Shown one piece after another: positions 1 through 64,000 of a stretch of DNA of 64,000 nt. This DNA is from Traorella massiliensis (GTDB taxonomy: Bacteria; Bacillota_I; Bacilli_A; Erysipelotrichales; Erysipelotrichaceae). The stretch covers positions 1,038,917-1,102,916 of the forward strand of contig NZ_LT629969.1 of the NCBI RefSeq assembly GCF_900104665.1, in the 5' to 3' direction. The first letter of the stretch is position 1. Every line of letters begins with the position of its first letter. Made by a program: the position numbers and the translations under genes. Under the pieces are notes generated by a model, which had not been told where the DNA came from, did not search any database, and saw only the letters and a list, made by a program, of their open reading frames with translations.

Positions 1-377
1 AAGCTCATTGGGAGGAGCTCTTCAATCGTTGTTTCAGTCTGCGAAGTACGGTTAGCCAGATAAATAGGCGTATCTTTGTTTAACAGTTCAACTAAGACCT
101 GACGGCAGGCACCACATGGAGCAGCGATCGTCTTCCCTTCACAAACGATGGCTAACGCCTTGATATCGTCTTTTCGAACACCATTCGAATATGCTGCGAA
201 AACAGCATTTCTTTCAGCACAGTTAGATAAGCCATAAGAGGCATTTTCTATATTTGCCCCGTCATAATAATCACCATTGAAGGTTTCAACACATGCTCCT
301 ACCCGGTAATTAGAATAAGGTGCATAAGCATTTTCTAAATTCTTAAAAGCTCTTTCTACCAATTTTTGATCAATCAT
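1..377 (-). CDS. cdd: Cytidine deaminase, C-terminus cut by window edge
   Basis: Deaminates cytidine and deoxycytidine to uridine and deoxyuridine in pyrimidine salvage. About 125 residues are visible. The zinc site is intact: the CAE motif near residues 53-55 (Cys ligand and catalytic Glu) and PCGAC near 87-91 (two Cys ligands). The start MIDQKLVERA overlaps the dgkA stop by ATGA, so translation is probably coupled. In Bacillus cdd also follows ybeY and dgkA. The protein runs off the left edge and lacks only its last few residues compared with the usual length of about 130. Confidence 0.95.
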   Translation of the reverse strand, partial: MIDQKLVERAFKNLENAYAPYSNYRVGACVETFNGDYYDGANIENASYGLSNCAERNAVFAAYSNGVRKDDIKALAIVCEGKTIAAPCGACRQVLVELLNKDTPIYLANRTSQTETTIEELLPMS

Positions 378-718
378 CGCAATACTCCTTTCAGGATCAT
401 ACATCCTATCACAACTGCATAGAAACTGGCAAGCAGGACACATCCGGCACTGAGATCTTTGATATACTTAATTTTTGGATTGATGCGCAAATCAACAAGA
501 TCACAAAGACGTTCAATGGCCGTATTTACCATTTCACATAAAACAACGATAAAGATACAGCTGATGATCCAAAGCCATTCTTCGCCATTAAACCCATAGA
601 TCCAGCCAAAAATAAGCACACAAACAGCAAATACCAGCTGAATCTGAATACTTTTATCTTTGCATGCGCTGACAAGCCCGCTAAAGGCCACCGCAAATTT
701 CTTAAAAAGTGAAATCAT
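374..718 (-). CDS. dgkA: Undecaprenol/diacylglycerol kinase (DgkA family)
   Basis: Small integral membrane kinase of 114 residues, the usual size for the family. It phosphorylates undecaprenol in Gram-positives and so recycles the lipid carrier for cell-wall synthesis. Three hydrophobic segments are visible (about 28-45, 50-65, 90-110). The conserved membrane-edge motif CEMVNTAIERLCDLVD (about 60-75) and a KDLSAGCVL stretch (about 88-96) are typical of the active site. It overlaps ybeY by 17 nt upstream and cdd by ATGA downstream, matching the Bacillus ybeY-dgkA-cdd order. Substrate preference is inferred from family and phylum. Confidence 0.93.
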   Translation of the reverse strand: MISLFKKFAVAFSGLVSACKDKSIQIQLVFAVCVLIFGWIYGFNGEEWLWIISCIFIVVLCEMVNTAIERLCDLVDLRINPKIKYIKDLSAGCVLLASFYAVVIGCMILKGVLR

Positions 719-1151
719 CTAAAATCACATCCTGCAAAGCAAACATTTCTTTTTCATCTTCATCATTCATGTGATCATATCCTAGAAGATGCAGAAGACC
801 ATGAGTACATAAAAAGCTGATTTCACGGCACTCGCTGTGACCATATTCTTTTGCCTGTTCACACACGGCATCCACACTGATAAAAATATCTCCCAGTTCC
901 GCTTCGATCTCTTCCAGCATCATTTCATCTTCACTATCTTTCAATGCAAAACTGATCACATCTGTAGGACGATCGATATTTCGATATGTTTTATTGATGT
1001 TGTGAATTTCACAAGCATCTACTAAAATGATCGATACGTCATAGTCACGATCTATCTTACATACTTCTTTTATTTTTTCAAAAATACTTTGAAATCTTTC
1101 TTCATATACATTCCATTTTTCATCATTTGTCTGATTGATGAGCGTTATCAT
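702..1151 (-). CDS. ybeY: Endoribonuclease YbeY (rRNA maturation factor)
   Basis: Metal-dependent endoribonuclease needed for 16S rRNA 3' end maturation and ribosome quality control. The diagnostic zinc motif HGLLHLLGYDH lies near the C-terminus, and the upstream RPTDVISFAL segment is also family-typical. The start is set at the ATG at 1151 because AGGTGG sits six bases upstream; the open frame extends further but without a ribosome binding site. The product is about 149 residues, normal for the family. It overlaps dgkA by 17 nt. Confidence 0.95.
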   Translation of the reverse strand: MITLINQTNDEKWNVYEERFQSIFEKIKEVCKIDRDYDVSIILVDACEIHNINKTYRNIDRPTDVISFALKDSEDEMMLEEIEAELGDIFISVDAVCEQAKEYGHSECREISFLCTHGLLHLLGYDHMNDEDEKEMFALQDVILDDFTF

Positions 1152-1174
1152 AGTCCACCTCGAATTCTTTTCTA

Positions 1175-1525
1175 TTATAGCATAAAAATGATAGCTTTCT
1201 TGCTCCAAATCATATAAAAATGTAATTTTGTCATTGTTATATAACCTTTTGCCGGATCAAAAAGCTTTACTTTCTTTTGAATATCTTCAACTAATACATA
1301 ATGACCCTTATGATCAAAACCAATAAATGCGATATAGGGTGTGTTTTTTATGAGATGAAGCGAAGCTACTGCCTGACAAGGCAGCACTTGATTTAACTCT
1401 TCAAACATTACTAACATATTTAAACCATGTTCATCTACCTTTTGTTCACAGTTATCAATCACTTCTTTTAGATCCTGATCTAACAATTCATTTAATCGTT
1501 TTAATACTTCAATACCACAATTCAT
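1175..1525 (-). CDS. Small C39-like cysteine peptidase domain protein
   Basis: A 116-residue soluble protein resembling a stand-alone peptidase C39-like domain. Visible signs are a Cys-Gly at residues 3-4 (candidate nucleophile), GHYV at 74-77 (candidate His) and FDPAKG at 89-94 (candidate Asp), in the order and spacing of the family. No signal peptide, ABC transporter or membrane part is attached. AGGAGG lies just before the ATG at 1525, which sets the start. It sits between phoH and ybeY, where Bacillus has yqfF. Substrate and role are unknown; it could also be an inactive cysteine-protease fold. Confidence 0.6.
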   Translation of the reverse strand: MNCGIEVLKRLNELLDQDLKEVIDNCEQKVDEHGLNMLVMFEELNQVLPCQAVASLHLIKNTPYIAFIGFDHKGHYVLVEDIQKKVKLFDPAKGYITMTKLHFYMIWSKKAIIFML

Positions 1526-1560
1526 AAAATACCTCCTACTTTTATATATCCATCTCAAAT

Positions 1561-1591
1561 AAAAAAAAGAAACTTTTTGTTTCTTTTTTAA
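1561..1591 (-). terminator. Terminator at end of phoH
   Basis: Read on the minus strand, AAGAAAC and GTTTCTT flank a short A-loop and are followed by a run of T. The stem begins at the phoH stop codon. It is AT-rich and probably partial, so read-through into the C39-like gene is possible. Confidence 0.6.
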
Positions 1592-2538
1592 GAATTTTCA
1601 TATTTTTCGTAACATTCAAGTATCTTTTGAACCATCGGATGACGCACGACATCATGACTTGTCAGTTCCACACAGCTGATACCTTCTACATCATGCAGAT
1701 ATTCGATAGCCTGTGTCAGCCCACACTCTTTTGGCTTTACAAGATCGATCTGACTCGTATCCCCTGTAATAACGATCTTTGAATTAAATCCCATACGTGT
1801 TAAAAACATCTTCATCTGAGAGCGTGTCGTATTCTGTGCTTCGTCAAGAATGATAAAAGCATTATCTAATGTCCTGCCACGCATATAAGCCAAAGGGGCG
1901 ATCTCAATGACATCCTTTTCCATGAGCTTTGTTACCTGCTCATTTCCCAGCATATCATATAAAGCATCATATAGAGGACGCAGATATGGATCTACTTTCT
2001 CCTTTAGATCACCAGGTAAAAATCCTAACGACTCTCCTGCCTCAACAGCCGGACGTGTTAAAACGATCCTAGAAAAAACACCTTTTTTTAATTGGCTTAC
2101 TGCATATACGACTGCCAGATAAGTCTTACCGGTTCCAGCAACCCCGCTGGCAAATACGATATCACTATTTTCCATGCTTTGTATAAGCACTCGCTGACCA
2201 ATTGTTTTAGGAAAAATCAGTTTGCCATTGAACGTTTTAGCAATCGGCTCACTAGAAAAATGAAGCTTCTTTGAATGAGGATATTTTTTTACCATATTGC
2301 ATAAATATTGAACATCACTCAACGATAGCTGATGGGTTTGTTCCATTAAGCTATAACAGTTTTTGATTACCTTTAGACATAAATCATTTTCTCCAAGACA
2401 AATCAAAGAATGATCTTCAAAAACAAGCTGACAGTCAAATTCATTTTCTAATAACTTCAAATATTGATCATTTGGACCGCAGAGCATTCTTCTTTCATCT
2501 ACTTCCCAATAAGAAACATCTAAGCTGTATTTATTCAT
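1588..2538 (-). CDS. phoH: PhoH family ATPase
   Basis: Cytoplasmic P-loop ATPase of the PhoH family, about 316 residues, the usual Firmicute length. The Walker A motif GVAGTGKT lies near residues 132-139 and a Walker B (IILDEAQN) near 230, followed by the conserved TRMG and GDTSQIDL segments. Its role is unclear, with RNA metabolism suspected in the family. The start is placed at ATG 2538, after AGGAGAAAGTG; a GTG one codon upstream is possible. It overlaps the end of yqfD by 8 nt, as in Bacillus where yqfC-yqfD-phoH form one cluster. Confidence 0.93.
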   Translation of the reverse strand: MNKYSLDVSYWEVDERRMLCGPNDQYLKLLENEFDCQLVFEDHSLICLGENDLCLKVIKNCYSLMEQTHQLSLSDVQYLCNMVKKYPHSKKLHFSSEPIAKTFNGKLIFPKTIGQRVLIQSMENSDIVFASGVAGTGKTYLAVVYAVSQLKKGVFSRIVLTRPAVEAGESLGFLPGDLKEKVDPYLRPLYDALYDMLGNEQVTKLMEKDVIEIAPLAYMRGRTLDNAFIILDEAQNTTRSQMKMFLTRMGFNSKIVITGDTSQIDLVKPKECGLTQAIEYLHDVEGISCVELTSHDVVRHPMVQKILECYEKYENS

Positions 2539-3436
2539 CACTTTCTCCTACTACCGCAATCATTTCATATAAAACATAATAATTGGACATTCTTATTGTA
2601 TCTGAATCTTCTTCAAATTGCAAAGGTATCTCTTTGACAATATATTCATCTTTGTCAAGAGATAACTGCATTCTGCTTTTTATCAGGCATAAATAATAAC
2701 TTAGGGCTTGTGGATATTTATTTTTAGATATCTCTACATCCACCCGTTCAAAAGTATAGGCATATACCTTTCCCAAAACATCGCTTGTTTTTTCCTCTTC
2801 CTTACTGTCCAAAATAATATGACTGACCAGGATATCATTTTTATGAACTTTTTGATTTACAGATACTACTTTATTTCCTTTCGCAACATCAAAAGCAGCA
2901 ATGACGCCATCTTTAGAAGCAACTAAATCATAAGGATGAAATTGTGTAAGTTTCATCTTTTCACGAGGAAGATAGTGGATTTCCAGCTTTGAGCCTTGTT
3001 GATGGACTGCATACCAGTTAAGATCCTGATTCAATTCTGTAAGCTTTTGATAGATAGAAGAAGAATCCCAATAAAAAAAAGGAGGCTGAAACTGTTTTAA
3101 ATGAGTTTCGATCAGTTTATGATGATAATCACTTTCACCTAGAATCTCAATCTGAAAAATCGTTTTTGATAATCCAAAAAATAACAGCAGCGAACAAAAT
3201 AAAGCAATTATCTTCTCTTTGCTTGTAAATATACGTAACAGCATCCCGATCATTCCTATAGTATATTGAAAATGAATGAGCGGATGTTCCTGTAATTTTT
3301 TTCGATACTTATAAGTAGAAGAAAAATAAACAAATTGATCTTCTTTTAAATGATAAACACAAATATGATGTGACTTCACATACGACATAAGCTCGTACAT
3401 ATCACATTCCGCCTTATAAATATCATACCCTTTCAT
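2531..3436 (-). CDS. yqfD: Sporulation protein YqfD
   Basis: 301-residue protein with one membrane segment (about residues 72-95), matching the YqfD/SpoIV-like family needed for efficient sporulation. The N-terminal 70 residues lie before the membrane anchor and a large C-terminal domain follows. Identification rests on overall layout and on context: it lies between yqfC and phoH exactly as in Bacillus. The protein is about 100 residues shorter than Bacillus YqfD. It overlaps yqfC by 14 nt and phoH by 8 nt. No strong ribosome binding site is seen before the ATG, so translation may depend on coupling with yqfC. Confidence 0.8.
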   Translation of the reverse strand: MKGYDIYKAECDMYELMSYVKSHHICVYHLKEDQFVYFSSTYKYRKKLQEHPLIHFQYTIGMIGMLLRIFTSKEKIIALFCSLLLFFGLSKTIFQIEILGESDYHHKLIETHLKQFQPPFFYWDSSSIYQKLTELNQDLNWYAVHQQGSKLEIHYLPREKMKLTQFHPYDLVASKDGVIAAFDVAKGNKVVSVNQKVHKNDILVSHIILDSKEEEKTSDVLGKVYAYTFERVDVEISKNKYPQALSYYLCLIKSRMQLSLDKDEYIVKEIPLQFEEDSDTIRMSNYYVLYEMIAVVGESDE

Positions 3437-3629
3437 AAGCTAAAAAATCCACTTTCCTGATACTTCCTTTTAAAATAATTTCATCGGCATTCAGATAGCT
3501 AATAAAAAGATTTTCTCCACAAATCACAACAGTTGAATGAGCCGTTTCAATATGTATCTCTTGCGTCGATACCTTAGTGATTTTTTTATAATGAATGATT
3601 CTAATTCTTTCATCGGATAATGTGATCAT
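3423..3629 (-). CDS. yqfC: Sporulation protein YqfC (YabP/YqfC family)
   Basis: Short protein of 68 residues. The segment ending NADEIILKGSI resembles the conserved end of Bacillus YqfC (PEEILLEGTI). YqfC acts with YqfD in the mother cell. The start is uncertain. ATG 3629 has GAGGTG close upstream and a SigE-like -10 further up. An in-frame GTG at 3677 would give 84 residues and an N-terminus (MFRLF) that also aligns loosely with Bacillus YqfC, but it has no ribosome binding site and lies only 11 nt past the rpsU terminator stem. I chose 3629. Confidence 0.75.
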   Translation of the reverse strand: MITLSDERIRIIHYKKITKVSTQEIHIETAHSTVVICGENLFISYLNADEIILKGSIRKVDFLAYERV

Positions 3630-3644
3630 CAGACACCTCATTTC

Positions 3645-3652
3645 ATTATATG
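3645..3652 (-). promoter_or_regulatory. SigE-like -10 element before yqfC
   Basis: On the minus strand CATATAAT matches the mother-cell SigE -10 pattern (CATACAnT) at most positions and is also a good SigA TATAAT. No clear -35 was found. It lies 15 nt before the yqfC ATG at 3629, implying a leader of only about 8 nt. yqfC is SigE-dependent in Bacillus, which is why this is listed. Confidence 0.35.
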
Positions 3653-3687
3653 AAAGAGAAGTGAATAATCTGAACACATTTGAAGCA

Positions 3688-3712
3688 TAAAAAAAGAAGC
3701 AGCTGCTTCTAT
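3688..3712 (-). terminator. rpsU terminator
   Basis: A perfect 16-bp palindrome AGAAGCAGCTGCTTCT (3695-3710) is followed on the minus strand by seven T. The stem overlaps the last base pairs of the rpsU stop codon region. Confidence 0.85.
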
Positions 3713-3888
3713 TTTGAGCGTCTAGCTTTGCGTGCTGCTTCTTGTTTCAATTTGCGACGTACGCGTGGTTTAACATAAAACTCTCTTTTACGAGCCTCAG
3801 CAAGGGTACCGTTTCTAGATACTTGTCGTTTAAATCTACGTAAAGCATCATCTAAAACTTCGTTCTCTTTTAACACTACTTTTGGCAT
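3709..3888 (-). CDS. rpsU: 30S ribosomal protein S21
   Basis: 59-residue basic ribosomal protein, the normal size for S21. It begins [10 protein letters not shown] and contains the family stretch [16 protein letters not shown] followed by an Arg/Lys-rich tail. It is part of the small subunit platform and helps mRNA start-site selection. GGGAGG lies upstream of the ATG. A consensus SigA promoter precedes it and a strong hairpin terminator follows, so it is probably a single-gene transcript with some read-through into yqfC. rpsU also lies upstream of yqfC in Bacillus. Confidence 0.97.
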
Positions 3889-3921
3889 CTACAAAAACCT
3901 CCCTTCCGAGCAAGCATGTAC

Positions 3922-3950
3922 ATTATACATAATTTCACATAATTATGCAA
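3922..3950 (-). promoter_or_regulatory. SigA promoter of rpsU
   Basis: Minus strand TTGCAT (3945-3950), 17-nt spacer, TATAAT (3922-3927). Transcription would start about 26 nt upstream of the rpsU start codon. Confidence 0.8.
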
Positions 3951-4054
3951 GATTTTATGGAAATTTTTTCATTAAATTTCCTTTTTTAATAACTCATTTT
4001 AAAAAATCATGCAAATTTCCGTCAAAAACTATGATATATTCTTCATCATTGGAT

Positions 4055-4603
4055 TTATTTTATGTAAATTCTTTTTGGTAAACGATATAGCAGACCAGAT
4101 ACCACAAGGATACTTAATAATCGATCAAGATAATCAGTAATCACTTGAACAATAAAACAGCTCATCGTTAATCCTAATGGTGTTTTGGCTAGCAGTTGGA
4201 CTAAAATGCTTGAACCCGAGGAAGTAATTCCTCCAAACAATATTGCGCTAATACAAGCACTACAAAGTGATGTGGGGATCGTTATCATAATGGCAGCAAG
4301 AAATGGCCAGCTATGATTCGAAGTTTTTTTCTTCCATACCCATCCGCTTAAAAGTCCCAAAAGGATCCCTACAGGCGCGAAATACAAGGAATAGATATCA
4401 CTTGTCATTCCCAGTAATAAACCACTTAAAAAAGAGGGCAGCATGCCTAAGAGTGGTCCGTAGAGAGCACTTATAAATAAAGTACCGATACTATCTAGAT
4501 AAATAGGCAATCGCAGCAATAAAGCTATTTGCCCTCCTGCAATATTCATAACGACTGCAAATGCGATCATACATATCTGAAAGATTGAAAACTTAGCTTT
4601 CAT
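4055..4603 (-). CDS. ECF transporter S component, probable nucleoside-related substrate
   Basis: 182-residue polytopic membrane protein with about five or six hydrophobic segments and short loops, the size and layout of ECF-type substrate-binding S components. The stretch YLDSIGTLFISALYGPLLG is typical of that superfamily. It overlaps the nucleoside hydrolase gene by ATGA, so I infer uptake of a nucleoside or a related compound. No ATPase or T component is encoded nearby, so it would rely on a shared energizing module. The substrate is inference only. Confidence 0.75.
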   Translation of the reverse strand: MKAKFSIFQICMIAFAVVMNIAGGQIALLLRLPIYLDSIGTLFISALYGPLLGMLPSFLSGLLLGMTSDIYSLYFAPVGILLGLLSGWVWKKKTSNHSWPFLAAIMITIPTSLCSACISAILFGGITSSGSSILVQLLAKTPLGLTMSCFIVQVITDYLDRLLSILVVSGLLYRLPKRIYIK

Positions 4604-5586
4604 TGTTCCTCCTTAACGATCAGTTTATGTAATAGAGATAATTCATCTTTCTTTTTATGAAGCAGACATTCAAAAAACAATTCAAAAAAGCCATCGACAT
4701 CTACTTCATTTAAAACATAAGCATTTGGTTTTTTTCTGTGATATCCATAAGCATCTACGATTGACTGTCCCCTTGAAAGAGATTCAGTTTCAATCTGTAC
4801 ATAAGACTTAAATCCATGACATAAATCAGGTTGCATAAAATAGGCCATTGCCAAAGGATCATTAATGACACAGCCAACGATATGTTCCCATTCCCAATGA
4901 AAGTCAAAATAATACTTTGTGATCTTACGTATAAATTCACCTTTATCAGAATCTAGTCTTTCTATATAAGAAAGAAGATTTGGTGTCAATACGATCTTTC
5001 GAGTAACATCTAATCCAGCCATGTGAATCAAACGATCTAACTTTGACATTTGCTGATAAACAAGCGAAGCTGCTTCAGGATCTTCCCAGTAATTATACTC
5101 TGCCACTGGTGAACAATTTCCATGAGCCTTATAACTGCCTCCCATCGAAACAAGCATTTCGATGTTATTAAATGCTTGTTCATCTACTTTTATCAAATGA
5201 GCAAGATTGGTTAATGGACCAAGTGCGATCACACTGCATCTTTCCTGATTCAGTGTTTTTGATAAAAATTCAACTGCCGTAAGCGACTGCTGATAACCTT
5301 CAACATTTTCCAAGAAACTCTCTCCAAGCCCATCGCTGCCATGGGTGTCTAAAGCACTGATATATTCTTTTTTTAATGGCTGAGAGGCACCGATATATAC
5401 AGGAATATCTAAACGATTCATCTGTTTCAATACTTTTTTCGCATTTTCAAATCCCATCTCAACAGGAGAATTTCCACATACGATCGTAATTCCTAACACT
5501 TCAATATCACTGGACGATAAAGCCAGCATGATTGCTAAACTATCATCAATACCGGGATCACAGTCAATTATGATTTTACGTTTCAT
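4600..5586 (-). CDS. Ribonucleoside hydrolase (inosine-uridine preferring family)
   Basis: 328-residue nucleoside hydrolase that splits the N-glycosidic bond of ribonucleosides to base and ribose. The calcium-binding DCDPGIDDS motif is at residues 8-16, HGSDGLG lies near 82-88, and the C-terminal INDPLA segment supplies the remaining Asp ligand. Length is normal. The ATGA overlap with the downstream ECF S component points to combined uptake and cleavage. Whether it prefers purine or pyrimidine nucleosides (rihA, rihB, rihC types) cannot be decided here, so no symbol is given. Confidence 0.9.
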   Translation of the reverse strand: MKRKIIIDCDPGIDDSLAIMLALSSSDIEVLGITIVCGNSPVEMGFENAKKVLKQMNRLDIPVYIGASQPLKKEYISALDTHGSDGLGESFLENVEGYQQSLTAVEFLSKTLNQERCSVIALGPLTNLAHLIKVDEQAFNNIEMLVSMGGSYKAHGNCSPVAEYNYWEDPEAASLVYQQMSKLDRLIHMAGLDVTRKIVLTPNLLSYIERLDSDKGEFIRKITKYYFDFHWEWEHIVGCVINDPLAMAYFMQPDLCHGFKSYVQIETESLSRGQSIVDAYGYHRKKPNAYVLNEVDVDGFFELFFECLLHKKKDELSLLHKLIVKEEQ

Positions 5587-5606
5587 TCAATCATCCTTTC
5601 ACTCAT

Positions 5607-5638
5607 AAAAAGACCCTGCCTATAATATAAGCAAGGTC
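5607..5638 (-). terminator. Terminator after deoC
   Basis: GACCTTGC and GCAGGGTC form a stem with one G-T pair and an 11-nt AT loop, followed by five T on the minus strand. It separates deoC from the nucleoside hydrolase gene. Confidence 0.75.
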
Positions 5639-5700
5639 ATGAATCTATTTATTCATTTTGCCTATTATTATACTGGGAGGTTTGGAACCAGTTTCATATT

Positions 5701-6363
5701 TTAATATGAAGTTTTAACATTTTCATTATTCATCAGTTTTACACCGGAGCTTGTCCCAATACGGTCAGCCCCAATCTTGATCATTTCATCCATTTCTTCA
5801 GGGGTACGAACACCACCGGCAGCCTTCACCTTGCAGGCCCCTTTAACGGCATCTACCATCACCTTAACAACATGCGGATTTGCTCCTTCTGTTGAGAAGC
5901 CCGTGCTTGTCTTAACAAAAGTTGCTTTCGCTTTTACACAGCATTCACATGCTGAAACGATCTGTTCATCAGTTAAAAGACAAGTCTCAAGGATAACTTT
6001 AACACATTTACCCTGTGCTGCTTCTACAACAGCTTCAATATCTTTGATAACTGTATTTGTATCGCCATCGATCAAAGCTCCGATATTCATGACCATGTCA
6101 ACTTCATCAGCACCATTGGCAATTGCCTGCTTTGTTTCAAAAGCTTTTGATTCACTGGTTGTAGCACCTAAAGGAAAGCCGATCACCGTACAAACCATCA
6201 CATCACTGTCTTTTAATTTTTCAGCACATGTTTTCACCCAAGATGGATTGACACATACACTGGCAAAATCATATTCCAATGCTTCATCGCATAATTTAAG
6301 AATCTGTGCTTTTGTTGACTGCGGTTTTAATAATGTGTGATCGATATACTTACTCTTCTTCAT
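5701..6363 (-). CDS. deoC: Deoxyribose-phosphate aldolase
   Basis: Class I aldolase that splits 2-deoxyribose 5-phosphate into acetaldehyde and glyceraldehyde 3-phosphate, the last step of deoxynucleoside breakdown. 220 residues, normal. Visible landmarks are IDHTLLKP at the N-terminus, GFPLGAT and the NGADEVDMV segment, and the Schiff-base lysine in VKTSTGF. The start is the ATG at 6363 because GGAGGAAG lies before it. It overlaps the end of murE by 14 nt, an unusual partner; functionally it belongs with cdd, pdp and add elsewhere in the window. Confidence 0.96.
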
Positions 6364-7819
6364 TTTCTTCCTCCTCAATACCTAAATAGTATTTTCTGAT
6401 TGCTCTTTTGGCGGCCTTTTGGTCACCCATGTAATACTGCTTTCCGTTTTCATAAGCCATGTAATCTTCATCACCTTTACCAAGGATTAAAATAGTATCT
6501 TTCACGTTGGCAATTTCTATAGCCTGACGGATCGCATCACTTCTATCAGGAATATAGATCGTATTGGCATTTTCAATACCGCTTTTAATATCATTTGCGA
6601 TAGCAGTTGGATCATCTGTACGTGGATCTTCATCCGTGATGATGATATTGCCGCAATAGCGATCGGCAATGCTTCCCATAACTTTTCTTTTCTTCGCATC
6701 ACGTCTTCCTGCACTTCCAAATACCGCAATGATATTACGATCACTTGGGGTAATCATTTGAGCATATTCAAATATCTTTTCAAAACCATCAGGGGTATGT
6801 GCATAATCAACGATAACATTAAATGGCTGACCTTCATCAATACGCTCTAAACGTCCATCCACCTGTTTAAGATCATTCACACATTCAAGAATCTTTTCTA
6901 AATCAAGACCTCCCTGATGCATACCAGCAATAGCTGCCAAAAGATTATAGACGTTATATAAAGCAACAAGGTTGGTATGTACAGGATATTCTTTATTTTC
7001 ATAAATCAAGGAAAAATTTGTTCCTTCGATCCCTAATTGAATGTTATCAGCACGATAATCAGCATCATTTTGAATACCATATGTTACTACTCTTCCATTT
7101 GAAGCTTTTTTAAATTCTTCAAAAGAATTATCATCAACATTCAAAACACAAACACCTTTTTCAGAAATCATTTCAAAAAGTTTTCGTTTAGCTTTTAAGT
7201 AATTTTCAAAAGTTCCATGGTAATCTAAATGATCATAAGTTAAATTTGTAAAGATAGCAATATCAAAATCAACACCATTGACACGATTTTGCTCCAGACC
7301 ATGAGAGCTAACCTCCAGTGAACAAGCTTTCATTCCGGCTTTCACCATATCTTTAAACACCGATTGAAGCATGATGGCATCAGGTGTTGTAAGATATGGT
7401 GGTAAGGTGACATCACCATAACTAATAGAAATCGTACCAATATAGCCACAAGGCTCAAATCTTGAATGAACATCACGAATGACCTTTGTAATCGTACTTT
7501 TACCATTTGTTCCAGTTACACCATAGATCTTCATCTTTTTTGATGGATAGCCATAAAAACGGGCGGCTACACGAGCCATCGTATCGCTGACATCTTCAAC
7601 ACGAATATATACGATTCCCTTTTGCTTTTCACTGATATCCTCTGAATGAACGATACATACGGCCCCATTTTCAATGGCTTGTGCAATAAATTCATGACCA
7701 TCATGAACAAGACCATCCATACAGAAAAACATCCCATTTTTTACTTTCTTTCGAGAATCATAAAAAAGTGTTTTGATCTCTATCTCTGGTGCATTTTCAA
7801 ATAAATCTGAACATTTCAT
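6350..7819 (-). CDS. murE: UDP-MurNAc-tripeptide synthetase MurE
   Basis: Mur ligase adding the third amino acid of the peptidoglycan stem peptide, 489 residues. The ATP-binding motif [10 protein letters not shown] lies near residues 103-112, followed by the usual [11 protein letters not shown] and the C-terminal Mur ligase domain. The amino-acid recognition motif reads EDPR (in DEDPRTDDP) instead of the DNPR of typical meso-diaminopimelate enzymes. The Arg is kept but the Asn is not, so the added residue (DAP or Lys) is uncertain. It is followed by deoC with an overlap and preceded by mtaB. Confidence 0.95.
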
Positions 7820-7820
7820 T

Positions 7821-9110
7821 TTAACCCTCCAATGATCCTAAACAGCCGGAATCATTTACTTCATGAATAACGACACGGACAATGTGTCCCACTAGTGATG
7901 GATCTCCCTTAAACATCACCGGCAAATATTCGCTGGAATGTCCCATACAGCTATCCCCTTTGCATGTTTCCACAAGAACTTCACAGCTTTTAGAAATCCA
8001 TGAATGACTATAATCCCTTTTCATCTCATCTGATAAATCGCTAAGTTTTCGAGCTCGCTGCTTTCTTATTGTACCATGAATCTGTTTCATTTTACTAGCC
8101 ACTGTTTTATCTCTTTTTGAATAAGGAAAAACATGCATAAAACTAAAGCGTATCTTATTAACATTTTTTAGTGTTTCTTCAAACTCATCTTCACTTTCAT
8201 CCGCAAATCCGGCAATAATATCTGTACTGATAGAAATATGCGGCAATTTATGACGTATCTGTTCGATACGCTCTATAAACTGTTTCATATCATAAGGACG
8301 ATTCATCCTTTTTAATACGCTATCACTGCAAGATTGTACCGGTATATGAAGGTGACGGGCAATTTGAGGATGTCTAACCATCAGATCCAGTAAAGCATCA
8401 CTTACCTCATTCATCTCAATACTAGAGATTCGAATACGATCCAGCCCTTCGATCTCCAATAACTTTTCAAGCAAAGAAACTAGATCACTATCGCTGCCAC
8501 GTCCATACCTTCCCGTATGAATACCTGAAAGAACAATTTCATGGTGTCCGTTAGAAACCAGCCTTTTCGCAATATCCACAGCCTGCTGTTCATCTAAAGA
8601 ACGCTCTCTTCCCCTTGTATATGGAATGATGCAGTAACTGCAGAACTGATTACAGCCATCCTGGATTTTTAAATAAGCTCTTGTATGACGTGCAAAACGC
8701 TCAATATGCAAATCTTCAAAACGAGGAATAGCATTCAGTTCATGCACATAATTTACCTTTCGATGTTCCTCTACCAGTTTTTCAAGCGAATCAAGAAAAT
8801 CTTTTTTCTGATCACTTCCTACTACAGCATTGACTCCTTCCATCTTCTCGATATTTTCAGCCTCAGCTTGCGAGTAACAGCCTATGACAGCAATAAAAGC
8901 TTGAGGATTCTGAGTAATCGCCTGATGAATCTTTTGCCTTGATTTTGACGCTGCCGTATTGGTCACAGCACAAGTATTGATCAGATAAATATCACTTTTT
9001 TCTTTAAAATCAACCTGTTTATATCCAAGCTGCAGACATTTTTCTATATAAGCTTCAGATTCATAAGAATTGACCTTACAGCCAAGCGTATGTATCGCAA
9101 ATGTTTTCAT
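7821..9110 (-). CDS. mtaB: tRNA t6A37 methylthiotransferase MtaB
   Basis: Radical SAM enzyme that converts t6A37 to ms2t6A in tRNA. 429 residues. The N-terminal UPF0004 domain has cysteines in LGCKVNSYES, INTCAVT and VIGCYSQAE. The radical SAM cluster motif is CNQFCSYC, followed by PYTRGRERS. The N-terminal sequence TLGCKVNSYESE separates it from MiaB and RimO. It starts inside the stop of the next upstream gene (ATGA at 9107-9110), so it is translationally coupled to an uncharacterised protein. Confidence 0.95.
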   Translation of the reverse strand: MKTFAIHTLGCKVNSYESEAYIEKCLQLGYKQVDFKEKSDIYLINTCAVTNTAASKSRQKIHQAITQNPQAFIAVIGCYSQAEAENIEKMEGVNAVVGSDQKKDFLDSLEKLVEEHRKVNYVHELNAIPRFEDLHIERFARHTRAYLKIQDGCNQFCSYCIIPYTRGRERSLDEQQAVDIAKRLVSNGHHEIVLSGIHTGRYGRGSDSDLVSLLEKLLEIEGLDRIRISSIEMNEVSDALLDLMVRHPQIARHLHIPVQSCSDSVLKRMNRPYDMKQFIERIEQIRHKLPHISISTDIIAGFADESEDEFEETLKNVNKIRFSFMHVFPYSKRDKTVASKMKQIHGTIRKQRARKLSDLSDEMKRDYSHSWISKSCEVLVETCKGDSCMGHSSEYLPVMFKGDPSLVGHIVRVVIHEVNDSGCLGSLEG

Positions 9111-9859
9111 TTTTTCCTTCTTTCTAAGACCTTTGTCATTTTTTTAGTCATCTTTTCACTGATCCAGCCTTTCTCAATCAGCATCTTAAGACAAGCTTCC
9201 TCATCCTCTTGTTGATACAACAAAAGCCATTCTTCAAGTTCATTCATTTCTCCCTGAAAACGAACAAGTGGAAATGATTCAGCAATTCTATCATCTATAA
9301 AATGATAAAGTGTCGATGATAGCGGACAATAGGCCCAATACCCATTGACATCCAATTGAACTAATTGTAAAGATGTGAAATGAAAGCTGACCATTTCACA
9401 AGTAAGTGAATAATGATCGATCATATCTTTACAGTCAAAACGCAAACGATTATATTGCTTCAATTCAAATAATACCATTTCATTTTCATAAATCGCATTG
9501 ATGCGTTCATTCATGCATGGTAAATATAACCGCTGGTTATTCCTTACTGTAAAAGGCATTTCTTCTTTTACTTTTTCAATATCAATGTTGATCAATCGTT
9601 TTCTTTCTTCATAGGTTAATGTTTGCCAGTAATCAATCATATCATCATAAGATTTCACAAAACAGCCTTCAAATTGTTCTTTATTTTTAAGCGTCTGTAC
9701 CAGACATTCAAAGTAAAAGAAATCTTCATCTTTTTTAATGACTAAATCAATGTTATATCTTTTTAAATAATGCTCATTTTCTCTGATAAAACGCTTCACT
9801 GCATCGCATTTCAACAGTTTGACTTCATCTTTTTTTTGAATTTTCTTTAATAGTTCCAT
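9107..9859 (-). CDS. Uncharacterised 250-residue protein between rsmE and mtaB
   Basis: I do not recognise this protein. It is predicted soluble, rich in Lys, Glu and aromatic residues, with no signal peptide, membrane segment or known catalytic motif. The C-terminal third has an acidic helix (about 210-230) and a Lys-rich end. The start is taken at ATG 9859, after GGAGA and just past the rsmE stop; an upstream in-frame ATG at 9880 would overlap rsmE by 20 nt. It overlaps mtaB by ATGA, so it is coexpressed with two RNA-modifying enzymes. That context is only a hint. Confidence 0.75.
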   Translation of the reverse strand: MELLKKIQKKDEVKLLKCDAVKRFIRENEHYLKRYNIDLVIKKDEDFFYFECLVQTLKNKEQFEGCFVKSYDDMIDYWQTLTYEERKRLINIDIEKVKEEMPFTVRNNQRLYLPCMNERINAIYENEMVLFELKQYNRLRFDCKDMIDHYSLTCEMVSFHFTSLQLVQLDVNGYWAYCPLSSTLYHFIDDRIAESFPLVRFQGEMNELEEWLLLYQQEDEEACLKMLIEKGWISEKMTKKMTKVLERRKK

Positions 9860-9860
9860 A

Positions 9861-10595
9861 CTATTCTCCAAGCATTTCATAATGATAGTTCAGCATACTG
9901 ATAGCACTAATAGCCGCTGTTTCCGCTCTGAAAATACGTCTTCCAAGAGAGACACAGATAAAACCATGGGCCTTTGCTTCTAAGACTTCCTCTTCACTAA
10001 AGCCGCCTTCTGGTCCTATCATCATCAGTACGGACTGAATATGAGGATGCTGCGTTAATACTTTTCCAAGGCTCTCTGCTTTCATATCCGCATTTTCATA
10101 AGCAATACACTTTAAATCAGCCTCTTTTTCAAGTATTTGTGAAAAGGATTCGACAGAATGAATGACACAGCAGTGATTCTGTTTTGACTGTTCACAAGCT
10201 TCTAAAGCAATCTTCTGCCATCTTGATAATTTTTTTTCATTTTTTTCTTCACTGATTTTCACAACGCTTCTTGAAGATATAAATGGTAAAATATCATAAG
10301 CCCCGCATTCCGCAGACTTTTGAATACATAATTCCCATTTTTCTTTTTTTATCAGTGCCATTGCTAAACTGATTTTGATTTGTTTTGATGTATCGGTATC
10401 TAAACGATTCTGAAGAATGCCGCAAATTTTTTTTCCATCATAATGAATAGCCGCATAAGCTGCCTGTTCTTCACAATCAACGACCTTAACGATTTCTCCC
10501 TCTTTCATACGCATCACATGGGCAATATGATGGCTTTGTTCATCATTAAAGATCACTGTATCAGTGAGTTTTGAATTTATAAAATATTGCTGCAT
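9861..10595 (-). CDS. rsmE: 16S rRNA m3U1498 methyltransferase RsmE
   Basis: SPOUT-class methyltransferase that modifies U1498 of 16S rRNA in the mature 30S subunit, about 244 residues. The SAM-binding knot motif is clear (MIGPEGGFSEEEV, then LGRRIFRAETAAI). The N-terminal PUA-like part contains SHHIAHVMRMKEGE. The start is ATG 10595, preceded by AAAGGTGAT; the frame is open to 10640 without a ribosome binding site. Confidence 0.95.
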   Translation of the reverse strand: MQQYFINSKLTDTVIFNDEQSHHIAHVMRMKEGEIVKVVDCEEQAAYAAIHYDGKKICGILQNRLDTDTSKQIKISLAMALIKKEKWELCIQKSAECGAYDILPFISSRSVVKISEEKNEKKLSRWQKIALEACEQSKQNHCCVIHSVESFSQILEKEADLKCIAYENADMKAESLGKVLTQHPHIQSVLMMIGPEGGFSEEEVLEAKAHGFICVSLGRRIFRAETAAISAISMLNYHYEMLGE

Positions 10596-10651
10596 ATCAT
10601 CACCTTTATCTATTTTAATCGAAATAGTATGAAAAGACAAATAAAACTTAA

Positions 10652-10675
10652 AAGAAAACTCCGCAAAAGCGGAGC
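10652..10675 (-). terminator. Terminator after the RluB-type gene
   Basis: CTCCGC, four-base loop, GCGGAG (10659-10674), followed on the minus strand by TTTTCTTTT. The stem abuts the stop codon at 10677. Confidence 0.85.
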
Positions 10676-10676
10676 A

Positions 10677-11399
10677 TCATTTTCCTTCATTCGCTAAACG
10701 ACGCAAATCTTTGACCTCTTGAGGCTTTAAAAGACGATAACTTCCCTGTGACATATCGTCAACCTTTAAAAAGCCCAACGACTTACGATGAAGCGAAGTA
10801 ACCTGATAACCAAAATATTCAACCATTCGCTTTACCTGATGATTTCTTCCTTCAACAATCGTCAGATCAAACTTCGTTTTCTTATGAACATAGTCCTTTT
10901 TACGAACTCTTACCTTTGCGGGTAAGGTCATACCATCATCCAGCATGATTCCTTTTTCCATTTCTTTGATTTGAGAAGTTTCCAGAATACCATCAATTAA
11001 GACATCGTATGTTTTAGGTAAGTGATATCGTGGATGAATGATCATATTGGCAAATTCACCATCATTGGTCAATATCAATACACCACTCGTATCATAATCC
11101 AATCTTCCTACCGGAAAAATTCGCTCATCACACTGAATAAGTGAAACAACCGTTTTACGGTCATGTTCATCATCTAAGGTACATAAACACTTTTTTGGTT
11201 TGTTCATCACATAATAGACTTTATTTTCCTTTTGGATCAGTTCACCGTCAACTTCGATCTGATCTCCTTTTTTTACCTTGTATCCCATTTCACGTATCAC
11301 AACGCCATTGACACTGACTCTTCCTTCACTGATCAAAACTTCAGCTTTTCTACGTGAAGTCACACCACTGGCAGCAATTACTTTCTGTAGTCTTTCCAT
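10677..11399 (-). CDS. rluB: 23S rRNA pseudouridine synthase, RluB type
   Basis: 240-residue pseudouridine synthase of the RsuA/RluB family. An S4 RNA-binding domain occupies residues 1-60 and the catalytic motif GRLDYDTSG lies near 98-106 with the active-site Asp. The C-terminal EGRNHQVKRM segment is typical. In Bacillus the equivalent rluB lies next to the spmA-spmB-dacB cluster, as here. The exact target uridine is inferred from family and position; RluE/RluF types are less likely. Confidence 0.88.
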   Translation of the reverse strand: MERLQKVIAASGVTSRRKAEVLISEGRVSVNGVVIREMGYKVKKGDQIEVDGELIQKENKVYYVMNKPKKCLCTLDDEHDRKTVVSLIQCDERIFPVGRLDYDTSGVLILTNDGEFANMIIHPRYHLPKTYDVLIDGILETSQIKEMEKGIMLDDGMTLPAKVRVRKKDYVHKKTKFDLTIVEGRNHQVKRMVEYFGYQVTSLHRKSLGFLKVDDMSQGSYRLLKPQEVKDLRRLANEGK

Positions 11400-11425
11400 A
11401 TTTCACTTCCTTTTTCAGTATCATA

Positions 11426-11933
11426 TCATGAAAAGAAAAGAAATGTAAGTAGAATGGCCATACTTATTCCTACAATATCACTGATTAAACCGATTGCCAT
11501 TGAATTTTTAATTTTTTTCACCTACACAGCCAAAATATAAAGTAATGACATATAATGTCGTATCTGTACTTCCCTGAATAATGCTAGCCATGATACCACT
11601 AAACGAATCAACTCCTAAATATTTAAAAATATCAATCATGATGGCCAGTGAAGCTGTACCTGAAAATGGCCGAAAAAGCATCATAGCCCATAAAGAAGGT
11701 TCAATTTTTAATATTGAAGAAGCAAAAATATTAGCGATAAAATCAAGCAATCCGCTCATTCGTAAAAGATTGATCGCAAACATCATCGATAACATACTTC
11801 CAAAAACATCATTGAAAAGTAAAAAGCCTTCTTTGACACCTTTTAGAAAAGCACTGTAAGAATCAATTTTTTTAATTAATGAAACTACTAAAATAAGAAA
11901 AATAAACAGTGGCAGAATCAGATTAGTGACCAT
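11426..11933 (-). CDS. spmB: Spore maturation protein SpmB, reading frame shifted near the C-terminus
   Basis: Membrane protein acting with SpmA and DacB in spore core dehydration. The open frame from ATG 11933 (after GGTGGAATC) stops at 11508 after 141 residues, ending CVGEKN. Directly before the stop is a run of seven A (minus strand, 11512-11518). Removing one A lets the frame continue for 27 family-like residues, including MAIGLISDIVGISMAILLTF, to a TGA at 11426, giving about the normal length. The cause may be a real mutation, slippage on the homopolymer or a sequence error. It overlaps spmA by 11 nt. Confidence 0.85.
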
Positions 11934-12495
11934 GATTCCACCACCGATCCACCAGTAAGCCAATCAAAGAAGCACTAAATGTAGCAATGATCGCAAAAGG
12001 AATAAAACTTGTAGCGTCCTTTGATGCATAAGCAACACGTAAAGCAATAATACTTGTTGGAAACAAGGTAACCCCTCCCGTATTCAACACAAGAAAAGTA
12101 ACCATGCTGCGTGTGGCCGTTTTAGGATCAGGATTGTGCTTCTGCATCCCTTTAATCGCTTTTAATCCGACAGGAGTAGCTGCACTGCCAAGTCCAAACA
12201 TATTGATAACGATATTACTGGCAACATACCCTAATGTTTCCTGATCGTTTTTTATATCCGGAAGCAAAAAGCGCAGCAAGGGATTCATTCTTCTTTCTAA
12301 CCATGCGATACAGCCATTTTGAAATGCAATTTCAACAATACCGTTAAAAAAACAGGTCACCGCAATAAGCGGCAACACAAAATCTAGGGTCTCGCTGCCA
12401 ACCGATACGATCGTATTGCTTAATAGTTCACTTTTTCCAGTCATTAACGCAAATAAGATAGACGCTAAGATCATGATGCTCCAAAAAAGAGTCAT
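11923..12495 (-). CDS. spmA: Spore maturation protein SpmA
   Basis: 190-residue polytopic membrane protein of the nucleoside-recognition (Gate) domain family, forming the SpmA/SpmB pair needed for full spore core dehydration. The segment NMFGLGSAATPVGLKAIKGM (about 109-128) is highly characteristic. It overlaps dacB by ATGA and spmB by 11 nt. The dacB-spmA-spmB order is the same as in Bacillus. Confidence 0.95.
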   Translation of the reverse strand: MTLFWSIMILASILFALMTGKSELLSNTIVSVGSETLDFVLPLIAVTCFFNGIVEIAFQNGCIAWLERRMNPLLRFLLPDIKNDQETLGYVASNIVINMFGLGSAATPVGLKAIKGMQKHNPDPKTATRSMVTFLVLNTGGVTLFPTSIIALRVAYASKDATSFIPFAIIATFSASLIGLLVDRWWNHGH

Positions 12496-13433
12496 GTCAG
12501 TGGCTCCCTTCTTTCAATTACAGTATCTAAGTTTTTATAACGAATAAGCACTGCATCATTTTCAAGCAATACTTCTACAAAAACTTCTCCATCAATAGGG
12601 ATAAGTGATTGAATATCTTCCTGAATGGTGAGTCTTTTGTTTTGAATTTTGTAAGTACCTTTTTCAATTAAAAGAACGGTTTTATATTTCAGATACACAT
12701 CTTCATGAAGTCGTTTATGTAACATAAAATAATCCCCTTCTCTAAAGCTGACAACAATGGATTCTAATCCATTTTCATAAGCGCTTGTAATTAAAGTCTT
12801 CCCTGATTTAACCGTATATCCTGTTTTACCTCCATTACAGCTTTCATACATACCTAATAAACGATTTTTATTGAGCCATACACGCTGATTCTCAGCAGCA
12901 TACTGGCGTGTATTGACAATCATTCTAAAAATCTCATTTTTCATGGCTGCCTGCATACATAATGCCATATCATATAAACTGGAAATATTCCCTCCATCAG
13001 TTTCATCTAAACCACTTGGATTAGAAAACACTGTGTCATTCATACCTAACTCTTTCGCCTTATCATTCATCATTTTCACAAATTGATCGACATCTTTACC
13101 AACATGTGTGGCAATCGCATAAGCTGCATCATTGCCGCTTCTCAACATCAGTCCATATAAAAGCGATAACAGTGAATATTGTTCATTTTCCTGCACATAT
13201 AATGAGGATCCGATCTGTAATGTCGTTTCATGATCAATAGTAACGATATTACTGACATCTGCACTTTCAAGTGCTACCAAAGCTGTCATGACCTTACTGA
13301 TAGAAGCAACGCTTTGAGTCTGATGAATATTATCACCTGCAAGTACCTCACCTTCAGATAGTACGATATAATCCGCCTGTAAAGGCATTTCAAAGCACAA
13401 AAGCATCATAAGAAAAACAATTGTCTTTTTCAT
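12492..13433 (-). CDS. dacB: Sporulation D-alanyl-D-alanine carboxypeptidase
   Basis: 313-residue penicillin-binding protein of the S11 family that trims stem peptides of the spore cortex. It has an N-terminal signal peptide (about 1-20). The catalytic motifs are SISK (about 44-47), SGN (about 118-120) and KTG (about 203-205). It is shorter than Bacillus DacB (382 residues), with a reduced C-terminal domain. The name rests on its place upstream of spmA-spmB. A SigE-like promoter lies directly upstream. The paralogue at 44.2 kb heads the spoIIA operon. Confidence 0.92.
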   Translation of the reverse strand: MKKTIVFLMMLLCFEMPLQADYIVLSEGEVLAGDNIHQTQSVASISKVMTALVALESADVSNIVTIDHETTLQIGSSLYVQENEQYSLLSLLYGLMLRSGNDAAYAIATHVGKDVDQFVKMMNDKAKELGMNDTVFSNPSGLDETDGGNISSLYDMALCMQAAMKNEIFRMIVNTRQYAAENQRVWLNKNRLLGMYESCNGGKTGYTVKSGKTLITSAYENGLESIVVSFREGDYFMLHKRLHEDVYLKYKTVLLIEKGTYKIQNKRLTIQEDIQSLIPIDGEVFVEVLLENDAVLIRYKNLDTVIERREPLT

Positions 13434-13447
13434 CTTTCACCCATTTT

Positions 13448-13475
13448 ATTGTATGTAATCTATCTAGAAAATAGC
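13448..13475 (-). promoter_or_regulatory. SigE-like promoter of dacB-spmA-spmB
   Basis: Minus strand GCTATTT, 13-nt spacer, CATACAAT. The -10 is an exact match to the mother-cell SigE consensus and the -35 an approximate one. It lies 14 nt before the dacB ATG, so the leader would be about 8 nt and begin with the GGGTGA ribosome binding site. dacB is SigE-dependent in Bacillus. Confidence 0.5.
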
Positions 13476-13551
13476 CCTTTTTTATCCAATTATGATAAAA
13501 GAATCAGCTATGAAATTAGCTTATCATGATCAAAACTGATTTAATTAAATA

Positions 13552-13588
13552 ATAAAAGCCCAATTGCATTCAATTGCAATCGGACTTT
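13552..13588 (-). terminator. dnaE terminator
   Basis: A long stem, AAAGTCCGATTGCA pairing with TGCAATTGGGCTTT with two mismatches, followed by a T-rich tail on the minus strand. It begins at the dnaE stop codon. Confidence 0.8.
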
Positions 13589-16500
13589 ATTCATGATTAA
13601 CAGATATAAATTCAATACGATTAGCAAGACAGCTATTCGGTTTATCCGTTTTACCAGAAACCTTGATAAGTGATCCTTTTTTTAAGGAGCTTGCAAGGTT
13701 TTTGTATAAATTCGGCATGATGACTAAATCAATCGAGGCAGTTTCATCGCTTAAAACACTAAAGCACATGAGATCTCCTTTTTTTGTCTTATGCTGTTTT
13801 AGATGAGAAACCATCCCCATCATCGTTACATTACCACAAGGTTCTAAACATTCAATGATTGCTTTTCCATTAAAATGCAGCTCATTTTTTATACGGCTAA
13901 GAGGATGTTCACTTAGATAAAAACCTAAGACTTCTTTTTCCTGATTTGCTTTTCTTATAGGATAATCAGCAACATCAATGATCGCAGGAGGAGTTGCCAG
14001 CGAATAATCAAGTCGTAGCTGATTCTCATCTTCAATCATAATGATACTGCTGAAGCGCAATGCATCTTCCAGTGAAGCTAACATACTAGCTCTTGTTAAA
14101 TGAAAACAGTCAAAAGCTCCTGCCATGATACAACATTCAATTGCTTTTTTATTGACACCTGCTTTTGAAAGTCTAGCAACCGCATCATAATAATTTTTAA
14201 AAAGGCCTTGCTTACGTTCTTCAATTATTTTATCAGCAACATTCACACCAACATTACGAATTCCTCTTAATGGATAAATTACTTGATTATGATGAAGAAT
14301 ATATCGTTTTTCAGATAGATTGATATTTGGCAATTGAATTTGTAAATGACGTTTCTTAGCTTCAAAAATATACTCACTTGTCTTGACATCACTGCCAATA
14401 ACTGAATTTAATAAAGATAAGAAGAAATATTGAGGAAAATTAGCTTTTAGATAAGCCATCTGATAAGCGACCATTCCATAAGCAACACTGTGTGATTTAT
14501 TAAAACCATAGTTTGCAAATTTTAAGATCAAATCGTAAACATCACGAGCTAATTTTTCACTATAGCCTTTTTGAATAGCACCAGTAATAAACTCTTTCTG
14601 TAAGGATTCCAGATCCTTTAAATACTTTTTAGACATTGCTTTTCTTAATATATCTGCTTTTCCTAAACTAAAACCAGCCATCTTTTGTGCAATCTGCATG
14701 ATCTGTTCCTGATAGACGATGATTCCGTAAGTCTCATCTAAAATATCTTTTAGATCTTCATGCAAGTAAACGATTTGTGACGGATTTTGACGATTATTCA
14801 GATAACGAGGAATATTATCCATCGGACCTGGGCGAAAAAGTGCCAATGAATCAGCAACATCTTTGAAATTAGCGGGTTTTAACTGCCGTAAAAGATTTTT
14901 CATGCCTTCTGATTCAAGCTGAAAAACACCTGCCGTATCTGCATGCTGGATAAGCTCATATGTCTTTTTATTATCTAAAGGAATCTTCATGATATCAAAA
15001 TCAGGCTTTGTCTTTTTGATTTCCCCTACAACTTCATCAATAATTGTCAAATTGCGAATTGCCAGAAAATCCATCTTAATAAGCCCCAGATCTTCTAAAT
15101 ATTCCTTTGAAAACTGAGTTGAATCAAGTGAATCATCACTAGATATCAAGGGACACACTTCACTAATAGGACGCTTTGAAAGAACGATACCACCGGCATG
15201 CGTAGAAGCATGACGTGGCAAGCCTTCCAGTTTTAATGCTATTTCATATAGTCTGCGATTCTCTGTTTTTGCTTCAATTGCAGTTCTAAAGCGAGGTATA
15301 TCCTGATAAGCACTTCTAAGCGTGACTTTTTTATTTGCTAACATTACTGGTATAGATTTGGTAAGAATATCAATATCATAAGCAGATATGCCCAAAGCTT
15401 TTCCTGCATCTCTAAGCACCTGCTTAGCTGCAAGCGTACCAAAAGTTACGATATGTGCTACATGATCCACACCATATTTTTCTTTCACATATTCAATGAC
15501 TTCATCACGCCGATTATCCGGAAAATCCGTATCAATATCCGGCATGCTGATTCGTTCAGGATTTAAAAAACGTTCAAACAATAAATGATATTTTATCGGA
15601 TCGATATGAGTAATACCTAAACAATAAGCAACTAAGCTTCCAGGAGCGCTCCCCCTTCCAGGTCCTACATAAATCTTCTGTGAACGGGCATATTTAATGA
15701 AATCATAGACAATTAAAAAATAATCATCGAAATTCATATTATGGATGATATTCAATTCATATTTTAAACGTTCTACATACTCTGAAGGTATATTTTTAGT
15801 ATTCAGTCTTTTTTCAAGCCCTTTTACACAAAGACTTTTTAAATACTGATAAGAGGATACACCATATCGATTTTCATAATGAGGCAATTCACTTTTCCCA
15901 AATTCAAAACGGACCTGACACTGCTCAGCGATCCATTCGCTCATTCTTAAATCATCTTCATCATATAGTTTTCTCATTTCCTCTTCATTGCGAAGATAAC
16001 GCCCACTGGCAATATCCAATGTCTTATCATTTACTTTTAATCCCTGATCAATGGCACTTAATACTCTAAAGCTCTCTTCGTCATCTTTAGAAAGCATATA
16101 AACACGAGAAAGGGCTACAGTTTTAATATGATTTGCATGAGCAACTCTTTTTAATATTGGATTTTTAATTTGTAATAACCCTGTATCATTCATGACGATA
16201 CCACAGATAAAATCATCAAAAGCCTCATTAAAAAGCGTCAGATATTTCCCCATCAACATCTCATCTTCTTCAATAACATATTCGTCAAACTTTGAATGAT
16301 CTCCACTAGAAATCACAAAACAATGCTTTGCATAATTCACAAGCTCATCCAAATCAATGACTTTCTCCTTCGTACACAAATAAGTGCTTAATTTTAAAAG
16401 ATTTTGATAACCTGTATCATCCTTCGCCAATAAAACAAAACTAAATAATTCATCGTCAATTTTACAGAAACATTCAAGTCCAAAAATAGGATTGATATCA

Positions 16501-16664
16501 GCCTGTTTACAGGCATGATAAAAACTCATTGCTCCGTGCATGACATTCAGATCAGTCAAAGCAATGACTTTCATATTCATCTTTTTAGCTTCACTAACAA
16601 GCTGCTGGATTCGAATTGTACTTTTTAAAAGCGTATAGCAGCTGCGAACATGTAAATGTACCAT
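13587..16664 (-). CDS. dnaE: DNA polymerase III subunit alpha (DnaE)
   Basis: Family C replicative polymerase, about 1025 residues, slightly shorter than typical Firmicute DnaE. An N-terminal PHP domain begins HLHVRSCYTLL. The polymerase core has the catalytic PDIDTDFPDNRRDEV motif and GPGRGSAPGSLVAYCLG. A helix-hairpin-helix region (RGIRNVGVNVADKII) and a C-terminal OB fold (VTMMGMVSHL) follow. The ATG at 16664 fits the conserved start of the family but has no ribosome binding site. An extended -10 lies 7 nt upstream, suggesting a leaderless message. The frame is open to a TTG at 16682. Confidence 0.96.
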   Translation of the reverse strand: MVHLHVRSCYTLLKSTIRIQQLVSEAKKMNMKVIALTDLNVMHGAMSFYHACKQADINPIFGLECFCKIDDELFSFVLLAKDDTGYQNLLKLSTYLCTKEKVIDLDELVNYAKHCFVISSGDHSKFDEYVIEEDEMLMGKYLTLFNEAFDDFICGIVMNDTGLLQIKNPILKRVAHANHIKTVALSRVYMLSKDDEESFRVLSAIDQGLKVNDKTLDIASGRYLRNEEEMRKLYDEDDLRMSEWIAEQCQVRFEFGKSELPHYENRYGVSSYQYLKSLCVKGLEKRLNTKNIPSEYVERLKYELNIIHNMNFDDYFLIVYDFIKYARSQKIYVGPGRGSAPGSLVAYCLGITHIDPIKYHLLFERFLNPERISMPDIDTDFPDNRRDEVIEYVKEKYGVDHVAHIVTFGTLAAKQVLRDAGKALGISAYDIDILTKSIPVMLANKKVTLRSAYQDIPRFRTAIEAKTENRRLYEIALKLEGLPRHASTHAGGIVLSKRPISEVCPLISSDDSLDSTQFSKEYLEDLGLIKMDFLAIRNLTIIDEVVGEIKKTKPDFDIMKIPLDNKKTYELIQHADTAGVFQLESEGMKNLLRQLKPANFKDVADSLALFRPGPMDNIPRYLNNRQNPSQIVYLHEDLKDILDETYGIIVYQEQIMQIAQKMAGFSLGKADILRKAMSKKYLKDLESLQKEFITGAIQKGYSEKLARDVYDLILKFANYGFNKSHSVAYGMVAYQMAYLKANFPQYFFLSLLNSVIGSDVKTSEYIFEAKKRHLQIQLPNINLSEKRYILHHNQVIYPLRGIRNVGVNVADKIIEERKQGLFKNYYDAVARLSKAGVNKKAIECCIMAGAFDCFHLTRASMLASLEDALRFSSIIMIEDENQLRLDYSLATPPAIIDVADYPIRKANQEKEVLGFYLSEHPLSRIKNELHFNGKAIIECLEPCGNVTMMGMVSHLKQHKTKKGDLMCFSVLSDETASIDLVIMPNLYKNLASSLKKGSLIKVSGKTDKPNSCLANRIEFISVNHE

Positions 16665-16670
16665 GACATT

Positions 16671-16679
16671 ATTATAGCA
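16671..16679 (-). promoter_or_regulatory. Extended -10 promoter directly before dnaE
   Basis: TGCTATAAT on the minus strand matches the extended -10 consensus TGnTATAAT. The spacing puts the expected transcription start at 16664-16665, at the A of the dnaE ATG. No -35 is recognisable. Confidence 0.5.
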
Positions 16680-16685
16680 CAAAAA

Positions 16686-17408
16686 TTACAGTGCACACCC
16701 TAGAAGTTCTTTTACCGCTTCAGAAGCAATCACCAGTCCAAAAGCTGCAGGTACGAAAGCACTGCTGCCAGGTATGCTTCGTTTATTTGTTTCCTTTAGT
16801 TCCTGTTCATCATAAAATAAAGGCGTTAATGCTTTTTCTGTAGAATAAACAACCTTACATTGATGAATCCCTCTTTTACGCAATTCTCTGCGCATCACTT
16901 TTGCTAAAGGATCATAACTTGTTTCAAAAACATCACCTACTTTAATTTTTAAAGAATCTAAACGATTCCCCGCTCCCATAGAACTAATATGCGGAATATT
17001 TAAACGATGTGCTTCACAGATAATGTCTAGCTTTGCACTAATTGTATCAATACAATCAATGATCATATCATATTCTCCAAAATTTATTTCATCCTTATTC
17101 TCAGGAAGATAAAACATCTTTTTTACTTCAACATCACATTTTGGATAAATATCAAGTATTCTTCTTTTTATCACATCAACCTTATATTCACCTATAGTAG
17201 AATGCAATGCAATGATCTGTCGATTGATATTTGATTCGCTTACACGATCATGATCTACTAACGTAAATGAACCTATACCACTACGAGCTAGGGCTTCACA
17301 CACATATCCGCCAACACCGCCAACACCAAATATAAGCACTTTAGAAGACTGAAGACGATCAAATTTCTCATTACCTATAAGCATGATTTCTCTTTTAAAG
17401 CTTTCCAT
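16686..17408 (-). CDS. tcdA: tRNA threonylcarbamoyladenosine dehydratase TcdA
   Basis: ThiF/MoeB-like E1 superfamily enzyme that converts t6A37 to its cyclic form in an ATP-dependent reaction, 240 residues. The nucleotide-binding motif GVGGVGGYVCEALARSG lies near 28-44, followed by VDHDRVSESNINRQ. The C-terminal RSIPGSSAFVPAAFG segment is family-typical. The start is ATG 17408, after AGAGGTG. It follows the surface-protein gene and precedes dnaE. It acts on the same tRNA position as MtaB at 7.8 kb. Confidence 0.9.
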   Translation of the reverse strand: MESFKREIMLIGNEKFDRLQSSKVLIFGVGGVGGYVCEALARSGIGSFTLVDHDRVSESNINRQIIALHSTIGEYKVDVIKRRILDIYPKCDVEVKKMFYLPENKDEINFGEYDMIIDCIDTISAKLDIICEAHRLNIPHISSMGAGNRLDSLKIKVGDVFETSYDPLAKVMRRELRKRGIHQCKVVYSTEKALTPLFYDEQELKETNKRSIPGSSAFVPAAFGLVIASEAVKELLGCAL

Positions 17409-17424
17409 CAAAACACCTCTTTCT

Positions 17425-17451
17425 CAACAACAAAAGCTGACCTTAGTCAGC
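17425..17451 (-). terminator. Terminator of the glucosaminidase/surface-protein pair
   Basis: GGCTGAC and GTCAGC enclose a four-base loop that holds the stop codon of the surface-protein gene, followed on the minus strand by TTTTGTTGTT. Confidence 0.75.
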
Positions 17452-18879
17452 CTTGATTATATCATTCAATTCATTCCCTTTTGAAATAAGTCTTTTCTTA
17501 TAACGTGAAGCACATACAAAACCATACACAGAAACTGCCAGTAATACAACACATCCTCCTAAAGCAATATAAAAATACAGCTGCATAGATTCACTATGAT
17601 TAACCAGATTTTCATAATCTTCCTGTGTTACTGCGGCAGCACCTGAATAAAGCTGAAGCGTATTCTGTGTACTTTCATACTGATAATATTGGTATTCACC
17701 CATATCATTCATAGCATAGATCAATGAATAATTACTAAATGCTTTATCTTCATAGACCCAACCCATCAGGGTTACATCATCAATTGTAATTTCCTGATAC
17801 GTCATACCGGCTTTTTCCTGTAAATCTTCAGGAATATCTACAATTCCTAATGTATTTCCTAAAATGGCAACCTGTTTATAAACAGATGTTATACCTTCTG
17901 TTTCATCATAAATGTAGAAATTTTTTTCATCATCTTTTTCTAGATAAACAACAGTAATATTACGTGTCGGACTATGCCATGCTTTTACTTCATTACCATC
18001 AATCTGAACACTTGTTTCTTCAAAACCTTCTAAAGTAACACCATTTAAATTACGTACAACACCTAATTCATTATCTCCATACGAAACAAAAACTAAAGGT
18101 GCTTCATCAACATAAGCATTAATGACATAAAGCTTTGGATTACCATTTTCCGCAGTTACTGTAATTTCAATACGATTATCACCAGCATTTAATGATATTT
18201 CACCTGTACCAGAAACACTTGCCTTAGCATCACTAGCAGAAGCATTTACAGTGATACTTGTAACTGAAGAAGCCAGTTCAACACTATATTCTGTCACATC
18301 ACTTGAGAACGCAGGTGAAAGTTCTCCTTCACTGATAGATAATGATGAAAGATTGTTATTCGATGAACGATTATCCGTTACTGGTGTTGTTGTGGAACTC
18401 CCTGAACCAGAACTAGAACTTCCTGAATTTGAACCGCCGCCAGAATTACCTGAAGAGCCAGAACCACTAGTTGATTTAGGAACAACATTAATTGTAATAG
18501 ATGCACCTTCAATTCCATATGATGTACCATCTAAATCGATAGTATTTTCATTATCTACTGTTAAAGTTATTGTAGCGGTGCCAACACTATTCGCTGTAAA
18601 AGTAAATGACTGCGAGTGTGATGAAAAACCATTTGCATCTCTATTTGTAATTTGACCTCCGCCTGATAGCACAGACGGATTATTACTACTTACATTACCT
18701 AATGCAAAATACATATTGTTGCCACCAATAGTTGCGGTAATCGTAACAGTATTTCCAACTTCAACTGTTGTATTTCCAGTTAACCTTGCATAACCTCCAC
18801 TAGCTGCTTTTACATCAAACATGTTTAACGTTGCAAATACACACGCAACTAAGAGAAATATTTTTAATATTTTTTTCAT
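17443..18879 (-). CDS. Membrane-anchored surface protein with cadherin-like beta-sandwich domain
   Basis: 478-residue exported protein. It has a signal peptide (about 1-27), an N-terminal beta-rich domain (about 28-135), a Gly/Ser/Asn linker (about 137-170), a cadherin-like beta-sandwich domain (about 175-255, LSISEGELSPAFSSDVTEYS), a further domain of unknown type, and one C-terminal membrane helix (about 435-458) with a short basic tail. The start is ATG 18879, after AGAGG. It lies 57 nt after the dockerin glucosaminidase in the same transcript. The N-terminal domain might be a cohesin-like partner for that dockerin; this is inference. Confidence 0.75.
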   Translation of the reverse strand: MKKILKIFLLVACVFATLNMFDVKAASGGYARLTGNTTVEVGNTVTITATIGGNNMYFALGNVSSNNPSVLSGGGQITNRDANGFSSHSQSFTFTANSVGTATITLTVDNENTIDLDGTSYGIEGASITINVVPKSTSGSGSSGNSGGGSNSGSSSSGSGSSTTTPVTDNRSSNNNLSSLSISEGELSPAFSSDVTEYSVELASSVTSITVNASASDAKASVSGTGEISLNAGDNRIEITVTAENGNPKLYVINAYVDEAPLVFVSYGDNELGVVRNLNGVTLEGFEETSVQIDGNEVKAWHSPTRNITVVYLEKDDEKNFYIYDETEGITSVYKQVAILGNTLGIVDIPEDLQEKAGMTYQEITIDDVTLMGWVYEDKAFSNYSLIYAMNDMGEYQYYQYESTQNTLQLYSGAAAVTQEDYENLVNHSESMQLYFYIALGGCVVLLAVSVYGFVCASRYKKRLISKGNELNDIIKAD

Positions 18880-18936
18880 ATAAGTCCTCTCTATTTTGAA
18901 AATATTTAAATGATTCAAATATCATTGTATTTAGTA

Positions 18937-21150
18937 TTATAGGGGATTATTAGCAGGATTTAAAATGTGTTTTTCAATTTTTAATAAATCTACTGCATTA
19001 TTTCTTCCATCTTTATTAATATCAGTAGCGTTTATCTGTGAATTAGATAATTTGTTTGTAGAAGGATTTAAGATATATTTTTCTAATCTTAAAAGATCCA
19101 CAGCTGTTACTTTTCCATCTCCATTCACATCGCCTTTAATAATAATCGTATAACTAGCTGTTTCACCACTTGAAGATGTGATCTTAAGTATCATATCTGT
19201 TGAAATATACGAATTAGAATTACTATGTCCATTCGTATTGATTTCGACTTTCATAGTTGAATCAATAGCCTGTAAACGTGAAATATATGTATTAATATTC
19301 ATCTGTGATGAAATTCCCTGTACATAAGATCCGCTTACTGTCAATGATGCTTTACTTAAGAATGACTGAATATCAGATGATGTAGTTGTATTTGCATCAT
19401 TGATCTTACGGATATAGGCGCTTGAAACATATCCATAAGAATTATTAAAATCATATTTCTGATTAAAGATCCATTCTAATGATTCATTGTTATAACGGGC
19501 AATTTTCTTCTGATTGCTATCTAATGGATGATCTGTATAGATCTGATACCAGACAGAGTTTCCATTTACAGACGTACCCATTGTCTGGCTTAATATGATC
19601 ACAGGCATATTTCTTACATTATAACTTGGATTTTTTAATGAAAGAATCGTATCTGAGCTTGTTGAAGCTGTTTTTCTGACATTGACACTATCAACTGTTT
19701 CTTTAATTCCTAAAGCATATTTTTGATAATCTTTTTTTCCTAGATATTCATCAATTGAATAACTATGAGAAGCTGCTTTTTCACCCCAATAAGGATCTGA
19801 AGCATACTTAATATTCATACCGCTGGCTTTATCTCCAAGATGGCCACCAAAATAGCGCCAGTCATTTGTATCAAGATAGCCCCAGGTTACCCATTCACGA
19901 ACAAAAATATCAACACAATACTCAACTGAATCATACGTATCCGCTGAACCTGATGGATTTGAATCTACAGCATCTAAGCCAAAAAGATTATTCTTTGCAA
20001 GAGCAATAGAACTTCTTCCCCAGCCACTCTCGTTAATTGCAATACCCAAGGCCATCAGTGGATTTACACCAAAGTCCTGTCCTTTTATAAATGAAGCTCC
20101 TTCATTCACTAACAAAGACTGATTTGCTTTCAAATCATTTGGATTTTTAGAGGTTGGCTTTGCTGTATATTTGCTTGCGATAAAACTATCTAATTCGTTT
20201 GCAGTATAGTTACTCTGAGAATGCAGTGGCAAATATTGATAATAGTTGTAATAAGGATTATTTGCATTTACAGCATTCGTACTGGTACCGTTACGATAAT
20301 CATCGATCATTTTAAAATAATCTGTATAGAAATAATGAGCATCATAGCTGTAATAAACCGTTGATGAACTCAGATAGTTTGGCGCATAACCCATATTGAC
20401 TGCTGAAGAATATGAACCATCACTGGATTTCAATCCGCCTGTACGAATATAATGGTAAAGTTTACCATTGCTTACTTTATAATAATTGATGAAAGTTCCT
20501 TTTTCTGTATAAGGAACAACTTCAACCAAGGAGGCATCCACCCAGCCATTGACTCCTGATAATCTGAATTTTACCTTGCCATCTTTTTCTTCTAAGAAAG
20601 CAGCATCAATGCCATAAGCCATATTGGTATAACCGCTTATACCTGTACCATCTTCAGTATAATTCGTATTAGCAATATATGAACCATTCAAAATTTTTTT
20701 GAATTTAACAGTTGCATATTTTACTTTCCAGTATTTATCTTGCGATTTTACTGCATAATTAACTGAAGGATTCTGGTTTATGATCGTTTCATAGGCGTTT
20801 AATGCATCTTCATAATTTGCAAAAGAATTTACTTCTGTTTCTGTACCATTTTCACTAATGCTAATTAATTTATATGTATCATTTGACATTAGCGAGATAT
20901 CGCCATTGCCTATAAAATTCTGATAATATTCTTGCTCGGCTTCTTCCAAAGTAACAGCTCCTTCGGCATCGATAACACGTTCTGTCACATTCCCATTTTC
21001 ATCATAATCATATATAATAGAACCAATTTTAACACCTGGATCATCTGTTATTTCTTCAGCCTCATTCGCTTGTGCATGTAAAAAAGCGAACATCGACATT
21101 CCTATACAGGATATCATCAAAAAGACAAGAATTTTACGACCAAATTTCAT
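18937..21150 (-). CDS. Secreted endo-beta-N-acetylglucosaminidase with SH3-like and dockerin domains
   Basis: 737-residue exported autolysin-like enzyme. It has a signal peptide (about 1-28), an N-terminal region, a glucosaminidase (GH73-type) domain around 340-470 with the candidate catalytic Glu in INESGWGRSSIALAKNNLFG, an SH3b-like domain (about 478-600), and a C-terminal type I dockerin. The dockerin has two calcium-binding repeats, GDVNGDGKVTAVDLLRLEKY and a second starting TDINKDGRNNAVDLL. It presumably cuts glycan strands of peptidoglycan. GGAGGTG precedes the ATG. It is first in a two-gene transcript with the surface protein. Confidence 0.85.
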   Translation of the reverse strand: MKFGRKILVFLMISCIGMSMFAFLHAQANEAEEITDDPGVKIGSIIYDYDENGNVTERVIDAEGAVTLEEAEQEYYQNFIGNGDISLMSNDTYKLISISENGTETEVNSFANYEDALNAYETIINQNPSVNYAVKSQDKYWKVKYATVKFKKILNGSYIANTNYTEDGTGISGYTNMAYGIDAAFLEEKDGKVKFRLSGVNGWVDASLVEVVPYTEKGTFINYYKVSNGKLYHYIRTGGLKSSDGSYSSAVNMGYAPNYLSSSTVYYSYDAHYFYTDYFKMIDDYRNGTSTNAVNANNPYYNYYQYLPLHSQSNYTANELDSFIASKYTAKPTSKNPNDLKANQSLLVNEGASFIKGQDFGVNPLMALGIAINESGWGRSSIALAKNNLFGLDAVDSNPSGSADTYDSVEYCVDIFVREWVTWGYLDTNDWRYFGGHLGDKASGMNIKYASDPYWGEKAASHSYSIDEYLGKKDYQKYALGIKETVDSVNVRKTASTSSDTILSLKNPSYNVRNMPVIILSQTMGTSVNGNSVWYQIYTDHPLDSNQKKIARYNNESLEWIFNQKYDFNNSYGYVSSAYIRKINDANTTTSSDIQSFLSKASLTVSGSYVQGISSQMNINTYISRLQAIDSTMKVEINTNGHSNSNSYISTDMILKITSSSGETASYTIIIKGDVNGDGKVTAVDLLRLEKYILNPSTNKLSNSQINATDINKDGRNNAVDLLKIEKHILNPANNPL

Positions 21151-21179
21151 GACTTTTTAACACCTCCATTTCTTTCATA

Positions 21180-21208
21180 ATTTTACATGATTTTATATTA
21201 AATTGCAA
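21180..21208 (-). promoter_or_regulatory. SigA promoter of the glucosaminidase operon
   Basis: Minus strand TTGCAA (21203-21208), 17-nt spacer, TAAAAT (21180-21185), about 30 nt before the start codon. Confidence 0.65.
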
Positions 21209-21257
21209 TGTAACTTATAAATTCACATATTTTACCTTTTATGATAAATTCATACAT

Positions 21258-22175
21258 TTAATCTAAATGATCCTGATAATCATCATATGCACGCAAAATT
21301 ATATCTTTTCCATCAGGTATCGCAACATAAACCTGAGGTTCATGATTTTCATCAGCACAGACAAAAGCAAATTTAATATTTGTACCTATCCCCACTTCTC
21401 CTTGCACATTCATACAAATCAAAGAAATCGCATCACAATATCCTTTTTTTAAAATCATCTTTTCTGTCCATTCATAAACTGTAGAAGATGCTGCCTGCTG
21501 GGCTGACATTCCTTCTTTCATTCTGCGTACTGTCTCATAGCTTAAACATCCTCTCATGATCTCTTCACCAACACCAGTCGCTGCTGCTCCGCCGGCCTCA
21601 TCATCACAGTAGAAACCACTGCCAATAAGAGGCGAATCTCCAATTCTTCCCTTTTTCTTCATAAAAAGACCGCTTGTGCTTGTTGCACTGACAAGATGAC
21701 CTTGTTGATCTAAGGCCACCATTCCAACTGTATCGTGACCATCATAGCTTGAAAGAGGAAGTTTTTCTTTTTTTCTTTGAAGATATTTCTCATAACTCTC
21801 TTTAGTTAACATTGTTTCTTTTTTTATACCTAAAGATGACGCAAATTCATTAGCACCTTCTCCTACAAGAACATTATTAAATCGTCCTTTTGAACATTCA
21901 TAAGCCACATCTACAGCATGAACTACGTCTTCCAGAGCCCCTACTGCCCCCGCCTGTAACGTTTCACCGTCCATAAAACCAGCATCACACTGAACAACGC
22001 CCTGTTCATTTGGCAATCCGCTATATCCTACAGAATGATAATTTTCATTTTTTTCCACTTCATGAATCGCTTCTAAAACAGCTTCTTTTGCACTTTTATT
22101 ATCCTTTAAAAGACAAGTTCCTTTTTTTACACCATCATAAGACATTTTCCATGTCGCAATCATTGACCATCTCAT
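21258..22175 (-). CDS. N4-glycosylasparaginase / isoaspartyl peptidase family hydrolase
   Basis: Ntn-hydrolase of the asparaginase type 2 family, 305 residues. These are made as precursors that self-cleave before a Thr nucleophile, here in HDTVGMVAL. The downstream STSGLFMKKKGRIGDSPLIG and GGAAATGVGEEIMRG segments are the substrate-binding and oxyanion parts of glycosylasparaginases. No signal peptide is seen, so it is cytoplasmic. The start is ATG 22175, with GAGGTG upstream. Its substrate could be glycosylated Asn or isoAsp peptides. It faces away from tRNA-Glu, so it has its own promoter. Confidence 0.88.
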   Translation of the reverse strand: MRWSMIATWKMSYDGVKKGTCLLKDNKSAKEAVLEAIHEVEKNENYHSVGYSGLPNEQGVVQCDAGFMDGETLQAGAVGALEDVVHAVDVAYECSKGRFNNVLVGEGANEFASSLGIKKETMLTKESYEKYLQRKKEKLPLSSYDGHDTVGMVALDQQGHLVSATSTSGLFMKKKGRIGDSPLIGSGFYCDDEAGGAAATGVGEEIMRGCLSYETVRRMKEGMSAQQAASSTVYEWTEKMILKKGYCDAISLICMNVQGEVGIGTNIKFAFVCADENHEPQVYVAIPDGKDIILRAYDDYQDHLD

Positions 22176-22228
22176 TGTTTTCACCTCGCTAATAGTATAT
22201 CAAAAAATATAAAATTGTTAAGATTTAC

Positions 22229-22257
22229 TTGAACAGTTTTCTAGTTTGCGTTATAAT
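22229..22257 (+). promoter_or_regulatory. SigA promoter of tRNA-Glu
   Basis: TTGAAC (22229-22234), 17-nt spacer, TATAAT (22252-22257), 8 nt before the mature tRNA 5' end. Confidence 0.8.
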
Positions 22258-22265
22258 CTTGTTAT

Positions 22266-22342
22266 GGCCCGTTGGTGAAGCGGTCTAACACACTGGATTC
22301 TCATTCCAGCACTCAGGGGTTCGAACCCCCTACGGGCTACCA
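22266..22342 (+). tRNA. tRNA-Glu (anticodon CUC)
   Basis: A 77-nt cloverleaf. The acceptor arm GGCCCGT pairs with ACGGGCT, with one G-U at the first pair. The anticodon stem CTGGA/TCCAG encloses TTCTCAT with anticodon CTC, reading GAG. The T arm CAGGGGTTCGAACCCCCT has the TTCGAAC loop, and CCA is encoded. It lies directly upstream of gltX, whose product charges it. Confidence 0.95.
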
Positions 22343-22354
22343 TTTTATAAACTT

Positions 22355-22376
22355 GAACCTTGAAGGTTCTTTTTTT
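22355..22376 (+). terminator. Terminator after tRNA-Glu
   Basis: GAACCT, three-base loop, AGGTTC, then seven T on the plus strand. Some read-through or a TATAAT just downstream (about 22386) could supply gltX. Confidence 0.8.
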
Positions 22377-22414
22377 ATGTACTATAATGATGTACGGTAA
22401 ATAAAGGAGATTTT

Positions 22415-23869
22415 ATGAAAAAAGTACGTACTAGATTTGCACCATCTCCAACCGGATATATGCATATCGGAAATCTGAGAACCGCTCTATATGAATATCT
22501 GATTGCCAAACATGAAAATGGCGATTTCTTATTGCGAATCGAAGATACCGATCAGGAAAGAGAAGTAGAAGGTGCTGTAGACATCATTTACGATGTAATT
22601 AACCAGACAGGTCTTCATTATGATGAAGGACCAGATAAACCAGGTGACTGTGGGCCTTATATTCAGTCACAACGTCTTCCTCTTTATAAAGAATATGCAG
22701 ATAAGCTTGTCGATCTTGGTGGCGCTCATTATTGTTTCTGTAAAGAAGAAGAAGTTCAGGCCGAAAAAGAAGGTCATGACTTAAGTTATCGTTATGTAGA
22801 TCCATGCCGCTTTATTTCTAAAGAAGAAGCACGTGAGAGAATTGCAAAAGGTGAACCTTATACTGTAAGACAGACAATTCCCGCAACTGGAACAACATCT
22901 TTTGATGATGAAGTTTATGGACATATCGAAGTTGAAAATGCTCAATTAGATGAAGGGGTGCTTTTAAAAAGTGATGGTTATCCAACATATAACTTTGCAA
23001 ATATCGTAGATGATCATTTAATGGGTATTACTCATGTCGTAAGAGGAAATGAATATTTATCCAGTACTCCTAAATACAACTTAATCTATCAGGCATTTGG
23101 CTGGGATATTCCTACATATGTTCATGTACCACCTGTTATGAAAGATGAATTTCATAAACTTTCAAAACGAAATGGTGATGCTTCTTTCCAGGATTTACGT
23201 GAAAAAGGTATTCTTAGTGAAGCTATCATTAACTACATTGCTTTGCTTGGCTGGTCACCAGAAGGCGAACAGGAAATCTTTTCTTTAGATGAACTTGTAA
23301 AAGAATTTTCAATTGATCGCATTTCTAAATCAGGTTCTATCTTTGATATCAATAAGTTAAAATGGATGAACGGTGTTTATTTAAGAAATAAAACATTAGA
23401 AGAGTTCCATGAGTTAGCATTACCATACTACAAGGATATCAAATCAAATGTTGATCTTATGGAAATCTCAAAAGCACTTCAGCCTCGTGTTGAAATGCTG
23501 GCAGATATTCCAGAAATGATCGATTTCATTGATGCTCCATATCCATTTGATGCATCTTTATATACACATAAGAAAATGAAAACAAATCCTGAAAATTCTT
23601 TAGAAGCATTAAAATGGGTCGTAGATGAAATTGATTCTGTTAGTGATTTCACAGATGATGAAGCATTCTCTAAGTTCTTTGTGGATCTTGCTGCTAAACA
23701 TGAAGTTAAAAACGGGCGTGTGATGTGGCCAGTACGTGTGGCTTTGACCTATAAAGCATTTACACCAGGAGGAGCTGTAGAAATTGCCCATATCATCGGA
23801 AAAGAAGAAACAATGCGTCGATTAAATCAGGCAATTGAAGATCTAACAAAATATCTTTCTGAACAATAA
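22415..23869 (+). CDS. gltX: Glutamyl-tRNA synthetase
   Basis: Class I aminoacyl-tRNA synthetase charging tRNA-Glu, 484 residues, normal. The HIGH-type motif reads PSPTGYMHIGNLRTALY near residues 10-26, followed by LLRIEDTDQERE. The KMSKS-type motif is KLSKRNGD near 249. AAAGGAGAT precedes the ATG. Like other Firmicutes it may also charge tRNA-Gln for later amidation. It is expressed downstream of tRNA-Glu and ends in a plus-strand terminator. Confidence 0.97.
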   Translation: MKKVRTRFAPSPTGYMHIGNLRTALYEYLIAKHENGDFLLRIEDTDQEREVEGAVDIIYDVINQTGLHYDEGPDKPGDCGPYIQSQRLPLYKEYADKLVDLGGAHYCFCKEEEVQAEKEGHDLSYRYVDPCRFISKEEARERIAKGEPYTVRQTIPATGTTSFDDEVYGHIEVENAQLDEGVLLKSDGYPTYNFANIVDDHLMGITHVVRGNEYLSSTPKYNLIYQAFGWDIPTYVHVPPVMKDEFHKLSKRNGDASFQDLREKGILSEAIINYIALLGWSPEGEQEIFSLDELVKEFSIDRISKSGSIFDINKLKWMNGVYLRNKTLEEFHELALPYYKDIKSNVDLMEISKALQPRVEMLADIPEMIDFIDAPYPFDASLYTHKKMKTNPENSLEALKWVVDEIDSVSDFTDDEAFSKFFVDLAAKHEVKNGRVMWPVRVALTYKAFTPGGAVEIAHIIGKEETMRRLNQAIEDLTKYLSEQ

Positions 23870-23878
23870 AAGGTAGTT

Positions 23879-23914
23879 AAAGAAGACATCTTTTTAAGAG
23901 GTGTCTTCTTTTTA
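23879..23914 (+). terminator. gltX terminator
   Basis: AAGAAGACA and TGTCTTCTT form a nine-pair stem followed by T-rich sequence on the plus strand. Confidence 0.85.
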
Positions 23915-23924
23915 TTTAAATGAT

Positions 23925-23952
23925 TAAAAAAAGAAGCCTTATGATCAGGCCT
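23925..23952 (-). terminator. Terminator of the lipoprotein gene
   Basis: GAGGCCT and AGGCTTC form a stem with one G-T pair, followed by TTTTTTT on the minus strand. It sits opposite the gltX terminator at a convergent junction. Confidence 0.8.
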
Positions 23953-23957
23953 CATTT

Positions 23958-24851
23958 TCATTCTGCATAATATTTTTCAGGGATCATAGCAGCTGGTGCT
24001 ATATCAGGGATATCATCCCCATCCTCATGTAAAGCATAGTTCCCGTCTACCCTAAGCACAAATACATCGCCTTCTTCAATATGATAAGGCAAGTTGACAT
24101 CATCAGCATAAACGCTATCTAAACAAAGGCACAGGCTTTCATCATTTGTATAAAATGAACCATTTTTCTCAGGAGTAAATATGATTTTATCTGTTTCTAT
24201 TTCTTTAACAGTCATTTTCATATCTGTATACCCATCATAATTTGAACTAAGCAATACATCTTGTTTTTCACTTAATATCCAATCATTTTCGGTCAATGTA
24301 AATGATTCATAAGGAAATAAGCCTTTTGAAAGTATATAGCCGCTATTTGCATTTTTATAAGTAACATCAATAGCTATATCACAATCATGGGTCATTAAAA
24401 TACGATTCGTCTGTAAGATGTAATTGATCCAAAAACTATGACTCATATTTTCTAAGGCATCATTAGGATCATCTGAAAACAATCCTTCAGAATCTACATT
24501 AAAAATCACAGAAGAATAATCATCGCTCCATTCAACCGAAAAATGATCATTTATAGCTTCAAATTCTTGAGCAATTTCTTCCATCATTTTCTGATTGTTT
24601 TCTATAAGTTTCTTTACCTGTGAATCATCAGCTTCTAGAATCAAGTACTCATCCTCAACAGTGACCTCATTGGCATATGTAGAATCTAAACTAAAAGAAT
24701 CAGTTTCATGATCATCTATATCTGCATACGATTCTTTACCTAAGAAATACTGTGATCCAATAGGAAGGATATATTCACTGCCTTCTTCTTCCTGACAACC
24801 GCTTAGAGCTAATAATAAGAAAACACAAAGGCCTAATCGTCCATGTTTCAT
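23958..24851 (-). CDS. Putative lipoprotein of unknown function
   Basis: 297-residue exported protein with a lipoprotein signal. The hydrophobic stretch ends in LSGC, so the Cys near residue 19 is the likely lipidated residue. The mature part is acidic (many Asp and Glu) with no recognised domain. The start is ATG 24851, after AAAGGAGTC; the frame is open a few codons upstream. It lies 31 nt after the GNAT gene, in a run that includes lgt, the enzyme that would lipidate it. Confidence 0.8.
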   Translation of the reverse strand: MKHGRLGLCVFLLLALSGCQEEEGSEYILPIGSQYFLGKESYADIDDHETDSFSLDSTYANEVTVEDEYLILEADDSQVKKLIENNQKMMEEIAQEFEAINDHFSVEWSDDYSSVIFNVDSEGLFSDDPNDALENMSHSFWINYILQTNRILMTHDCDIAIDVTYKNANSGYILSKGLFPYESFTLTENDWILSEKQDVLLSSNYDGYTDMKMTVKEIETDKIIFTPEKNGSFYTNDESLCLCLDSVYADDVNLPYHIEEGDVFVLRVDGNYALHEDGDDIPDIAPAAMIPEKYYAE

Positions 24852-24882
24852 GCAGATGACTCCTTTCATATCCCTTAAATAT

Positions 24883-25599
24883 TTAACGTTCTTTATAATA
24901 ATAAACTAAATCGATCGCACCATAACAAGGATGATAAAAAGCTTTAATCCTTTTTCCTTCATAGATAAATCCTAATTTTTTTAATAATTGAATAGAAGAA
25001 ATATTTTCTTCAATGGCTCCTGCAATAAGCAGATCTAGTTTAAAATCTTCTTGTAATTTATGAATCAATGCTGACAATGCTTCATAAGCATACCCACATC
25101 GACGATATTGAGGAGCAATGACATACCCTATTTCCATCGTCTCAACTGCACGATCTTTTACATCCATCAAATGGATGACACCAATAACTTTCTGATCTGT
25201 TTTCGAATAGATCATCAGTCTTCCCTCATCTTCTTTAAAACTCTGCATAAGGGAATCATAGGCTTCATTCATTGCTTCAAAAGGTTCATAACCTCCATCC
25301 ATATAACATGTTTCTCGATCTTTTAAAAAATCAAAACAATCATCATGATCTCTCTCTTCATAACGTCTTATTAAAAGACGTTCTGTTTCAAATTTCATTT
25401 TTGGTAAAACAAGTTTACGTACAAGGTAAGATAGATACAATTCAAAATCATCATGAGATATAAGAGTAGGATTGATATAGATCTTATTCTCTATAATTTT
25501 CATTTTTTTAGCACTTTCTGTTAATAATTCTATTTCGATCGTTACACCTGCATTAGCACTCTTTGATATATATTGCTGAATCAGATCACTCTGTTCCAT
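24883..25599 (-). CDS. GNAT family N-acetyltransferase
   Basis: 238-residue acetyltransferase of the RimJ/RimL type. The GNAT domain spans about 68-235, with RLLIRRYEERD at its start and the acetyl-CoA loop in YVIAPQYRRCGYAYEAL. The first 65 residues are an extra domain not seen in minimal GNATs and not recognised. The substrate is unknown. It overlaps the AI-2E transporter gene by 14 nt, so the two are cotranscribed. Confidence 0.88.
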   Translation of the reverse strand: MEQSDLIQQYISKSANAGVTIEIELLTESAKKMKIIENKIYINPTLISHDDFELYLSYLVRKLVLPKMKFETERLLIRRYEERDHDDCFDFLKDRETCYMDGGYEPFEAMNEAYDSLMQSFKEDEGRLMIYSKTDQKVIGVIHLMDVKDRAVETMEIGYVIAPQYRRCGYAYEALSALIHKLQEDFKLDLLIAGAIEENISSIQLLKKLGFIYEGKRIKAFYHPCYGAIDLVYYYKER

Positions 25600-26737
25600 T
25601 TGAAAGTTCTCCTTTTTGCATATTATATGCTTTTTCTTTTTTTATGATATAACGCCTAAATACCTCATATATAACTGAGAAAGTTGGAAGTCCGAAAATC
25701 ATACCTGCAACACCAAATAAGCCGCCACCGACCGTTACCGCAAACAATACCCACAAAGCTGGCAGACCAATGGAAGAACCTACTACATGCGGATAGATCA
25801 GATTTGATTCAAATTGCTGTAAACAGATACCGAAAACAAGAAATACAAGACCCTGGATCGGATTAACAAAAGCAATAAATAAAGCACTGAATGCCGTTCC
25901 GATAATCGCTCCAAAGATCGGTATCATGTTCGTAACACCGATAATGACAGAAACGATAGAAGCATATTCAATTCCTAAGATCTTGCATCCGATATAACAC
26001 AAAACACCAATGATCACCGCTTCAATTCCCTGTCCGCTGATAAAGCTTGCAAAGGTATCACTGATCAAATGCATCAATTCTTTGAAGACATGATATCTTT
26101 TTTCATTTAACAGTACTTTTCCAATCCGATCACCTTGTCGTATCAAAACTTCTTTAGAAATGACTAAATACATCGCAATCAGTATTGAGAAAATAACATT
26201 TGTTATTGAACTGGCAATTGTTGTAACGATATTAAACATAGCCGGAACCAAAGACTGTAAAACACCTATAAACTGGTTTGACAAATCAGAAAGCGAATTA
26301 ACCAAAGAATCTATTGCACTCTCCTCCAGCCCTATATTCGCAAATAATACCTCAATAAAATTCTCTACTTCCGCTCTGTAATTATCAAAATTATTAAGTA
26401 ACATGATAATATTATCAACGATGCGTGGAACAATGATCCAAATGATTAAAGTGATTACTAAAATAAAACATAGAAGAGTTATCATGGCTGCCAAAAGCTT
26501 CGGTTTTTTTCCATCTTTTCTTGGTGGCAGCTTACGCATGAAAAACTGCATTGGAATATTAAAGATGAAAGCAATACACACTCCATAAATAAACGGTTTT
26601 ACAACGCCCAACAAGGTCATCAGAGTTTCCCATAACCAGCTATAATTCATTAATATAAACAGCATCAGGATGACTAGTCCAACTAAGATCAGCACTTCTT
26701 TAAAAGTAGCATCTTTTACTTTTTTCTTAAAATTCAT
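25586..26737 (-). CDS. AI-2E family transporter (PerM/YubA-like)
   Basis: 383-residue polytopic membrane protein with about seven or eight hydrophobic segments and a central soluble part. The C-terminal pattern including YPHVVGSSIGLPALWVL is typical of the AI-2E/PerM superfamily. Members export varied small molecules or act as cation antiporters; the substrate here is unknown. The start is ATG 26737 because GAGGTAAC lies before it. It overlaps lgt by 11 nt. Confidence 0.9.
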   Translation of the reverse strand: MNFKKKVKDATFKEVLILVGLVILMLFILMNYSWLWETLMTLLGVVKPFIYGVCIAFIFNIPMQFFMRKLPPRKDGKKPKLLAAMITLLCFILVITLIIWIIVPRIVDNIIMLLNNFDNYRAEVENFIEVLFANIGLEESAIDSLVNSLSDLSNQFIGVLQSLVPAMFNIVTTIASSITNVIFSILIAMYLVISKEVLIRQGDRIGKVLLNEKRYHVFKELMHLISDTFASFISGQGIEAVIIGVLCYIGCKILGIEYASIVSVIIGVTNMIPIFGAIIGTAFSALFIAFVNPIQGLVFLVFGICLQQFESNLIYPHVVGSSIGLPALWVLFAVTVGGGLFGVAGMIFGLPTFSVIYEVFRRYIIKKEKAYNMQKGELSNGTE

Positions 26738-27509
26738 ATTCGTTACCTCTGTCATGTTTTATTATAACCTTTTGAGTAGATTTATAATAGAGATAAATTC
26801 CCAAAAGAAGCGTAAATATAGAAATCAGCTGTGAAGTCGAAAGAAATGCAATAAAGCCACGTTCATCATTACGTAAAAATTCGATCATGAAACGTCCAAT
26901 ACTGTACAGAATTAAGTAAACGCTTAATAATATACCATCTTTTTTCTTTTTTGAAGCTATATAAAAAAGTAATCCTGCCAATATAAAATCAAAGACACTG
27001 CTGATCAATTGAGTTGGAATCAAAGGAATATTGTTTGGAGCAATATTTGAATGTGTAAAGGCAATCCCATACCATGCATCCGTTGGTTTTCCATAACAGC
27101 AGCCGGCTAAAAAACAGCCGATTCTGCCAAAGCCTTGAGCCCACGCAAGTGAAGGAACAAAGATCTCGAAATATTTCAAAAAAGAAAGACCTTTGAAGCG
27201 GCAATACTTATAACCAGCAAATAGTGCACCTATCAGTCCTCCATAAATGACAAAACCATTTTCTAAATCAAAAAGCAAGGCCGGATTTTTTGAGAATGTT
27301 TCATATTCTACGATACAGTACAATAACTTTCCGCCAATGGCACAGCCAAACATGCATACAAAAAATAGATTCAGCAATTCATCTGTATTTAAATGTTTCT
27401 TTTGAGCTCTTTTTTCCGCAATCAGATAACCGCTCAACAGTCCTACCGCAATCATCAGGCCATAACTGTGTACGGTAAATGAGCCAATCGTAAAAAGATC
27501 ATTGTACAT
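26727..27509 (-). CDS. lgt: Prolipoprotein diacylglyceryl transferase
   Basis: Integral membrane enzyme that adds diacylglycerol to the lipobox Cys of prolipoproteins, 260 residues, with about seven membrane segments. The conserved HSYGLMIAVG lies near the N-terminus and the Lgt signature in GFGRIGCFLAGCCYG near 125-140. It is the likely modifier of the three or more lipoproteins in this window. It overlaps recJ upstream by 11 nt. Confidence 0.96.
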   Translation of the reverse strand: MYNDLFTIGSFTVHSYGLMIAVGLLSGYLIAEKRAQKKHLNTDELLNLFFVCMFGCAIGGKLLYCIVEYETFSKNPALLFDLENGFVIYGGLIGALFAGYKYCRFKGLSFLKYFEIFVPSLAWAQGFGRIGCFLAGCCYGKPTDAWYGIAFTHSNIAPNNIPLIPTQLISSVFDFILAGLLFYIASKKKKDGILLSVYLILYSIGRFMIEFLRNDERGFIAFLSTSQLISIFTLLLGIYLYYKSTQKVIIKHDRGNEYEF

Positions 27510-29085
27510 ACATATTCTCCATGATTACATCTTCCACAATGATACAGATATGAAGCTGTCCTCTATAATCATTTAAAGACACTTTTCCAATGATATTCAT
27601 ACCATCCTGAATCAATGGGATCAATGATGAATGAAAGAACAAATATTCAATACCACTTGTCGATATTACTTTATAATATTTACCATTTGCCAATGAAATC
27701 TTATCACGGATTTGAATATTTTCAATATAGAAAAGAATTTCTTCAAAACCATTTCCAAATGGTGCTAATTCCATATACTCCATAACTGTCTGAATAGAAA
27801 ATGCCTGTTCTAGCGCATATTCACATTCAAGTATTTTATTTTCTTCATAAATCATTTCATGGGTATCAATATAATTTTTTAATGCTTCTAAATTTTCTTT
27901 TTTTATCGTAACTCCGGCAGCCTGAGCATGTCCGCCAAATCGTTCAAAACGATCAAAGTCTGAAAAATAACGAATCAGATCAAACCCCTCAACACTGCGC
28001 ATGCTTCCTTTATACTCATTCTCTAATTCGCTAAGGACTAGAAATGGGCGATGATGAGCTGAAGCCATCTTACTGGCAACCAGCCCTACGATACCTTCAT
28101 GGAAATCATGACTGGCGATGATTTCGAATGGTGCATTTTTTATTTCCCCATTAGCGATCTTTTCCATCTCACTACTCATTTCTTTACGAAGATCATTGAT
28201 CTGATTGATTTGTCTTGCGACATTTAAGATAGCATTCTGATCCTTTAATAAAAGATAACGCACGGCATTATTGACATTCACACGGTCACTTAAACGTCCC
28301 ATGCTGTTGATTTTAGGAATAATGGTATAAGACATCATTTTAATATTAAACGTGTCCTGTGGCTTGTTTTTAAGGGCGTGAAGTGCTGGCATACACCCTT
28401 CATTCAAATACTCAAGACCCTTTCTGATAATATTCCTATTTTCTCTGGTAACCGGCATGCTGTCCGCAATAGTAGCCAGAGCAGCTAAAGCAACGATTTC
28501 CTTGTTATCAGGAATCAGACATCGGGCAATCTGTAAGGCCATCCCCGCTCCACAGCAATTATGAAAAGTATCATCCGCAAGAAAAGGATGAATCAGACAA
28601 TCACAATCAATCTGATCCATTTCAAACGTATGATGATCGCTAATAATCAGACGCATCTGATGATCTTTGACAAATTTCATCGCTTCAATAGAACGAACCC
28701 CATTATCAACCGTAATGATATTACGATATCCCTTTAACAATGCCTTTTCAAGTACATCTACATGAAGACCATATCCCTCTTCGATCCTTTTAGGAATATA
28801 AAAACCATATTCGATCTGACAAGCCTCAAACGCTTTACATAAAATAGCCGTGGCACAAATCCCATCACAATCATAATCACCGCATATAAGAATCTTTTCT
28901 TTCTTTTCTTTGATATCTTTCAATATTGAAATGCATGATTCCATATGGGTACATGTCCAAGGATCACTCAATTCACTCTTTTTTAATTGTTCAAGATCTT
29001 CTAAACATAAATCATAATGAGCTAAGATAATTTCTCTTAAATCACTCACATTTTCACATTGATGAATTTTTATCTCCATGTTCAT
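27499..29085 (-). CDS. recJ: Single-stranded-DNA-specific exonuclease RecJ, short form
   Basis: DHH-family 5'-3' exonuclease in recombination and repair, 528 residues, close to the RecJ core and shorter than Bacillus RecJ. Motifs are GDYDCDG (about 64-70), the DHH motif in IISDHHTF (about 138-145), CGAGMALQIA, and the DHHA1 motif FGGHAQAAG (about 375-383). A C-terminal OB-like domain follows. A second in-frame ATG at 29079 is an equally good start. It is preceded by comN/yrzD, as in the Bacillus spoVB-yrzD-secDF-recJ region, but secDF is absent here. Confidence 0.94.
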   Translation of the reverse strand: MNMEIKIHQCENVSDLREIILAHYDLCLEDLEQLKKSELSDPWTCTHMESCISILKDIKEKKEKILICGDYDCDGICATAILCKAFEACQIEYGFYIPKRIEEGYGLHVDVLEKALLKGYRNIITVDNGVRSIEAMKFVKDHQMRLIISDHHTFEMDQIDCDCLIHPFLADDTFHNCCGAGMALQIARCLIPDNKEIVALAALATIADSMPVTRENRNIIRKGLEYLNEGCMPALHALKNKPQDTFNIKMMSYTIIPKINSMGRLSDRVNVNNAVRYLLLKDQNAILNVARQINQINDLRKEMSSEMEKIANGEIKNAPFEIIASHDFHEGIVGLVASKMASAHHRPFLVLSELENEYKGSMRSVEGFDLIRYFSDFDRFERFGGHAQAAGVTIKKENLEALKNYIDTHEMIYEENKILECEYALEQAFSIQTVMEYMELAPFGNGFEEILFYIENIQIRDKISLANGKYYKVISTSGIEYLFFHSSLIPLIQDGMNIIGKVSLNDYRGQLHICIIVEDVIMENMYVQ

Positions 29086-29089
29086 CTAC

Positions 29090-29374
29090 CTACCATGAAT
29101 ATTCACCAATTAATGCATCAAGTTCACTTTCATCCATCTGGCCCCCTAAAATGATAGCCTGACTTGATAAATAAGCAACAATTTCATTCACTGTGATCTT
29201 AAATATGTCATCCACCGCTTTTGAAAATGTTTTTGGTGGCCGATTTTTCCATACACTGCCATATAAGGTATCTCTTACATGCTGCTCGGTAATGCTTTTC
29301 AGATCGCATCGCTGCAATTGACTCGTTTTGATCGCAATTGCAAGCTCAATCTGATGTTGCAGCTTTGAATCCAT
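29090..29374 (-). CDS. Post-transcriptional regulator family protein (ComN/YrzD)
   Basis: 94-residue soluble protein resembling the Bacillus ComN/YrzD family, which regulates gene expression after transcription. The match rests on size, on the HVRDTLYGSVWKNRPPK-type central segment and on position beside spoVB and recJ, as in Bacillus. It lies 4 nt before recJ and is divergent from spoVB, with about 64 nt between the two starts. The family assignment is likely; the function here is inferred. Confidence 0.65.
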   Translation of the reverse strand: MDSKLQHQIELAIAIKTSQLQRCDLKSITEQHVRDTLYGSVWKNRPPKTFSKAVDDIFKITVNEIVAYLSSQAIILGGQMDESELDALIGEYSW

Positions 29375-29438
29375 AAACTACTCACTCCAATCATAACCAT
29401 AATTATAAAACATATACTACGAAAAGTGGAGTGAAAAT

Positions 29439-30725
29439 TTGAAAAAAAAAATATTCTATGCAACCATTTCTCTAATTCTGCTTTCAGCGATTGCTAAGAT
29501 ACTCTCTTTTATCGTGCGTATCTATCTAGCCAGAGTGCTGCCATTAGAAGCTATGAATCTTTATTCATTAACCATGCCGACCCTTGTTTTTTTAATTGCT
29601 TTGGCTCAAATGGGTATCCCTACCGCTTTAAGCAAGGTGATCGCCCAAAGCATCAATCCGCTAAACGGCATCCTCTCATCCTTTATTCTTTCACTGATCA
29701 ATAATATCGTTTTAATTGGTTTATTCTGGCTGCTGATCCCATTTTTATCCGTTCATCTTTTTAAAGATGCGCAAATATCTGCGATCTTAAAAAGCATGAT
29801 CTTTATGATTCCGATGGTCACATTAAGCGGTTTATGCAAAGCGATCCTTCAAGGAAAACAGCATCACTCGATCGCCTGCACCTCCCAGATCTTTGAAGAA
29901 ATCTTTCGTTTGGTATTTCTTATGATCGGTTTCGCATTTTTACTCAAAGATGCTCGTTCATTAGCCACGATTGCCATGTTTAGTGTTTTTGTTGGTGAAT
30001 GTGGTTCAACACTATTCATGTTAGCATTTCTCTTTTTAAAAAAGCAGCCTCTTAAAAAACGTCAGCACGACTTAAAAAAAGAACATTTCGTAGAAATACT
30101 CGCCCTTTCTATCCCTATGACCAGTTCTCGTCTGATTGGCTCTTTGACTTATTTTTTAGAACCGATCATCTTTCTTGCATTTGCAAATCCAAATATGCTG
30201 AAAAATGCCTATGGCATCTTTAATGGCTATGTATTACCTTTGCTTACAATGCCCTCTTTTATCAGCGTAACACTTGCTTCAGCTCTATTACCCACCTTCG
30301 TTTATGAAAAAAAACATAATCATTTAGAAAAAGCCAAAAAAATCTTTTATATGATGTCATTGATCTGTTTATTTATTTCTCTTTCATGTGCACTCATCAC
30401 CTATTTCTTTCCAAATGAGATCCTAATGCTTTTCTACAATACAAAAGAAGGAAGCAGCTTTTTAAAAAACAGCTCGCTTCCGTTTATCTTTTATTCACTT
30501 CAGCCTGTTTTAAGCAGTATCCTCCATGCCCTCGATCAAAGCAAAAAAGCGCTTGTCGATACATTGATCGGCTGTCTGCTTCGTTTGGCTATTCTAGCGC
30601 TTCTCACTCCAGCCCTCAAAGAAAATGTCCTGATATTTGCCATTATCGTCAGTATGCTGACAACGACTTTTCTCCATGCGCTTAGAGTACGCTATTCTTT
30701 GAAAAAGCTAAGTTCGACTTCTTAA
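29439..30725 (+). CDS. spoVB: SpoVB-type lipid/polysaccharide flippase (MVF family)
   Basis: 428-residue protein with 12 or more membrane segments of the MOP/MVF flippase superfamily, related to stage V sporulation protein B. SpoVB is thought to move lipid-linked peptidoglycan precursors for the spore cortex. The start is a TTG at 29439 with GGAGTGA upstream. It lies beside yrbG, yrzE and yrzD, as in Bacillus, which supports SpoVB over MurJ; a second flippase is at 50.4 kb. Its 3' end overlaps the convergent DUF421 gene by 44 nt. Confidence 0.85.
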   Translation: MKKKIFYATISLILLSAIAKILSFIVRIYLARVLPLEAMNLYSLTMPTLVFLIALAQMGIPTALSKVIAQSINPLNGILSSFILSLINNIVLIGLFWLLIPFLSVHLFKDAQISAILKSMIFMIPMVTLSGLCKAILQGKQHHSIACTSQIFEEIFRLVFLMIGFAFLLKDARSLATIAMFSVFVGECGSTLFMLAFLFLKKQPLKKRQHDLKKEHFVEILALSIPMTSSRLIGSLTYFLEPIIFLAFANPNMLKNAYGIFNGYVLPLLTMPSFISVTLASALLPTFVYEKKHNHLEKAKKIFYMMSLICLFISLSCALITYFFPNEILMLFYNTKEGSSFLKNSSLPFIFYSLQPVLSSILHALDQSKKALVDTLIGCLLRLAILALLTPALKENVLIFAIIVSMLTTTFLHALRVRYSLKKLSSTS

Positions 30726-31353
30726 TAAAAGAAAAACCGGATTTTGTCGCAATACACAAAAAAACATCATTGATTTCTTCAATTCCTTGCTGCTGCATAG
30801 AATTCTTGATCTCTTGAATATCAAAACCACTCATCTGTAAGTTATCACGTTGAAGCTTGCCATCCTGAATCAGTGGAAAAGGATATTTGACTTTACAGTC
30901 ATTCTTTTTTAAAAGCGTGAGTTTCCCATTCGTTTCCAAGATCCCAAAAGCAATTTCATGAATGCTGCCGATACTGCATTCTCTTACCTGCATCATTAAA
31001 TCATCAATATTATACCTTTCTTTTTTCATTGCCTGCTGATCAATCAGACCATTGCGTATAAGAATCACAGGCTTACCATCGATCAGAGAGCGAAATCCTT
31101 CAAATTTCATGATAAGAAAAGCAACGATCACTTGTAACGCTGAAAGAGTAATCAAAGGAATCAGTGTCTTTAAGATTGAATCGCTGTTTTCAGTCAATGA
31201 AAGTGCCAGTAATTCTGACATAACTAAATAAATCACAATATCAAAAATGCTTAGTTCACCAATTTCCCGTTTACCCATACATCGTAAAGCCAGGATGATC
31301 ATAAAATAAAAGAAAAAACATTTAAAGATCAGATTTAGATATTCATTCATCAT
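30682..31353 (-). CDS. DUF421 membrane protein (YrbG/YetF family)
   Basis: 223-residue protein with three N-terminal membrane helices (about 5-80) and a cytoplasmic C-terminal domain. The GKREIGELSIFDIVIYLVMS segment is the family signature. YrbG-like proteins lie beside spoVB in Bacillus, and relatives are spore membrane proteins. The start is ATG 31353 with GGAGATGA upstream. It is convergent with spoVB and overlaps its end. Confidence 0.88.
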   Translation of the reverse strand: MMNEYLNLIFKCFFFYFMIILALRCMGKREIGELSIFDIVIYLVMSELLALSLTENSDSILKTLIPLITLSALQVIVAFLIMKFEGFRSLIDGKPVILIRNGLIDQQAMKKERYNIDDLMMQVRECSIGSIHEIAFGILETNGKLTLLKKNDCKVKYPFPLIQDGKLQRDNLQMSGFDIQEIKNSMQQQGIEEINDVFLCIATKSGFSFIKKSNLAFSKNSVL

Positions 31354-31390
31354 TTTCATCTCCATAGCATATTAGTAAGTGAGGTAGATC

Positions 31391-31729
31391 ATGAAAAAAA
31401 ATATCCGCTCACTTTTATTTACACTATTATGCTGTATCTTGCTTACTCTTATAGTATCGATGATTCTTTCTTTTTTATACTTTCTGAATCTTTTTGTATC
31501 TTCTCTTGCAATTCTTTCAAAAATATTTGGTTTTTTAGTTTTGATCATCTGTGGTTTTCTTTTAGGACGTAATATACGTGAAAAGACTTTCTTTTTTGCT
31601 TTAGGATTTGCACTTGCCGGCTTTCTTTTCTGTTTTATATTTGTAAAGAAAAGTGTCTTTGCGATCTTATTATTGATTGCGAAATGGTTCTTATTTATCA
31701 TTGCTGCCCTATTTGCCCGCAGTATTTAA
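31391..31729 (+). CDS. TIGR04086 family membrane protein (YrzE)
   Basis: 112-residue, strongly hydrophobic protein with four membrane segments. Size, layout and position next to yrbG and spoVB match Bacillus YrzE. Its role is unknown, with a sporulation link suggested by neighbours. GAGGTAG precedes the ATG. It is divergent from the DUF421 gene and convergent with ruvB. Confidence 0.75.
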   Translation: MKKNIRSLLFTLLCCILLTLIVSMILSFLYFLNLFVSSLAILSKIFGFLVLIICGFLLGRNIREKTFFFALGFALAGFLFCFIFVKKSVFAILLLIAKWFLFIIAALFARSI

Positions 31730-31730
31730 A

Positions 31731-31754
31731 ACAGAAGCTTAAAATAGCTTCTGT
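31731..31754 (-). terminator. ruvB terminator, possibly shared with yrzE
   Basis: ACAGAAGCT and AGCTTCTGT form a nine-pair stem with a six-base loop. The ruvB stop codon is inside it. T-rich sequence follows on the minus strand; the plus side tail is weaker. Confidence 0.75.
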
Positions 31755-32740
31755 TGATATTCAATTCCTAAATGTTCATATGCTTTTGCAGTTACGACAC
31801 GTCCACGAGGTGTACGGTTGATAAAACCAATCTGCAACAAATATGGTTCATACACATCTTCCAGCGTCATTGCTTCTTCACCAATGCTGCTAGCAATTGC
31901 TTCCAGCCCCACAGGACCTCCTTTAAAGCGTTCGATGATCCCTTTTAAGTATTTGTGGTCAACCATATCAAGACCCTTAGAATCGACATGGAGACGGTCT
32001 AGCGCCATCTTAGCAATATCAATAGACACAACACCATCATTCATGACCTGGGCAAAATCACGTACTCTTCGAAATAGACGATTGGCGATACGAGGTGTTC
32101 CTCTGCTTCTTAAAGCGATCTCATGAATGGCTTCATCATCAATTTCATTTCCCATGACCCGGCTTGTTCTTAAAATAATACTTGAAAGCTCTTCAATATC
32201 ATAATATTGAAGCTGGCTCACAATTCCAAAACGATCACGCAAAGGTGCTGAAAGATCACCGGCACGAGTGGTGGCTCCTACTAAGGTAAAAGGCGGCAGA
32301 CTCAGACGAACCGTTCGTGTTGCCGCATCTTTACCGACAATGATATCGATACAGAAATCTTCCATAGCAGGATATAAGATTTCTTCAACCTGACTAGGCA
32401 GACGATGAATTTCATCGATAAACAATACATCACCCGGTTCCAATGAAGATAAGATAGCAGCCAGATCGCCTCCTTTTTCAATGGAAGGCCCGCTTGCTGT
32501 TTTAATATGTGTTCCCATCTCATTCGCTAAAATATAAGAAAGCGTTGTTTTCCCAAGTCCCGGAGGTCCATACAAAAGCACATGATCCAAGGCTTCATTA
32601 CGTGCTTTTGCAGCCTTCACAAAAACCCGCATATTCTCTTTTAATTCTTTCTGTCCCACATAATCGTCTAAACGCTGAGGACGCAGTGAAGCATCATCTT
32701 CATAATTCATCGTTTCAGCTTGCAGTATTCTCTCGCTCAT
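31739..32740 (-). CDS. ruvB: Holliday junction helicase RuvB
   Basis: AAA+ motor that drives branch migration with RuvA, 333 residues. Walker A is [10 protein letters not shown] near residues 57-66, Walker B is LFIDEIHRL near 104-112, and the sensor region [18 protein letters not shown] follows. A C-terminal winged helix includes INRTPRGR. It starts 2 nt after ruvA ends. No ruvC is expected in Firmicutes. Confidence 0.97.
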
Positions 32741-32742
32741 AA

Positions 32743-33318
32743 CTAATACCTCTTCAATAAATAAGAAAGAGCGATACGCATTGCTTCATCTGTATTTTTA
32801 TAATCACTCTTTGCCACTTCTCTAAGTACCGATTTAATTTCCTGTTCACGATACCCCAAAGCAATCAAGGCATCATGTGCATCCTGAAGATTCTGATCAA
32901 CCGTTTCTTTAGAATCATCTTTAGGTGAAACAAGCTTACCCTTTAGATCCAAGACGATCTGCTGAGCCGTTTTCGCCCCAATGCCCGGACAGCTTTTCAA
33001 GAAAGTCAGATCGCCCTGCTCAATGGCTTCCACGATCCTTGATATCTGTCCCATCGACAACATATTCATAGCACTTTTACATCCTAACCCTTTAACTTCG
33101 ATCAAACGCAAAAAAAGCTCATACGTTTCATGTTCTTTAAAACCATATAAAGCTAGGGCATCTTCACGTACATACTGGTACGTATATAAAAGCACTTCAC
33201 TTCCAATCGCATATTGTTTTGGATCAGGCGTAAATATCTGATAGCCGATGCCATGATTCTCTAAGATCAAAGCATCATTTGTAGTTCCATAAACACTTCC
33301 TTTTACAAAAGCAATCAT
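32743..33318 (-). CDS. ruvA: Holliday junction protein RuvA
   Basis: 191-residue junction-binding partner of RuvB. It has an N-terminal OB fold (1-62), helix-hairpin-helix motifs ([16 protein letters not shown] and [14 protein letters not shown]) and a C-terminal RuvB-binding domain after an acidic linker. Forms tetramers on Holliday junctions. It precedes ruvB directly. Confidence 0.96.
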
Positions 33319-33332
33319 ATCAAAACCCCTTT

Positions 33333-33977
33333 CTATATCATATCTGAATCAATAAGCTCCTTAAATGAATGAATCGTTTTCACACAAACACGTTTCAATT
33401 CACTCTGATCATGACTCCACATATCATCTAAAATACCAATAACTTTAAAATGAGCCTGATGGGCACATAAGGCCGCTGAAGCCACATCTTCAAATACGAT
33501 ACACTCTTCTGGTGATAAATCAAGCTTTTGAGCACAAAGCTCATATATTCTTGGATTTTCTTTATTCAATCCTACTTCATTTGTCGTCACAACATCTTCC
33601 ATCATGGAATACAAACCTGTACGCTTTAAGGCGGCTATTGCGCTCTCCTTATGACAAGAAGTTGCTATGATACATTTACCCATTGAAGCACACTTTTGCA
33701 CAAACTCATAAGCATATGGCTTTAGTGGCAAATCATTTTGATAAGCTGCATGAGACATATCCATCCAATCCTGCTGAATCTCTTCTGCCTCCTTATCGAC
33801 ACCTAATACATTTTTAAAATAATAGGAACATTCTACATACGTTAAACGCTTAATGGCATCCGTATACTCCCTTTTATATTCTATACCATGCATCGCCATA
33901 TACTTCTTATCAATATCCAGCCATAAGCCTAAAGAATCTAAAAGCGTGCCATCTAAATCAAAAATAAACCCTTTCAT
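33333..33977 (-). CDS. HAD family hydrolase, beta-phosphoglucomutase-like
   Basis: 214-residue haloacid dehalogenase superfamily phosphatase. Motif I is FDLDGTLLDS (5-14), with nucleophile Asp and acid/base Asp. A helical cap domain covers about 16-85. Motif II is IIATSCHK and motif IV is VFEDVASAALCA. The substrate is not predictable. It overlaps the exonuclease III stop by ATGA and lies upstream of ruvA. Confidence 0.9.
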   Translation of the reverse strand: MKGFIFDLDGTLLDSLGLWLDIDKKYMAMHGIEYKREYTDAIKRLTYVECSYYFKNVLGVDKEAEEIQQDWMDMSHAAYQNDLPLKPYAYEFVQKCASMGKCIIATSCHKESAIAALKRTGLYSMMEDVVTTNEVGLNKENPRIYELCAQKLDLSPEECIVFEDVASAALCAHQAHFKVIGILDDMWSHDQSELKRVCVKTIHSFKELIDSDMI

Positions 33978-34726
33978 CCTTTTAGCTCCAATCCAACAGG
34001 TGCATGATCACTGCCAAAGATATCTGTATAAATCTTTGAATCAATAATTCTGCTCTTTAAACACTCACTGACAATAAAATAATCAATTCGCCATCCAGCA
34101 TTCTTTTCCCTGGCTTTAAAGCGATAGCTCCACCATGAATACTCGATCTTATCCGGATATAAATAACGATACGTATCTATAAAACCATTCGCTAACAATT
34201 CGCTCATTTTCGCACGCTCCTGATCACTAAAGCCTGCATTCATACGATTTGTCTTTGGATTCTTTAAATCAATTTCTTCATGAGCAACATTTAAATCACC
34301 ACATAAGATCACTGGTTTATGTTCTTCTAATTTCTTTAAAAAAGCACGAAAATCATCTTCCCACTGCATACGATAATCAAGACGAATCAGACCATCCTTA
34401 CTATTAGGCGTATAACAGTTCACAAGATAAAAATCATCATATTCACATGTCAATACTCTTCCCTCTTGATCATGTTCCTCGATACCAATTCCCTTTGTGA
34501 CATTCAAAGGTTCAGTCTTTGAAAAAGTAATGACACCGGAATAACCTTTTTTTTGTGCACTATTCATATAAATATGATAGTCTGGCAAATCAAAATCAAG
34601 CTGTCCTTCCTGCATCTTACTCTCCTGTATACAAAAAATATCGGCATTTTCCTTTAAGAAAAAATCATAAAATCCTTTATTCACACAAGCTCGTATGCCA
34701 TTTACATTCCACGATATAAGTTTCAT
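33974..34726 (-). CDS. xth: Exodeoxyribonuclease III (AP endonuclease)
   Basis: Repair enzyme cutting at abasic sites and trimming 3' blocks, 250 residues. The endonuclease/exonuclease/phosphatase fold is visible: MKLISWNVNGIRA at the N-terminus, QESKMQEGQ (catalytic Glu), GDLNVAHEEIDL, and GSDHAPVG at the end (catalytic His). The start is ATG 34726, after AGGTGAATAGA; a GTG three codons upstream is possible. It follows the Nudix gene directly. Confidence 0.95.
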   Translation of the reverse strand: MKLISWNVNGIRACVNKGFYDFFLKENADIFCIQESKMQEGQLDFDLPDYHIYMNSAQKKGYSGVITFSKTEPLNVTKGIGIEEHDQEGRVLTCEYDDFYLVNCYTPNSKDGLIRLDYRMQWEDDFRAFLKKLEEHKPVILCGDLNVAHEEIDLKNPKTNRMNAGFSDQERAKMSELLANGFIDTYRYLYPDKIEYSWWSYRFKAREKNAGWRIDYFIVSECLKSRIIDSKIYTDIFGSDHAPVGLELKG

Positions 34727-34727
34727 T

Positions 34728-35210
34728 CTATTCACCTACTCTTATTTCTTCAAAAACTTCTGTCTCAGCTTCTTTTGTGCATCCAAAAAAATCAATCTTC
34801 TTATTCAAAGAACTTTCTAAACGAAAAAGAAGATCTTTTCTTATCAGTTTAAAAGCCTGATCGATCTCTACCCAGCAATAGTCATCATGTTCTTCAGAAA
34901 GAATCACTTCTTCTTGATCACATTCACATACAAAGTCAAAGATGATCAAAGGCAATATCTTTTTAACACCGTTATATCCTTTTGAGGAATTTACAACCGA
35001 TGTAATGCTGCTTAGATATTGAATTTCTACACATAGCCCGCATTCTTCCTGAATTTCTCTTTTTAAAGCGGCAATGAGTGTTTCTCCATTCTCAATAATA
35101 CCACCTGGGGTTTCCCATCCTTTTCTAGGATTGTGTATCAGCAGCAAACGTCCTTTTTTAAAAATAAAAGCTGCCGCACTCACTGTATGACTTGCTAATT
35201 CCATATGCAT
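34728..35210 (-). CDS. Nudix hydrolase
   Basis: About 160-residue Nudix protein. The Nudix box reads GGIIENGETLIAALKREIQEECGL (about 36-59) with the REIQEE core. The substrate is unknown; nucleotide sanitation would fit its neighbour, the repair enzyme xth. The start is uncertain: ATGs at 35210 and 35204 and a TTG at 35240 are in frame, none with a clear ribosome binding site. Confidence 0.88.
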   Translation of the reverse strand: MHMELASHTVSAAAFIFKKGRLLLIHNPRKGWETPGGIIENGETLIAALKREIQEECGLCVEIQYLSSITSVVNSSKGYNGVKKILPLIIFDFVCECDQEEVILSEEHDDYCWVEIDQAFKLIRKDLLFRLESSLNKKIDFFGCTKEAETEVFEEIRVGE

Positions 35211-35256
35211 AATACTATCATTTTCTTGCAGGCTTTTCAATCAAAACACAAATTTC

Positions 35257-35279
35257 AAAAAAAGACAGCCAAAGCTGTC
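35257..35279 (-). terminator. obgE terminator
   Basis: GACAGC, four-base loop, GCTGTC, then seven T on the minus strand. It abuts the obgE stop codon. Confidence 0.88.
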
Positions 35280-36566
35280 TTATTCTACAAATGCAAATTC
35301 TACATTACATAAAATGATGATATCCCCATCTTGACATCCCGCATCACGAAGTGCCTGATCTACTCCCATGATACGCATCTTGCGAGCAAAACGCTGATCT
35401 GCTTCTTCAGAATTAAACTGCGTTGCATGGAAAGCTTTCTCGATTTCATCACCTGTTAATTCCCAGCGGCCATTACCAAGATTCTTGATTTCAAAGGCTG
35501 GTTTTGGCTCTTCAAACTTATAAAGAACACCTTGTGTTTCCTCTTTATGATTTTCATCAAAAATTGGGAAAGGATCTGTCTGATCCAATAAATCAGCGGC
35601 CCGATATAATACCGGTTCAAGTCCTTCATCAATGATCGTCGTCGTTTCAAACACTTCTATATCTGGATAAGCTTCTTTAAAACGTTTCAAATTCTCTGAA
35701 GCACCCTCTAAATCCATTTTATTTGCCACTACGATCTGTGGCCTTTCTAACAGACGATATTGATAATTTTCAAGTTCCTTATTGATGATACGATAATCTT
35801 CTACCGGATCACGTCCATCATTTGCTCCCATATCAATCACATGTAAGATAACTCTACAGCGTTCAATATGACGTAAAAACTCATATCCTAAACCTTTCCC
35901 TTGGGAGGCACCTTCGATCAGTCCTGGCAGATCCGCCATCACAAAGCTACGTCCATCCGGTACCTGTACCATTCCAAGATTTGGTTTAAGCGTCGTGAAA
36001 TGATACTCAGCAATCTCAGGTCTGGCAGCACTGACAACAGATAACAAGGTACTCTTGCCCACACTAGGGAACCCGACAAGTCCAACATCAGCAAGAACTT
36101 TTAATTCAACGATGACATCTTTCTCATCGCCAAATTCACCCATTTCACAATATTCAGGAGCTGAATTGACACTGCTTTTAAAATGAAAGTTACCACGTCC
36201 TCCCTTACCCCCTGCACAGATGATGGCTTTTTGACCATTACGTGTCAGATCAGCAAGGATAGCACCGCTCTTTTCATCTTTGATGATCGTTCCTAAAGGA
36301 ACTTTCACAGTGACGTCTTTTCCATTCGCTCCATGCATTTTCTTTGGTTTTCCTTTTTCACCGTCTTGCGCAACTACTTTTTTAGAATAACGCAGATCCA
36401 GCAAAGTAAATTTACCTGTGTCAGTTTCAAAAATAACACTTCCGCCTTTTCCGCCATCACCCCCGCTTGGGCCACCAAGCGGTACATATTTTTCACGGCG
36501 AAAGGCTACGATCCCATCGCCGCCTTTACCTGCTTTACAGTGAATCTTAACTCGATCGACAAACAT
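35280..36566 (-). CDS. obgE: GTPase ObgE/CgtA
   Basis: Essential GTPase linked to 50S assembly and, in Bacillus, to sporulation onset. 428 residues in three parts: the glycine-rich Obg domain (1-158), the G domain (G1 GFPSVGKST near 166, DLPG, NKMD) and a C-terminal OCT domain (about 345-425). It follows rpmA in the L21-Prp-L27-Obg cluster, with a terminator between rpmA and obgE. Confidence 0.97.
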   Translation of the reverse strand: MFVDRVKIHCKAGKGGDGIVAFRREKYVPLGGPSGGDGGKGGSVIFETDTGKFTLLDLRYSKKVVAQDGEKGKPKKMHGANGKDVTVKVPLGTIIKDEKSGAILADLTRNGQKAIICAGGKGGRGNFHFKSSVNSAPEYCEMGEFGDEKDVIVELKVLADVGLVGFPSVGKSTLLSVVSAARPEIAEYHFTTLKPNLGMVQVPDGRSFVMADLPGLIEGASQGKGLGYEFLRHIERCRVILHVIDMGANDGRDPVEDYRIINKELENYQYRLLERPQIVVANKMDLEGASENLKRFKEAYPDIEVFETTTIIDEGLEPVLYRAADLLDQTDPFPIFDENHKEETQGVLYKFEEPKPAFEIKNLGNGRWELTGDEIEKAFHATQFNSEEADQRFARKMRIMGVDQALRDAGCQDGDIIILCNVEFAFVE

Positions 36567-36581
36567 GCGACACCTCCTTTA

Positions 36582-36612
36582 GAAAAAGAAAATCTCCATG
36601 ATGGAGATTTTT
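36582..36612 (-). terminator. rpmA terminator
   Basis: AAATCTCCAT and ATGGAGATTT form a long stem with a very short loop, followed by TCTTTTTC on the minus strand. It begins inside the rpmA stop codon. Confidence 0.8.
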
Positions 36613-36895
36613 AAGCTTGTGGATAAACAGATACTTGTGTCTTCTTTTTACCTAATCTTTCATAGCGAACGATACCGCTTGCCTTTGCAAACAATGTATC
36701 GTCACCACCACGTCCAACATTTAAGCCTGGATGAATCTTTGTTCCACGCTGACGATAGATAATAGAACCACAGTTAGTAAATTGTCCATCAGCTTTCTTA
36801 GCACCTAAACGTTTAGAATGAGAATCACGGCCGTTCTTCGTTGATCCTACTCCCTTTTTAGAAGCAAAGAATTGAATATCTAATACGAATCTCAT
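36611..36895 (-). CDS. rpmA: 50S ribosomal protein L27 precursor
   Basis: 94-residue L27. It has the Firmicute N-terminal extension ending in [11 protein letters not shown], which in Staphylococcus is cut before the Ala by the Prp protease. The mature body includes [20 protein letters not shown]27 helps position tRNA ends at the peptidyl transferase centre. It follows prp with an ATGA overlap, so substrate and protease are coexpressed. Confidence 0.96.
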
Positions 36896-37209
36896 GATGA
36901 CACCTCCTGTTTTATTTCAATATATGATGAATACTGCTCTTCGATCGTTGCCAGCTGTATCAGCATCGTCTGCAAGATAAGCTGACATTTCTCATCGAGA
37001 AGATTCAAGACTTCAATCACAATGTGCTGACCCACTTTAAGATCAACACTCTCTGAAGTCAATTTGTCCAATGCATTTAATGTTCCAAAGACAACAGAAG
37101 AAACGCCAGCACATACTAGATCTTCTCCCTTGCGGGCACTACCAGCATGACCACTAACAGTTATTTTTTTAACTTCCTCATTCTTTGAAACAACACAGAC
37201 CCTAACCAT
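36892..37209 (-). CDS. prp: Ribosomal-processing cysteine protease Prp
   Basis: 105-residue YsxB/Prp family protease that removes the N-terminal extension of L27. The catalytic pair is visible in [20 protein letters not shown] (His then Cys, 11 residues apart). It lies between rplU and rpmA as in other Firmicutes. The start is ATG 37209, after AAGG and just past the rplU stop. The rpmA gene beside it keeps the cleavable extension. Confidence 0.93.
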
Positions 37210-37210
37210 C

Positions 37211-37522
37211 TTAACCTTCGATAGCTTCAACAGTTAATTTTGTATAAGGCTGTCTGTGACCCTGTTTACGGTGGCTGCTTCCGTTTTTACATTTGTACTT
37301 GAAGATAATGATCTTCTTTCCTTTACCTTGCTTTTCAACCTTAGCTACAACCTTAGCACCCTTAACATAAGGAGTACCTACTTTTGTTGTTCTGTTTGAA
37401 TAACAAACCACCTTGTCGAATTCAACTGTATCACCTTCGTTAACATCTAACTTTTCAACAAAGATTGTTGAACCAACTTCACATTTTACTTGCTTTCCGC
37501 CAGTTTCAATAATTGCGTACAT
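37211..37522 (-). CDS. rplU: 50S ribosomal protein L21
   Basis: 103-residue L21, normal length. It begins [17 protein letters not shown] and ends in an [17 protein letters not shown] tail typical of the family. AAGGAGGTGCAACG precedes the ATG at 37522; the longer open frame upstream is the leader RNA and not protein. It is first in the rplU-prp-rpmA operon. Confidence 0.97.
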
Positions 37523-37614
37523 CGTTGCACCTCCTTCTATCTTTGACTCGCCAATTGAGGGGACCATCGTCTTAACCCTTTCATGAGCGGTTGTACCCAA
37601 ATAAGGGAAACAAC
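37523..37614 (-). ncRNA. L21 ribosomal protein leader
   Basis: The about 90-nt untranslated leader between the promoter and rplU contains ACCGCTC, AAGACG and CTCAATTGG(C)GAG elements and ends at AAGGAGGTGCAACG. This resembles the Firmicute L21 leader that mediates autoregulation. The assignment is from recall of the motif; a covariance-model search was not possible. Confidence 0.65.
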
Positions 37615-37620
37615 ATTCGT

Positions 37621-37649
37621 ATATTACCATAAAGGACTCCAAGAGTCAA
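37621..37649 (-). promoter_or_regulatory. SigA promoter of rplU-prp-rpmA
   Basis: Minus strand TTGACT (37644-37649), 17-nt spacer, TAATAT (37621-37626). Confidence 0.8.
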
Positions 37650-37707
37650 TAAAATTCTTTAAAAAGCCTTTAAATAAGCCTATTTTCTCATATAATCACA
37701 AAGACTG

Positions 37708-38262
37708 CTAGTAGACATCGTCCTCTTTAAATAATTCACTATCCATATTCTGTTCAACAGCAGGAAGATCTGGAAGCTCCTTTAAGCTTTCAAGCTTAAA
37801 AGCATCCATAAATTCCTCAGTTACCTCATAAAGGAATGGACGTCCAGGTCCATCTGTTCGGCCACATTCCCGAATCAGATTTCTTGCTAATAGTTTACGG
37901 ATCATCATATCACAGTTAACACCACGAATTTCTTCAATCTCGATACGTGTCAATGGCTGCTTATAAGCAATGATGGCCAGTGTTTCTAAAGCTGCCTGAG
38001 AAAGTGAAGCCATCTTACTGCTTGAAAATAAAGCTTCAGCAGCATCATGGATCTTTTGTTTTGAAATAAATTTATATCGCCCGCCATAATTGACACATTC
38101 AAAGCCATGACACTCCTTACAATATTCATCCATGATATCTTTAATCAATTCTAAGACATCCTTTTCCATCATATTACAAGAAGTCGCCAATTGTTCAAGG
38201 GTGCAGCCTTCATCACCGCTCAAAAAAATCAATCCTTCAATTACGCTGCATCTCTCATCCAT
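37708..38262 (-). CDS. scpB: Segregation and condensation protein B
   Basis: 184-residue winged-helix kleisin-associated protein of the SMC-ScpAB condensin. Visible family segments are IEGLIFLSGDEG at the N-terminus, SQAALETLAIIAYKQPLTR and IEEIRGVN. It binds ScpA and helps load SMC near the origin. It overlaps scpA by 8 nt. Confidence 0.95.
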   Translation of the reverse strand: MDERCSVIEGLIFLSGDEGCTLEQLATSCNMMEKDVLELIKDIMDEYCKECHGFECVNYGGRYKFISKQKIHDAAEALFSSSKMASLSQAALETLAIIAYKQPLTRIEIEEIRGVNCDMMIRKLLARNLIRECGRTDGPGRPFLYEVTEEFMDAFKLESLKELPDLPAVEQNMDSELFKEDDVY

Positions 38263-38992
38263 CTTCTTCCACTCCCTTCACGATCCAAATTTCTTCCTCT
38301 TCATCAATAATATAAGAAAGAATCTGAAATTTGATCATATCTAAAATCGCCATAAAAGTAACGATGACCATATGCTTGCTAATACAATCACTACAAAGCT
38401 CCGTAAAGCTCATCGTTCCTTTAAAGCCATCCAATCGTTCTTCAATTTGCTCTCTACGCTCATCCATGCTTAATTCCTTGACCGTCATCTTCGTTTCAAG
38501 AGGATGATTCAGGGCCAATCGACGCAATACCTTATTCATTGCCTTCATCAGATCATAAGGACTGCCGCTAAGCTTTTCTTCCTTGACCATGCTGATCCAC
38601 TGCTGGGTTTCATTGCTTAAAGGCTTTGTATAAGAAAGCTGACGCTCTTCATATAAAGGTTTCAGCGATTCACTTGCTTCTTTATAACGCTGATACTCAA
38701 GCAATCTTTTCACCAGTTTATCACGATGATCTTCTTCATATTCTTCTTCGATTTCTACTTTTTCTTTCGGTAAAAGCTTTTTGCTTTTATATTCCAAAAG
38801 ACCGGCTAATTCAGTTAAAAATTCACTGGCTATATCAAGATGCATCTCTTCCATCTGATTCAAATATGCCAAATATTGCTCACTTAAAACATCCATATCT
38901 AAATCAAAAAGATCCAGCTTATTTTCTTTGATCAAATGATACATCAAATCCAATGGACCTTCAAAATCTGAAATTGCAACTGAAAAATGCAT
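38255..38992 (-). CDS. scpA: Segregation and condensation protein A (kleisin)
   Basis: 245-residue kleisin linking the SMC heads. The N-terminus FEGPLDLMYHLIKENKLDLFD is the SMC-neck binding signature, and the C-terminus is a winged helix. An extended -10 promoter is directly upstream and scpB follows with an overlap. The usual length is about 250. Confidence 0.95.
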   Translation of the reverse strand: MHFSVAISDFEGPLDLMYHLIKENKLDLFDLDMDVLSEQYLAYLNQMEEMHLDIASEFLTELAGLLEYKSKKLLPKEKVEIEEEYEEDHRDKLVKRLLEYQRYKEASESLKPLYEERQLSYTKPLSNETQQWISMVKEEKLSGSPYDLMKAMNKVLRRLALNHPLETKMTVKELSMDERREQIEERLDGFKGTMSFTELCSDCISKHMVIVTFMAILDMIKFQILSYIIDEEEEIWIVKGVEEDG

Positions 38993-39014
38993 AGAAATCC
39001 TCCATTTCTGACTT

Positions 39015-39023
39015 ATTATACCA
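39015..39023 (-). promoter_or_regulatory. Extended -10 promoter of scpAB
   Basis: TGGTATAAT on the minus strand fits TGnTATAAT. No good -35 is seen. It is 22 nt before the scpA start codon, with GGAGG between. Confidence 0.55.
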
Positions 39024-39078
39024 TATTTTACAAATTTTCATCGTTAAATTTATGAATGAATAAAAATTTATATGTTAT

Positions 39079-39101
39079 AAAAAACAGACTCACCGGTCTG
39101 T
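39079..39101 (-). terminator. Terminator downstream of the small membrane ORFs
   Basis: ACAGAC, six-base loop, GTCTGT, then six T on the minus strand. The loop contains the TGA of the candidate small ORF at 39090-39302. Confidence 0.8.
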
Positions 39102-39302
39102 CTTATGAGTAATAAATGATGTCAATATATAAGCGAATTGAAATATAATTATTTGAAATAGTGTATACGTCATCGCTGATTGCTGTTTTTGAGCAATTGG
39201 ATTTGTACTTGAGTTGATCAATATAGATAATTTATAAGTAAAATAACCAAGAACAAATGTTACAATAACGATAATAAAACATCCTACAACCTTATATAAA
39301 AT
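39090..39302 (-). pseudogene. Small membrane ORF without a normal start codon
   Basis: An open frame of about 70 codons in the otherwise empty stretch after scpA. It encodes a hydrophobic segment (CFIIVIVTFVLGYFTYKL), a short loop, a second one (TLFQIIIFQFAYILTSFI) and a basic end, and its stop lies in a terminator loop. There is no ATG, GTG or TTG before the first segment. The ATG at 39306 is out of frame by one base. It may be a decayed gene or one with an unusual start; a TTG or ATG inside would give only a short peptide. Confidence 0.35.
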
Positions 39303-39475
39303 TCATGATGTGTCTTTGCTTCCATATAAACACACAACCCCATAAATATGAATGCGATAGCACCAAGCATACTAATCTGCGGATCCATCCTGCTCATACC
39401 AGCAAGTGCTGATGCAAATAAAAAAGTGATCCAAAAAATAGCGATCCATATCAGCCAGAATTTTAATGATTTCAT
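39284..39475 (-). CDS. Small two-helix membrane protein, unknown
   Basis: 63 residues with two membrane segments (about 5-25 and 33-52) and a His-rich tail. A strong GGAGGGG precedes the ATG. No family is recognised. It seems to form a transcript with the candidate ORF at 39090-39302, which ends in a terminator. It lies between the spoVA operon and scpA. Confidence 0.65.
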   Translation of the reverse strand: MKSLKFWLIWIAIFWITFLFASALAGMSRMDPQISMLGAIAFIFMGLCVYMEAKTHHEFYIRL

Positions 39476-39585
39476 ATTTCCCCTCCCTATTTATTTTCAT
39501 CATAAATCAGCTATTCATAAAAGAAAAGTCTTATTCTTCTGTATTAAATATGATATGATAATTATTGTGGAAATACTTATAATGA

Positions 39586-39605
39586 AAGCAGGCATCTGCC
39601 TGCTT
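39586..39605 (-). terminator. Terminator of the spoIIA-spoVA operon
   Basis: AAGCAGGCA, two-base loop, TGCCTGCTT, a perfect stem just after the spoVAF stop. The T tail (TTTCATTATAAG) is weak on the minus strand. Confidence 0.65.
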
Positions 39606-39607
39606 GT

Positions 39608-40918
39608 TTATTTTGTATAAATATTCGTATCAAATATCATACGTTTTAATTCTTTGATGTCAAAAGGAAATAATGGATAAAGATATGGAAGCTTAAAGGT
39701 ACGTGTCGTAAGAAGTAATAAAAAATGAATGAGCAAGCCGATACAAAAGCCGCTGACCTGAAAGGCCAATGAAAACATCGTTAACATGATACGCATGATT
39801 TTGTTTGCTAAAGCGACTTCATAGGAAGGTGTTAAGAAATTCCCTAGATTGCTTAAAGCAACCAATAAAAGAATTTCCTTTGTATAAGCACCCATTTCAA
39901 TTCCAAAGTCACCTAAGACAAAGACGACAAGAAATCCCATCATGCTGTTGATCAGATTTGGAGCATAAAGAAATGACTGACGGATCCATTCGATCAAAAG
40001 CTCACATATCAAAACCTGAAAGGCGATAAAACCGATATTGCGATTTTCAAATGGAAGCTGTAAAAAGGAATGCGGGCTCAACATACATACAATAATAAAG
40101 GGTAAAAGATAAATGCTCATAAAGACACCTAGATAGCGAATGATGCGAGTAAAGAAAGAAACGATCGGTGTTTGGGTATATTCTTCGATCTGTGAAAGCT
40201 GTTCAAAAAAAGTAGTAGGAAGAATTAGGGCACTAGGCATATTATCTACTAACATGATAATATTTCCTTGAAGTAAGTGGATCGCACAAATATCCGGCCT
40301 TTCAGAATAGCGAACATGCGGATAAGGATTCAGCGTTTTTCCATAAAGAACTTCAATTAGATTACGTTCATTATTGATTTCAATACTTTGATTGATCTCC
40401 ATTCGTTTTTGTATATCCTTAAGTAAATTCTGATCCGCTTTATCCTTCATATGACAGATGGCAATATCATTTTGGGTCATTTGTCCTTCCTGAGTAAGTT
40501 CGATCCTTAAATTCTCACTTCTGATCCTACGTCGTATAAGTCCAACATTGAAAAGAATATTTTCACTAAAAGAATCATGACTGCCACGAATGCTTTTTTC
40601 GATATTAGGATTTTCAATACCTCGATTTGGATAAGCTCTTGTTTCTAATGCATAGACTTCATCTTGAATACAAACTAAACACTGACCGCTCATTAATAAA
40701 AATACCGCTTTAGAATAATCTTCTATTTTTTCAGAAGAACCATTAAAAAAACATAATGGATCTTGGTTTTCACTAAATAGAAATCCTTCGATAATGGAAG
40801 TGATCGAAATCGTTGATGTCAATGAAGATAGAAACATCATAAAAACATTTTGATGATTTAAGATCACTTCATGCTTGACAATATCAAATGATTCAAGCTT
40901 TCGTAATTGTTCAATCAC
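39608..40918 (-). CDS. spoVAF: Stage V sporulation protein AF (GerA-type)
   Basis: 436-residue membrane protein related to the A subunits of germinant receptors. A soluble N-terminal half carries SENILFNVGLIRRRIRSE, and a C-terminal part has about five membrane segments. SpoVAF acts in spore germination together with SpoVA channel proteins. It is last in the spoVAC-VAD-VAE-VAF run and overlaps spoVAE by 8 nt. Confidence 0.9.
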   Translation of the reverse strand: MIEQLRKLESFDIVKHEVILNHQNVFMMFLSSLTSTISITSIIEGFLFSENQDPLCFFNGSSEKIEDYSKAVFLLMSGQCLVCIQDEVYALETRAYPNRGIENPNIEKSIRGSHDSFSENILFNVGLIRRRIRSENLRIELTQEGQMTQNDIAICHMKDKADQNLLKDIQKRMEINQSIEINNERNLIEVLYGKTLNPYPHVRYSERPDICAIHLLQGNIIMLVDNMPSALILPTTFFEQLSQIEEYTQTPIVSFFTRIIRYLGVFMSIYLLPFIIVCMLSPHSFLQLPFENRNIGFIAFQVLICELLIEWIRQSFLYAPNLINSMMGFLVVFVLGDFGIEMGAYTKEILLLVALSNLGNFLTPSYEVALANKIMRIMLTMFSLAFQVSGFCIGLLIHFLLLLTTRTFKLPYLYPLFPFDIKELKRMIFDTNIYTK

Positions 40919-41261
40919 GGGCTTTAAAGAAGATGGCTACCCAGAAGGCCATAAAGATCGCAAAACTGATACCACTCGCCGTCTTATCAAAGACTCCTGT
41001 CAGAATTCCAATCCATCCATCATTTTGTGCTGCACTAAGCGAAGCATGGGTAAGTGAATGTCCAAACGAAAGGATCGGCATCGTAGCACCAATACCACAA
41101 ACGCTGATCAGAAAATCATAAATATTAAGACATTCTAACAATGAACCGATCACTACAAACAAAGAAGTAATATGACCGGGGGTCAGTCGTGTATGATCAT
41201 AAATCAGCTGACCCGCTAAAGCACATCCCCCACAAAATAAAAATCCGTATAAATAAGTCAT
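40911..41261 (-). CDS. spoVAE: Stage V sporulation protein AE (SpoVAEb type)
   Basis: 116-residue membrane protein with about four segments, part of the SpoVA dipicolinate channel. The length and the core PGHITSLFVVIGSLLEC and GIGATMPILSFGHSLTH match SpoVAEb. The start is ATG 41261, after AAAGGAGC and just past the spoVAD stop. Confidence 0.92.
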   Translation of the reverse strand: MTYLYGFLFCGGCALAGQLIYDHTRLTPGHITSLFVVIGSLLECLNIYDFLISVCGIGATMPILSFGHSLTHASLSAAQNDGWIGILTGVFDKTASGISFAIFMAFWVAIFFKARD

Positions 41262-41262
41262 G

Positions 41263-42243
41263 CTAGCTCCTTTCAATGCAGATAGCATGGGCAACACTTG
41301 GAATGGATAGCTTCTGCTGAGTTAAAAATACATTATGTAGCGAACCTGTAGCAACCAGCAGGATCCTTTTCATTTTTTTACTTCTTAGATCTCTCAATAA
41401 TTTCCCAACTAAAACAGCCATCGAACATCCACAGCCGCTGCCGCCACAATAAACATTCTGATGATTGAGATCATAGATCATGATACCACAGTCATTTAAT
41501 TTATTTTCTAATTGAAATCGTGCTTTTTCGATCATCTCCGAGAGCATTGCATAACCAATCTTGCCTAGATCCCCCGTAACGATGAGATCATAATCATCAA
41601 ACGTACGATTTAGATCCTCAAAATGGGTCATGATCGTTTGATATGCAGCAGGCGCCATGGCTTTTCCCATATCATTCACATCACTAAACTGCCAGTCAAC
41701 AACACTGCCAATCGTAAACGAGCTCACTTTTAAATCTGAAAATTTATTACTTAAAAGTATAGCGCCACTCGCTGTTACCGTTGAAGTTGAACATTCCTTT
41801 TTCTGTCCGCCATATTCATTGGGATAACGAAATTGACGTTCTGCAGCTTGGGTATGTGAACTTGTAAAAGCTAACACATGTTTTTTTTCAAGATGTTCTA
41901 CAGCTATTGCAGCATGTCCTATCGTTAACGCTGAATTGGAACAGGCACCATAAAGACCAACAAAAGGAGCTTTTAATTCGCTTGCCAGATAATGAGTACA
42001 AAGCTGATTGATCAAATCTCCGGCATAGATCAAATCAACTTGATCGATCTTCCCTTTTTTTAAACATTTTTCTACACATAATCGATTCATTTCTATTTCT
42101 GCCTGTTCAAAAGAGGACTGATTAAAATAAGGATCCGAGGAGTAATCATCGAAATAAGAACCTAACGGTCCTTCTTTTTCTAGTTTTCCTACGATCACAT
42201 TTTCACTTTTTACATATACATTTTTAAATGTTAAAGTTGTCAT
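41263..42243 (-). CDS. spoVAD: Stage V sporulation protein AD
   Basis: 326-residue protein with the thiolase-like fold of SpoVAD, which binds dipicolinic acid for uptake into the forespore. Visible segments are GPLGSYFDDYSSDPYF, YGACSNSALTIGHAA and GDLGKIGYAML. It is coupled to spoVAC by ATGA. The DPA it handles would be made by dpaA-dpaB at 54 kb. Confidence 0.95.
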   Translation of the reverse strand: MTTLTFKNVYVKSENVIVGKLEKEGPLGSYFDDYSSDPYFNQSSFEQAEIEMNRLCVEKCLKKGKIDQVDLIYAGDLINQLCTHYLASELKAPFVGLYGACSNSALTIGHAAIAVEHLEKKHVLAFTSSHTQAAERQFRYPNEYGGQKKECSTSTVTASGAILLSNKFSDLKVSSFTIGSVVDWQFSDVNDMGKAMAPAAYQTIMTHFEDLNRTFDDYDLIVTGDLGKIGYAMLSEMIEKARFQLENKLNDCGIMIYDLNHQNVYCGGSGCGCSMAVLVGKLLRDLRSKKMKRILLVATGSLHNVFLTQQKLSIPSVAHAICIERS

Positions 42244-42674
42244 AACATTCTAACCCAATACGTGATAAAAGAAAATACGATAGCACTGACGATACCATAT
42301 GTTATGACAGAACCTGCCAGTTTAAACATATTGCTGCCAATACCATAAATAAGCCCTTCTCTTTTACATTCAAGCGCTGAACTAGAAAGCGAATTGGAAA
42401 AACCAGTAATTGGTATAAAAAGACCTGCCCCGGCATATCTCGCTAAACGATCATATATGCCCATACCTGTAAGAAGTGCCGCCATAAAGATAAAAAATAA
42501 AATGGTTAATATACCGGCATTTTCTTTAGAGAAATAGTTCAACAGCCAGTCATTAAAAAGCTGTCCTATTACTGCCAGCATTCCTGCACTAACAAAGGCC
42601 ATCAATGCTTTTTTTGACTTATGCTCATTTACACGATGCCGTGAGCTTATTTCATGCAATTCTCTTTGATTCAT
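42240..42674 (-). CDS. spoVAC: Stage V sporulation protein AC
   Basis: 144-residue membrane protein, a mechanosensitive channel component of the SpoVA complex. It has about four membrane segments and a basic N-terminus (RHRVNEHKSKKALM); the segment AKYAGAG-like ARYAGAGLFIPITGFSNSLS is typical. spoVAA and spoVAB are absent, as in many clostridia. Its ribosome binding site AAGGAGG lies in a predicted hairpin (see separate entry). Confidence 0.95.
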   Translation of the reverse strand: MNQRELHEISSRHRVNEHKSKKALMAFVSAGMLAVIGQLFNDWLLNYFSKENAGILTILFFIFMAALLTGMGIYDRLARYAGAGLFIPITGFSNSLSSSALECKREGLIYGIGSNMFKLAGSVITYGIVSAIVFSFITYWVRML

Positions 42675-42680
42675 AAAAAA

Positions 42681-42713
42681 AACCTCCTTATCACTAGTAT
42701 GAACAGGAAGGTT
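42681..42713 (-). promoter_or_regulatory. SigF/SigG-like -10 and hairpin before spoVAC
   Basis: Between sigF and spoVAC, AACCTTCCT and AAGGAGGTT can pair, masking the spoVAC ribosome binding site, and the stem is followed by T8, like a weak terminator. The loop contains CATACTA, matching the forespore -10 consensus CATnnTA (42695-42701). Forespore transcription of spoVA by SigG is known in Bacillus. The -35 is poor. Confidence 0.45.
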
Positions 42714-42716
42714 TGA

Positions 42717-43445
42717 TTAAATCATTTTATCTTTCAGTTTTTGTAAAATTATTTTCTCGGCTCTGGATATTTGAACCTGTGTACAATTAAGACGAGCTGC
42801 TACCTCGCTTTGTCGAAATCCTAAGGTATAACGAAAATAAAGAATCAGTTTTTCTTTTTTACTTAGAAAACTGATTTCGTGATTCAGACCTAATAGTAAA
42901 ACTTCATCCCTGACTTCATCAGCTAACTGATCATTAAGCGTAATGCTCTTGCCATCACTTTCGATGATCTGTTCATCGATACTTGAAATATGCTGATGTG
43001 CATCAAAAGCTATATAAACCTCTTCAATGCTGCATCCGCAAGCTGCCGCAATCTGTTCATAAGTGGGTTCACTGTTTTGTTCATGCATTAGTTTTTCTTT
43101 TTGTGCCAGCATACGACTATAATTTTCTTTAATAGAACGTGAAATGCGAATTGAGCCATCATCCCGAAAAGAGCGTTTAATTTCTCCTAAAATGATCGGA
43201 ATCGCATAAGTAGAAAACTGAACTTCTTTTGAAAGGTCAAAATGATTGAGGGCTTTCATCAGCCCAACGATACCAATTTGAAAAAGATCATCACGATTGC
43301 TCTTATATAAAAATCGCTGAATACATGAATAAACCAATCCTTCATTTTTCAATACAAAGTATTCTTTTGCTTCTTCATCATTTTCCTGAATGATACGGAT
43401 CAGCTCAAGATTACTTAGATTTTTGTAGCTGTTTCTGGACGACAA
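42717..43445 (-). CDS. sigF: RNA polymerase sporulation sigma factor SigF
   Basis: 242-residue sigma-70 family factor, the first forespore-specific sigma. Region 2 includes RDDLFQIGIVGLMKALNHFD and region 4 has GFRQSEVAARLNCTQVQISRAEK. The start is a TTG at 43445 with GAGGG upstream, overlapping spoIIAB by 35 nt. It is held inactive by SpoIIAB, encoded upstream. Bacillus calls the gene spoIIAC. Confidence 0.95.
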   Translation of the reverse strand: MSSRNSYKNLSNLELIRIIQENDEEAKEYFVLKNEGLVYSCIQRFLYKSNRDDLFQIGIVGLMKALNHFDLSKEVQFSTYAIPIILGEIKRSFRDDGSIRISRSIKENYSRMLAQKEKLMHEQNSEPTYEQIAAACGCSIEEVYIAFDAHQHISSIDEQIIESDGKSITLNDQLADEVRDEVLLLGLNHEISFLSKKEKLILYFRYTLGFRQSEVAARLNCTQVQISRAEKIILQKLKDKMI

Positions 43446-43839
43446 CGCTCGTACCCTCTTTCAGACGTGAAATTACATCAAAACTATCCGAGAATGTCTG
43501 CATGATCGTCATCCCCATCCCGCTTCTTTCAAGCTCAGCTTTGCTTGTATATAGAGGCTCCATGGCCTGCTTGATATCTTCAATGCCATTTCCGCTATCA
43601 CTAATGATCATCGTTACGCAGCCATAATCATCATAGCCAATCTCTAGTTTTACTAATTTATTTGGATTGGAGTCATAACCATGAAGAATGGCATTGGTTA
43701 CCGCTTCAGAAACAATGGTCTTGATTTCCATCATTTCTTCTATCGTTGGATTCAATGGCGAAAGAAATGCACAGGCAGTAATTCTTGCAAATGACTCATT
43801 TTCTATACGGCTTTTAAATTTTAAGGTTACCTTATTCAT
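43411..43839 (-). CDS. spoIIAB: Anti-sigma F factor SpoIIAB
   Basis: Serine kinase and anti-sigma factor of the GHKL fold, 142 residues. The N box EAVTNAILHG, G1 box ISDSGNGIED and G2 box ERSGMGMTIMQTF are present. It binds SigF and phosphorylates SpoIIAA. The start is ATG 43839, coupled to spoIIAA by ATGA, with GAGG upstream; a GTG at 43845 is less likely. Confidence 0.96.
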   Translation of the reverse strand: MNKVTLKFKSRIENESFARITACAFLSPLNPTIEEMMEIKTIVSEAVTNAILHGYDSNPNKLVKLEIGYDDYGCVTMIISDSGNGIEDIKQAMEPLYTSKAELERSGMGMTIMQTFSDSFDVISRLKEGTSVVVQKQLQKSK

Positions 43840-44144
43840 AAGCACGCCTCTTCCTTGATCAGATGAAAAAGTCCTGACATAGCAAATATCACCCGATGAT
43901 GCTGATTTAATCCTCTTAGGACTAATTCACACTGGTTCGCTGCACATTGTTTGTAGCGAGCAAGAACAAATCCAATACCTGTACTATCTACAAAGCTCAC
44001 TTCACTAAAGTCCAGAATGACCTTTGCCGGATGCACCGAATCAATTAAGCGAATACATTCTTCCTTGATCAGTGAAATCTGATAATCATCTACATCTTCA
44101 TTCAAATAAAAAGTCAACACATCTTTTTTCTTTTCAACGCGCAT
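43836..44144 (-). CDS. spoIIAA: Anti-anti-sigma factor SpoIIAA
   Basis: 102-residue STAS protein that frees SigF by binding SpoIIAB. The phosphorylated Ser lies in SFVDSTGIGFVLARYK near residue 58. AAAGGAATGAG precedes the ATG. It is dephosphorylated by SpoIIE, which is not in this window. Order spoIIAA-spoIIAB-sigF is conserved. Confidence 0.95.
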   Translation of the reverse strand: MRVEKKKDVLTFYLNEDVDDYQISLIKEECIRLIDSVHPAKVILDFSEVSFVDSTGIGFVLARYKQCAANQCELVLRGLNQHHRVIFAMSGLFHLIKEEACL

Positions 44145-44206
44145 AACTCATTCCTTTCAAACATAGTTTATCACGTTCTAAAGCTTGTGTGGGAACTTGC
44201 GACAAA

Positions 44207-45343
44207 CTAAGTCAAAACTCGCCAAAAAGACATCTGAAAATAATCTAAAAACTGCATCTTTGATACACTTTGTGCTACCCCGACATCGACGATGCTTTCA
44301 CTTTGATCATCATAAATGATCTTCACTTCTCCGATTTTTTCATGAGCTTCTAAAGGTAAATCAAAACGTGTCTGTGTAAAAGTTTGCGACGCTACAGTTA
44401 CTTTTTCATCTTTATTTAAAATAACACCTACATCATTTAAATAAACCAGATCCACTTCATGAGGTAATCCCACTTCAAAATAATGACTTTGATATATATC
44501 ATTCATCTTAAAAATTGGCTGATATATAATTTTTGAAAACCCCACATTGATCATTTCCATCACTTCGACATTCCGTGTTTTTGAATCGGGTTCTTTCATG
44601 ACCACACCAATCAAACGTAAGTCATTCTTTCTAGCCGTAACCGTAATACAGCTCAAAGCCTCTTGTGTAAATCCTGTTTTCAGACCATCAACACCCTCTA
44701 CATGTTTGACTAGTTTATTTGTATTTACAAGCCAGAATGGATTGGTATCTTCACGGATATACGCATCATAAGTAGATGTAATAGATAGAAGATCATCTTT
44801 TCCTACTTCAATCAGTTTTTTCGCAATCAAAGCCATATCCTTAGCACTAGAATAATGATTTTCATCATGCAAGCCGGTCGTATTTTCAAAATTGGTATTC
44901 ACTAAATTTAATTCTTTACTTTTTTCATTCATTTTTGAAACAAATTCAGACACGCTTCCGCTAATTCTCTCAGCGATCGCCACCATCGCATCATTCGCAC
45001 TAGAAATACAAACGGCTTTTAAAAGATCATGAACATTCATCTGTTCATTTGGCTGTAGAAACACCTGGCTTCCTCCCATGCTTGCTGCATTTTCAGAAAT
45101 GCTCAGCACCTCATCTAATTTTAAAGAGCCATCATTCAGTGCTTCATAAACAAGAATCAGACTCATCATTTTAGTCATGCTGGCAGGAAAAAGCTTTTCT
45201 TCACCATTTTTATCATAAAGAACCTTACCTGTAGTTGCTTCAATCAAATAAGCACTCTGTGCATGAACTGTCAGATCTTCTTCAGCACGAATATTTTGCG
45301 AAAAACAAAAAAAGCATAAAAACAAGATAAATACTTTTTTCAT
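44207..45343 (-). CDS. dacF: D-alanyl-D-alanine carboxypeptidase DacF
   Basis: 378-residue S11 penicillin-binding protein with a signal peptide (1-20). Motifs are SMTK in FPASMTKMMSL, SAN in ISSANDAMVAIA and KTG in DGLKTGFT. A C-terminal PBP5-like domain and an amphipathic tail follow. It lies directly upstream of spoIIAA, as dacF does in Bacillus. About 100 nt upstream, AGGAAATTT with ATAGAAA after 12 nt resembles a SigH promoter, which would suit spoIIA control but is weak evidence. Confidence 0.93.
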   Translation of the reverse strand: MKKVFILFLCFFCFSQNIRAEEDLTVHAQSAYLIEATTGKVLYDKNGEEKLFPASMTKMMSLILVYEALNDGSLKLDEVLSISENAASMGGSQVFLQPNEQMNVHDLLKAVCISSANDAMVAIAERISGSVSEFVSKMNEKSKELNLVNTNFENTTGLHDENHYSSAKDMALIAKKLIEVGKDDLLSITSTYDAYIREDTNPFWLVNTNKLVKHVEGVDGLKTGFTQEALSCITVTARKNDLRLIGVVMKEPDSKTRNVEVMEMINVGFSKIIYQPIFKMNDIYQSHYFEVGLPHEVDLVYLNDVGVILNKDEKVTVASQTFTQTRFDLPLEAHEKIGEVKIIYDDQSESIVDVGVAQSVSKMQFLDYFQMSFWRVLT

Positions 45344-45461
45344 AAACCACCTCATCCTATTTTATGAAAGGATGTCAGCTTTTTAGAATTGAATTGTTCA
45401 AAGTCTCACTATTTTTTAAAATCATCTTTCTATCAATCAAAAATGAAATTTCCTAATATAT

Positions 45462-45484
45462 AAAAAAAGATGTTTTTGAACATC
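45462..45484 (-). terminator. Terminator of the 45.5 kb membrane protein gene
   Basis: GATGTT, short loop, AACATC, followed by seven T on the minus strand. Confidence 0.8.
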
Positions 45485-45506
45485 CATTTTTATTTGAATA
45501 ATCAGA

Positions 45507-46004
45507 TTAGTCATCCATTGAATATCGATTTCTTATCAGAAACAGAAAGATAACACGTAATATACCTAAGCTTAAGACACTCAGAACAGTCAGGATATCA
45601 CCATATCGATCACTTGCTTTTTTAAATATTTTATGTGAAAGAACACAGTCTAAAATAAAACCAATGAGCAGTAATAGAAGAAAGACTACAAATAAAGCAG
45701 CATGAAAGTTTTGACCATGGTAAAAGTAAATGCCAAGAAAAATTACTAGAAGATTATTTAAAGCAAGTAAAATTCCAATTTTTTTTGAATGAGCAGCTTC
45801 TCCTAGCAGATATTTATTATAAAAAGGGATCCATACTTGCCAATATTTAGAATTATCATCATTTTTATAAATTCCCATCAATGCAAGACTTTCAAATATA
45901 TAAATGAATAATAAGTATGCAATGATAATAAGAAATATCGCAACAAAGAAATAAAAGATTGCCGATAAAAAACTAATTAGGATAAGAACGCTTATACCAC
46001 CCAT
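45507..46004 (-). CDS. Uncharacterised membrane protein
   Basis: 165 residues with about four membrane segments (8-38, 80-97, 104-126, 140-157) and a loop with YWQVWIPFYNKYLLGEAA between the first two. That WxPFYNxY pattern recurs in small Firmicute membrane proteins, but I cannot name a function. The start is ATG 46004, after AGAGGTGAT. It lies between add and the dacF terminator region. Confidence 0.7.
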   Translation of the reverse strand: MGGISVLILISFLSAIFYFFVAIFLIIIAYLLFIYIFESLALMGIYKNDDNSKYWQVWIPFYNKYLLGEAAHSKKIGILLALNNLLVIFLGIYFYHGQNFHAALFVVFLLLLLIGFILDCVLSHKIFKKASDRYGDILTVLSVLSLGILRVIFLFLIRNRYSMDD

Positions 46005-46056
46005 AAGATCACCTCTGATGTAAAAATTATAACACAATGTTAAAAGAAAAGCATTC

Positions 46057-47058
46057 TCATGAAGATAATGCTTTTTCTAATTCTTTGATGATTTTTTCTT
46101 TGTGTTGGCAAAAAGAAGCTCTGGCTGCATTAAGGTTTACTTGAATAAGATCTTTTTCAGTAAAACCAAATTCTTTTTGAAGAAGATCATATTCACTTTG
46201 TAAAGTAACATTACAAAGCAATGGATCATCAGTATTAATTGTAACAACTGCTCCCTGATCCATCATTTCTCTTACTGGGTGATGCGTTAAATCAACACAA
46301 CGAGAAAGAATATTACTTGTAACACTTATTTCTAAAGGAATTTGACGAGCAATCATTTCCTTTGCGACATCTGGATCATTCCAGCCGTGGATACCATGTC
46401 CAATTCGATTAGCATGCATGCTCATAGCTGTTCGTACAGCTTCTGCAGGACATACTTCACCGGCATGAATAGTTATGTTGATACCTTCTTGATAAGCTTT
46501 CTCAAACAGATAACGAAAAGACTCAGTAGGCTTAGCACCTTCAGCTCCTGCTAGATCAATTCCTACAACACCTTTGTCTTTATAAGCAATAGCTGTATTT
46601 AGCGTATCCATGTTGGCATCATCATTATCTGCATCCTCCCCATAATTCATCATACATACGATAATGCCGACAATCATATCCGGATGAATTAACATGACTT
46701 TGTTCACACCTCTCAAAACAGTTTCTACAGCCTGATTTTGAGTCATCTGCAAGATATGCTGCTGAGGTGCAAAACGAATTTCCGCTAAGCGAATTCCCTG
46801 CTCATACATAGAAAGAGCGAGTGAGTACGCAGCCTCTTCAAGATTTTCAGGAGTCTGAAGAAGAGCTGTGATTTGATCAAAACGTTTTAGGCATTCACTC
46901 AAAGGCATAGCTTCAGTAATTATGATTTGATTCTTCCAGGTTATCTCATCAACAGTTTTATCGATCACACCTTCTTTAAGAGCAAGCTTATAAAATGTAG
47001 AAGATGGCAGTGCTCCATCAAGATGACAATGAAGTTCGACTCTAGGATAAAAACTCAT
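46057..47058 (-). CDS. add: Adenosine deaminase
   Basis: Zinc enzyme deaminating adenosine and deoxyadenosine to inosine forms, 333 residues. Zinc and active-site motifs are ELHCHLDGALP (His-x-His), ITIHAGE, NRIGHG and TINTDDPLL. The start is ATG 47058, with AGGA seven bases upstream. It lies just after pdp, forming a nucleoside salvage pair. Confidence 0.95.
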   Translation of the reverse strand: MSFYPRVELHCHLDGALPSSTFYKLALKEGVIDKTVDEITWKNQIIITEAMPLSECLKRFDQITALLQTPENLEEAAYSLALSMYEQGIRLAEIRFAPQQHILQMTQNQAVETVLRGVNKVMLIHPDMIVGIIVCMMNYGEDADNDDANMDTLNTAIAYKDKGVVGIDLAGAEGAKPTESFRYLFEKAYQEGINITIHAGEVCPAEAVRTAMSMHANRIGHGIHGWNDPDVAKEMIARQIPLEISVTSNILSRCVDLTHHPVREMMDQGAVVTINTDDPLLCNVTLQSEYDLLQKEFGFTEKDLIQVNLNAARASFCQHKEKIIKELEKALSS

Positions 47059-47066
47059 GATCATTC

Positions 47067-48368
47067 CTATTCAATGACTTTATAGATCAAAGGTGCTTTT
47101 TCTACTTTATCAACACTCATTTCAAAGCAATCATAGAAATTCTTGATCCAGTCCTCATTTAACTCAGAATCGGTATGAATGGTAGCTAAAGAATCTCCTG
47201 CCTTAACATAATCGCCATCTTTTTTATGAAGAACGATTCCTACAGCATGATTGATCGTATCTTCTTTGACTGCTCTTCCAGCACCGATCTGCATTGCCAA
47301 TGTACCAAGCTCTAATGCTTTAAGACGTTTCACATAACCTTCTTTTCTAGCTTGAATTTCAATTTGCATCTTTGCCTTAGGTAAAAGTTCCGGATGAAGA
47401 ATTTGTTCAGGATTACCACCCTGTGCCTTTACCATTTCTACAAGTTTATTAAGGGCAGCACCATTATCAATATTTTTCTGAAGCATTTCACGAGCTTTTT
47501 GCTCACTTTTTGCTAGTTTGCCTTGCATCAGCATGATAGCACCCGCATTCATACATAATTCCTTAAAATCTTCAGGACCCTCATTTTTCAAAGTAGCAAT
47601 CGCTTCTTCTACTTCTAAAGCATTCCCAATAGCATTTCCTAAAGGCTGATCCATACTAGAAATCATAGCTCGGGTATCTTTGTTTAATTTTTTACCAATT
47701 GAAATCATCGTACGGGCTAATTTCTCAGCATCTTCAGGTGTTTTCATAAAAGCCCCATCTCCAAATTTCACATCTAAAAGAATCGTATCTGATCCACTTG
47801 CCAGTTTCTTTGACATGATACTTGAAGCAATAAGTGGAATTGAATCAACAGTCGCTGTCACATCACGTAAGCTATATAATTTTTTATCAGCAGGTACTAA
47901 CTGTTTGGTTTGGCCAATGATTGCTAAACCGATCTCATTGACCTGTTTTTTAAACTGTTCTTCATCTAAAGCTACCTGAAAGCCTTCAATTGATTCTACT
48001 TTATCCAAAGTGCCGCCAGTATGTCCTAAACCACGTCCGCTCATTTTCGCAACTTTCAAACCGCAGGCTGCTACCATCGGGGCTAATGAAAGTGATGTTT
48101 TATCACCAACACCGCCTGTTGAATGCTTATCTGCTTTAATACCTGCAATATCGCTTAAATCGATCATCTCACCGCTATGCATCATTTCATCACATAACCA
48201 GGCAATTTCATCATCATTCATTCCTTGATAATAAATTGCCATACATAAAGCACTCACCTGATAATCAGGAATGCTTCCATCTACATAACCTCTGATCCAG
48301 AAAGAAATTTCTTCCTGGGTTAACGCATACCCATCTCTTTTTTTCTCAATAATATCTACAAAACGCAT
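47067..48368 (-). CDS. pdp: Pyrimidine-nucleoside phosphorylase
   Basis: 433-residue enzyme of the thymidine/pyrimidine nucleoside phosphorylase family; phosphorolyses uridine, thymidine and deoxyuridine. The signature KADKHSTGGVGDKTSLSLAP binds phosphate near residues 79-98. The domain order (helical, alpha/beta, C-terminal lid) is complete. It lies 2 nt after folA. deoC at 5.7 kb would take the deoxyribose phosphate onward. Confidence 0.95.
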   Translation of the reverse strand: MRFVDIIEKKRDGYALTQEEISFWIRGYVDGSIPDYQVSALCMAIYYQGMNDDEIAWLCDEMMHSGEMIDLSDIAGIKADKHSTGGVGDKTSLSLAPMVAACGLKVAKMSGRGLGHTGGTLDKVESIEGFQVALDEEQFKKQVNEIGLAIIGQTKQLVPADKKLYSLRDVTATVDSIPLIASSIMSKKLASGSDTILLDVKFGDGAFMKTPEDAEKLARTMISIGKKLNKDTRAMISSMDQPLGNAIGNALEVEEAIATLKNEGPEDFKELCMNAGAIMLMQGKLAKSEQKAREMLQKNIDNGAALNKLVEMVKAQGGNPEQILHPELLPKAKMQIEIQARKEGYVKRLKALELGTLAMQIGAGRAVKEDTINHAVGIVLHKKDGDYVKAGDSLATIHTDSELNEDWIKNFYDCFEMSVDKVEKAPLIYKVIE

Positions 48369-48370
48369 CT

Positions 48371-48844
48371 TTACGCTTCCTTTCTTTGCAGTGTTACAAC
48401 ACTGAATTGTTCATGCTGCTGAATATTTACAGTTTCAAATTCATTCTCATCAAATTCAGGAAAATATGTATCTCCTTCATATTCCTGATCAATGATACTA
48501 ATGACCATTTTATCGACATAAGGTAATGCTTCTTTATAAACTTGTGCGCCACCAATGACCACTAATTCTTTATCATTATTTTTATATAGATCAATCACTT
48601 CTTTTATATCATGAACGATCTTGACAGATGCATCATGATACTCATAATTTCCTCGAGTCAGCACATAATGAAAGCGATGTGGTAAAGGCTTTTTAAAGCC
48701 TTCAAAAGTCTTCCGTCCAACAAGCAGATCCTTATTTATCGTATATTCACGAAAATGTTTGAGATCTTCCTTGATATTCCATGGCATCCAACCGTTTTTA
48801 CCAATCAAATGATTGACATCATAAGCAACGATAAGCGAAATCAT
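48371..48844 (-). CDS. folA: Dihydrofolate reductase
   Basis: 157-residue DHFR reducing dihydrofolate to tetrahydrofolate. [22 protein letters not shown] is the typical N-terminus, and [11 protein letters not shown] and [12 protein letters not shown] are later family segments. The start is ATG 48844, after AAGGTGAG and overlapping the thyA stop by ATGA. Coupling with thyA is sensible because ThyA makes dihydrofolate. Confidence 0.96.
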
Positions 48845-49713
48845 ACGCTCACCTTCCCTCTGATCGCAGGCCATGGATCATAATCAACGATCTTAAAATC
48901 ATCATATGTAAAATCATAAATACTTTTCACATCCGGATTCATGATCAGCTTTGGAAGTTTTCTTGGTTCTCTTGAAAGCTGGGTATTAATTTGTTCAAAG
49001 TGATCGCTATAAATATGCACATCACCAAAAGTATGTATAAATTCCTTCGCTTCATAACCGCAAACTTGCGCAATCATATGTGTCAAAAGTGCATATGAAG
49101 CAATATTAAACGGTACTCCTAAGAACACATCTGCACTTCGCTGATACAACTGGCAGGACAAATATTTTTTATCAGAAGAAACATAAAACTGCATAAAGGC
49201 ATGACAAGGAGGAAGTGCCATATCTTTGATCTGAGCTGGATTCCAGGCACTAATGATATGTCTTCTTGAAAAAGGATCATTTTTTAAATCATGAATCAGA
49301 TTCTCTAACTGATCTACTCCAAAAAAATTACGCCACTGATGTCCATAAACAGGTCCAAGTTCCCCATATTTTTTTGCGAAATCATCATCATTTCTGATTT
49401 TTTCAATAAATTCATCTATGGTTTCGTTTTGATAATCCTTAGACTTTTTATACTTTTCATATGGCCATTCATTCCAGATACGCACATTGTTTTTGACTAG
49501 TGGCTGAATATTTGTACTGCCGCTGATAAACCATAAAAGTTCTAAAGCGATACCCTTAAAAAATACTTTTTTGGTTGTTAATAAAGGAAAACCTTCACGC
49601 AGGTCGATACGCATCTGATAACCAAAACAAGATTTCGTTCCTGTCTGAGTACGATCCATCCTCATTTCGCCATTTTCCATGATATGTCTGCATAAATCCA
49701 GATATTGTTTCAT
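48841..49713 (-). CDS. thyA: Thymidylate synthase
   Basis: 290-residue enzyme converting dUMP to dTMP. The active-site Cys lies in [12 protein letters not shown], with [19 protein letters not shown] following. The start is ATG 49713, with GGGAGGA upstream and ATGA overlap with the pseudouridine synthase gene. The frame open to 49761 is inside that gene and is ignored. Confidence 0.97.
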
Positions 49714-50408
49714 AACTGTCCTCCCAATTCTACTATTTCTTCTTTTGTTAAGCTTCGCCATTCTCCAGGTCTTAATTTTTCATCTAATTTTAGAGAACCA
49801 AACTGTACTCTTTTTAAATAAGTTACTTCATTGCCGACATAATGAAGCATTCGCTTGACCTGATGAAATTTACCTTCCTGAATCGTTAAATAAATTTCAT
49901 CCACACCAATACGTTCAACTTTTCCCGGCTGATAAGTTTCATCTTTTAATTTTATGACATCCTCAAGAGAGGCAATCATTTCTGTAGTGACTTCTTTTTC
50001 ACATTTCACATAATACTTCTTATCAACATGATATTTTAAAGAAAGCAGACGATGTGCCAAAGCTCCATCATTACTGATCAAAAGCAATCCTTCCGTATCT
50101 TTATCTAACCTTCCTACCGGAAATACATCATCTTTTAATGGAATATCAAAACACTCTAAAACAGTCTTATCTTTTCGATCAGTGGTTGCGCTAACGACCC
50201 CTTGGGGTTTATTCAACATATAATAAACATATTTCTGATAGATAACTTCTTCATCATCTAATAATATAATGTCTATATTTTCATCAACTTTCAGATCATC
50301 TTTTTTTACGATAACGCCATTCACTTTTATTCTAGACTTACGTATAAGCTCTTTGACTTCTTTACGTGTTCCTATATTGGCATGTACAAGATATTTATCC
50401 AGTCTCAT
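49710..50408 (-). CDS. Pseudouridine synthase, RsuA type
   Basis: 232-residue RsuA family pseudouridine synthase with an S4 domain (1-60) and catalytic GRLDKDTEG near 101-109. A second paralogue, the RluB type, is at 10.7 kb. In Bacillus the ytzG gene of this family also follows ytgP, as here. The 16S target is probable but not proven. It is coupled by ATGA on both sides. Confidence 0.9.
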
Positions 50409-52093
50409 CTTCTTTTCAGCTTTCTTAAAATCATTTTTAAATCAATATGGAAGAGTTGTTGCGGCAGCTGGAAAAAGTATGTCAGAACCACATAAACACC
50501 TAAAACGATCATTCCTTCCAATACAAGAAGCGGTATCATTTCAATTCTTCCAAAACGAGTAATATCTCCAAAAATTGCATAAAGTCCCAAGTATACAAAA
50601 CTTGTCAGTAACAAACAGCAGCACATAACCAATATCTTTCGAAGCGTATAATGCCAATTGATCTTATACTGACGATTAAGATAGTAGACATCCATTACAA
50701 TAATAGTCAGATAAGAAAGTAAATTGGACATCGTAGCCCCTGCCATTCCAAAAATCTGAACACAGAAAAATAATGAAACAAACTTGACAATAGCACTCAC
50801 AGCAAGAGAAATCAATGGTTCCTTACGAAGCCGGCATGCAATCAAAAGAGAAGTAAATAATGGTGCGATCGTTCCAAAGATAGCATCAATGACTCGATAA
50901 CGCATCAAATAATTCTCATAGTCGAGCTGCTGGATCGTAGCCACTACTTGCCCCATCCCATCTGTCATTGAAAGAGTTGGATTTCCAAATAAAAGATACA
51001 TTACTTCTTTGGAAAAGAAAAACAAACAGAATGATAAAGGCAGTACGATATAAAGCACAGATTCCAATGTATCCTTAACATGCTTACAAACCTGTTTTAA
51101 ATTTTTGCTTTCCAGTGCTGTTGTAATATAAGGGATCAAGGATGCACTAAATCCGACAGCTAAAATTTGTGGTATGGCAATAATCTTTTTTGTATGCATT
51201 GCTATGATAGTACCATATATATAATTACTTAAATCAGCATTCATTCCTGTTGATTCTAGCGCCCTTGAAAAGAACATCAAATCAATCATATCTTGAGAAT
51301 ACGCTACAATTGAAGATACAAAATAAGGAATAGCAATAATGATCAATTCTCTTAGCAATAACTTAGGATTATTATTGGACAGACGTTCTTGCGTTGCTGC
51401 CAATGCTTTCATTTCTTTGGTTTCTTCTTTATCATATTTATAAATATGTAAAAGTGCGCAAATAGCTGAAACCGTCGCAGAGAAAACAGCAAAATATACA
51501 GCCCAGATCTGATCTCTATCAAAAATATAGACTGCGATTGCTCCGGCTCCCAAAAGAAAGAATACTCTTACAAGCTGTTCAAATACCTGAGAGAATGCAT
51601 AAAGCTCCATTCTTTTTAAACCTTGGTAAAATCCTCGATAACCACTTAATACAGGTACAAAAAACAAAGCAAAGGAAATAATGATCAAAACATTTTTAGT
51701 GATTTGAATATCCTCTGCACTGCTCCCTTTTGCAAGAATAAGTTCTGCCAGCTGACCACTAGTCAAAAGCACAAAACACATTCCGGCAAACCCTAAGGCC
51801 ATCATCAGCCCTAAAGAAAGTTTTTTAATCAATAAAGCTGTCTTATAATCCTTTACGTTATAATATTTTGCTACCATCGTCGCAATAGCAAAAGGAATCC
51901 CTGCTACCGATATATTTAAAAGATAAGAATATATGTTATAAGCATAACCATAGAATCGAATATTCTGGTCTCCGGCAATCATATTAAATGGAATAACATA
52001 TACTAACCCTAACACTTTAGAGAGAAAGACTCCAGCACTAGAGATCAGTCCGCCAAATATGATTGACTGCTTGCGATTTTCATTCATTGCCAT
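50405..52093 (-). CDS. MurJ/YtgP-type lipid II flippase (MVF family)
   Basis: 562-residue polytopic protein with about 14 membrane segments. Position before the RsuA-type gene matches Bacillus ytgP, the MurJ-equivalent lipid II flippase. Segment GGLISSAGVFLSKVLGLVYVIPF is typical of the family. GAGGTAG precedes the ATG at 52093. It is longer than the SpoVB-like protein at 29.4 kb, suggesting the vegetative role. Confidence 0.88.
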   Translation of the reverse strand: MAMNENRKQSIIFGGLISSAGVFLSKVLGLVYVIPFNMIAGDQNIRFYGYAYNIYSYLLNISVAGIPFAIATMVAKYYNVKDYKTALLIKKLSLGLMMALGFAGMCFVLLTSGQLAELILAKGSSAEDIQITKNVLIIISFALFFVPVLSGYRGFYQGLKRMELYAFSQVFEQLVRVFFLLGAGAIAVYIFDRDQIWAVYFAVFSATVSAICALLHIYKYDKEETKEMKALAATQERLSNNNPKLLLRELIIIAIPYFVSSIVAYSQDMIDLMFFSRALESTGMNADLSNYIYGTIIAMHTKKIIAIPQILAVGFSASLIPYITTALESKNLKQVCKHVKDTLESVLYIVLPLSFCLFFFSKEVMYLLFGNPTLSMTDGMGQVVATIQQLDYENYLMRYRVIDAIFGTIAPLFTSLLIACRLRKEPLISLAVSAIVKFVSLFFCVQIFGMAGATMSNLLSYLTIIVMDVYYLNRQYKINWHYTLRKILVMCCCLLLTSFVYLGLYAIFGDITRFGRIEMIPLLVLEGMIVLGVYVVLTYFFQLPQQLFHIDLKMILRKLKRR

Positions 52094-52607
52094 CTACTAC
52101 CTCTTCACCTACAAAATCATCATAATTTGCATTAATAATAAAATATACATAATTGTCTGTCTGATTTTTATCTTTGTAAACAACAAGACAATTCAATACA
52201 AATGCTTTTTCACTGCTAATACCGCTGATACCCATTCCTTCATAATATCCTTTTTCTACATTTACCTGATTAGGTATCATATTATATACCGTATCTTCAA
52301 ATATACCAATACTTGGAGCTACTTGAGTTTCATTAATTTCTTCGAGATTCGCCCCGATCATTTGAACATTGCTCATAGCAACTCTTGGATTAGATATTTT
52401 GACAGTATAAGTATAACCTTCTTCAGTCTGTTCCATCTGAAAGTCCCAGTCAAACGGTATATTTGTGGAAATCTGCTTTGAATTGTCAATTAGCAGCTCC
52501 ATAAAGTTTTCATATTTTTCGTTATATTGCTGTTCACTACCGCCCATAGACTGAAAGCAGCCGCTTAGCAAAAGTGTCAAACACAATAACATTCCTATTT
52601 TTTTCAT
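52080..52607 (-). CDS. Putative lipoprotein
   Basis: 175 residues with lipobox LLSGC (lipidated Cys about residue 17). The mature part has no recognised domain. It overlaps the flippase gene by 14 nt and appears to lead that operon. It could support envelope functions, but this is only position. Confidence 0.75.
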   Translation of the reverse strand: MKKIGMLLCLTLLLSGCFQSMGGSEQQYNEKYENFMELLIDNSKQISTNIPFDWDFQMEQTEEGYTYTVKISNPRVAMSNVQMIGANLEEINETQVAPSIGIFEDTVYNMIPNQVNVEKGYYEGMGISGISSEKAFVLNCLVVYKDKNQTDNYVYFIINANYDDFVGEEVVDGNE

Positions 52608-52654
52608 GACAACACCTCGTCAACATTGTATCACAATTGCCTGCTAAATGGTAT

Positions 52655-52687
52655 AAGAAAAGATCTCTTGCTTTTTCAAGAGACCTT
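52655..52687 (-). terminator. Terminator of the DUF1540 gene
   Basis: GGTCTCTTG and CAAGAGATC form a nine-pair stem with one G-T, followed by TTTTCTTA on the minus strand. Confidence 0.8.
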
Positions 52688-52704
52688 TTCAACAGTCAAT
52701 GTTT

Positions 52705-52863
52705 CTAAGATTTTATGCGAAAGGAAACACATTCTGTTTCATGTGTACAATTGGCACTTGTACAACGATCACATCCCACACTGATTTCATGAGCATCACA
52801 GATTTTCTGGTTATTGAAAATACAGGACATGACCGAACAATTGATTTTTGTTTTCTTTTCCAT
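52705..52863 (-). CDS. DUF1540 domain protein
   Basis: 52-residue Cys-rich protein with seven cysteines: CSVMSC, ICDAHEISVGCDRC, NCTHETEC. This is the DUF1540 pattern, probably metal-binding. GGAGGAAAAAC precedes the ATG at 52863; the longer open frame is not used. Such proteins are common in spore formers, function unknown. It follows cse60. Confidence 0.82.
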   Translation of the reverse strand: MEKKTKINCSVMSCIFNNQKICDAHEISVGCDRCTSANCTHETECVSFRIKS

Positions 52864-52903
52864 TGTTTTTCCTCCATAACTAGTATGCCGTTTAAATGCA
52901 TCT

Positions 52904-53071
52904 TTATTCTTCATAGAGGATCAATACGCTAAAACAATAAATCTGTTCATCATTGTTTTTAAAACATGCATTTGAAAATTTTATATCTATGACCTTTTTA
53001 TTTTCAATAAAATCATTCACTGCTTGTGTTAAATCATTTTCATGTTGTTCATCGATACATTTTACTTTCAT
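52904..53071 (-). CDS. cse60: Sporulation protein Cse60
   Basis: 55-residue ORF with the pattern of Bacillus Cse60: MKVKCIDEQHENDL at the start and EQIYCFSVLILYEE at the end. Cse60 is a small mother-cell protein of unknown function. The ribosome binding site is weak. It fills the gap between dapA and the DUF1540 gene, in a sporulation neighbourhood. Being only 55 codons it is easily missed. Confidence 0.75.
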   Translation of the reverse strand: MKVKCIDEQHENDLTQAVNDFIENKKVIDIKFSNACFKNNDEQIYCFSVLILYEE

Positions 53072-53093
53072 AAACAAACCATATCACAACAAA

Positions 53094-53954
53094 TTAAAAT
53101 ATTTTGTCATAATTTTGATCAATCTTTGTTTTTGCTTCATAACTAATAGCAGTCATAGGCAGACGCAGTACATTTTCACATTCATTTTGTTGACTTAAAA
53201 GATATTTGATACAGATGGGATTCGACTCTAAAAAACAAAGATGAGCAAGCTTTTTAAAAAAGATATCTAATTCGCTTACATCTCTTCCCTCTTCGATTCC
53301 TTTAAAAAATTCCATCATCTTTGTAGCTGTGAAATGAGCAATCACACTTACGACCCCGCTCATACCGCTCATCATTCCTTCTAAAAGATAATCATCATTC
53401 CCGCTAAGCACCTCAAAATCTGTGGTTGCATTTAAGATTTCTTTTACCATTTCTAAGTCTTTAGAAGCCTGTTTTAAGGCTACAATATTTTTATAGTCAT
53501 TGGCTAGTTTGATAACGGTTGCTGCACTTAAGGAAACACCACATCTTGATGGTACATTATAAAGTATGATTTTCTTTTTTGTTTCTGTTGCAAGTGTTGA
53601 AAAATGTTCATATAAGCCAAATTGGGTAGGCTGATTATAATATGGTGTCACTATTAAATAACCGTCAAAGTCCATATCTTCACTTAGTTTCAATAAGCGC
53701 ATAGAATCACATGTATTACTGCTTCCTATACCAAAATAGATTTCACAGCGACGTTCGCAAAGGTGGATGACATGTTCCAATAAAGCAATCTTCTCATTTT
53801 CACTACAGGTAGGACTTTCGCCTGTTGTTCCACATACGATAAAGCCTTCTACGTTCTCATCTAAAAGGCGAAGAATGATTTTATCAAGGGCTGGATAATC
53901 AATATCATTCATGATCGTAAAAGGAGTAATAAGTGCTACATATAATTTTTTCAT
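53094..53954 (-). CDS. dapA: 4-hydroxy-tetrahydrodipicolinate synthase
   Basis: 286-residue class I aldolase condensing pyruvate with aspartate semialdehyde. CGTTGESPT and the Tyr of YYNQPTQ are present, as is the Schiff-base lysine in VALKQASKD. It overlaps dpaB by ATGA, so its product feeds dipicolinate synthase directly. This copy is probably dedicated to spore DPA; another could serve lysine or DAP. Confidence 0.94.
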   Translation of the reverse strand: MKKLYVALITPFTIMNDIDYPALDKIILRLLDENVEGFIVCGTTGESPTCSENEKIALLEHVIHLCERRCEIYFGIGSSNTCDSMRLLKLSEDMDFDGYLIVTPYYNQPTQFGLYEHFSTLATETKKKIILYNVPSRCGVSLSAATVIKLANDYKNIVALKQASKDLEMVKEILNATTDFEVLSGNDDYLLEGMMSGMSGVVSVIAHFTATKMMEFFKGIEEGRDVSELDIFFKKLAHLCFLESNPICIKYLLSQQNECENVLRLPMTAISYEAKTKIDQNYDKIF

Positions 53955-54529
53955 ATTTTTTTCTCCCTTAATATCGGCTGAATCTGTTTCGATTCAAAGG
54001 CTGATCCTAATGCGTCTTTAAGTAATGTGAAATCACTTGTGCAGCTATTTGGTTTTAACTCTGGAGCATCCTGATAAAACGGCAGCACATAAAAATGTTT
54101 CATATTGATCATTTTCATGACATTAACACCGCTGATGCCCAATATATCGTTACTTGCAATTCCTATCAAAACATTTTTTTGATTTCGCACCATTGCTTTT
54201 GCACATAAAGCTACCGGACAATCATAAGCACCATGTACGATTCTTGAAAGTGTATTTGCACTGCAAGGTGCAATAACCATTAAATCAAAAATATTAGAAG
54301 GGCCAATCTTTTCAGCTTCTACAATACTGGTTATGATCGGCATATCTGTTAATCGCTGACATTGTTCCATCAAATCCTTAGCTGTTGAAAAACGAGTATC
54401 TAATGTTGTAACATTTTGAGTAAATACAAAGCTTAATTCATATTCATCATTTAATTTTTCTAATTCATTCAGAACCCGCTCATGATTACAAAAAGAACCG
54501 CTGATTCCTACTAATAATTTATTCTTCAT
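53951..54529 (-). CDS. dpaB: Dipicolinate synthase subunit B
   Basis: 192-residue flavoprotein-fold subunit (SpoVFB). Segments GISGSFCNHERV and MVIAPCSANTLSRI are typical. With DpaA it oxidises dihydrodipicolinate to dipicolinic acid in the mother cell. It overlaps dpaA by 11 nt and dapA by ATGA. Confidence 0.95.
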   Translation of the reverse strand: MKNKLLVGISGSFCNHERVLNELEKLNDEYELSFVFTQNVTTLDTRFSTAKDLMEQCQRLTDMPIITSIVEAEKIGPSNIFDLMVIAPCSANTLSRIVHGAYDCPVALCAKAMVRNQKNVLIGIASNDILGISGVNVMKMINMKHFYVLPFYQDAPELKPNSCTSDFTLLKDALGSAFESKQIQPILREKKI

Positions 54530-55286
54530 ATAAAATTTCCATAAGTGTATCCTGCATTACATGTGCAGCACTTTGTGGTGAGAACATTGCAGGCAAAGGT
54601 CCTGCATGAACGATACGACAGCGTCTTTGACGAAGCAGTACCTCATTGAAAGCTGCACTTCTTACAAGATTGATGATTAGATTCTCATCCATTTTTCGAA
54701 TCATTAAATCATCTATGATATTTGTAATTGAAGTATTAATAATGATTGAAGAAGGTTTTAACCCTAGATATTCATCAACGCTTATAAACTCATTGCTATC
54801 TTCCATTACTGTTCGGCGAATGACCCGGACTTGAATACCTACTTTTTTTAATAATTCATAAATCGCCTTTCCGCTATGTCCGTATCCGATCAAATCTACA
54901 TCCAGATCCAATAAACCTTGATTTGTATGATCTAAAAGTAAAAATAAGACACCCTCAGCAGTTAATTTTGAATTCGCCTGAATAAATGTTTCGTATGAAT
55001 TTAAATCAATTTTTCTAAAAGGAAGTTCTTTTATTTTAGGTGTCATATTTCCGCATATAATAGTACCATCTGCTTTTAACATATCAAAAAACTCAACAGG
55101 ACACTTCATATCTACGCCACGAATCACCATGCATCCATCTTCTTTCCATCCAGACATTGGCAGTACCATGGCATCAAATTTCATTCTTAAAATGGTAAAA
55201 TCATCCAGAAGAATACATTCCATCTTATTTTTAAGGTACTGATAAACCATGTTCATGCGTGTATCACTATTTAAAATTGCAAGCAT
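54519..55286 (-). CDS. dpaA: Dipicolinate synthase subunit A
   Basis: 255-residue SpoVFA-type subunit with a Rossmann-like C-terminal domain (GYGHSGKAIYELLKKVG near 137-153). It is first in dpaA-dpaB-dapA. The start is ATG 55286, with AAAGGA seven bases upstream; a GTG at 55292 is too close to the ribosome binding site. A SigK-like -10 lies upstream. Confidence 0.93.
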   Translation of the reverse strand: MLAILNSDTRMNMVYQYLKNKMECILLDDFTILRMKFDAMVLPMSGWKEDGCMVIRGVDMKCPVEFFDMLKADGTIICGNMTPKIKELPFRKIDLNSYETFIQANSKLTAEGVLFLLLDHTNQGLLDLDVDLIGYGHSGKAIYELLKKVGIQVRVIRRTVMEDSNEFISVDEYLGLKPSSIIINTSITNIIDDLMIRKMDENLIINLVRSAAFNEVLLRQRRCRIVHAGPLPAMFSPQSAAHVMQDTLMEILYEE

Positions 55287-55304
55287 AGCCACATCCTTTC
55301 AATA

Positions 55305-55313
55305 TAAAGTATG
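55305..55313 (-). promoter_or_regulatory. SigK-like -10 element before dpaA
   Basis: CATACTTTA on the minus strand matches the late mother-cell SigK -10 pattern CATAnnnTA. No clear AC -35 was found at the expected distance. The DPA operon is SigK-dependent in Bacillus. Confidence 0.4.
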
Positions 55314-55370
55314 CTCATTTACATATTATGCGACACCAGAAAACAAATAATCTGTCTTTTATCCTATAAT

Positions 55371-55399
55371 CAAGAAAATGATTTTGTAACCAAAATCAT
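55371..55399 (-). terminator. Terminator at the 3' side of the intron-like element
   Basis: ATGATTTTG, four-base loop, CAAAATCAT, a perfect stem, then TTTCTTG on the minus strand. It separates the element from dpaA. Confidence 0.75.
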
Positions 55400-56090
55400 A
55401 TGCAAATAAGCAACTCCCTATCTGCATACCCACCTGCCTTTCTAGCGGCGTGGTTCCACCGGCACCTTCACATCTCCTTCTTTTGCTCCTCTCTGAAGCG
55501 TAAGGCATTGGCGAAATGCTCCAGTGTCAGCTTATTATTTTTTTCTGGCAGGATTCCATCCCTTTGCCATGCTTCCATCTTCCAGTGAATCGCATGACTG
55601 CCGGGTCCTGCTTCTTTTCTATCTGAACAGGCATAAATAGGGGGTTTATCATAAGACCCTTTGCGAGTATGAAGCTCTCACAGGGTCATCGCTATATCCT
55701 TTCTGACATGCCAACCACCAACACATGAATGTTCCTATTTGCTCATCCAATTCACTCTAGTAAATAGTATATAGACTTCCCGCTTTTTCGCACGGTCGTC
55801 AAACATCCCTGCCGCCTATGTAGTTCACACTATATTTCGGCCTGCCAGACCATCTATGGACCTCTCGGTTTCCCACAACTCCTTCGCACACTTCCTCACG
55901 AAAGTGCACTAATTTAGATTTTCTGTCTTGCATTGGAACTCAACAGAGTAGGACTTGCACCTACGTGACACCTTTCTTTTCAAAGTTCGTATACTCCGTT
56001 TATACACCGTATCGTAAGTAGAACTTCTAATAAGAAAGAAAGCTCAACCATGCCTGTACATGTTTGAACTATAGCGACTGCCTGTCGCAC
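55400..56090 (-). mobile_element. Group IIC intron-like remnant (no reverse transcriptase)
   Basis: About 690 nt without a convincing gene and with higher GC (about 50 percent in sampled lines, against about 36 outside). Its 5' end GTGCGACAGGCAGTCGC starts directly after the T-run of the tyrS terminator, the known insertion site of group IIC introns, and GTGCG is the group II 5' consensus. Several hairpins are visible, such as GTAGG/CCTAC around TGCAAGT. No domain V or maturase ORF was found, so it is probably 3' truncated. A 36-codon ORF (55468-55578) is doubtful. Another structured RNA class is possible. Confidence 0.5.
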
Positions 56091-56114
56091 AAAAAATCGC
56101 ACGATGTGCGATTT
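56091..56114 (-). terminator. tyrS terminator
   Basis: AAATCGCAC, three-base loop, GTGCGATTT, then T on the minus strand. The stem overlaps the tyrS stop codon and abuts the GTGCGAC start of the element downstream. Confidence 0.9.
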
Positions 56115-57336
56115 ATTGAGCAATAACATAATAATTTCTTTTACCACGTTTAATAACTGTCTTATTATCAAAAAGAGCTGCTTCTTTTGAAATGATTGCT
56201 TGTGGATCTTTAACTTTTTCACCATTGACCTGAATAGATCCTTGTGAAATCCACTCTCTTGCTTCTCTTTTACTGCTGGCAATTTTAGCTTCTACTAAAA
56301 CATCACATAATGTTTGCGCTTCAGCCACCGCAGATGATTCAAAAGTAGAAAGAGCATCTTTAATCTCATCCTCATTGAGATCCGTAATATTCCCTCTAAA
56401 TAAAACTTCTGTAATACGTAATGCTTTTTGTAATTCTTCCTCACCATGAAGGTCACGTACCACTTCAGCTGCCAATGCTTTTTGAGCCTCACGTTTATGT
56501 GGTTCACTCTTCATTTTCTCCTCTAAAGCTTCAATTTCTTCTTTAGAAAGGAAAGTTAATGTTTTTAAATAATCGATTACTTTACTATCTTCACTATTAA
56601 CCAGGAACTGATACATTTCATATGGTGATGTCTTATCCCGATCTAGCCAGATTGCCTTACCTTCACTTTTCCCAAACTTTGTACCATCTGCTTTTGTTAC
56701 CAGGGGCATTGTAAATGCATAAGCTTCTTTACCAAGCTTCTTACGAATCAATTCAATGCCCGCTGTCATATTTCCCCATTGATCCTGACCAGCTACCTGC
56801 ATGATACAGTCTCTGCTTTCATAAAGATGTAAAAAGTCAAGAGCTTGAATAATCATATAAGAGAATTCAGTATAGGTAATTCCTTCATCAAGTCTTCTTG
56901 AGACAATATCTTTATTCAGCATATAGTTAATATTAAAGTGTTTACCATAATCTCTCAAAAAATCAATAAAATTGATATCCTTGCACCAATCAAAATTATT
57001 CACGACTTCAAATCCAAAAACTTCTGATGCCTGTTTAGTTAGTTTTTCAATGTTATGGGCTACTTCTTCTTTCGATATCATAGCTCTTTCAGCAGTTGGT
57101 TTTGGATCACCAATCAAACCTGTAGCTCCTCCTACTAAAAGAATAGGATTATGTCCGGCTTTTTTTAATCTTTTTGATATTAAAAAAGAAGAATAATGGC
57201 CAATATGCAAACTATCCCCTGTAGGATCTGTTCCAATATAAAAAGTAATTTTTTCATTGTTTAAAAGATCTTTGATCTTTGGCGAGCTGCAGTCTTTAAT
57301 GAGCCCTCGCCATTCTAATTCTTCATATAGATTCAT
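56113..57336 (-). CDS. tyrS: Tyrosyl-tRNA synthetase
   Basis: Class I synthetase, 407 residues. The HIGH-type motif is GDSLHIGHYSS near 40-50, and the KMSKS-type motif KFGKS near 228. A C-terminal S4 domain (about 340-407, KREAREWISQGSIQVNG) binds tRNA. GGAGGGAATGA precedes the ATG. Expression is controlled by the tyrosine T-box upstream. Confidence 0.97.
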   Translation of the reverse strand: MNLYEELEWRGLIKDCSSPKIKDLLNNEKITFYIGTDPTGDSLHIGHYSSFLISKRLKKAGHNPILLVGGATGLIGDPKPTAERAMISKEEVAHNIEKLTKQASEVFGFEVVNNFDWCKDINFIDFLRDYGKHFNINYMLNKDIVSRRLDEGITYTEFSYMIIQALDFLHLYESRDCIMQVAGQDQWGNMTAGIELIRKKLGKEAYAFTMPLVTKADGTKFGKSEGKAIWLDRDKTSPYEMYQFLVNSEDSKVIDYLKTLTFLSKEEIEALEEKMKSEPHKREAQKALAAEVVRDLHGEEELQKALRITEVLFRGNITDLNEDEIKDALSTFESSAVAEAQTLCDVLVEAKIASSKREAREWISQGSIQVNGEKVKDPQAIISKEAALFDNKTVIKRGKRNYYVIAQ

Positions 57337-57356
57337 ACATTCATTCCCTCCTAAAA

Positions 57357-57570
57357 TAAAAAAGCGTCATCCAAGGACGCTTTACGTGGTACCACCTTAG
57401 TTCACATCAACTGTGCACTCATATCGTTAACGCCGATATACGTCTTATTCTCATAAGCAGCTCCAAGGTGTATTTCTATAGTCACATTATGATTTTCACC
57501 AGCCATCATATCTCTGAAAAGTGATCCTATAGCTCTTGTCTCTTCAACGCTATTTTGTTGTTTTACGAGC
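57357..57570 (-). ncRNA. T-box leader (tyrosine) of tyrS
   Basis: The leader carries the T-box motif AAGGTGGTACCACG (57385-57398) and, just after it, the terminator hairpin AAAGCGTCC/GGATGACGCTTTTTT. Upstream, CTATAG flanks a long stem I, followed by GAAATACACC, in which TAC (57470-57472) is the likely specifier codon for tyrosine. Uncharged tRNA-Tyr would favour the antiterminator and allow tyrS expression. Confidence 0.93.
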
Positions 57571-58542
57571 AGTATAAATATAACTTAATTCAATTTCTTT
57601 GTCAATAACTTCATTTTCATCATGAAGCATTTTTGTCATGACACGCATCGCCACAGCACCTAAATCATAATCAGGAATCTTATAAGATGAAATCTGCGGA
57701 CGAGCCATAGAGTTATATTTACTATCATAAACACATATAATTTCCATATCATCTGGTACAGAAATACCATTCTCATTAGCTGTATTCAATACAGCCATTG
57801 CCTGTGAATCACGATATGCCAAGACCATCTGATGAGAATGAGTCTTGAAATATTCTTTTAAATATAAATAAGAAGAACGATACTCCTTTGGAATTTCCAC
57901 ATACTGATCAAAAACCAAGCCTCTTTCTTCAAAAGCCTTCTTAACGCCACGTAAAAGCTGACGAATATAAGACGGATTTCTGCGGTCTTCAATCAAAGCA
58001 ATATCCTCAATTCCCTTATCCAAATATTTAACTGTAGTTTCATATGCCAGATTTTCGTAATCGATAAATACTGAGCCAATCATCTCATCAGAAATTCTAT
58101 TTCCAATGACAACGATTGGTATCTGATAGCTATTCAGCGTTGCTAATTCATTCCGGTTTAATTTGTCATTAAAAATAATAACACCATCCGCTCTTGACTT
58201 AATAATATTGTCAATTACATCCTCCATTTGTGTAATACCTTCACTAACAGAATGTAAAACAATATTATATTTATAAATTTTAGCAACATCTAAAAGACCA
58301 TTGATGACCTGTCCGGTCATAAAAATACTAGTTCCCGGTACAACTAAAGCAATCGTTGTCGTCTTTGATAAAGCCAAACCCTGAGCAATTGCATTTGGCT
58401 TATATCCTAATTTATTAATAGCTTCTTCAACTTTCAAACGTGTATCTTCACGTACTACATCACTTCCATTAATAACACGTGATACGGTAGCTAACGAAAC
58501 ATTGGCTTCTTTCGCAACATCATAAATTGTAATTCTTTTCAT
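57550..58542 (-). CDS. ccpA: LacI-family regulator, CcpA-like
   Basis: About 330-residue regulator. The helix-turn-helix is TIYDVAKEANVSLATVSRVI near 4-23, and a periplasmic-binding-like effector domain starts at about 60 (TIALVVPG). The N-terminus (YDVAKEANVSLATVSRVING) and C-terminus (PDYDLGAVAMRVMTK) resemble catabolite control protein A. Position near murC with ytxG/ytxH is as in Bacillus. The start is ATG 58542, with AGGTG upstream. Another LacI-type role cannot be excluded. Confidence 0.75.
   Translation of the reverse strand: MKRITIYDVAKEANVSLATVSRVINGSDVVREDTRLKVEEAINKLGYKPNAIAQGLALSKTTTIALVVPGTSIFMTGQVINGLLDVAKIYKYNIVLHSVSEGITQMEDVIDNIIKSRADGVIIFNDKLNRNELATLNSYQIPIVVIGNRISDEMIGSVFIDYENLAYETTVKYLDKGIEDIALIEDRRNPSYIRQLLRGVKKAFEERGLVFDQYVEIPKEYRSSYLYLKEYFKTHSHQMVLAYRDSQAMAVLNTANENGISVPDDMEIICVYDSKYNSMARPQISSYKIPDYDLGAVAMRVMTKMLHDENEVIDKEIELSYIYTARKTTK
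57577..57605 (-). promoter_or_regulatory. SigA promoter of tyrS inside the ccpA 3' end
   Basis: TTGACA (57600-57605), 17-nt spacer, TATATT (57577-57582) on the minus strand. It lies in the last codons of the LacI-family gene and would start the T-box transcript near 57570. Confidence 0.75.
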
Positions 58543-58561
58543 CTTCATCACCTGCCCGTTA

Positions 58562-59101
58562 TTACTCTTCTTTATCATCTAAAATATTTTTCAGTCCTTC
58601 ATAAGCACTCGTTGCTACATTTAAAATACCTTTTTTGGTCGCTTTGATTCCTTTTTGTACTTTCTCATCCTGAATGACTTCAACCACTTTATCACTCACT
58701 GTATCAATTGTTTTAGCTACTTTCTCATTCTCAAGAATCGTACCCACACCACTTTCTACACCAGCGTAGATTCTTTTAGACAATCCTACGACTGTCTCTT
58801 TACCACTCGCTAATTTTTCCTGTAATTCCGGATTATTTTTTATATCATTAATTACCTGAGATGTTTTATTAGCAAGCTGATTCATTTCTGAAATGAACTT
58901 ATCTTTGATTTCCTGTGCTTTTTCAGAGTTTTTGTTTTCATCGTACCAGGCTTTGAACTTTTCAAAAGCTTTATTCATCTCTTCAATCACATCATCAATT
59001 ATTTTTTTGATTTTAGAATCTTCATTATCATCATCCAAAGTAATGATCTTATATTTTAATTCTTCCTGAATTTTTTCAATATCTTTATTATTATTTTCCA
59101 T
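58562..59101 (-). CDS. YtxH-like coiled-coil protein
   Basis: 179-residue, highly charged (Lys/Glu) helical protein with no membrane segment or signal. Its place after the DUF948-like gene and before ccpA is that of Bacillus ytxH. The start is ATG 59101, with GGAG upstream. Its function is unknown; it may associate with the membrane protein encoded upstream. Confidence 0.65.
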   Translation of the reverse strand: MENNNKDIEKIQEELKYKIITLDDDNEDSKIKKIIDDVIEEMNKAFEKFKAWYDENKNSEKAQEIKDKFISEMNQLANKTSQVINDIKNNPELQEKLASGKETVVGLSKRIYAGVESGVGTILENEKVAKTIDTVSDKVVEVIQDEKVQKGIKATKKGILNVATSAYEGLKNILDDKEE

Positions 59102-59111
59102 GTTTTCTCCT

Positions 59112-59525
59112 TTATTCACCTTCTGAAGGCTCTCTTTTTTCTGATGAATCTTTAAATTCATCAGTATCCATATCTACGACATCATTCGATTCCATAGCTG
59201 CTTCTTCTTTATGAAGGAAGTTTGCCAGCCACTCCTTCAAAGCGCTGATAGTCTGAAATAAACTTAAAGAAATACTTTTTAAAGATTCTTTTGTTAAATC
59301 ATGAACATGATCGACACTTTTTGATATTTCACTCACTGTATGAAGCGGTACATCCAGCTTTCTCAGCTGGTGATTTGCTTCATCAAATGTTTTAGTGGCA
59401 CTCTTTAGACAAATGATGAGACTTCTCACCATCATAATTAAATAAACCAGCAAAACAACTCCAAGCATTGGCAAGATCTTCATGCAGATATAGCTCAATG
59501 TTTCAAAAAACTGTTCCAGTTGCAT
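59112..59525 (-). CDS. YtxG/DUF948-like membrane protein
   Basis: 137-residue protein with one N-terminal membrane segment (about 16-35), then a coiled-coil-like stretch (about 40-100) and an acidic tail. Order murC-ytxG-ytxH matches Bacillus. GAGGTGAAAAT precedes the ATG. Role unknown. Confidence 0.65.
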   Translation of the reverse strand: MQLEQFFETLSYICMKILPMLGVVLLVYLIMMVRSLIICLKSATKTFDEANHQLRKLDVPLHTVSEISKSVDHVHDLTKESLKSISLSLFQTISALKEWLANFLHKEEAAMESNDVVDMDTDEFKDSSEKREPSEGE

Positions 59526-59570
59526 ATTTTCACCTCATTATTATAAATATACCCTATTTTGTAAGCAATT

Positions 59571-60878
59571 TCAAGAGCAATGAAAACTTTTTACAAGATC
59601 TTTCCACTTATAGATGTCTTTCGAACTCATAAATAGATAGGTAACATTCTCTTCCTGACTTAAAATACGGGCATTTTCTTCAGTTTCATTCATGACCCTG
59701 CAACCGGGTATCAGCTTTGCTAAGTCATAGATATCAATATCGATTCCTTCTTCTTTTTTAGCATTTTCAGGAAAAGGACAAAGAATGACTTCATCCGCTT
59801 TCTGAAGACTTCGGGCAAATTCATCCATAAAAGCATAGATGCGTGAATAACGATCCGGTTTGAAAATAGCAACTAATTTTTTATCAGGAAATTTAATTCT
59901 TGCCGCTTCAATTGTAAGGGCAATGGCTGTTGGATGATGAGCATAATCATCAATATAAGTCTGTGTTCCTTTATTTTCGATGACAAAGCGTCTCTTAGCA
60001 CCTTCAAATGTTGACATTTGCCGTTGAACAACATCAGCAGCAATATGTTCACAATAAGCTAATGCAATTACTGCCAGCGTATTCCAGCAAAGATGGATAC
60101 CAACATAAGGCAAATCAAAATGACCATAAAGTTTATGATGAATCATAACATCAAATGTCATACCATTTTCATCCTCACTAAAATTGATAGCTCTGACATC
60201 ACAATTTTCCCCCATCCCATAAGTGAGTACAGGACGTTGAAAATCCATACTTTGTATATTTTGATCATCACCAAAGACAATCAGCTGTTTTTTTACTTGT
60301 TTTCCAAAATCGATAAAAGCACTTTTATAGTCATCCAGATTACGATAATAGTCAATATGATCCAGATCCACACTTGTTATGATAGCATAATCAGGATGAT
60401 AAGCCATAAAATGGCGCTGATATTCACATGATTCAAGCACAAAATAATGAGCATTTTTTTCCATATCGCCGCTGCCATCACCAATTAAAAAACCTGTAGG
60501 CTGAACAGCCATTAAGAGGTGAGCCATCATACTCGTTGTAGTTGTCTTACCATGCGTGCCTGCAATAGAAACAGAAGTATATTTCTCAACTAGTTTTCCT
60601 AAATATTCATGATAATAATAAACTTCTGCATTTTTTAAAGACTTGGCTTTTTTTACTTCAACATTTGTGTCATCAAAAGCATTTCCAATGATAATCGTTT
60701 CGTTTTCATTAATATTGCTCTCATCAAATGAAGTAATTTTTATATTTCTTTCTTCTAAAGGTTTCTGCGTAAAAATGTATTTTTCAATATCGCTTCCTTT
60801 GACCTCTTCTCCCATATCATTAAGAATACATGCCAGTGAAGCCATGCCGCTTCCTTTAATTCCTATAAAATGTACCAC
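59571..60878 (-). CDS. murC: UDP-N-acetylmuramate-L-alanine ligase
   Basis: 435-residue Mur ligase adding the first stem residue to UDP-MurNAc. IGIKGSGMASLACIL near residues 4-18 is the MurC nucleotide-sugar site, SIAGTHGKTTTTSM near 108-121 the ATP site, and YIDDYAHHPTAI near 308-319 the C-terminal signature. The start is a GTG at 60878 with AAGGAGC upstream. It heads the murC-ytxG-ytxH group. Confidence 0.95.
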   Translation of the reverse strand: MVHFIGIKGSGMASLACILNDMGEEVKGSDIEKYIFTQKPLEERNIKITSFDESNINENETIIIGNAFDDTNVEVKKAKSLKNAEVYYYHEYLGKLVEKYTSVSIAGTHGKTTTTSMMAHLLMAVQPTGFLIGDGSGDMEKNAHYFVLESCEYQRHFMAYHPDYAIITSVDLDHIDYYRNLDDYKSAFIDFGKQVKKQLIVFGDDQNIQSMDFQRPVLTYGMGENCDVRAINFSEDENGMTFDVMIHHKLYGHFDLPYVGIHLCWNTLAVIALAYCEHIAADVVQRQMSTFEGAKRRFVIENKGTQTYIDDYAHHPTAIALTIEAARIKFPDKKLVAIFKPDRYSRIYAFMDEFARSLQKADEVILCPFPENAKKEEGIDIDIYDLAKLIPGCRVMNETEENARILSQEENVTYLFMSSKDIYKWKDLVKSFHCS

Positions 60879-60892
60879 AGTGCTCCTTCTTT

Positions 60893-61528
60893 CTATTCCT
60901 TGATTGACTGATCGTCTCCAAACAGCGAAAACTGTACACAGTCATCGCTTTCTTCCTCACCCGAAATTAATTCCTCCAAAGGAATATCATCTTTCCAGTC
61001 ATCTTCCTCGATCACAGGCATTTCTGTCTGTTTGTTTTCTTTAATTTTCGCAATAGCTTCCTGCTCATGAATACTGAGTTCCGCTTGTCCATAAATAGGC
61101 GAGATCACCGTTCCAAGACCATCCTTTTTCTTCATCATTGGTGATGATGGAGCTAATGATTCAACTTTTTTTTCTTCCCCTTCACCAAACATTGGAGAGA
61201 TTACTGAATTGATCTCAATATCCTTTTCTTTTCGTTCATTTGATGTTCTTTCAGAACGTTTTGTTTTCACCTCAGCTGGTTTTTCTTTTTTAGGTTCATC
61301 TTTTAATTGAATATTGAATTCCGTTCGTAATAAAACCTCTTCTTTTTTTTCCTTTGCTACAGGTTCTTCTTGCTTTTCTACAGTTTTATGTACATTCGTT
61401 TTTTTCGACGGTTCAGAAAGAATATCTTCAAAATCATCTACTTTTGTGAAATCGATTTGTTCGAGCTTATCTTCCTCAACTACGACATCTTCTTCATCAA
61501 ACAATAAATTTTTCAACCATTCAAACAT
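60893..61528 (-). CDS. Acidic low-complexity protein with repeated VISPxxG motif
   Basis: 211 residues, no membrane segment, very rich in Glu and Lys. It starts MFEWLKNLLFDEEDVV and contains two copies of a short motif, SVISPMFGEGE (about 109-119) and TVISPIYGQAE (about 140-150). Similar SPIYG sequences occur in linkers of FtsK/SftA DNA translocases. In Bacillus sftA lies in this neighbourhood between ytpP and murC, so it may be a motor-less positional relative. This is inference. AGGAGG precedes the ATG. Confidence 0.6.
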   Translation of the reverse strand: MFEWLKNLLFDEEDVVVEEDKLEQIDFTKVDDFEDILSEPSKKTNVHKTVEKQEEPVAKEKKEEVLLRTEFNIQLKDEPKKEKPAEVKTKRSERTSNERKEKDIEINSVISPMFGEGEEKKVESLAPSSPMMKKKDGLGTVISPIYGQAELSIHEQEAIAKIKENKQTEMPVIEEDDWKDDIPLEELISGEEESDDCVQFSLFGDDQSIKE

Positions 61529-61564
61529 TTTTTAAAACCTCCTTATTGCCATATCTAACATGAA

Positions 61565-61900
61565 CTATTTTTCAAGCATTGAACTTAAAAAATCATCGAT
61601 TTGTTCCTTTGTTTTTCTTAGCTTACTGACAAATCGGCCGATTTCTTTTCCTTGCTTATAAACAACAAAAGAAGGAATTCCCATGATTTCATGATCTATA
61701 CATAAATCAATATATGCATCTCTATCAACATATACAAAAATAAACTGAGAATACTTCTCGATCAATTCAGGAAGAAACGGTTTGATATAAACACAATCCG
61801 GACACCATTCAGCGCTAAAAACAAATACCGTGGTCTTATTTTCCTGAGTCAGTTCATAAAACTGCTCTTCGTTTTCTAAAACATTCATCCATTCTTTCAT
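61565..61900 (-). CDS. Thioredoxin family protein (YtpP-like)
   Basis: 111-residue thioredoxin fold with active site WCPDC (AEWCPDCVYIKPF, about 32-44) and the cis-Pro in MGIPSFVVY. The CPDC motif and position match Bacillus YtpP more than classical TrxA. It is cytoplasmic and follows a lipoprotein gene by 10 nt. Confidence 0.85.
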   Translation of the reverse strand: MKEWMNVLENEEQFYELTQENKTTVFVFSAEWCPDCVYIKPFLPELIEKYSQFIFVYVDRDAYIDLCIDHEIMGIPSFVVYKQGKEIGRFVSKLRKTKEQIDDFLSSMLEK

Positions 61901-61910
61901 AATGACTCCT

Positions 61911-62576
61911 TTACTCTTCTTGTTGATCTATCAGTTCTGACAATGAACCGCTATCCGGTAATTCCTGATTGAATTCTTCAAGATCGCTCATAACTGATTC
62001 TGAGGAACTCCTTAAAGAATACTGTGCAATTACTTCATTTGAATCATATTGTAATGATTTCGCAATGATAAACATTGAACGAATTAATGGCTGAATCTGT
62101 ACAGCTTTCAAAATAGCCGTAAAATTTACATATTCCATATCTAAAAGCAACAAGTAACTTCCATCATCAAGTTGTGTGATCTGACATTTATATTCATGAT
62201 ATCGATCATCACTCCCCCTAAAAGTTCCCCCTGCTTCATAAAATAAAGCTGTTTCTCCATTTTCAACCGTTTCTTCTAATACCTTGACAGTATCCATCTG
62301 ATAATAATCATGTATAACAACCTCATTAGGATTAAAATTCATTATGAATTTTACGCCATCCTTCATAAAAAGTGAACTCAGCGGATTTGATTGTATACGG
62401 CCAACATCTTTAGGAAGATAATATGAATAAAGAGGCTTATTCATGGTAGTGTATGCTACAGGATCTTGATCGGAAAGCTCGTTAAGCTCACTTGTCAGCT
62501 CGTTTTTTAAATCTGTTTCATTGACCTGACAGCCACATAACAGCAGTGTCAGCATAAGACATGCCACCTTTTTCAT
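61911..62576 (-). CDS. Putative lipoprotein
   Basis: 221 residues with signal and lipobox LLCGC (Cys about 16). The mature domain (about 20-200) is mixed alpha/beta without a recognised family. It lies between trmB and the thioredoxin gene, all in one direction with short gaps. Role unknown. Confidence 0.75.
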   Translation of the reverse strand: MKKVACLMLTLLLCGCQVNETDLKNELTSELNELSDQDPVAYTTMNKPLYSYYLPKDVGRIQSNPLSSLFMKDGVKFIMNFNPNEVVIHDYYQMDTVKVLEETVENGETALFYEAGGTFRGSDDRYHEYKCQITQLDDGSYLLLLDMEYVNFTAILKAVQIQPLIRSMFIIAKSLQYDSNEVIAQYSLRSSSESVMSDLEEFNQELPDSGSLSELIDQQEE

Positions 62577-62594
62577 ATTTCACATCCTTTCTGT

Positions 62595-63224
62595 TTATTT
62601 ATGCCAGATTCCTCTGTAAATCGGATGATTCTGATTCATGAATTTTAATTCATATTCAGTAATCGCATCTTCAGGATGATCCTCCTTACGAAAATCTAAA
62701 TAAACTTCTTCTAAATGAAAATTGCAGTTTTGAAATTCAATAAGTGAAAATTCAAAAAGTTTTGTGTTATCTGTTTTCATGATCACTTTTCCTTGATCAC
62801 TCAGCAATTTACGATACACCTCTAAAAATGTTCGATAAGTTAATCGACGCTTTGTATTTCTTTTCTTAGGCCAGGGATCAGAAAAATTCAGATGGATCAC
62901 ATCCAATTCTCCCTCTTCAAACCATTCATTCAAATCTTTTGCATCCTGGCAGATAAAAACACGATTATTTTGAAATTTTCCTTCGGCCTTTTTCAAAGCT
63001 AAGGCTGCAATACTGGTATTTCTTTCCAACCCGATCCAGCCTTCATCTGGATATTGCTCGCTCATTGAAAGCCAGTAATCACCTTTTCCAGAGCCAATTT
63101 CAAGATGTAATGTTTGAACATGCAGCTTTTCCTTCCATTTTCCTTTATATTCTTGTGGATCAGAAATGTAAGAAGGCTGCAAAGGCAGATAATCTTTTGC
63201 CCATGGCAGATTTCTAACACGCAT
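62595..63224 (-). CDS. trmB: tRNA (guanine46-N7)-methyltransferase
   Basis: 209-residue SAM methyltransferase. The SAM motif is LEIGSGKGDYW near 41-51, and NFSDPWPKKRNTKRRL near 112-127 is the family signature. It methylates G46 in the tRNA variable loop. It lies 1 nt after the dipeptidase gene. Confidence 0.96.
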   Translation of the reverse strand: MRVRNLPWAKDYLPLQPSYISDPQEYKGKWKEKLHVQTLHLEIGSGKGDYWLSMSEQYPDEGWIGLERNTSIAALALKKAEGKFQNNRVFICQDAKDLNEWFEEGELDVIHLNFSDPWPKKRNTKRRLTYRTFLEVYRKLLSDQGKVIMKTDNTKLFEFSLIEFQNCNFHLEEVYLDFRKEDHPEDAITEYELKFMNQNHPIYRGIWHK

Positions 63225-63225
63225 A

Positions 63226-64000
63226 TTATTTACCCAAAACCTCTAATGCCGCAGCATAGATAGCAATACTTGTCATCATTTCTTCTATGTTGATAGCTTC
63301 ATCAGCCTGATGCGGACCGCCAATTGTTAAAGAGGTTTCCACAGGACGTGGGAATTCCGGGCCAAAGGCAACACAGTTTGGCAATTTGCGGGCATAAGTT
63401 CCACCACCCATCGTCATTGCCGGTGTGAAATCATCATTAGAGTATTCTTTATAAACACTCATCAGCTTTTGAATAAAATCACTATTTGGATTTAAGAACA
63501 AAGGCTTACTGTCTGATAAACATTCAACACTTCCTTCAAGTCCAGCTTCTTTTAAAGCTTTTTTCATTCCTGAGATGATCGCTTCACAAGTTATATCATT
63601 TGGATATCGAATATCCAATGTAACTGAGATCTCATTTTCATCAATACGAATAATACCTGCATTGCAAGTTAAAGGCCCCATATAAGCACCTTCAATACCA
63701 ATTTGAGTCTTATAACCACGAACATCCATCAGCATCTGTGATAAACGTATCAGTTTTTCATCCTTATAAACACATCCGACAAAATTCAATAGATGTAGAC
63801 CAGCATTCACTCCTAACCAAGGAGTAGAGGCATGTGCAGAAACACCCTCCACATGTATTTTAGTCATTTGATTTTCTTCAATAGATCCGCTTAGTCCATT
63901 TGATTTTAAATAAAAATCAAATTCCTTTTCATAATTAAAATTATTTACATGAGCATCAGCTTTTCCAATGACAACATTCATCCGTTCACCACCACTCATC
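63226..64000 (-). CDS. M20 family dipeptidase (PepV-like), N-terminus outside window
   Basis: C-terminal 258 residues of a metallopeptidase; the frame is open through the right edge. SGGERMNVV at the visible start and the lid segment EGVSAHASTPWLGVNAGLHLL match PepV-type dipeptidases, and TMGGGTYARKLPN with GGPHQADEAI near the end carries zinc and active-site residues. It likely cleaves dipeptides in the cytoplasm. The catalytic N-terminal half is not visible. Confidence 0.88.
   Translation of the reverse strand, partial: MSGGERMNVVIGKADAHVNNFNYEKEFDFYLKSNGLSGSIEENQMTKIHVEGVSAHASTPWLGVNAGLHLLNFVGCVYKDEKLIRLSQMLMDVRGYKTQIGIEGAYMGPLTCNAGIIRIDENEISVTLDIRYPNDITCEAIISGMKKALKEAGLEGSVECLSDSKPLFLNPNSDFIQKLMSVYKEYSNDDFTPAMTMGGGTYARKLPNCVAFGPEFPRPVETSLTIGGPHQADEAINIEEMMTSIAIYAAALEVLGK

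What the first reader, a model, noticed from the sequence alone, without database searches (positions are those of the whole stretch)
55400..56090. Large structured element inserted at the tyrS terminator
About 690 nt with higher GC, no solid ORF, beginning GTGCGACAGGCAGTCGC right after the terminator T-run and closed by its own terminator hairpin. Group IIC introns insert exactly there, but no maturase or domain V is visible. It is either a 5' intron relic kept as RNA or a different large noncoding RNA.
Basis: partly seen in the sequence, partly recalled or inferred. Interest (0 to 1): 0.65.

Follow-up and report, generated by a model that had tools for sequence, protein, structure and literature searches.

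The report
Fused relics of two mobile elements
The 720 bases after the tyrS gene are broken pieces of two unrelated jumping elements, the front of a group IIC intron and the tail of a TnpB-type element, that most likely both landed on the same transcription terminator and were then joined by a deletion; the relic itself is ordinary, but it exposes a TnpB element family that homes to terminators just as group IIC introns do.

Summary
The element reads on the minus strand, 56090 to 55371 (720 nt). Its first 444 nt (56090-55647) are the 5' fifth of a ~2.17-kb group IIC intron: GTGCGAC directly after the tyrS terminator T-run, 84-85% identical to a multicopy RT-encoding intron of Longicatena, stopping before the RT, domain V and domain VI. 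Its last 276 nt (55646-55371) are not intron: they are the right end of a TnpB-type (IS605-like) element found at about 20 places, mostly 97-99% identical, in the same genome. The "closing terminator hairpin" is that element's end palindrome. The host genes on both sides (tyrS, dpaA) are native neighbours, so the chimera formed in place. Best model: TnpB element and IIC intron each inserted at the tyrS terminator, then a ~3.3-kb deletion fused them. Support: this TnpB family's left ends lie directly behind terminators (35 of 38 here, 8 of 8 in another genus); a sister species carries the TnpB element at the same terminator; a second locus has the opposite chimera (terminator, TnpB 5' part, intron 3' part). 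Nothing indicates a working ribozyme or a selected noncoding RNA. The terminator-homing TnpB family is the interesting part.

The parts
56113..57336 (-). tyrS, the gene whose terminator was the target
   Evidence: 407-aa ORF; T-box leader upstream; 79-97% identical orthologues in the genus
56091..56113 (-). tyrS intrinsic terminator (hairpin ATCGCAC-ATC-GTGCGAT plus T-run)
   Evidence: sequence; equivalent hairpin and T-run behind tyrS in G001, G002 and G003
55647..56090 (-). 5' 444 nt of a group IIC intron (DI to the start of DIV); no RT, DV or DVI
   Evidence: 84-85% identity to G047 introns; Rfam RF02001 30.5 bits; 78 of 80 consensus pairs kept; relatives 2162-2172 nt long
55371..55646 (-). 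Right end (last ~9 codons of tnpB plus 3' noncoding end with the presumed omega RNA) of a TnpB-type element; the left end and most of tnpB are missing
   Evidence: about 20 places in G000 match, mostly 97-99%; TIGR01766 match of the full ORF
55374..55397 (-).
   Evidence: ends nearly all copies of the element
55293..55370 (-). Right flank up to dpaA; the first ~37 nt have no counterpart in G003 and are unexplained
   Evidence: comparison of tyrS-dpaA spacers

Best explanation
The element is a dead chimera. A TnpB-type element inserted directly after the T-run of the tyrS terminator, and a group IIC intron inserted at the same T-run, between the hairpin and the TnpB element's left end. A deletion then removed about 1.7 kb of intron (RT, DV, DVI) together with the left end and nearly all of tnpB (about 1.6 kb), joining intron nt 444 (..CTTATGATA) to the last codons of tnpB (AACCCCCTATTTATG..) without microhomology. 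Shown: identity of both halves, the junction, native host flanks, and the position of both element families behind terminators. Inferred: the order of insertion (the element nearest the hairpin came last), the deletion, and loss of function (no DV, so no splicing; no left end and no protein, so no transposition of its own).
For: Both halves exist separately as longer elements: the intron in G047 and Firmicutes relatives, the TnpB element in G000 and G003. tyrS and dpaA are neighbours in G001 and G002 with a 72-77 bp spacer, so the chimera formed in place. TnpB left ends lie behind terminators: 35 of 38 in G000 and G003 against 57 of 539 window T-runs, Fisher p = 7e-26; 8 of 8 in G028. The sister species G003 has the TnpB left end behind the tyrS terminator and a right end before dpaA. 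A second G000 locus has the opposite chimera: terminator, TnpB left end and 404 nt of the tnpB frame, then the 3' end of the same intron family. Many TnpB copies in G000 are internally deleted.
Against: No intermediate with both complete elements in tandem was found. About 37 nt of the right flank are unexplained. The G003 element is split by a contig gap. The junction rests on one assembly; reads could not be checked.
Confidence: 0.82

Rival explanations
1. The TnpB element inserted inside the intron (domain IV) and later deletions removed its left end and the rest of the intron, rather than the two standing side by side.
For: The junction lies at the start of DIV, where extra sequence is tolerated; the order intron-TnpB is also what nesting gives.
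Against: Left ends of this family lie behind terminators, and no terminator is evident at the intron breakpoint; no intron sequence follows the right end.
Confidence: 0.1
2. Template switching: the intron RT copied the 3' end of a TnpB transcript and then intron RNA, inserting a chimeric cDNA at the terminator in one step.
For: The intron 5' end and the TnpB right end are both exact; the chimera is single-copy.
Against: The second chimera has the opposite order with a TnpB left end directly behind a terminator, which this does not explain. TnpB elements reach this terminator on their own in G003.
Confidence: 0.04
3. The fused block is a selected large noncoding RNA or an IStron-like working composite (intron ribozyme plus TnpB end).
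For: The intron part still keeps 78 of 80 consensus pairs; the right-end core is conserved between genera.
Against: Single copy, absent from 97 relatives as a unit; no DV; no left end; no Rfam match beyond the intron. Preserved pairing is also expected if the intron was active until recently.
Confidence: 0.04

Closest known systems
Group IIC introns (bacterial class C)
   Same: 5' end GTGCGAC directly behind a terminator T-run, DI-DIV sequence and pairing, relatives with RT and DV
   Different: 3' four fifths missing, so neither splicing nor retrohoming is possible
IS200/IS605-family TnpB elements and their internally deleted (PATE-like) derivatives
   Same: TnpB-related ORF, subterminal right-end palindrome, conserved left flank and variable right flank, internally deleted copies (PATE-like element described in PMC7290912)
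   Different: No tnpA in the element; the target is the T-run of intrinsic terminators; TnpB lacks an evident zinc finger and third RuvC Asp
IStrons (PMC4227781)
   Same: A self-splicing intron part joined to a TnpB-type element end
   Different: Group II and not group I, single copy, broken on both sides; an accident of two insertions and not a mobile composite

Membership tests
Group IIC intron | 5' end GTGYG at a terminator T-run | tested here: met
   56090 directly after TTTTTT; same arrangement in relatives
Group IIC intron | DI-DIV sequence and structure | tested here: met
   84-85% identity to G047 introns, RF02001 30.5 bits (just below the cut-off of 32), 78 of 80 pairs
Group IIC intron | Domain V (catalytic) | tested here: not met
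   No RF00029 match in the window or at this locus
Group IIC intron | Class C RT in DIV | tested here: not met
   No RT in the element; present in G047 copies. The element is a fragment of such an intron and not a working member
IS200/IS605-type TnpB element | TnpB-related protein in full copies | tested here: met
   TIGR01766 41 bits, cut-off 32; Foldseek best hit CnCas12f1, low-confidence model
IS200/IS605-type TnpB element | Right-end palindrome, conserved left flank, variable right flank | tested here: met
IS200/IS605-type TnpB element | Mobilised by a Y1 TnpA | tested here: inconclusive
   One Y1 gene in G000, outside this element and without these ends nearby
IS200/IS605-type TnpB element | Omega RNA made from the right end | not testable with these tools
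   Right-end core conserved between genera; no expression data; covariation not shown
IStron | Composite mobile as a unit (same junction at several sites) | tested here: not met
   Junction occurs once in G000 and in no relative searched

The most novel reading that the evidence does not exclude
These TnpB-type elements actively recognise intrinsic terminators (the T-run serving as target and TAM), compete with group IIC introns for the same sites, and their nuclease produces the deletion fusions; the solo right end at tyrS would then be a still-active guide-RNA locus for TnpB proteins encoded elsewhere in the genome.
Probability: 0.12. Interest if true: 0.65.

Novelty: new variant of a known kind. 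Interest (0 to 1): 0.42.

Why it matters
Terminators are known as a safe landing site for group IIC introns. Here an unrelated class, TnpB-type elements, uses the same niche, so one terminator can be hit by both, and chimeras in both orders appear to record the collisions. Whether the hairpin is read by the transposase, by the TnpB guide RNA, or only survives selection is testable. For annotation it is a warning: a GC-rich structured block behind a terminator can be two fused element ends and not a new noncoding RNA.

Tried and rejected
Large ncRNA families: no credible Rfam match except the intron model up to E = 10. Reciprocal translocation as the origin of the window chimera: rejected because tyrS and dpaA are native neighbours. 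Intron 3' end hidden in the right flank: ATTATAGGATAAAAGACAG does not resemble the intron 3' ends and has no close second copy in the genome. Shared ancestral TnpB insertion with G003: disfavoured, because the right ends show separate expansions. Covariation of the right-end RNA: not shown, since the alignment misplaces the palindromes. Trans-splicing between the tyrS 5' part and the C9:185 kb 3' part: judged unlikely; the 3' part has changes in DV and scores 32.9 bits against a cut-off of 40. The lone Y1 transposase as mobiliser: its surroundings do not carry these ends. Synteny of the second chimera: phnE has no orthologue in the relatives.

Full report
What is there. The element lies on the minus strand, downstream of tyrS. 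tyrS ends at 56113 and its terminator AATCGCAC-ATC-GTGCGATTTTTT ends at 56091. GTGCGACAGGCAGTCGC begins at 56090. GC is 0.446 against 0.354 for the window, and no ORF of note lies inside. At Rfam's own cut-offs the window shows only a T-box, a tRNA and an L21 leader. With a permissive threshold the one credible hit in the region is group-II-D1D4-3 over its whole length, 30.5 bits against a cut-off of 32, E = 4e-4.

Two halves. A search of the window's own genome (G000) with 55380-56110 returned the locus itself plus about 20 other places, most of which match only within query 465-731 and reach the same last base. The other half, 1-464, occurs nowhere else in G000. It occurs in G047 in several copies at 84-85% identity, ending at the same base. 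The window element is therefore a join at 55647/55646: CTTATGATA from the intron and AACCCCCTATTTATG from the second element. G047 continues after GATA with TAAGCG, and full TnpB copies have CAGAG before AACTCCC. There is no microhomology at the join.

First half. In G047 (Longicatena caecimuris, by the record titles) the sequence continues into a group II RT/maturase (TIGR04416). Of 80 related loci fetched, the closer ones begin GTGCGAC directly behind a hairpin and T-rich tract, and several carry Rfam D1-D4 and domain V. Seven measured full-length relatives are 2162-2172 nt. The window keeps the first 444 nt, stopping before the RT. Domain V, essential for group II catalysis (established knowledge), is missing. 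The relic keeps 78 of 80 consensus base pairs, like its functional relatives, which suggests that it was functional until recently; it is no proof of present constraint.

Second half. Full copies of the repeated element are about 1.87 kb (L038:2558-4431) with a 492-aa ORF. The ORF matches TIGR01766 (IS200/IS605 TnpB-related) above its cut-off and guided_TnpB below it. A low-confidence AlphaFold model has CnCas12f1 as its best Foldseek hit, E 8.4e-5. The first two RuvC acidic motifs are conserved; no third Asp or zinc finger is evident. Six copies have the full-length reading frame; others are internally deleted or one-end relics. The right ends close with a palindrome and ATTTTCTTG and have unrelated sequence after it. 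The window holds the last ~9 codons of tnpB and the complete right end. In TnpB systems this region encodes the omega RNA (established knowledge); here a core around GGAAC..CGCCGC.AGAAAGGCAG is conserved into another genus.

Why both are behind tyrS. Left ends of this TnpB family (TATATTAGGAAATTTCA) lie behind T-runs. Of 40 motif matches in G000 and G003, two look like chance matches in other sequence; 35 of the other 38 have a terminator-like hairpin (MFE of -8 kcal/mol or lower over 45 nt), against 57 of 539 T-runs in the window. The Fisher test, run on all 40 matches, gives p = 7e-26. In G028, another genus with a 49% identical protein, all 8 loci read have a hairpin and T-run there. Group IIC introns are known to insert at terminators (PMC4424553). 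I found no report of TnpB elements doing so in the papers searched, but that library is incomplete.

History of the locus. G001 and G002 have tyrS and dpaA 72-77 bp apart, the empty state. G003 has tyrS, terminator and TnpB left end up to a contig end, and on another contig the TnpB right end followed by dpaA. G000 has the chimera between the same two genes, so it formed in place. The window right end is 97-99.5% identical to the G000 copies and only 90% to the G003 copy at this locus, while tyrS and dpaA differ by 16 and 20%. The insertions in the two species are therefore probably independent, although gene conversion is not excluded. As both elements insert directly after the T-run, the one nearest the hairpin should be the later arrival: TnpB first, intron second, then a deletion of about 3.3 kb across their border. 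About 37 nt directly after the right end have no counterpart in G003 and remain unexplained.

A second case. The only other trace of this intron family in G000 is a 3' end with a weak domain V at C9:185201-185274. It too is fused to this TnpB element, in the opposite order: terminator, left end plus 404 nt of the tnpB reading frame, then RT C-terminus, DV, DVI. Its flanks (phnE, tgt) could not be tested for synteny because phnE has no orthologue in the relatives. Two chimeras in opposite orders fit two terminators each hit by both elements. A single intron split by rearrangement remains possible for the second locus.

What it does. Most likely nothing: no domain V, no RT, no TnpB, no left end. 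The possible exception is the right end, which could still yield a TnpB guide RNA if it is transcribed. The presumed guide has no close match elsewhere in the genome, and no expression data are available.

Verdict. The relic itself is of modest interest. The terminator-homing TnpB family is the part worth following.

Noticed in passing
G000:C9:184459-185290 (L114 6460-7291): Opposite chimera: terminator, TnpB left end and 404 nt of the tnpB frame, then the 3' end (RT C-terminus, DV, DVI) of the same IIC intron family, between phnE and tgt.
   Followed up: partly
window 45444-45460 (-): Solo TnpB left end behind a terminator-like hairpin, upstream of a D-Ala-D-Ala carboxypeptidase-like gene; the rest of the element is gone.
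   Followed up: partly
L052 5160-5710 and L053 5044-5594: A 551-bp unit in two copies (99.5%) with this element's left and right ends but a different Cys-rich 123-aa ORF instead of tnpB, suggesting that the ends can carry other cargo.
   Followed up: partly
L248, L250-L256 (G028): Another genus has a 49% identical TnpB element with similar ends, 8 of 8 behind terminators.
   Followed up: yes
L239 359-1603: A left end of this type followed by a Nudix-like ORF and a second ORF and a possible right end 1245 nt later; could be another cargo variant or chance.
   Followed up: no
L111 and L086 2200-3661 (G004): In a further species of the genus tyrS and dpaA are separated by about 2.3 kb that include what looks like an IS110-type transposase on the strand opposite tyrS (recognised by eye, not tested).
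   Followed up: no
window 55334-55370 (-): About 37 nt between the TnpB right end and the sequence shared with G003; neither intron end nor known repeat.
   Followed up: partly
window 57370-57556 (-): T-box leader upstream of tyrS, 107 bits, as expected for an aminoacyl-tRNA synthetase gene.
   Followed up: no
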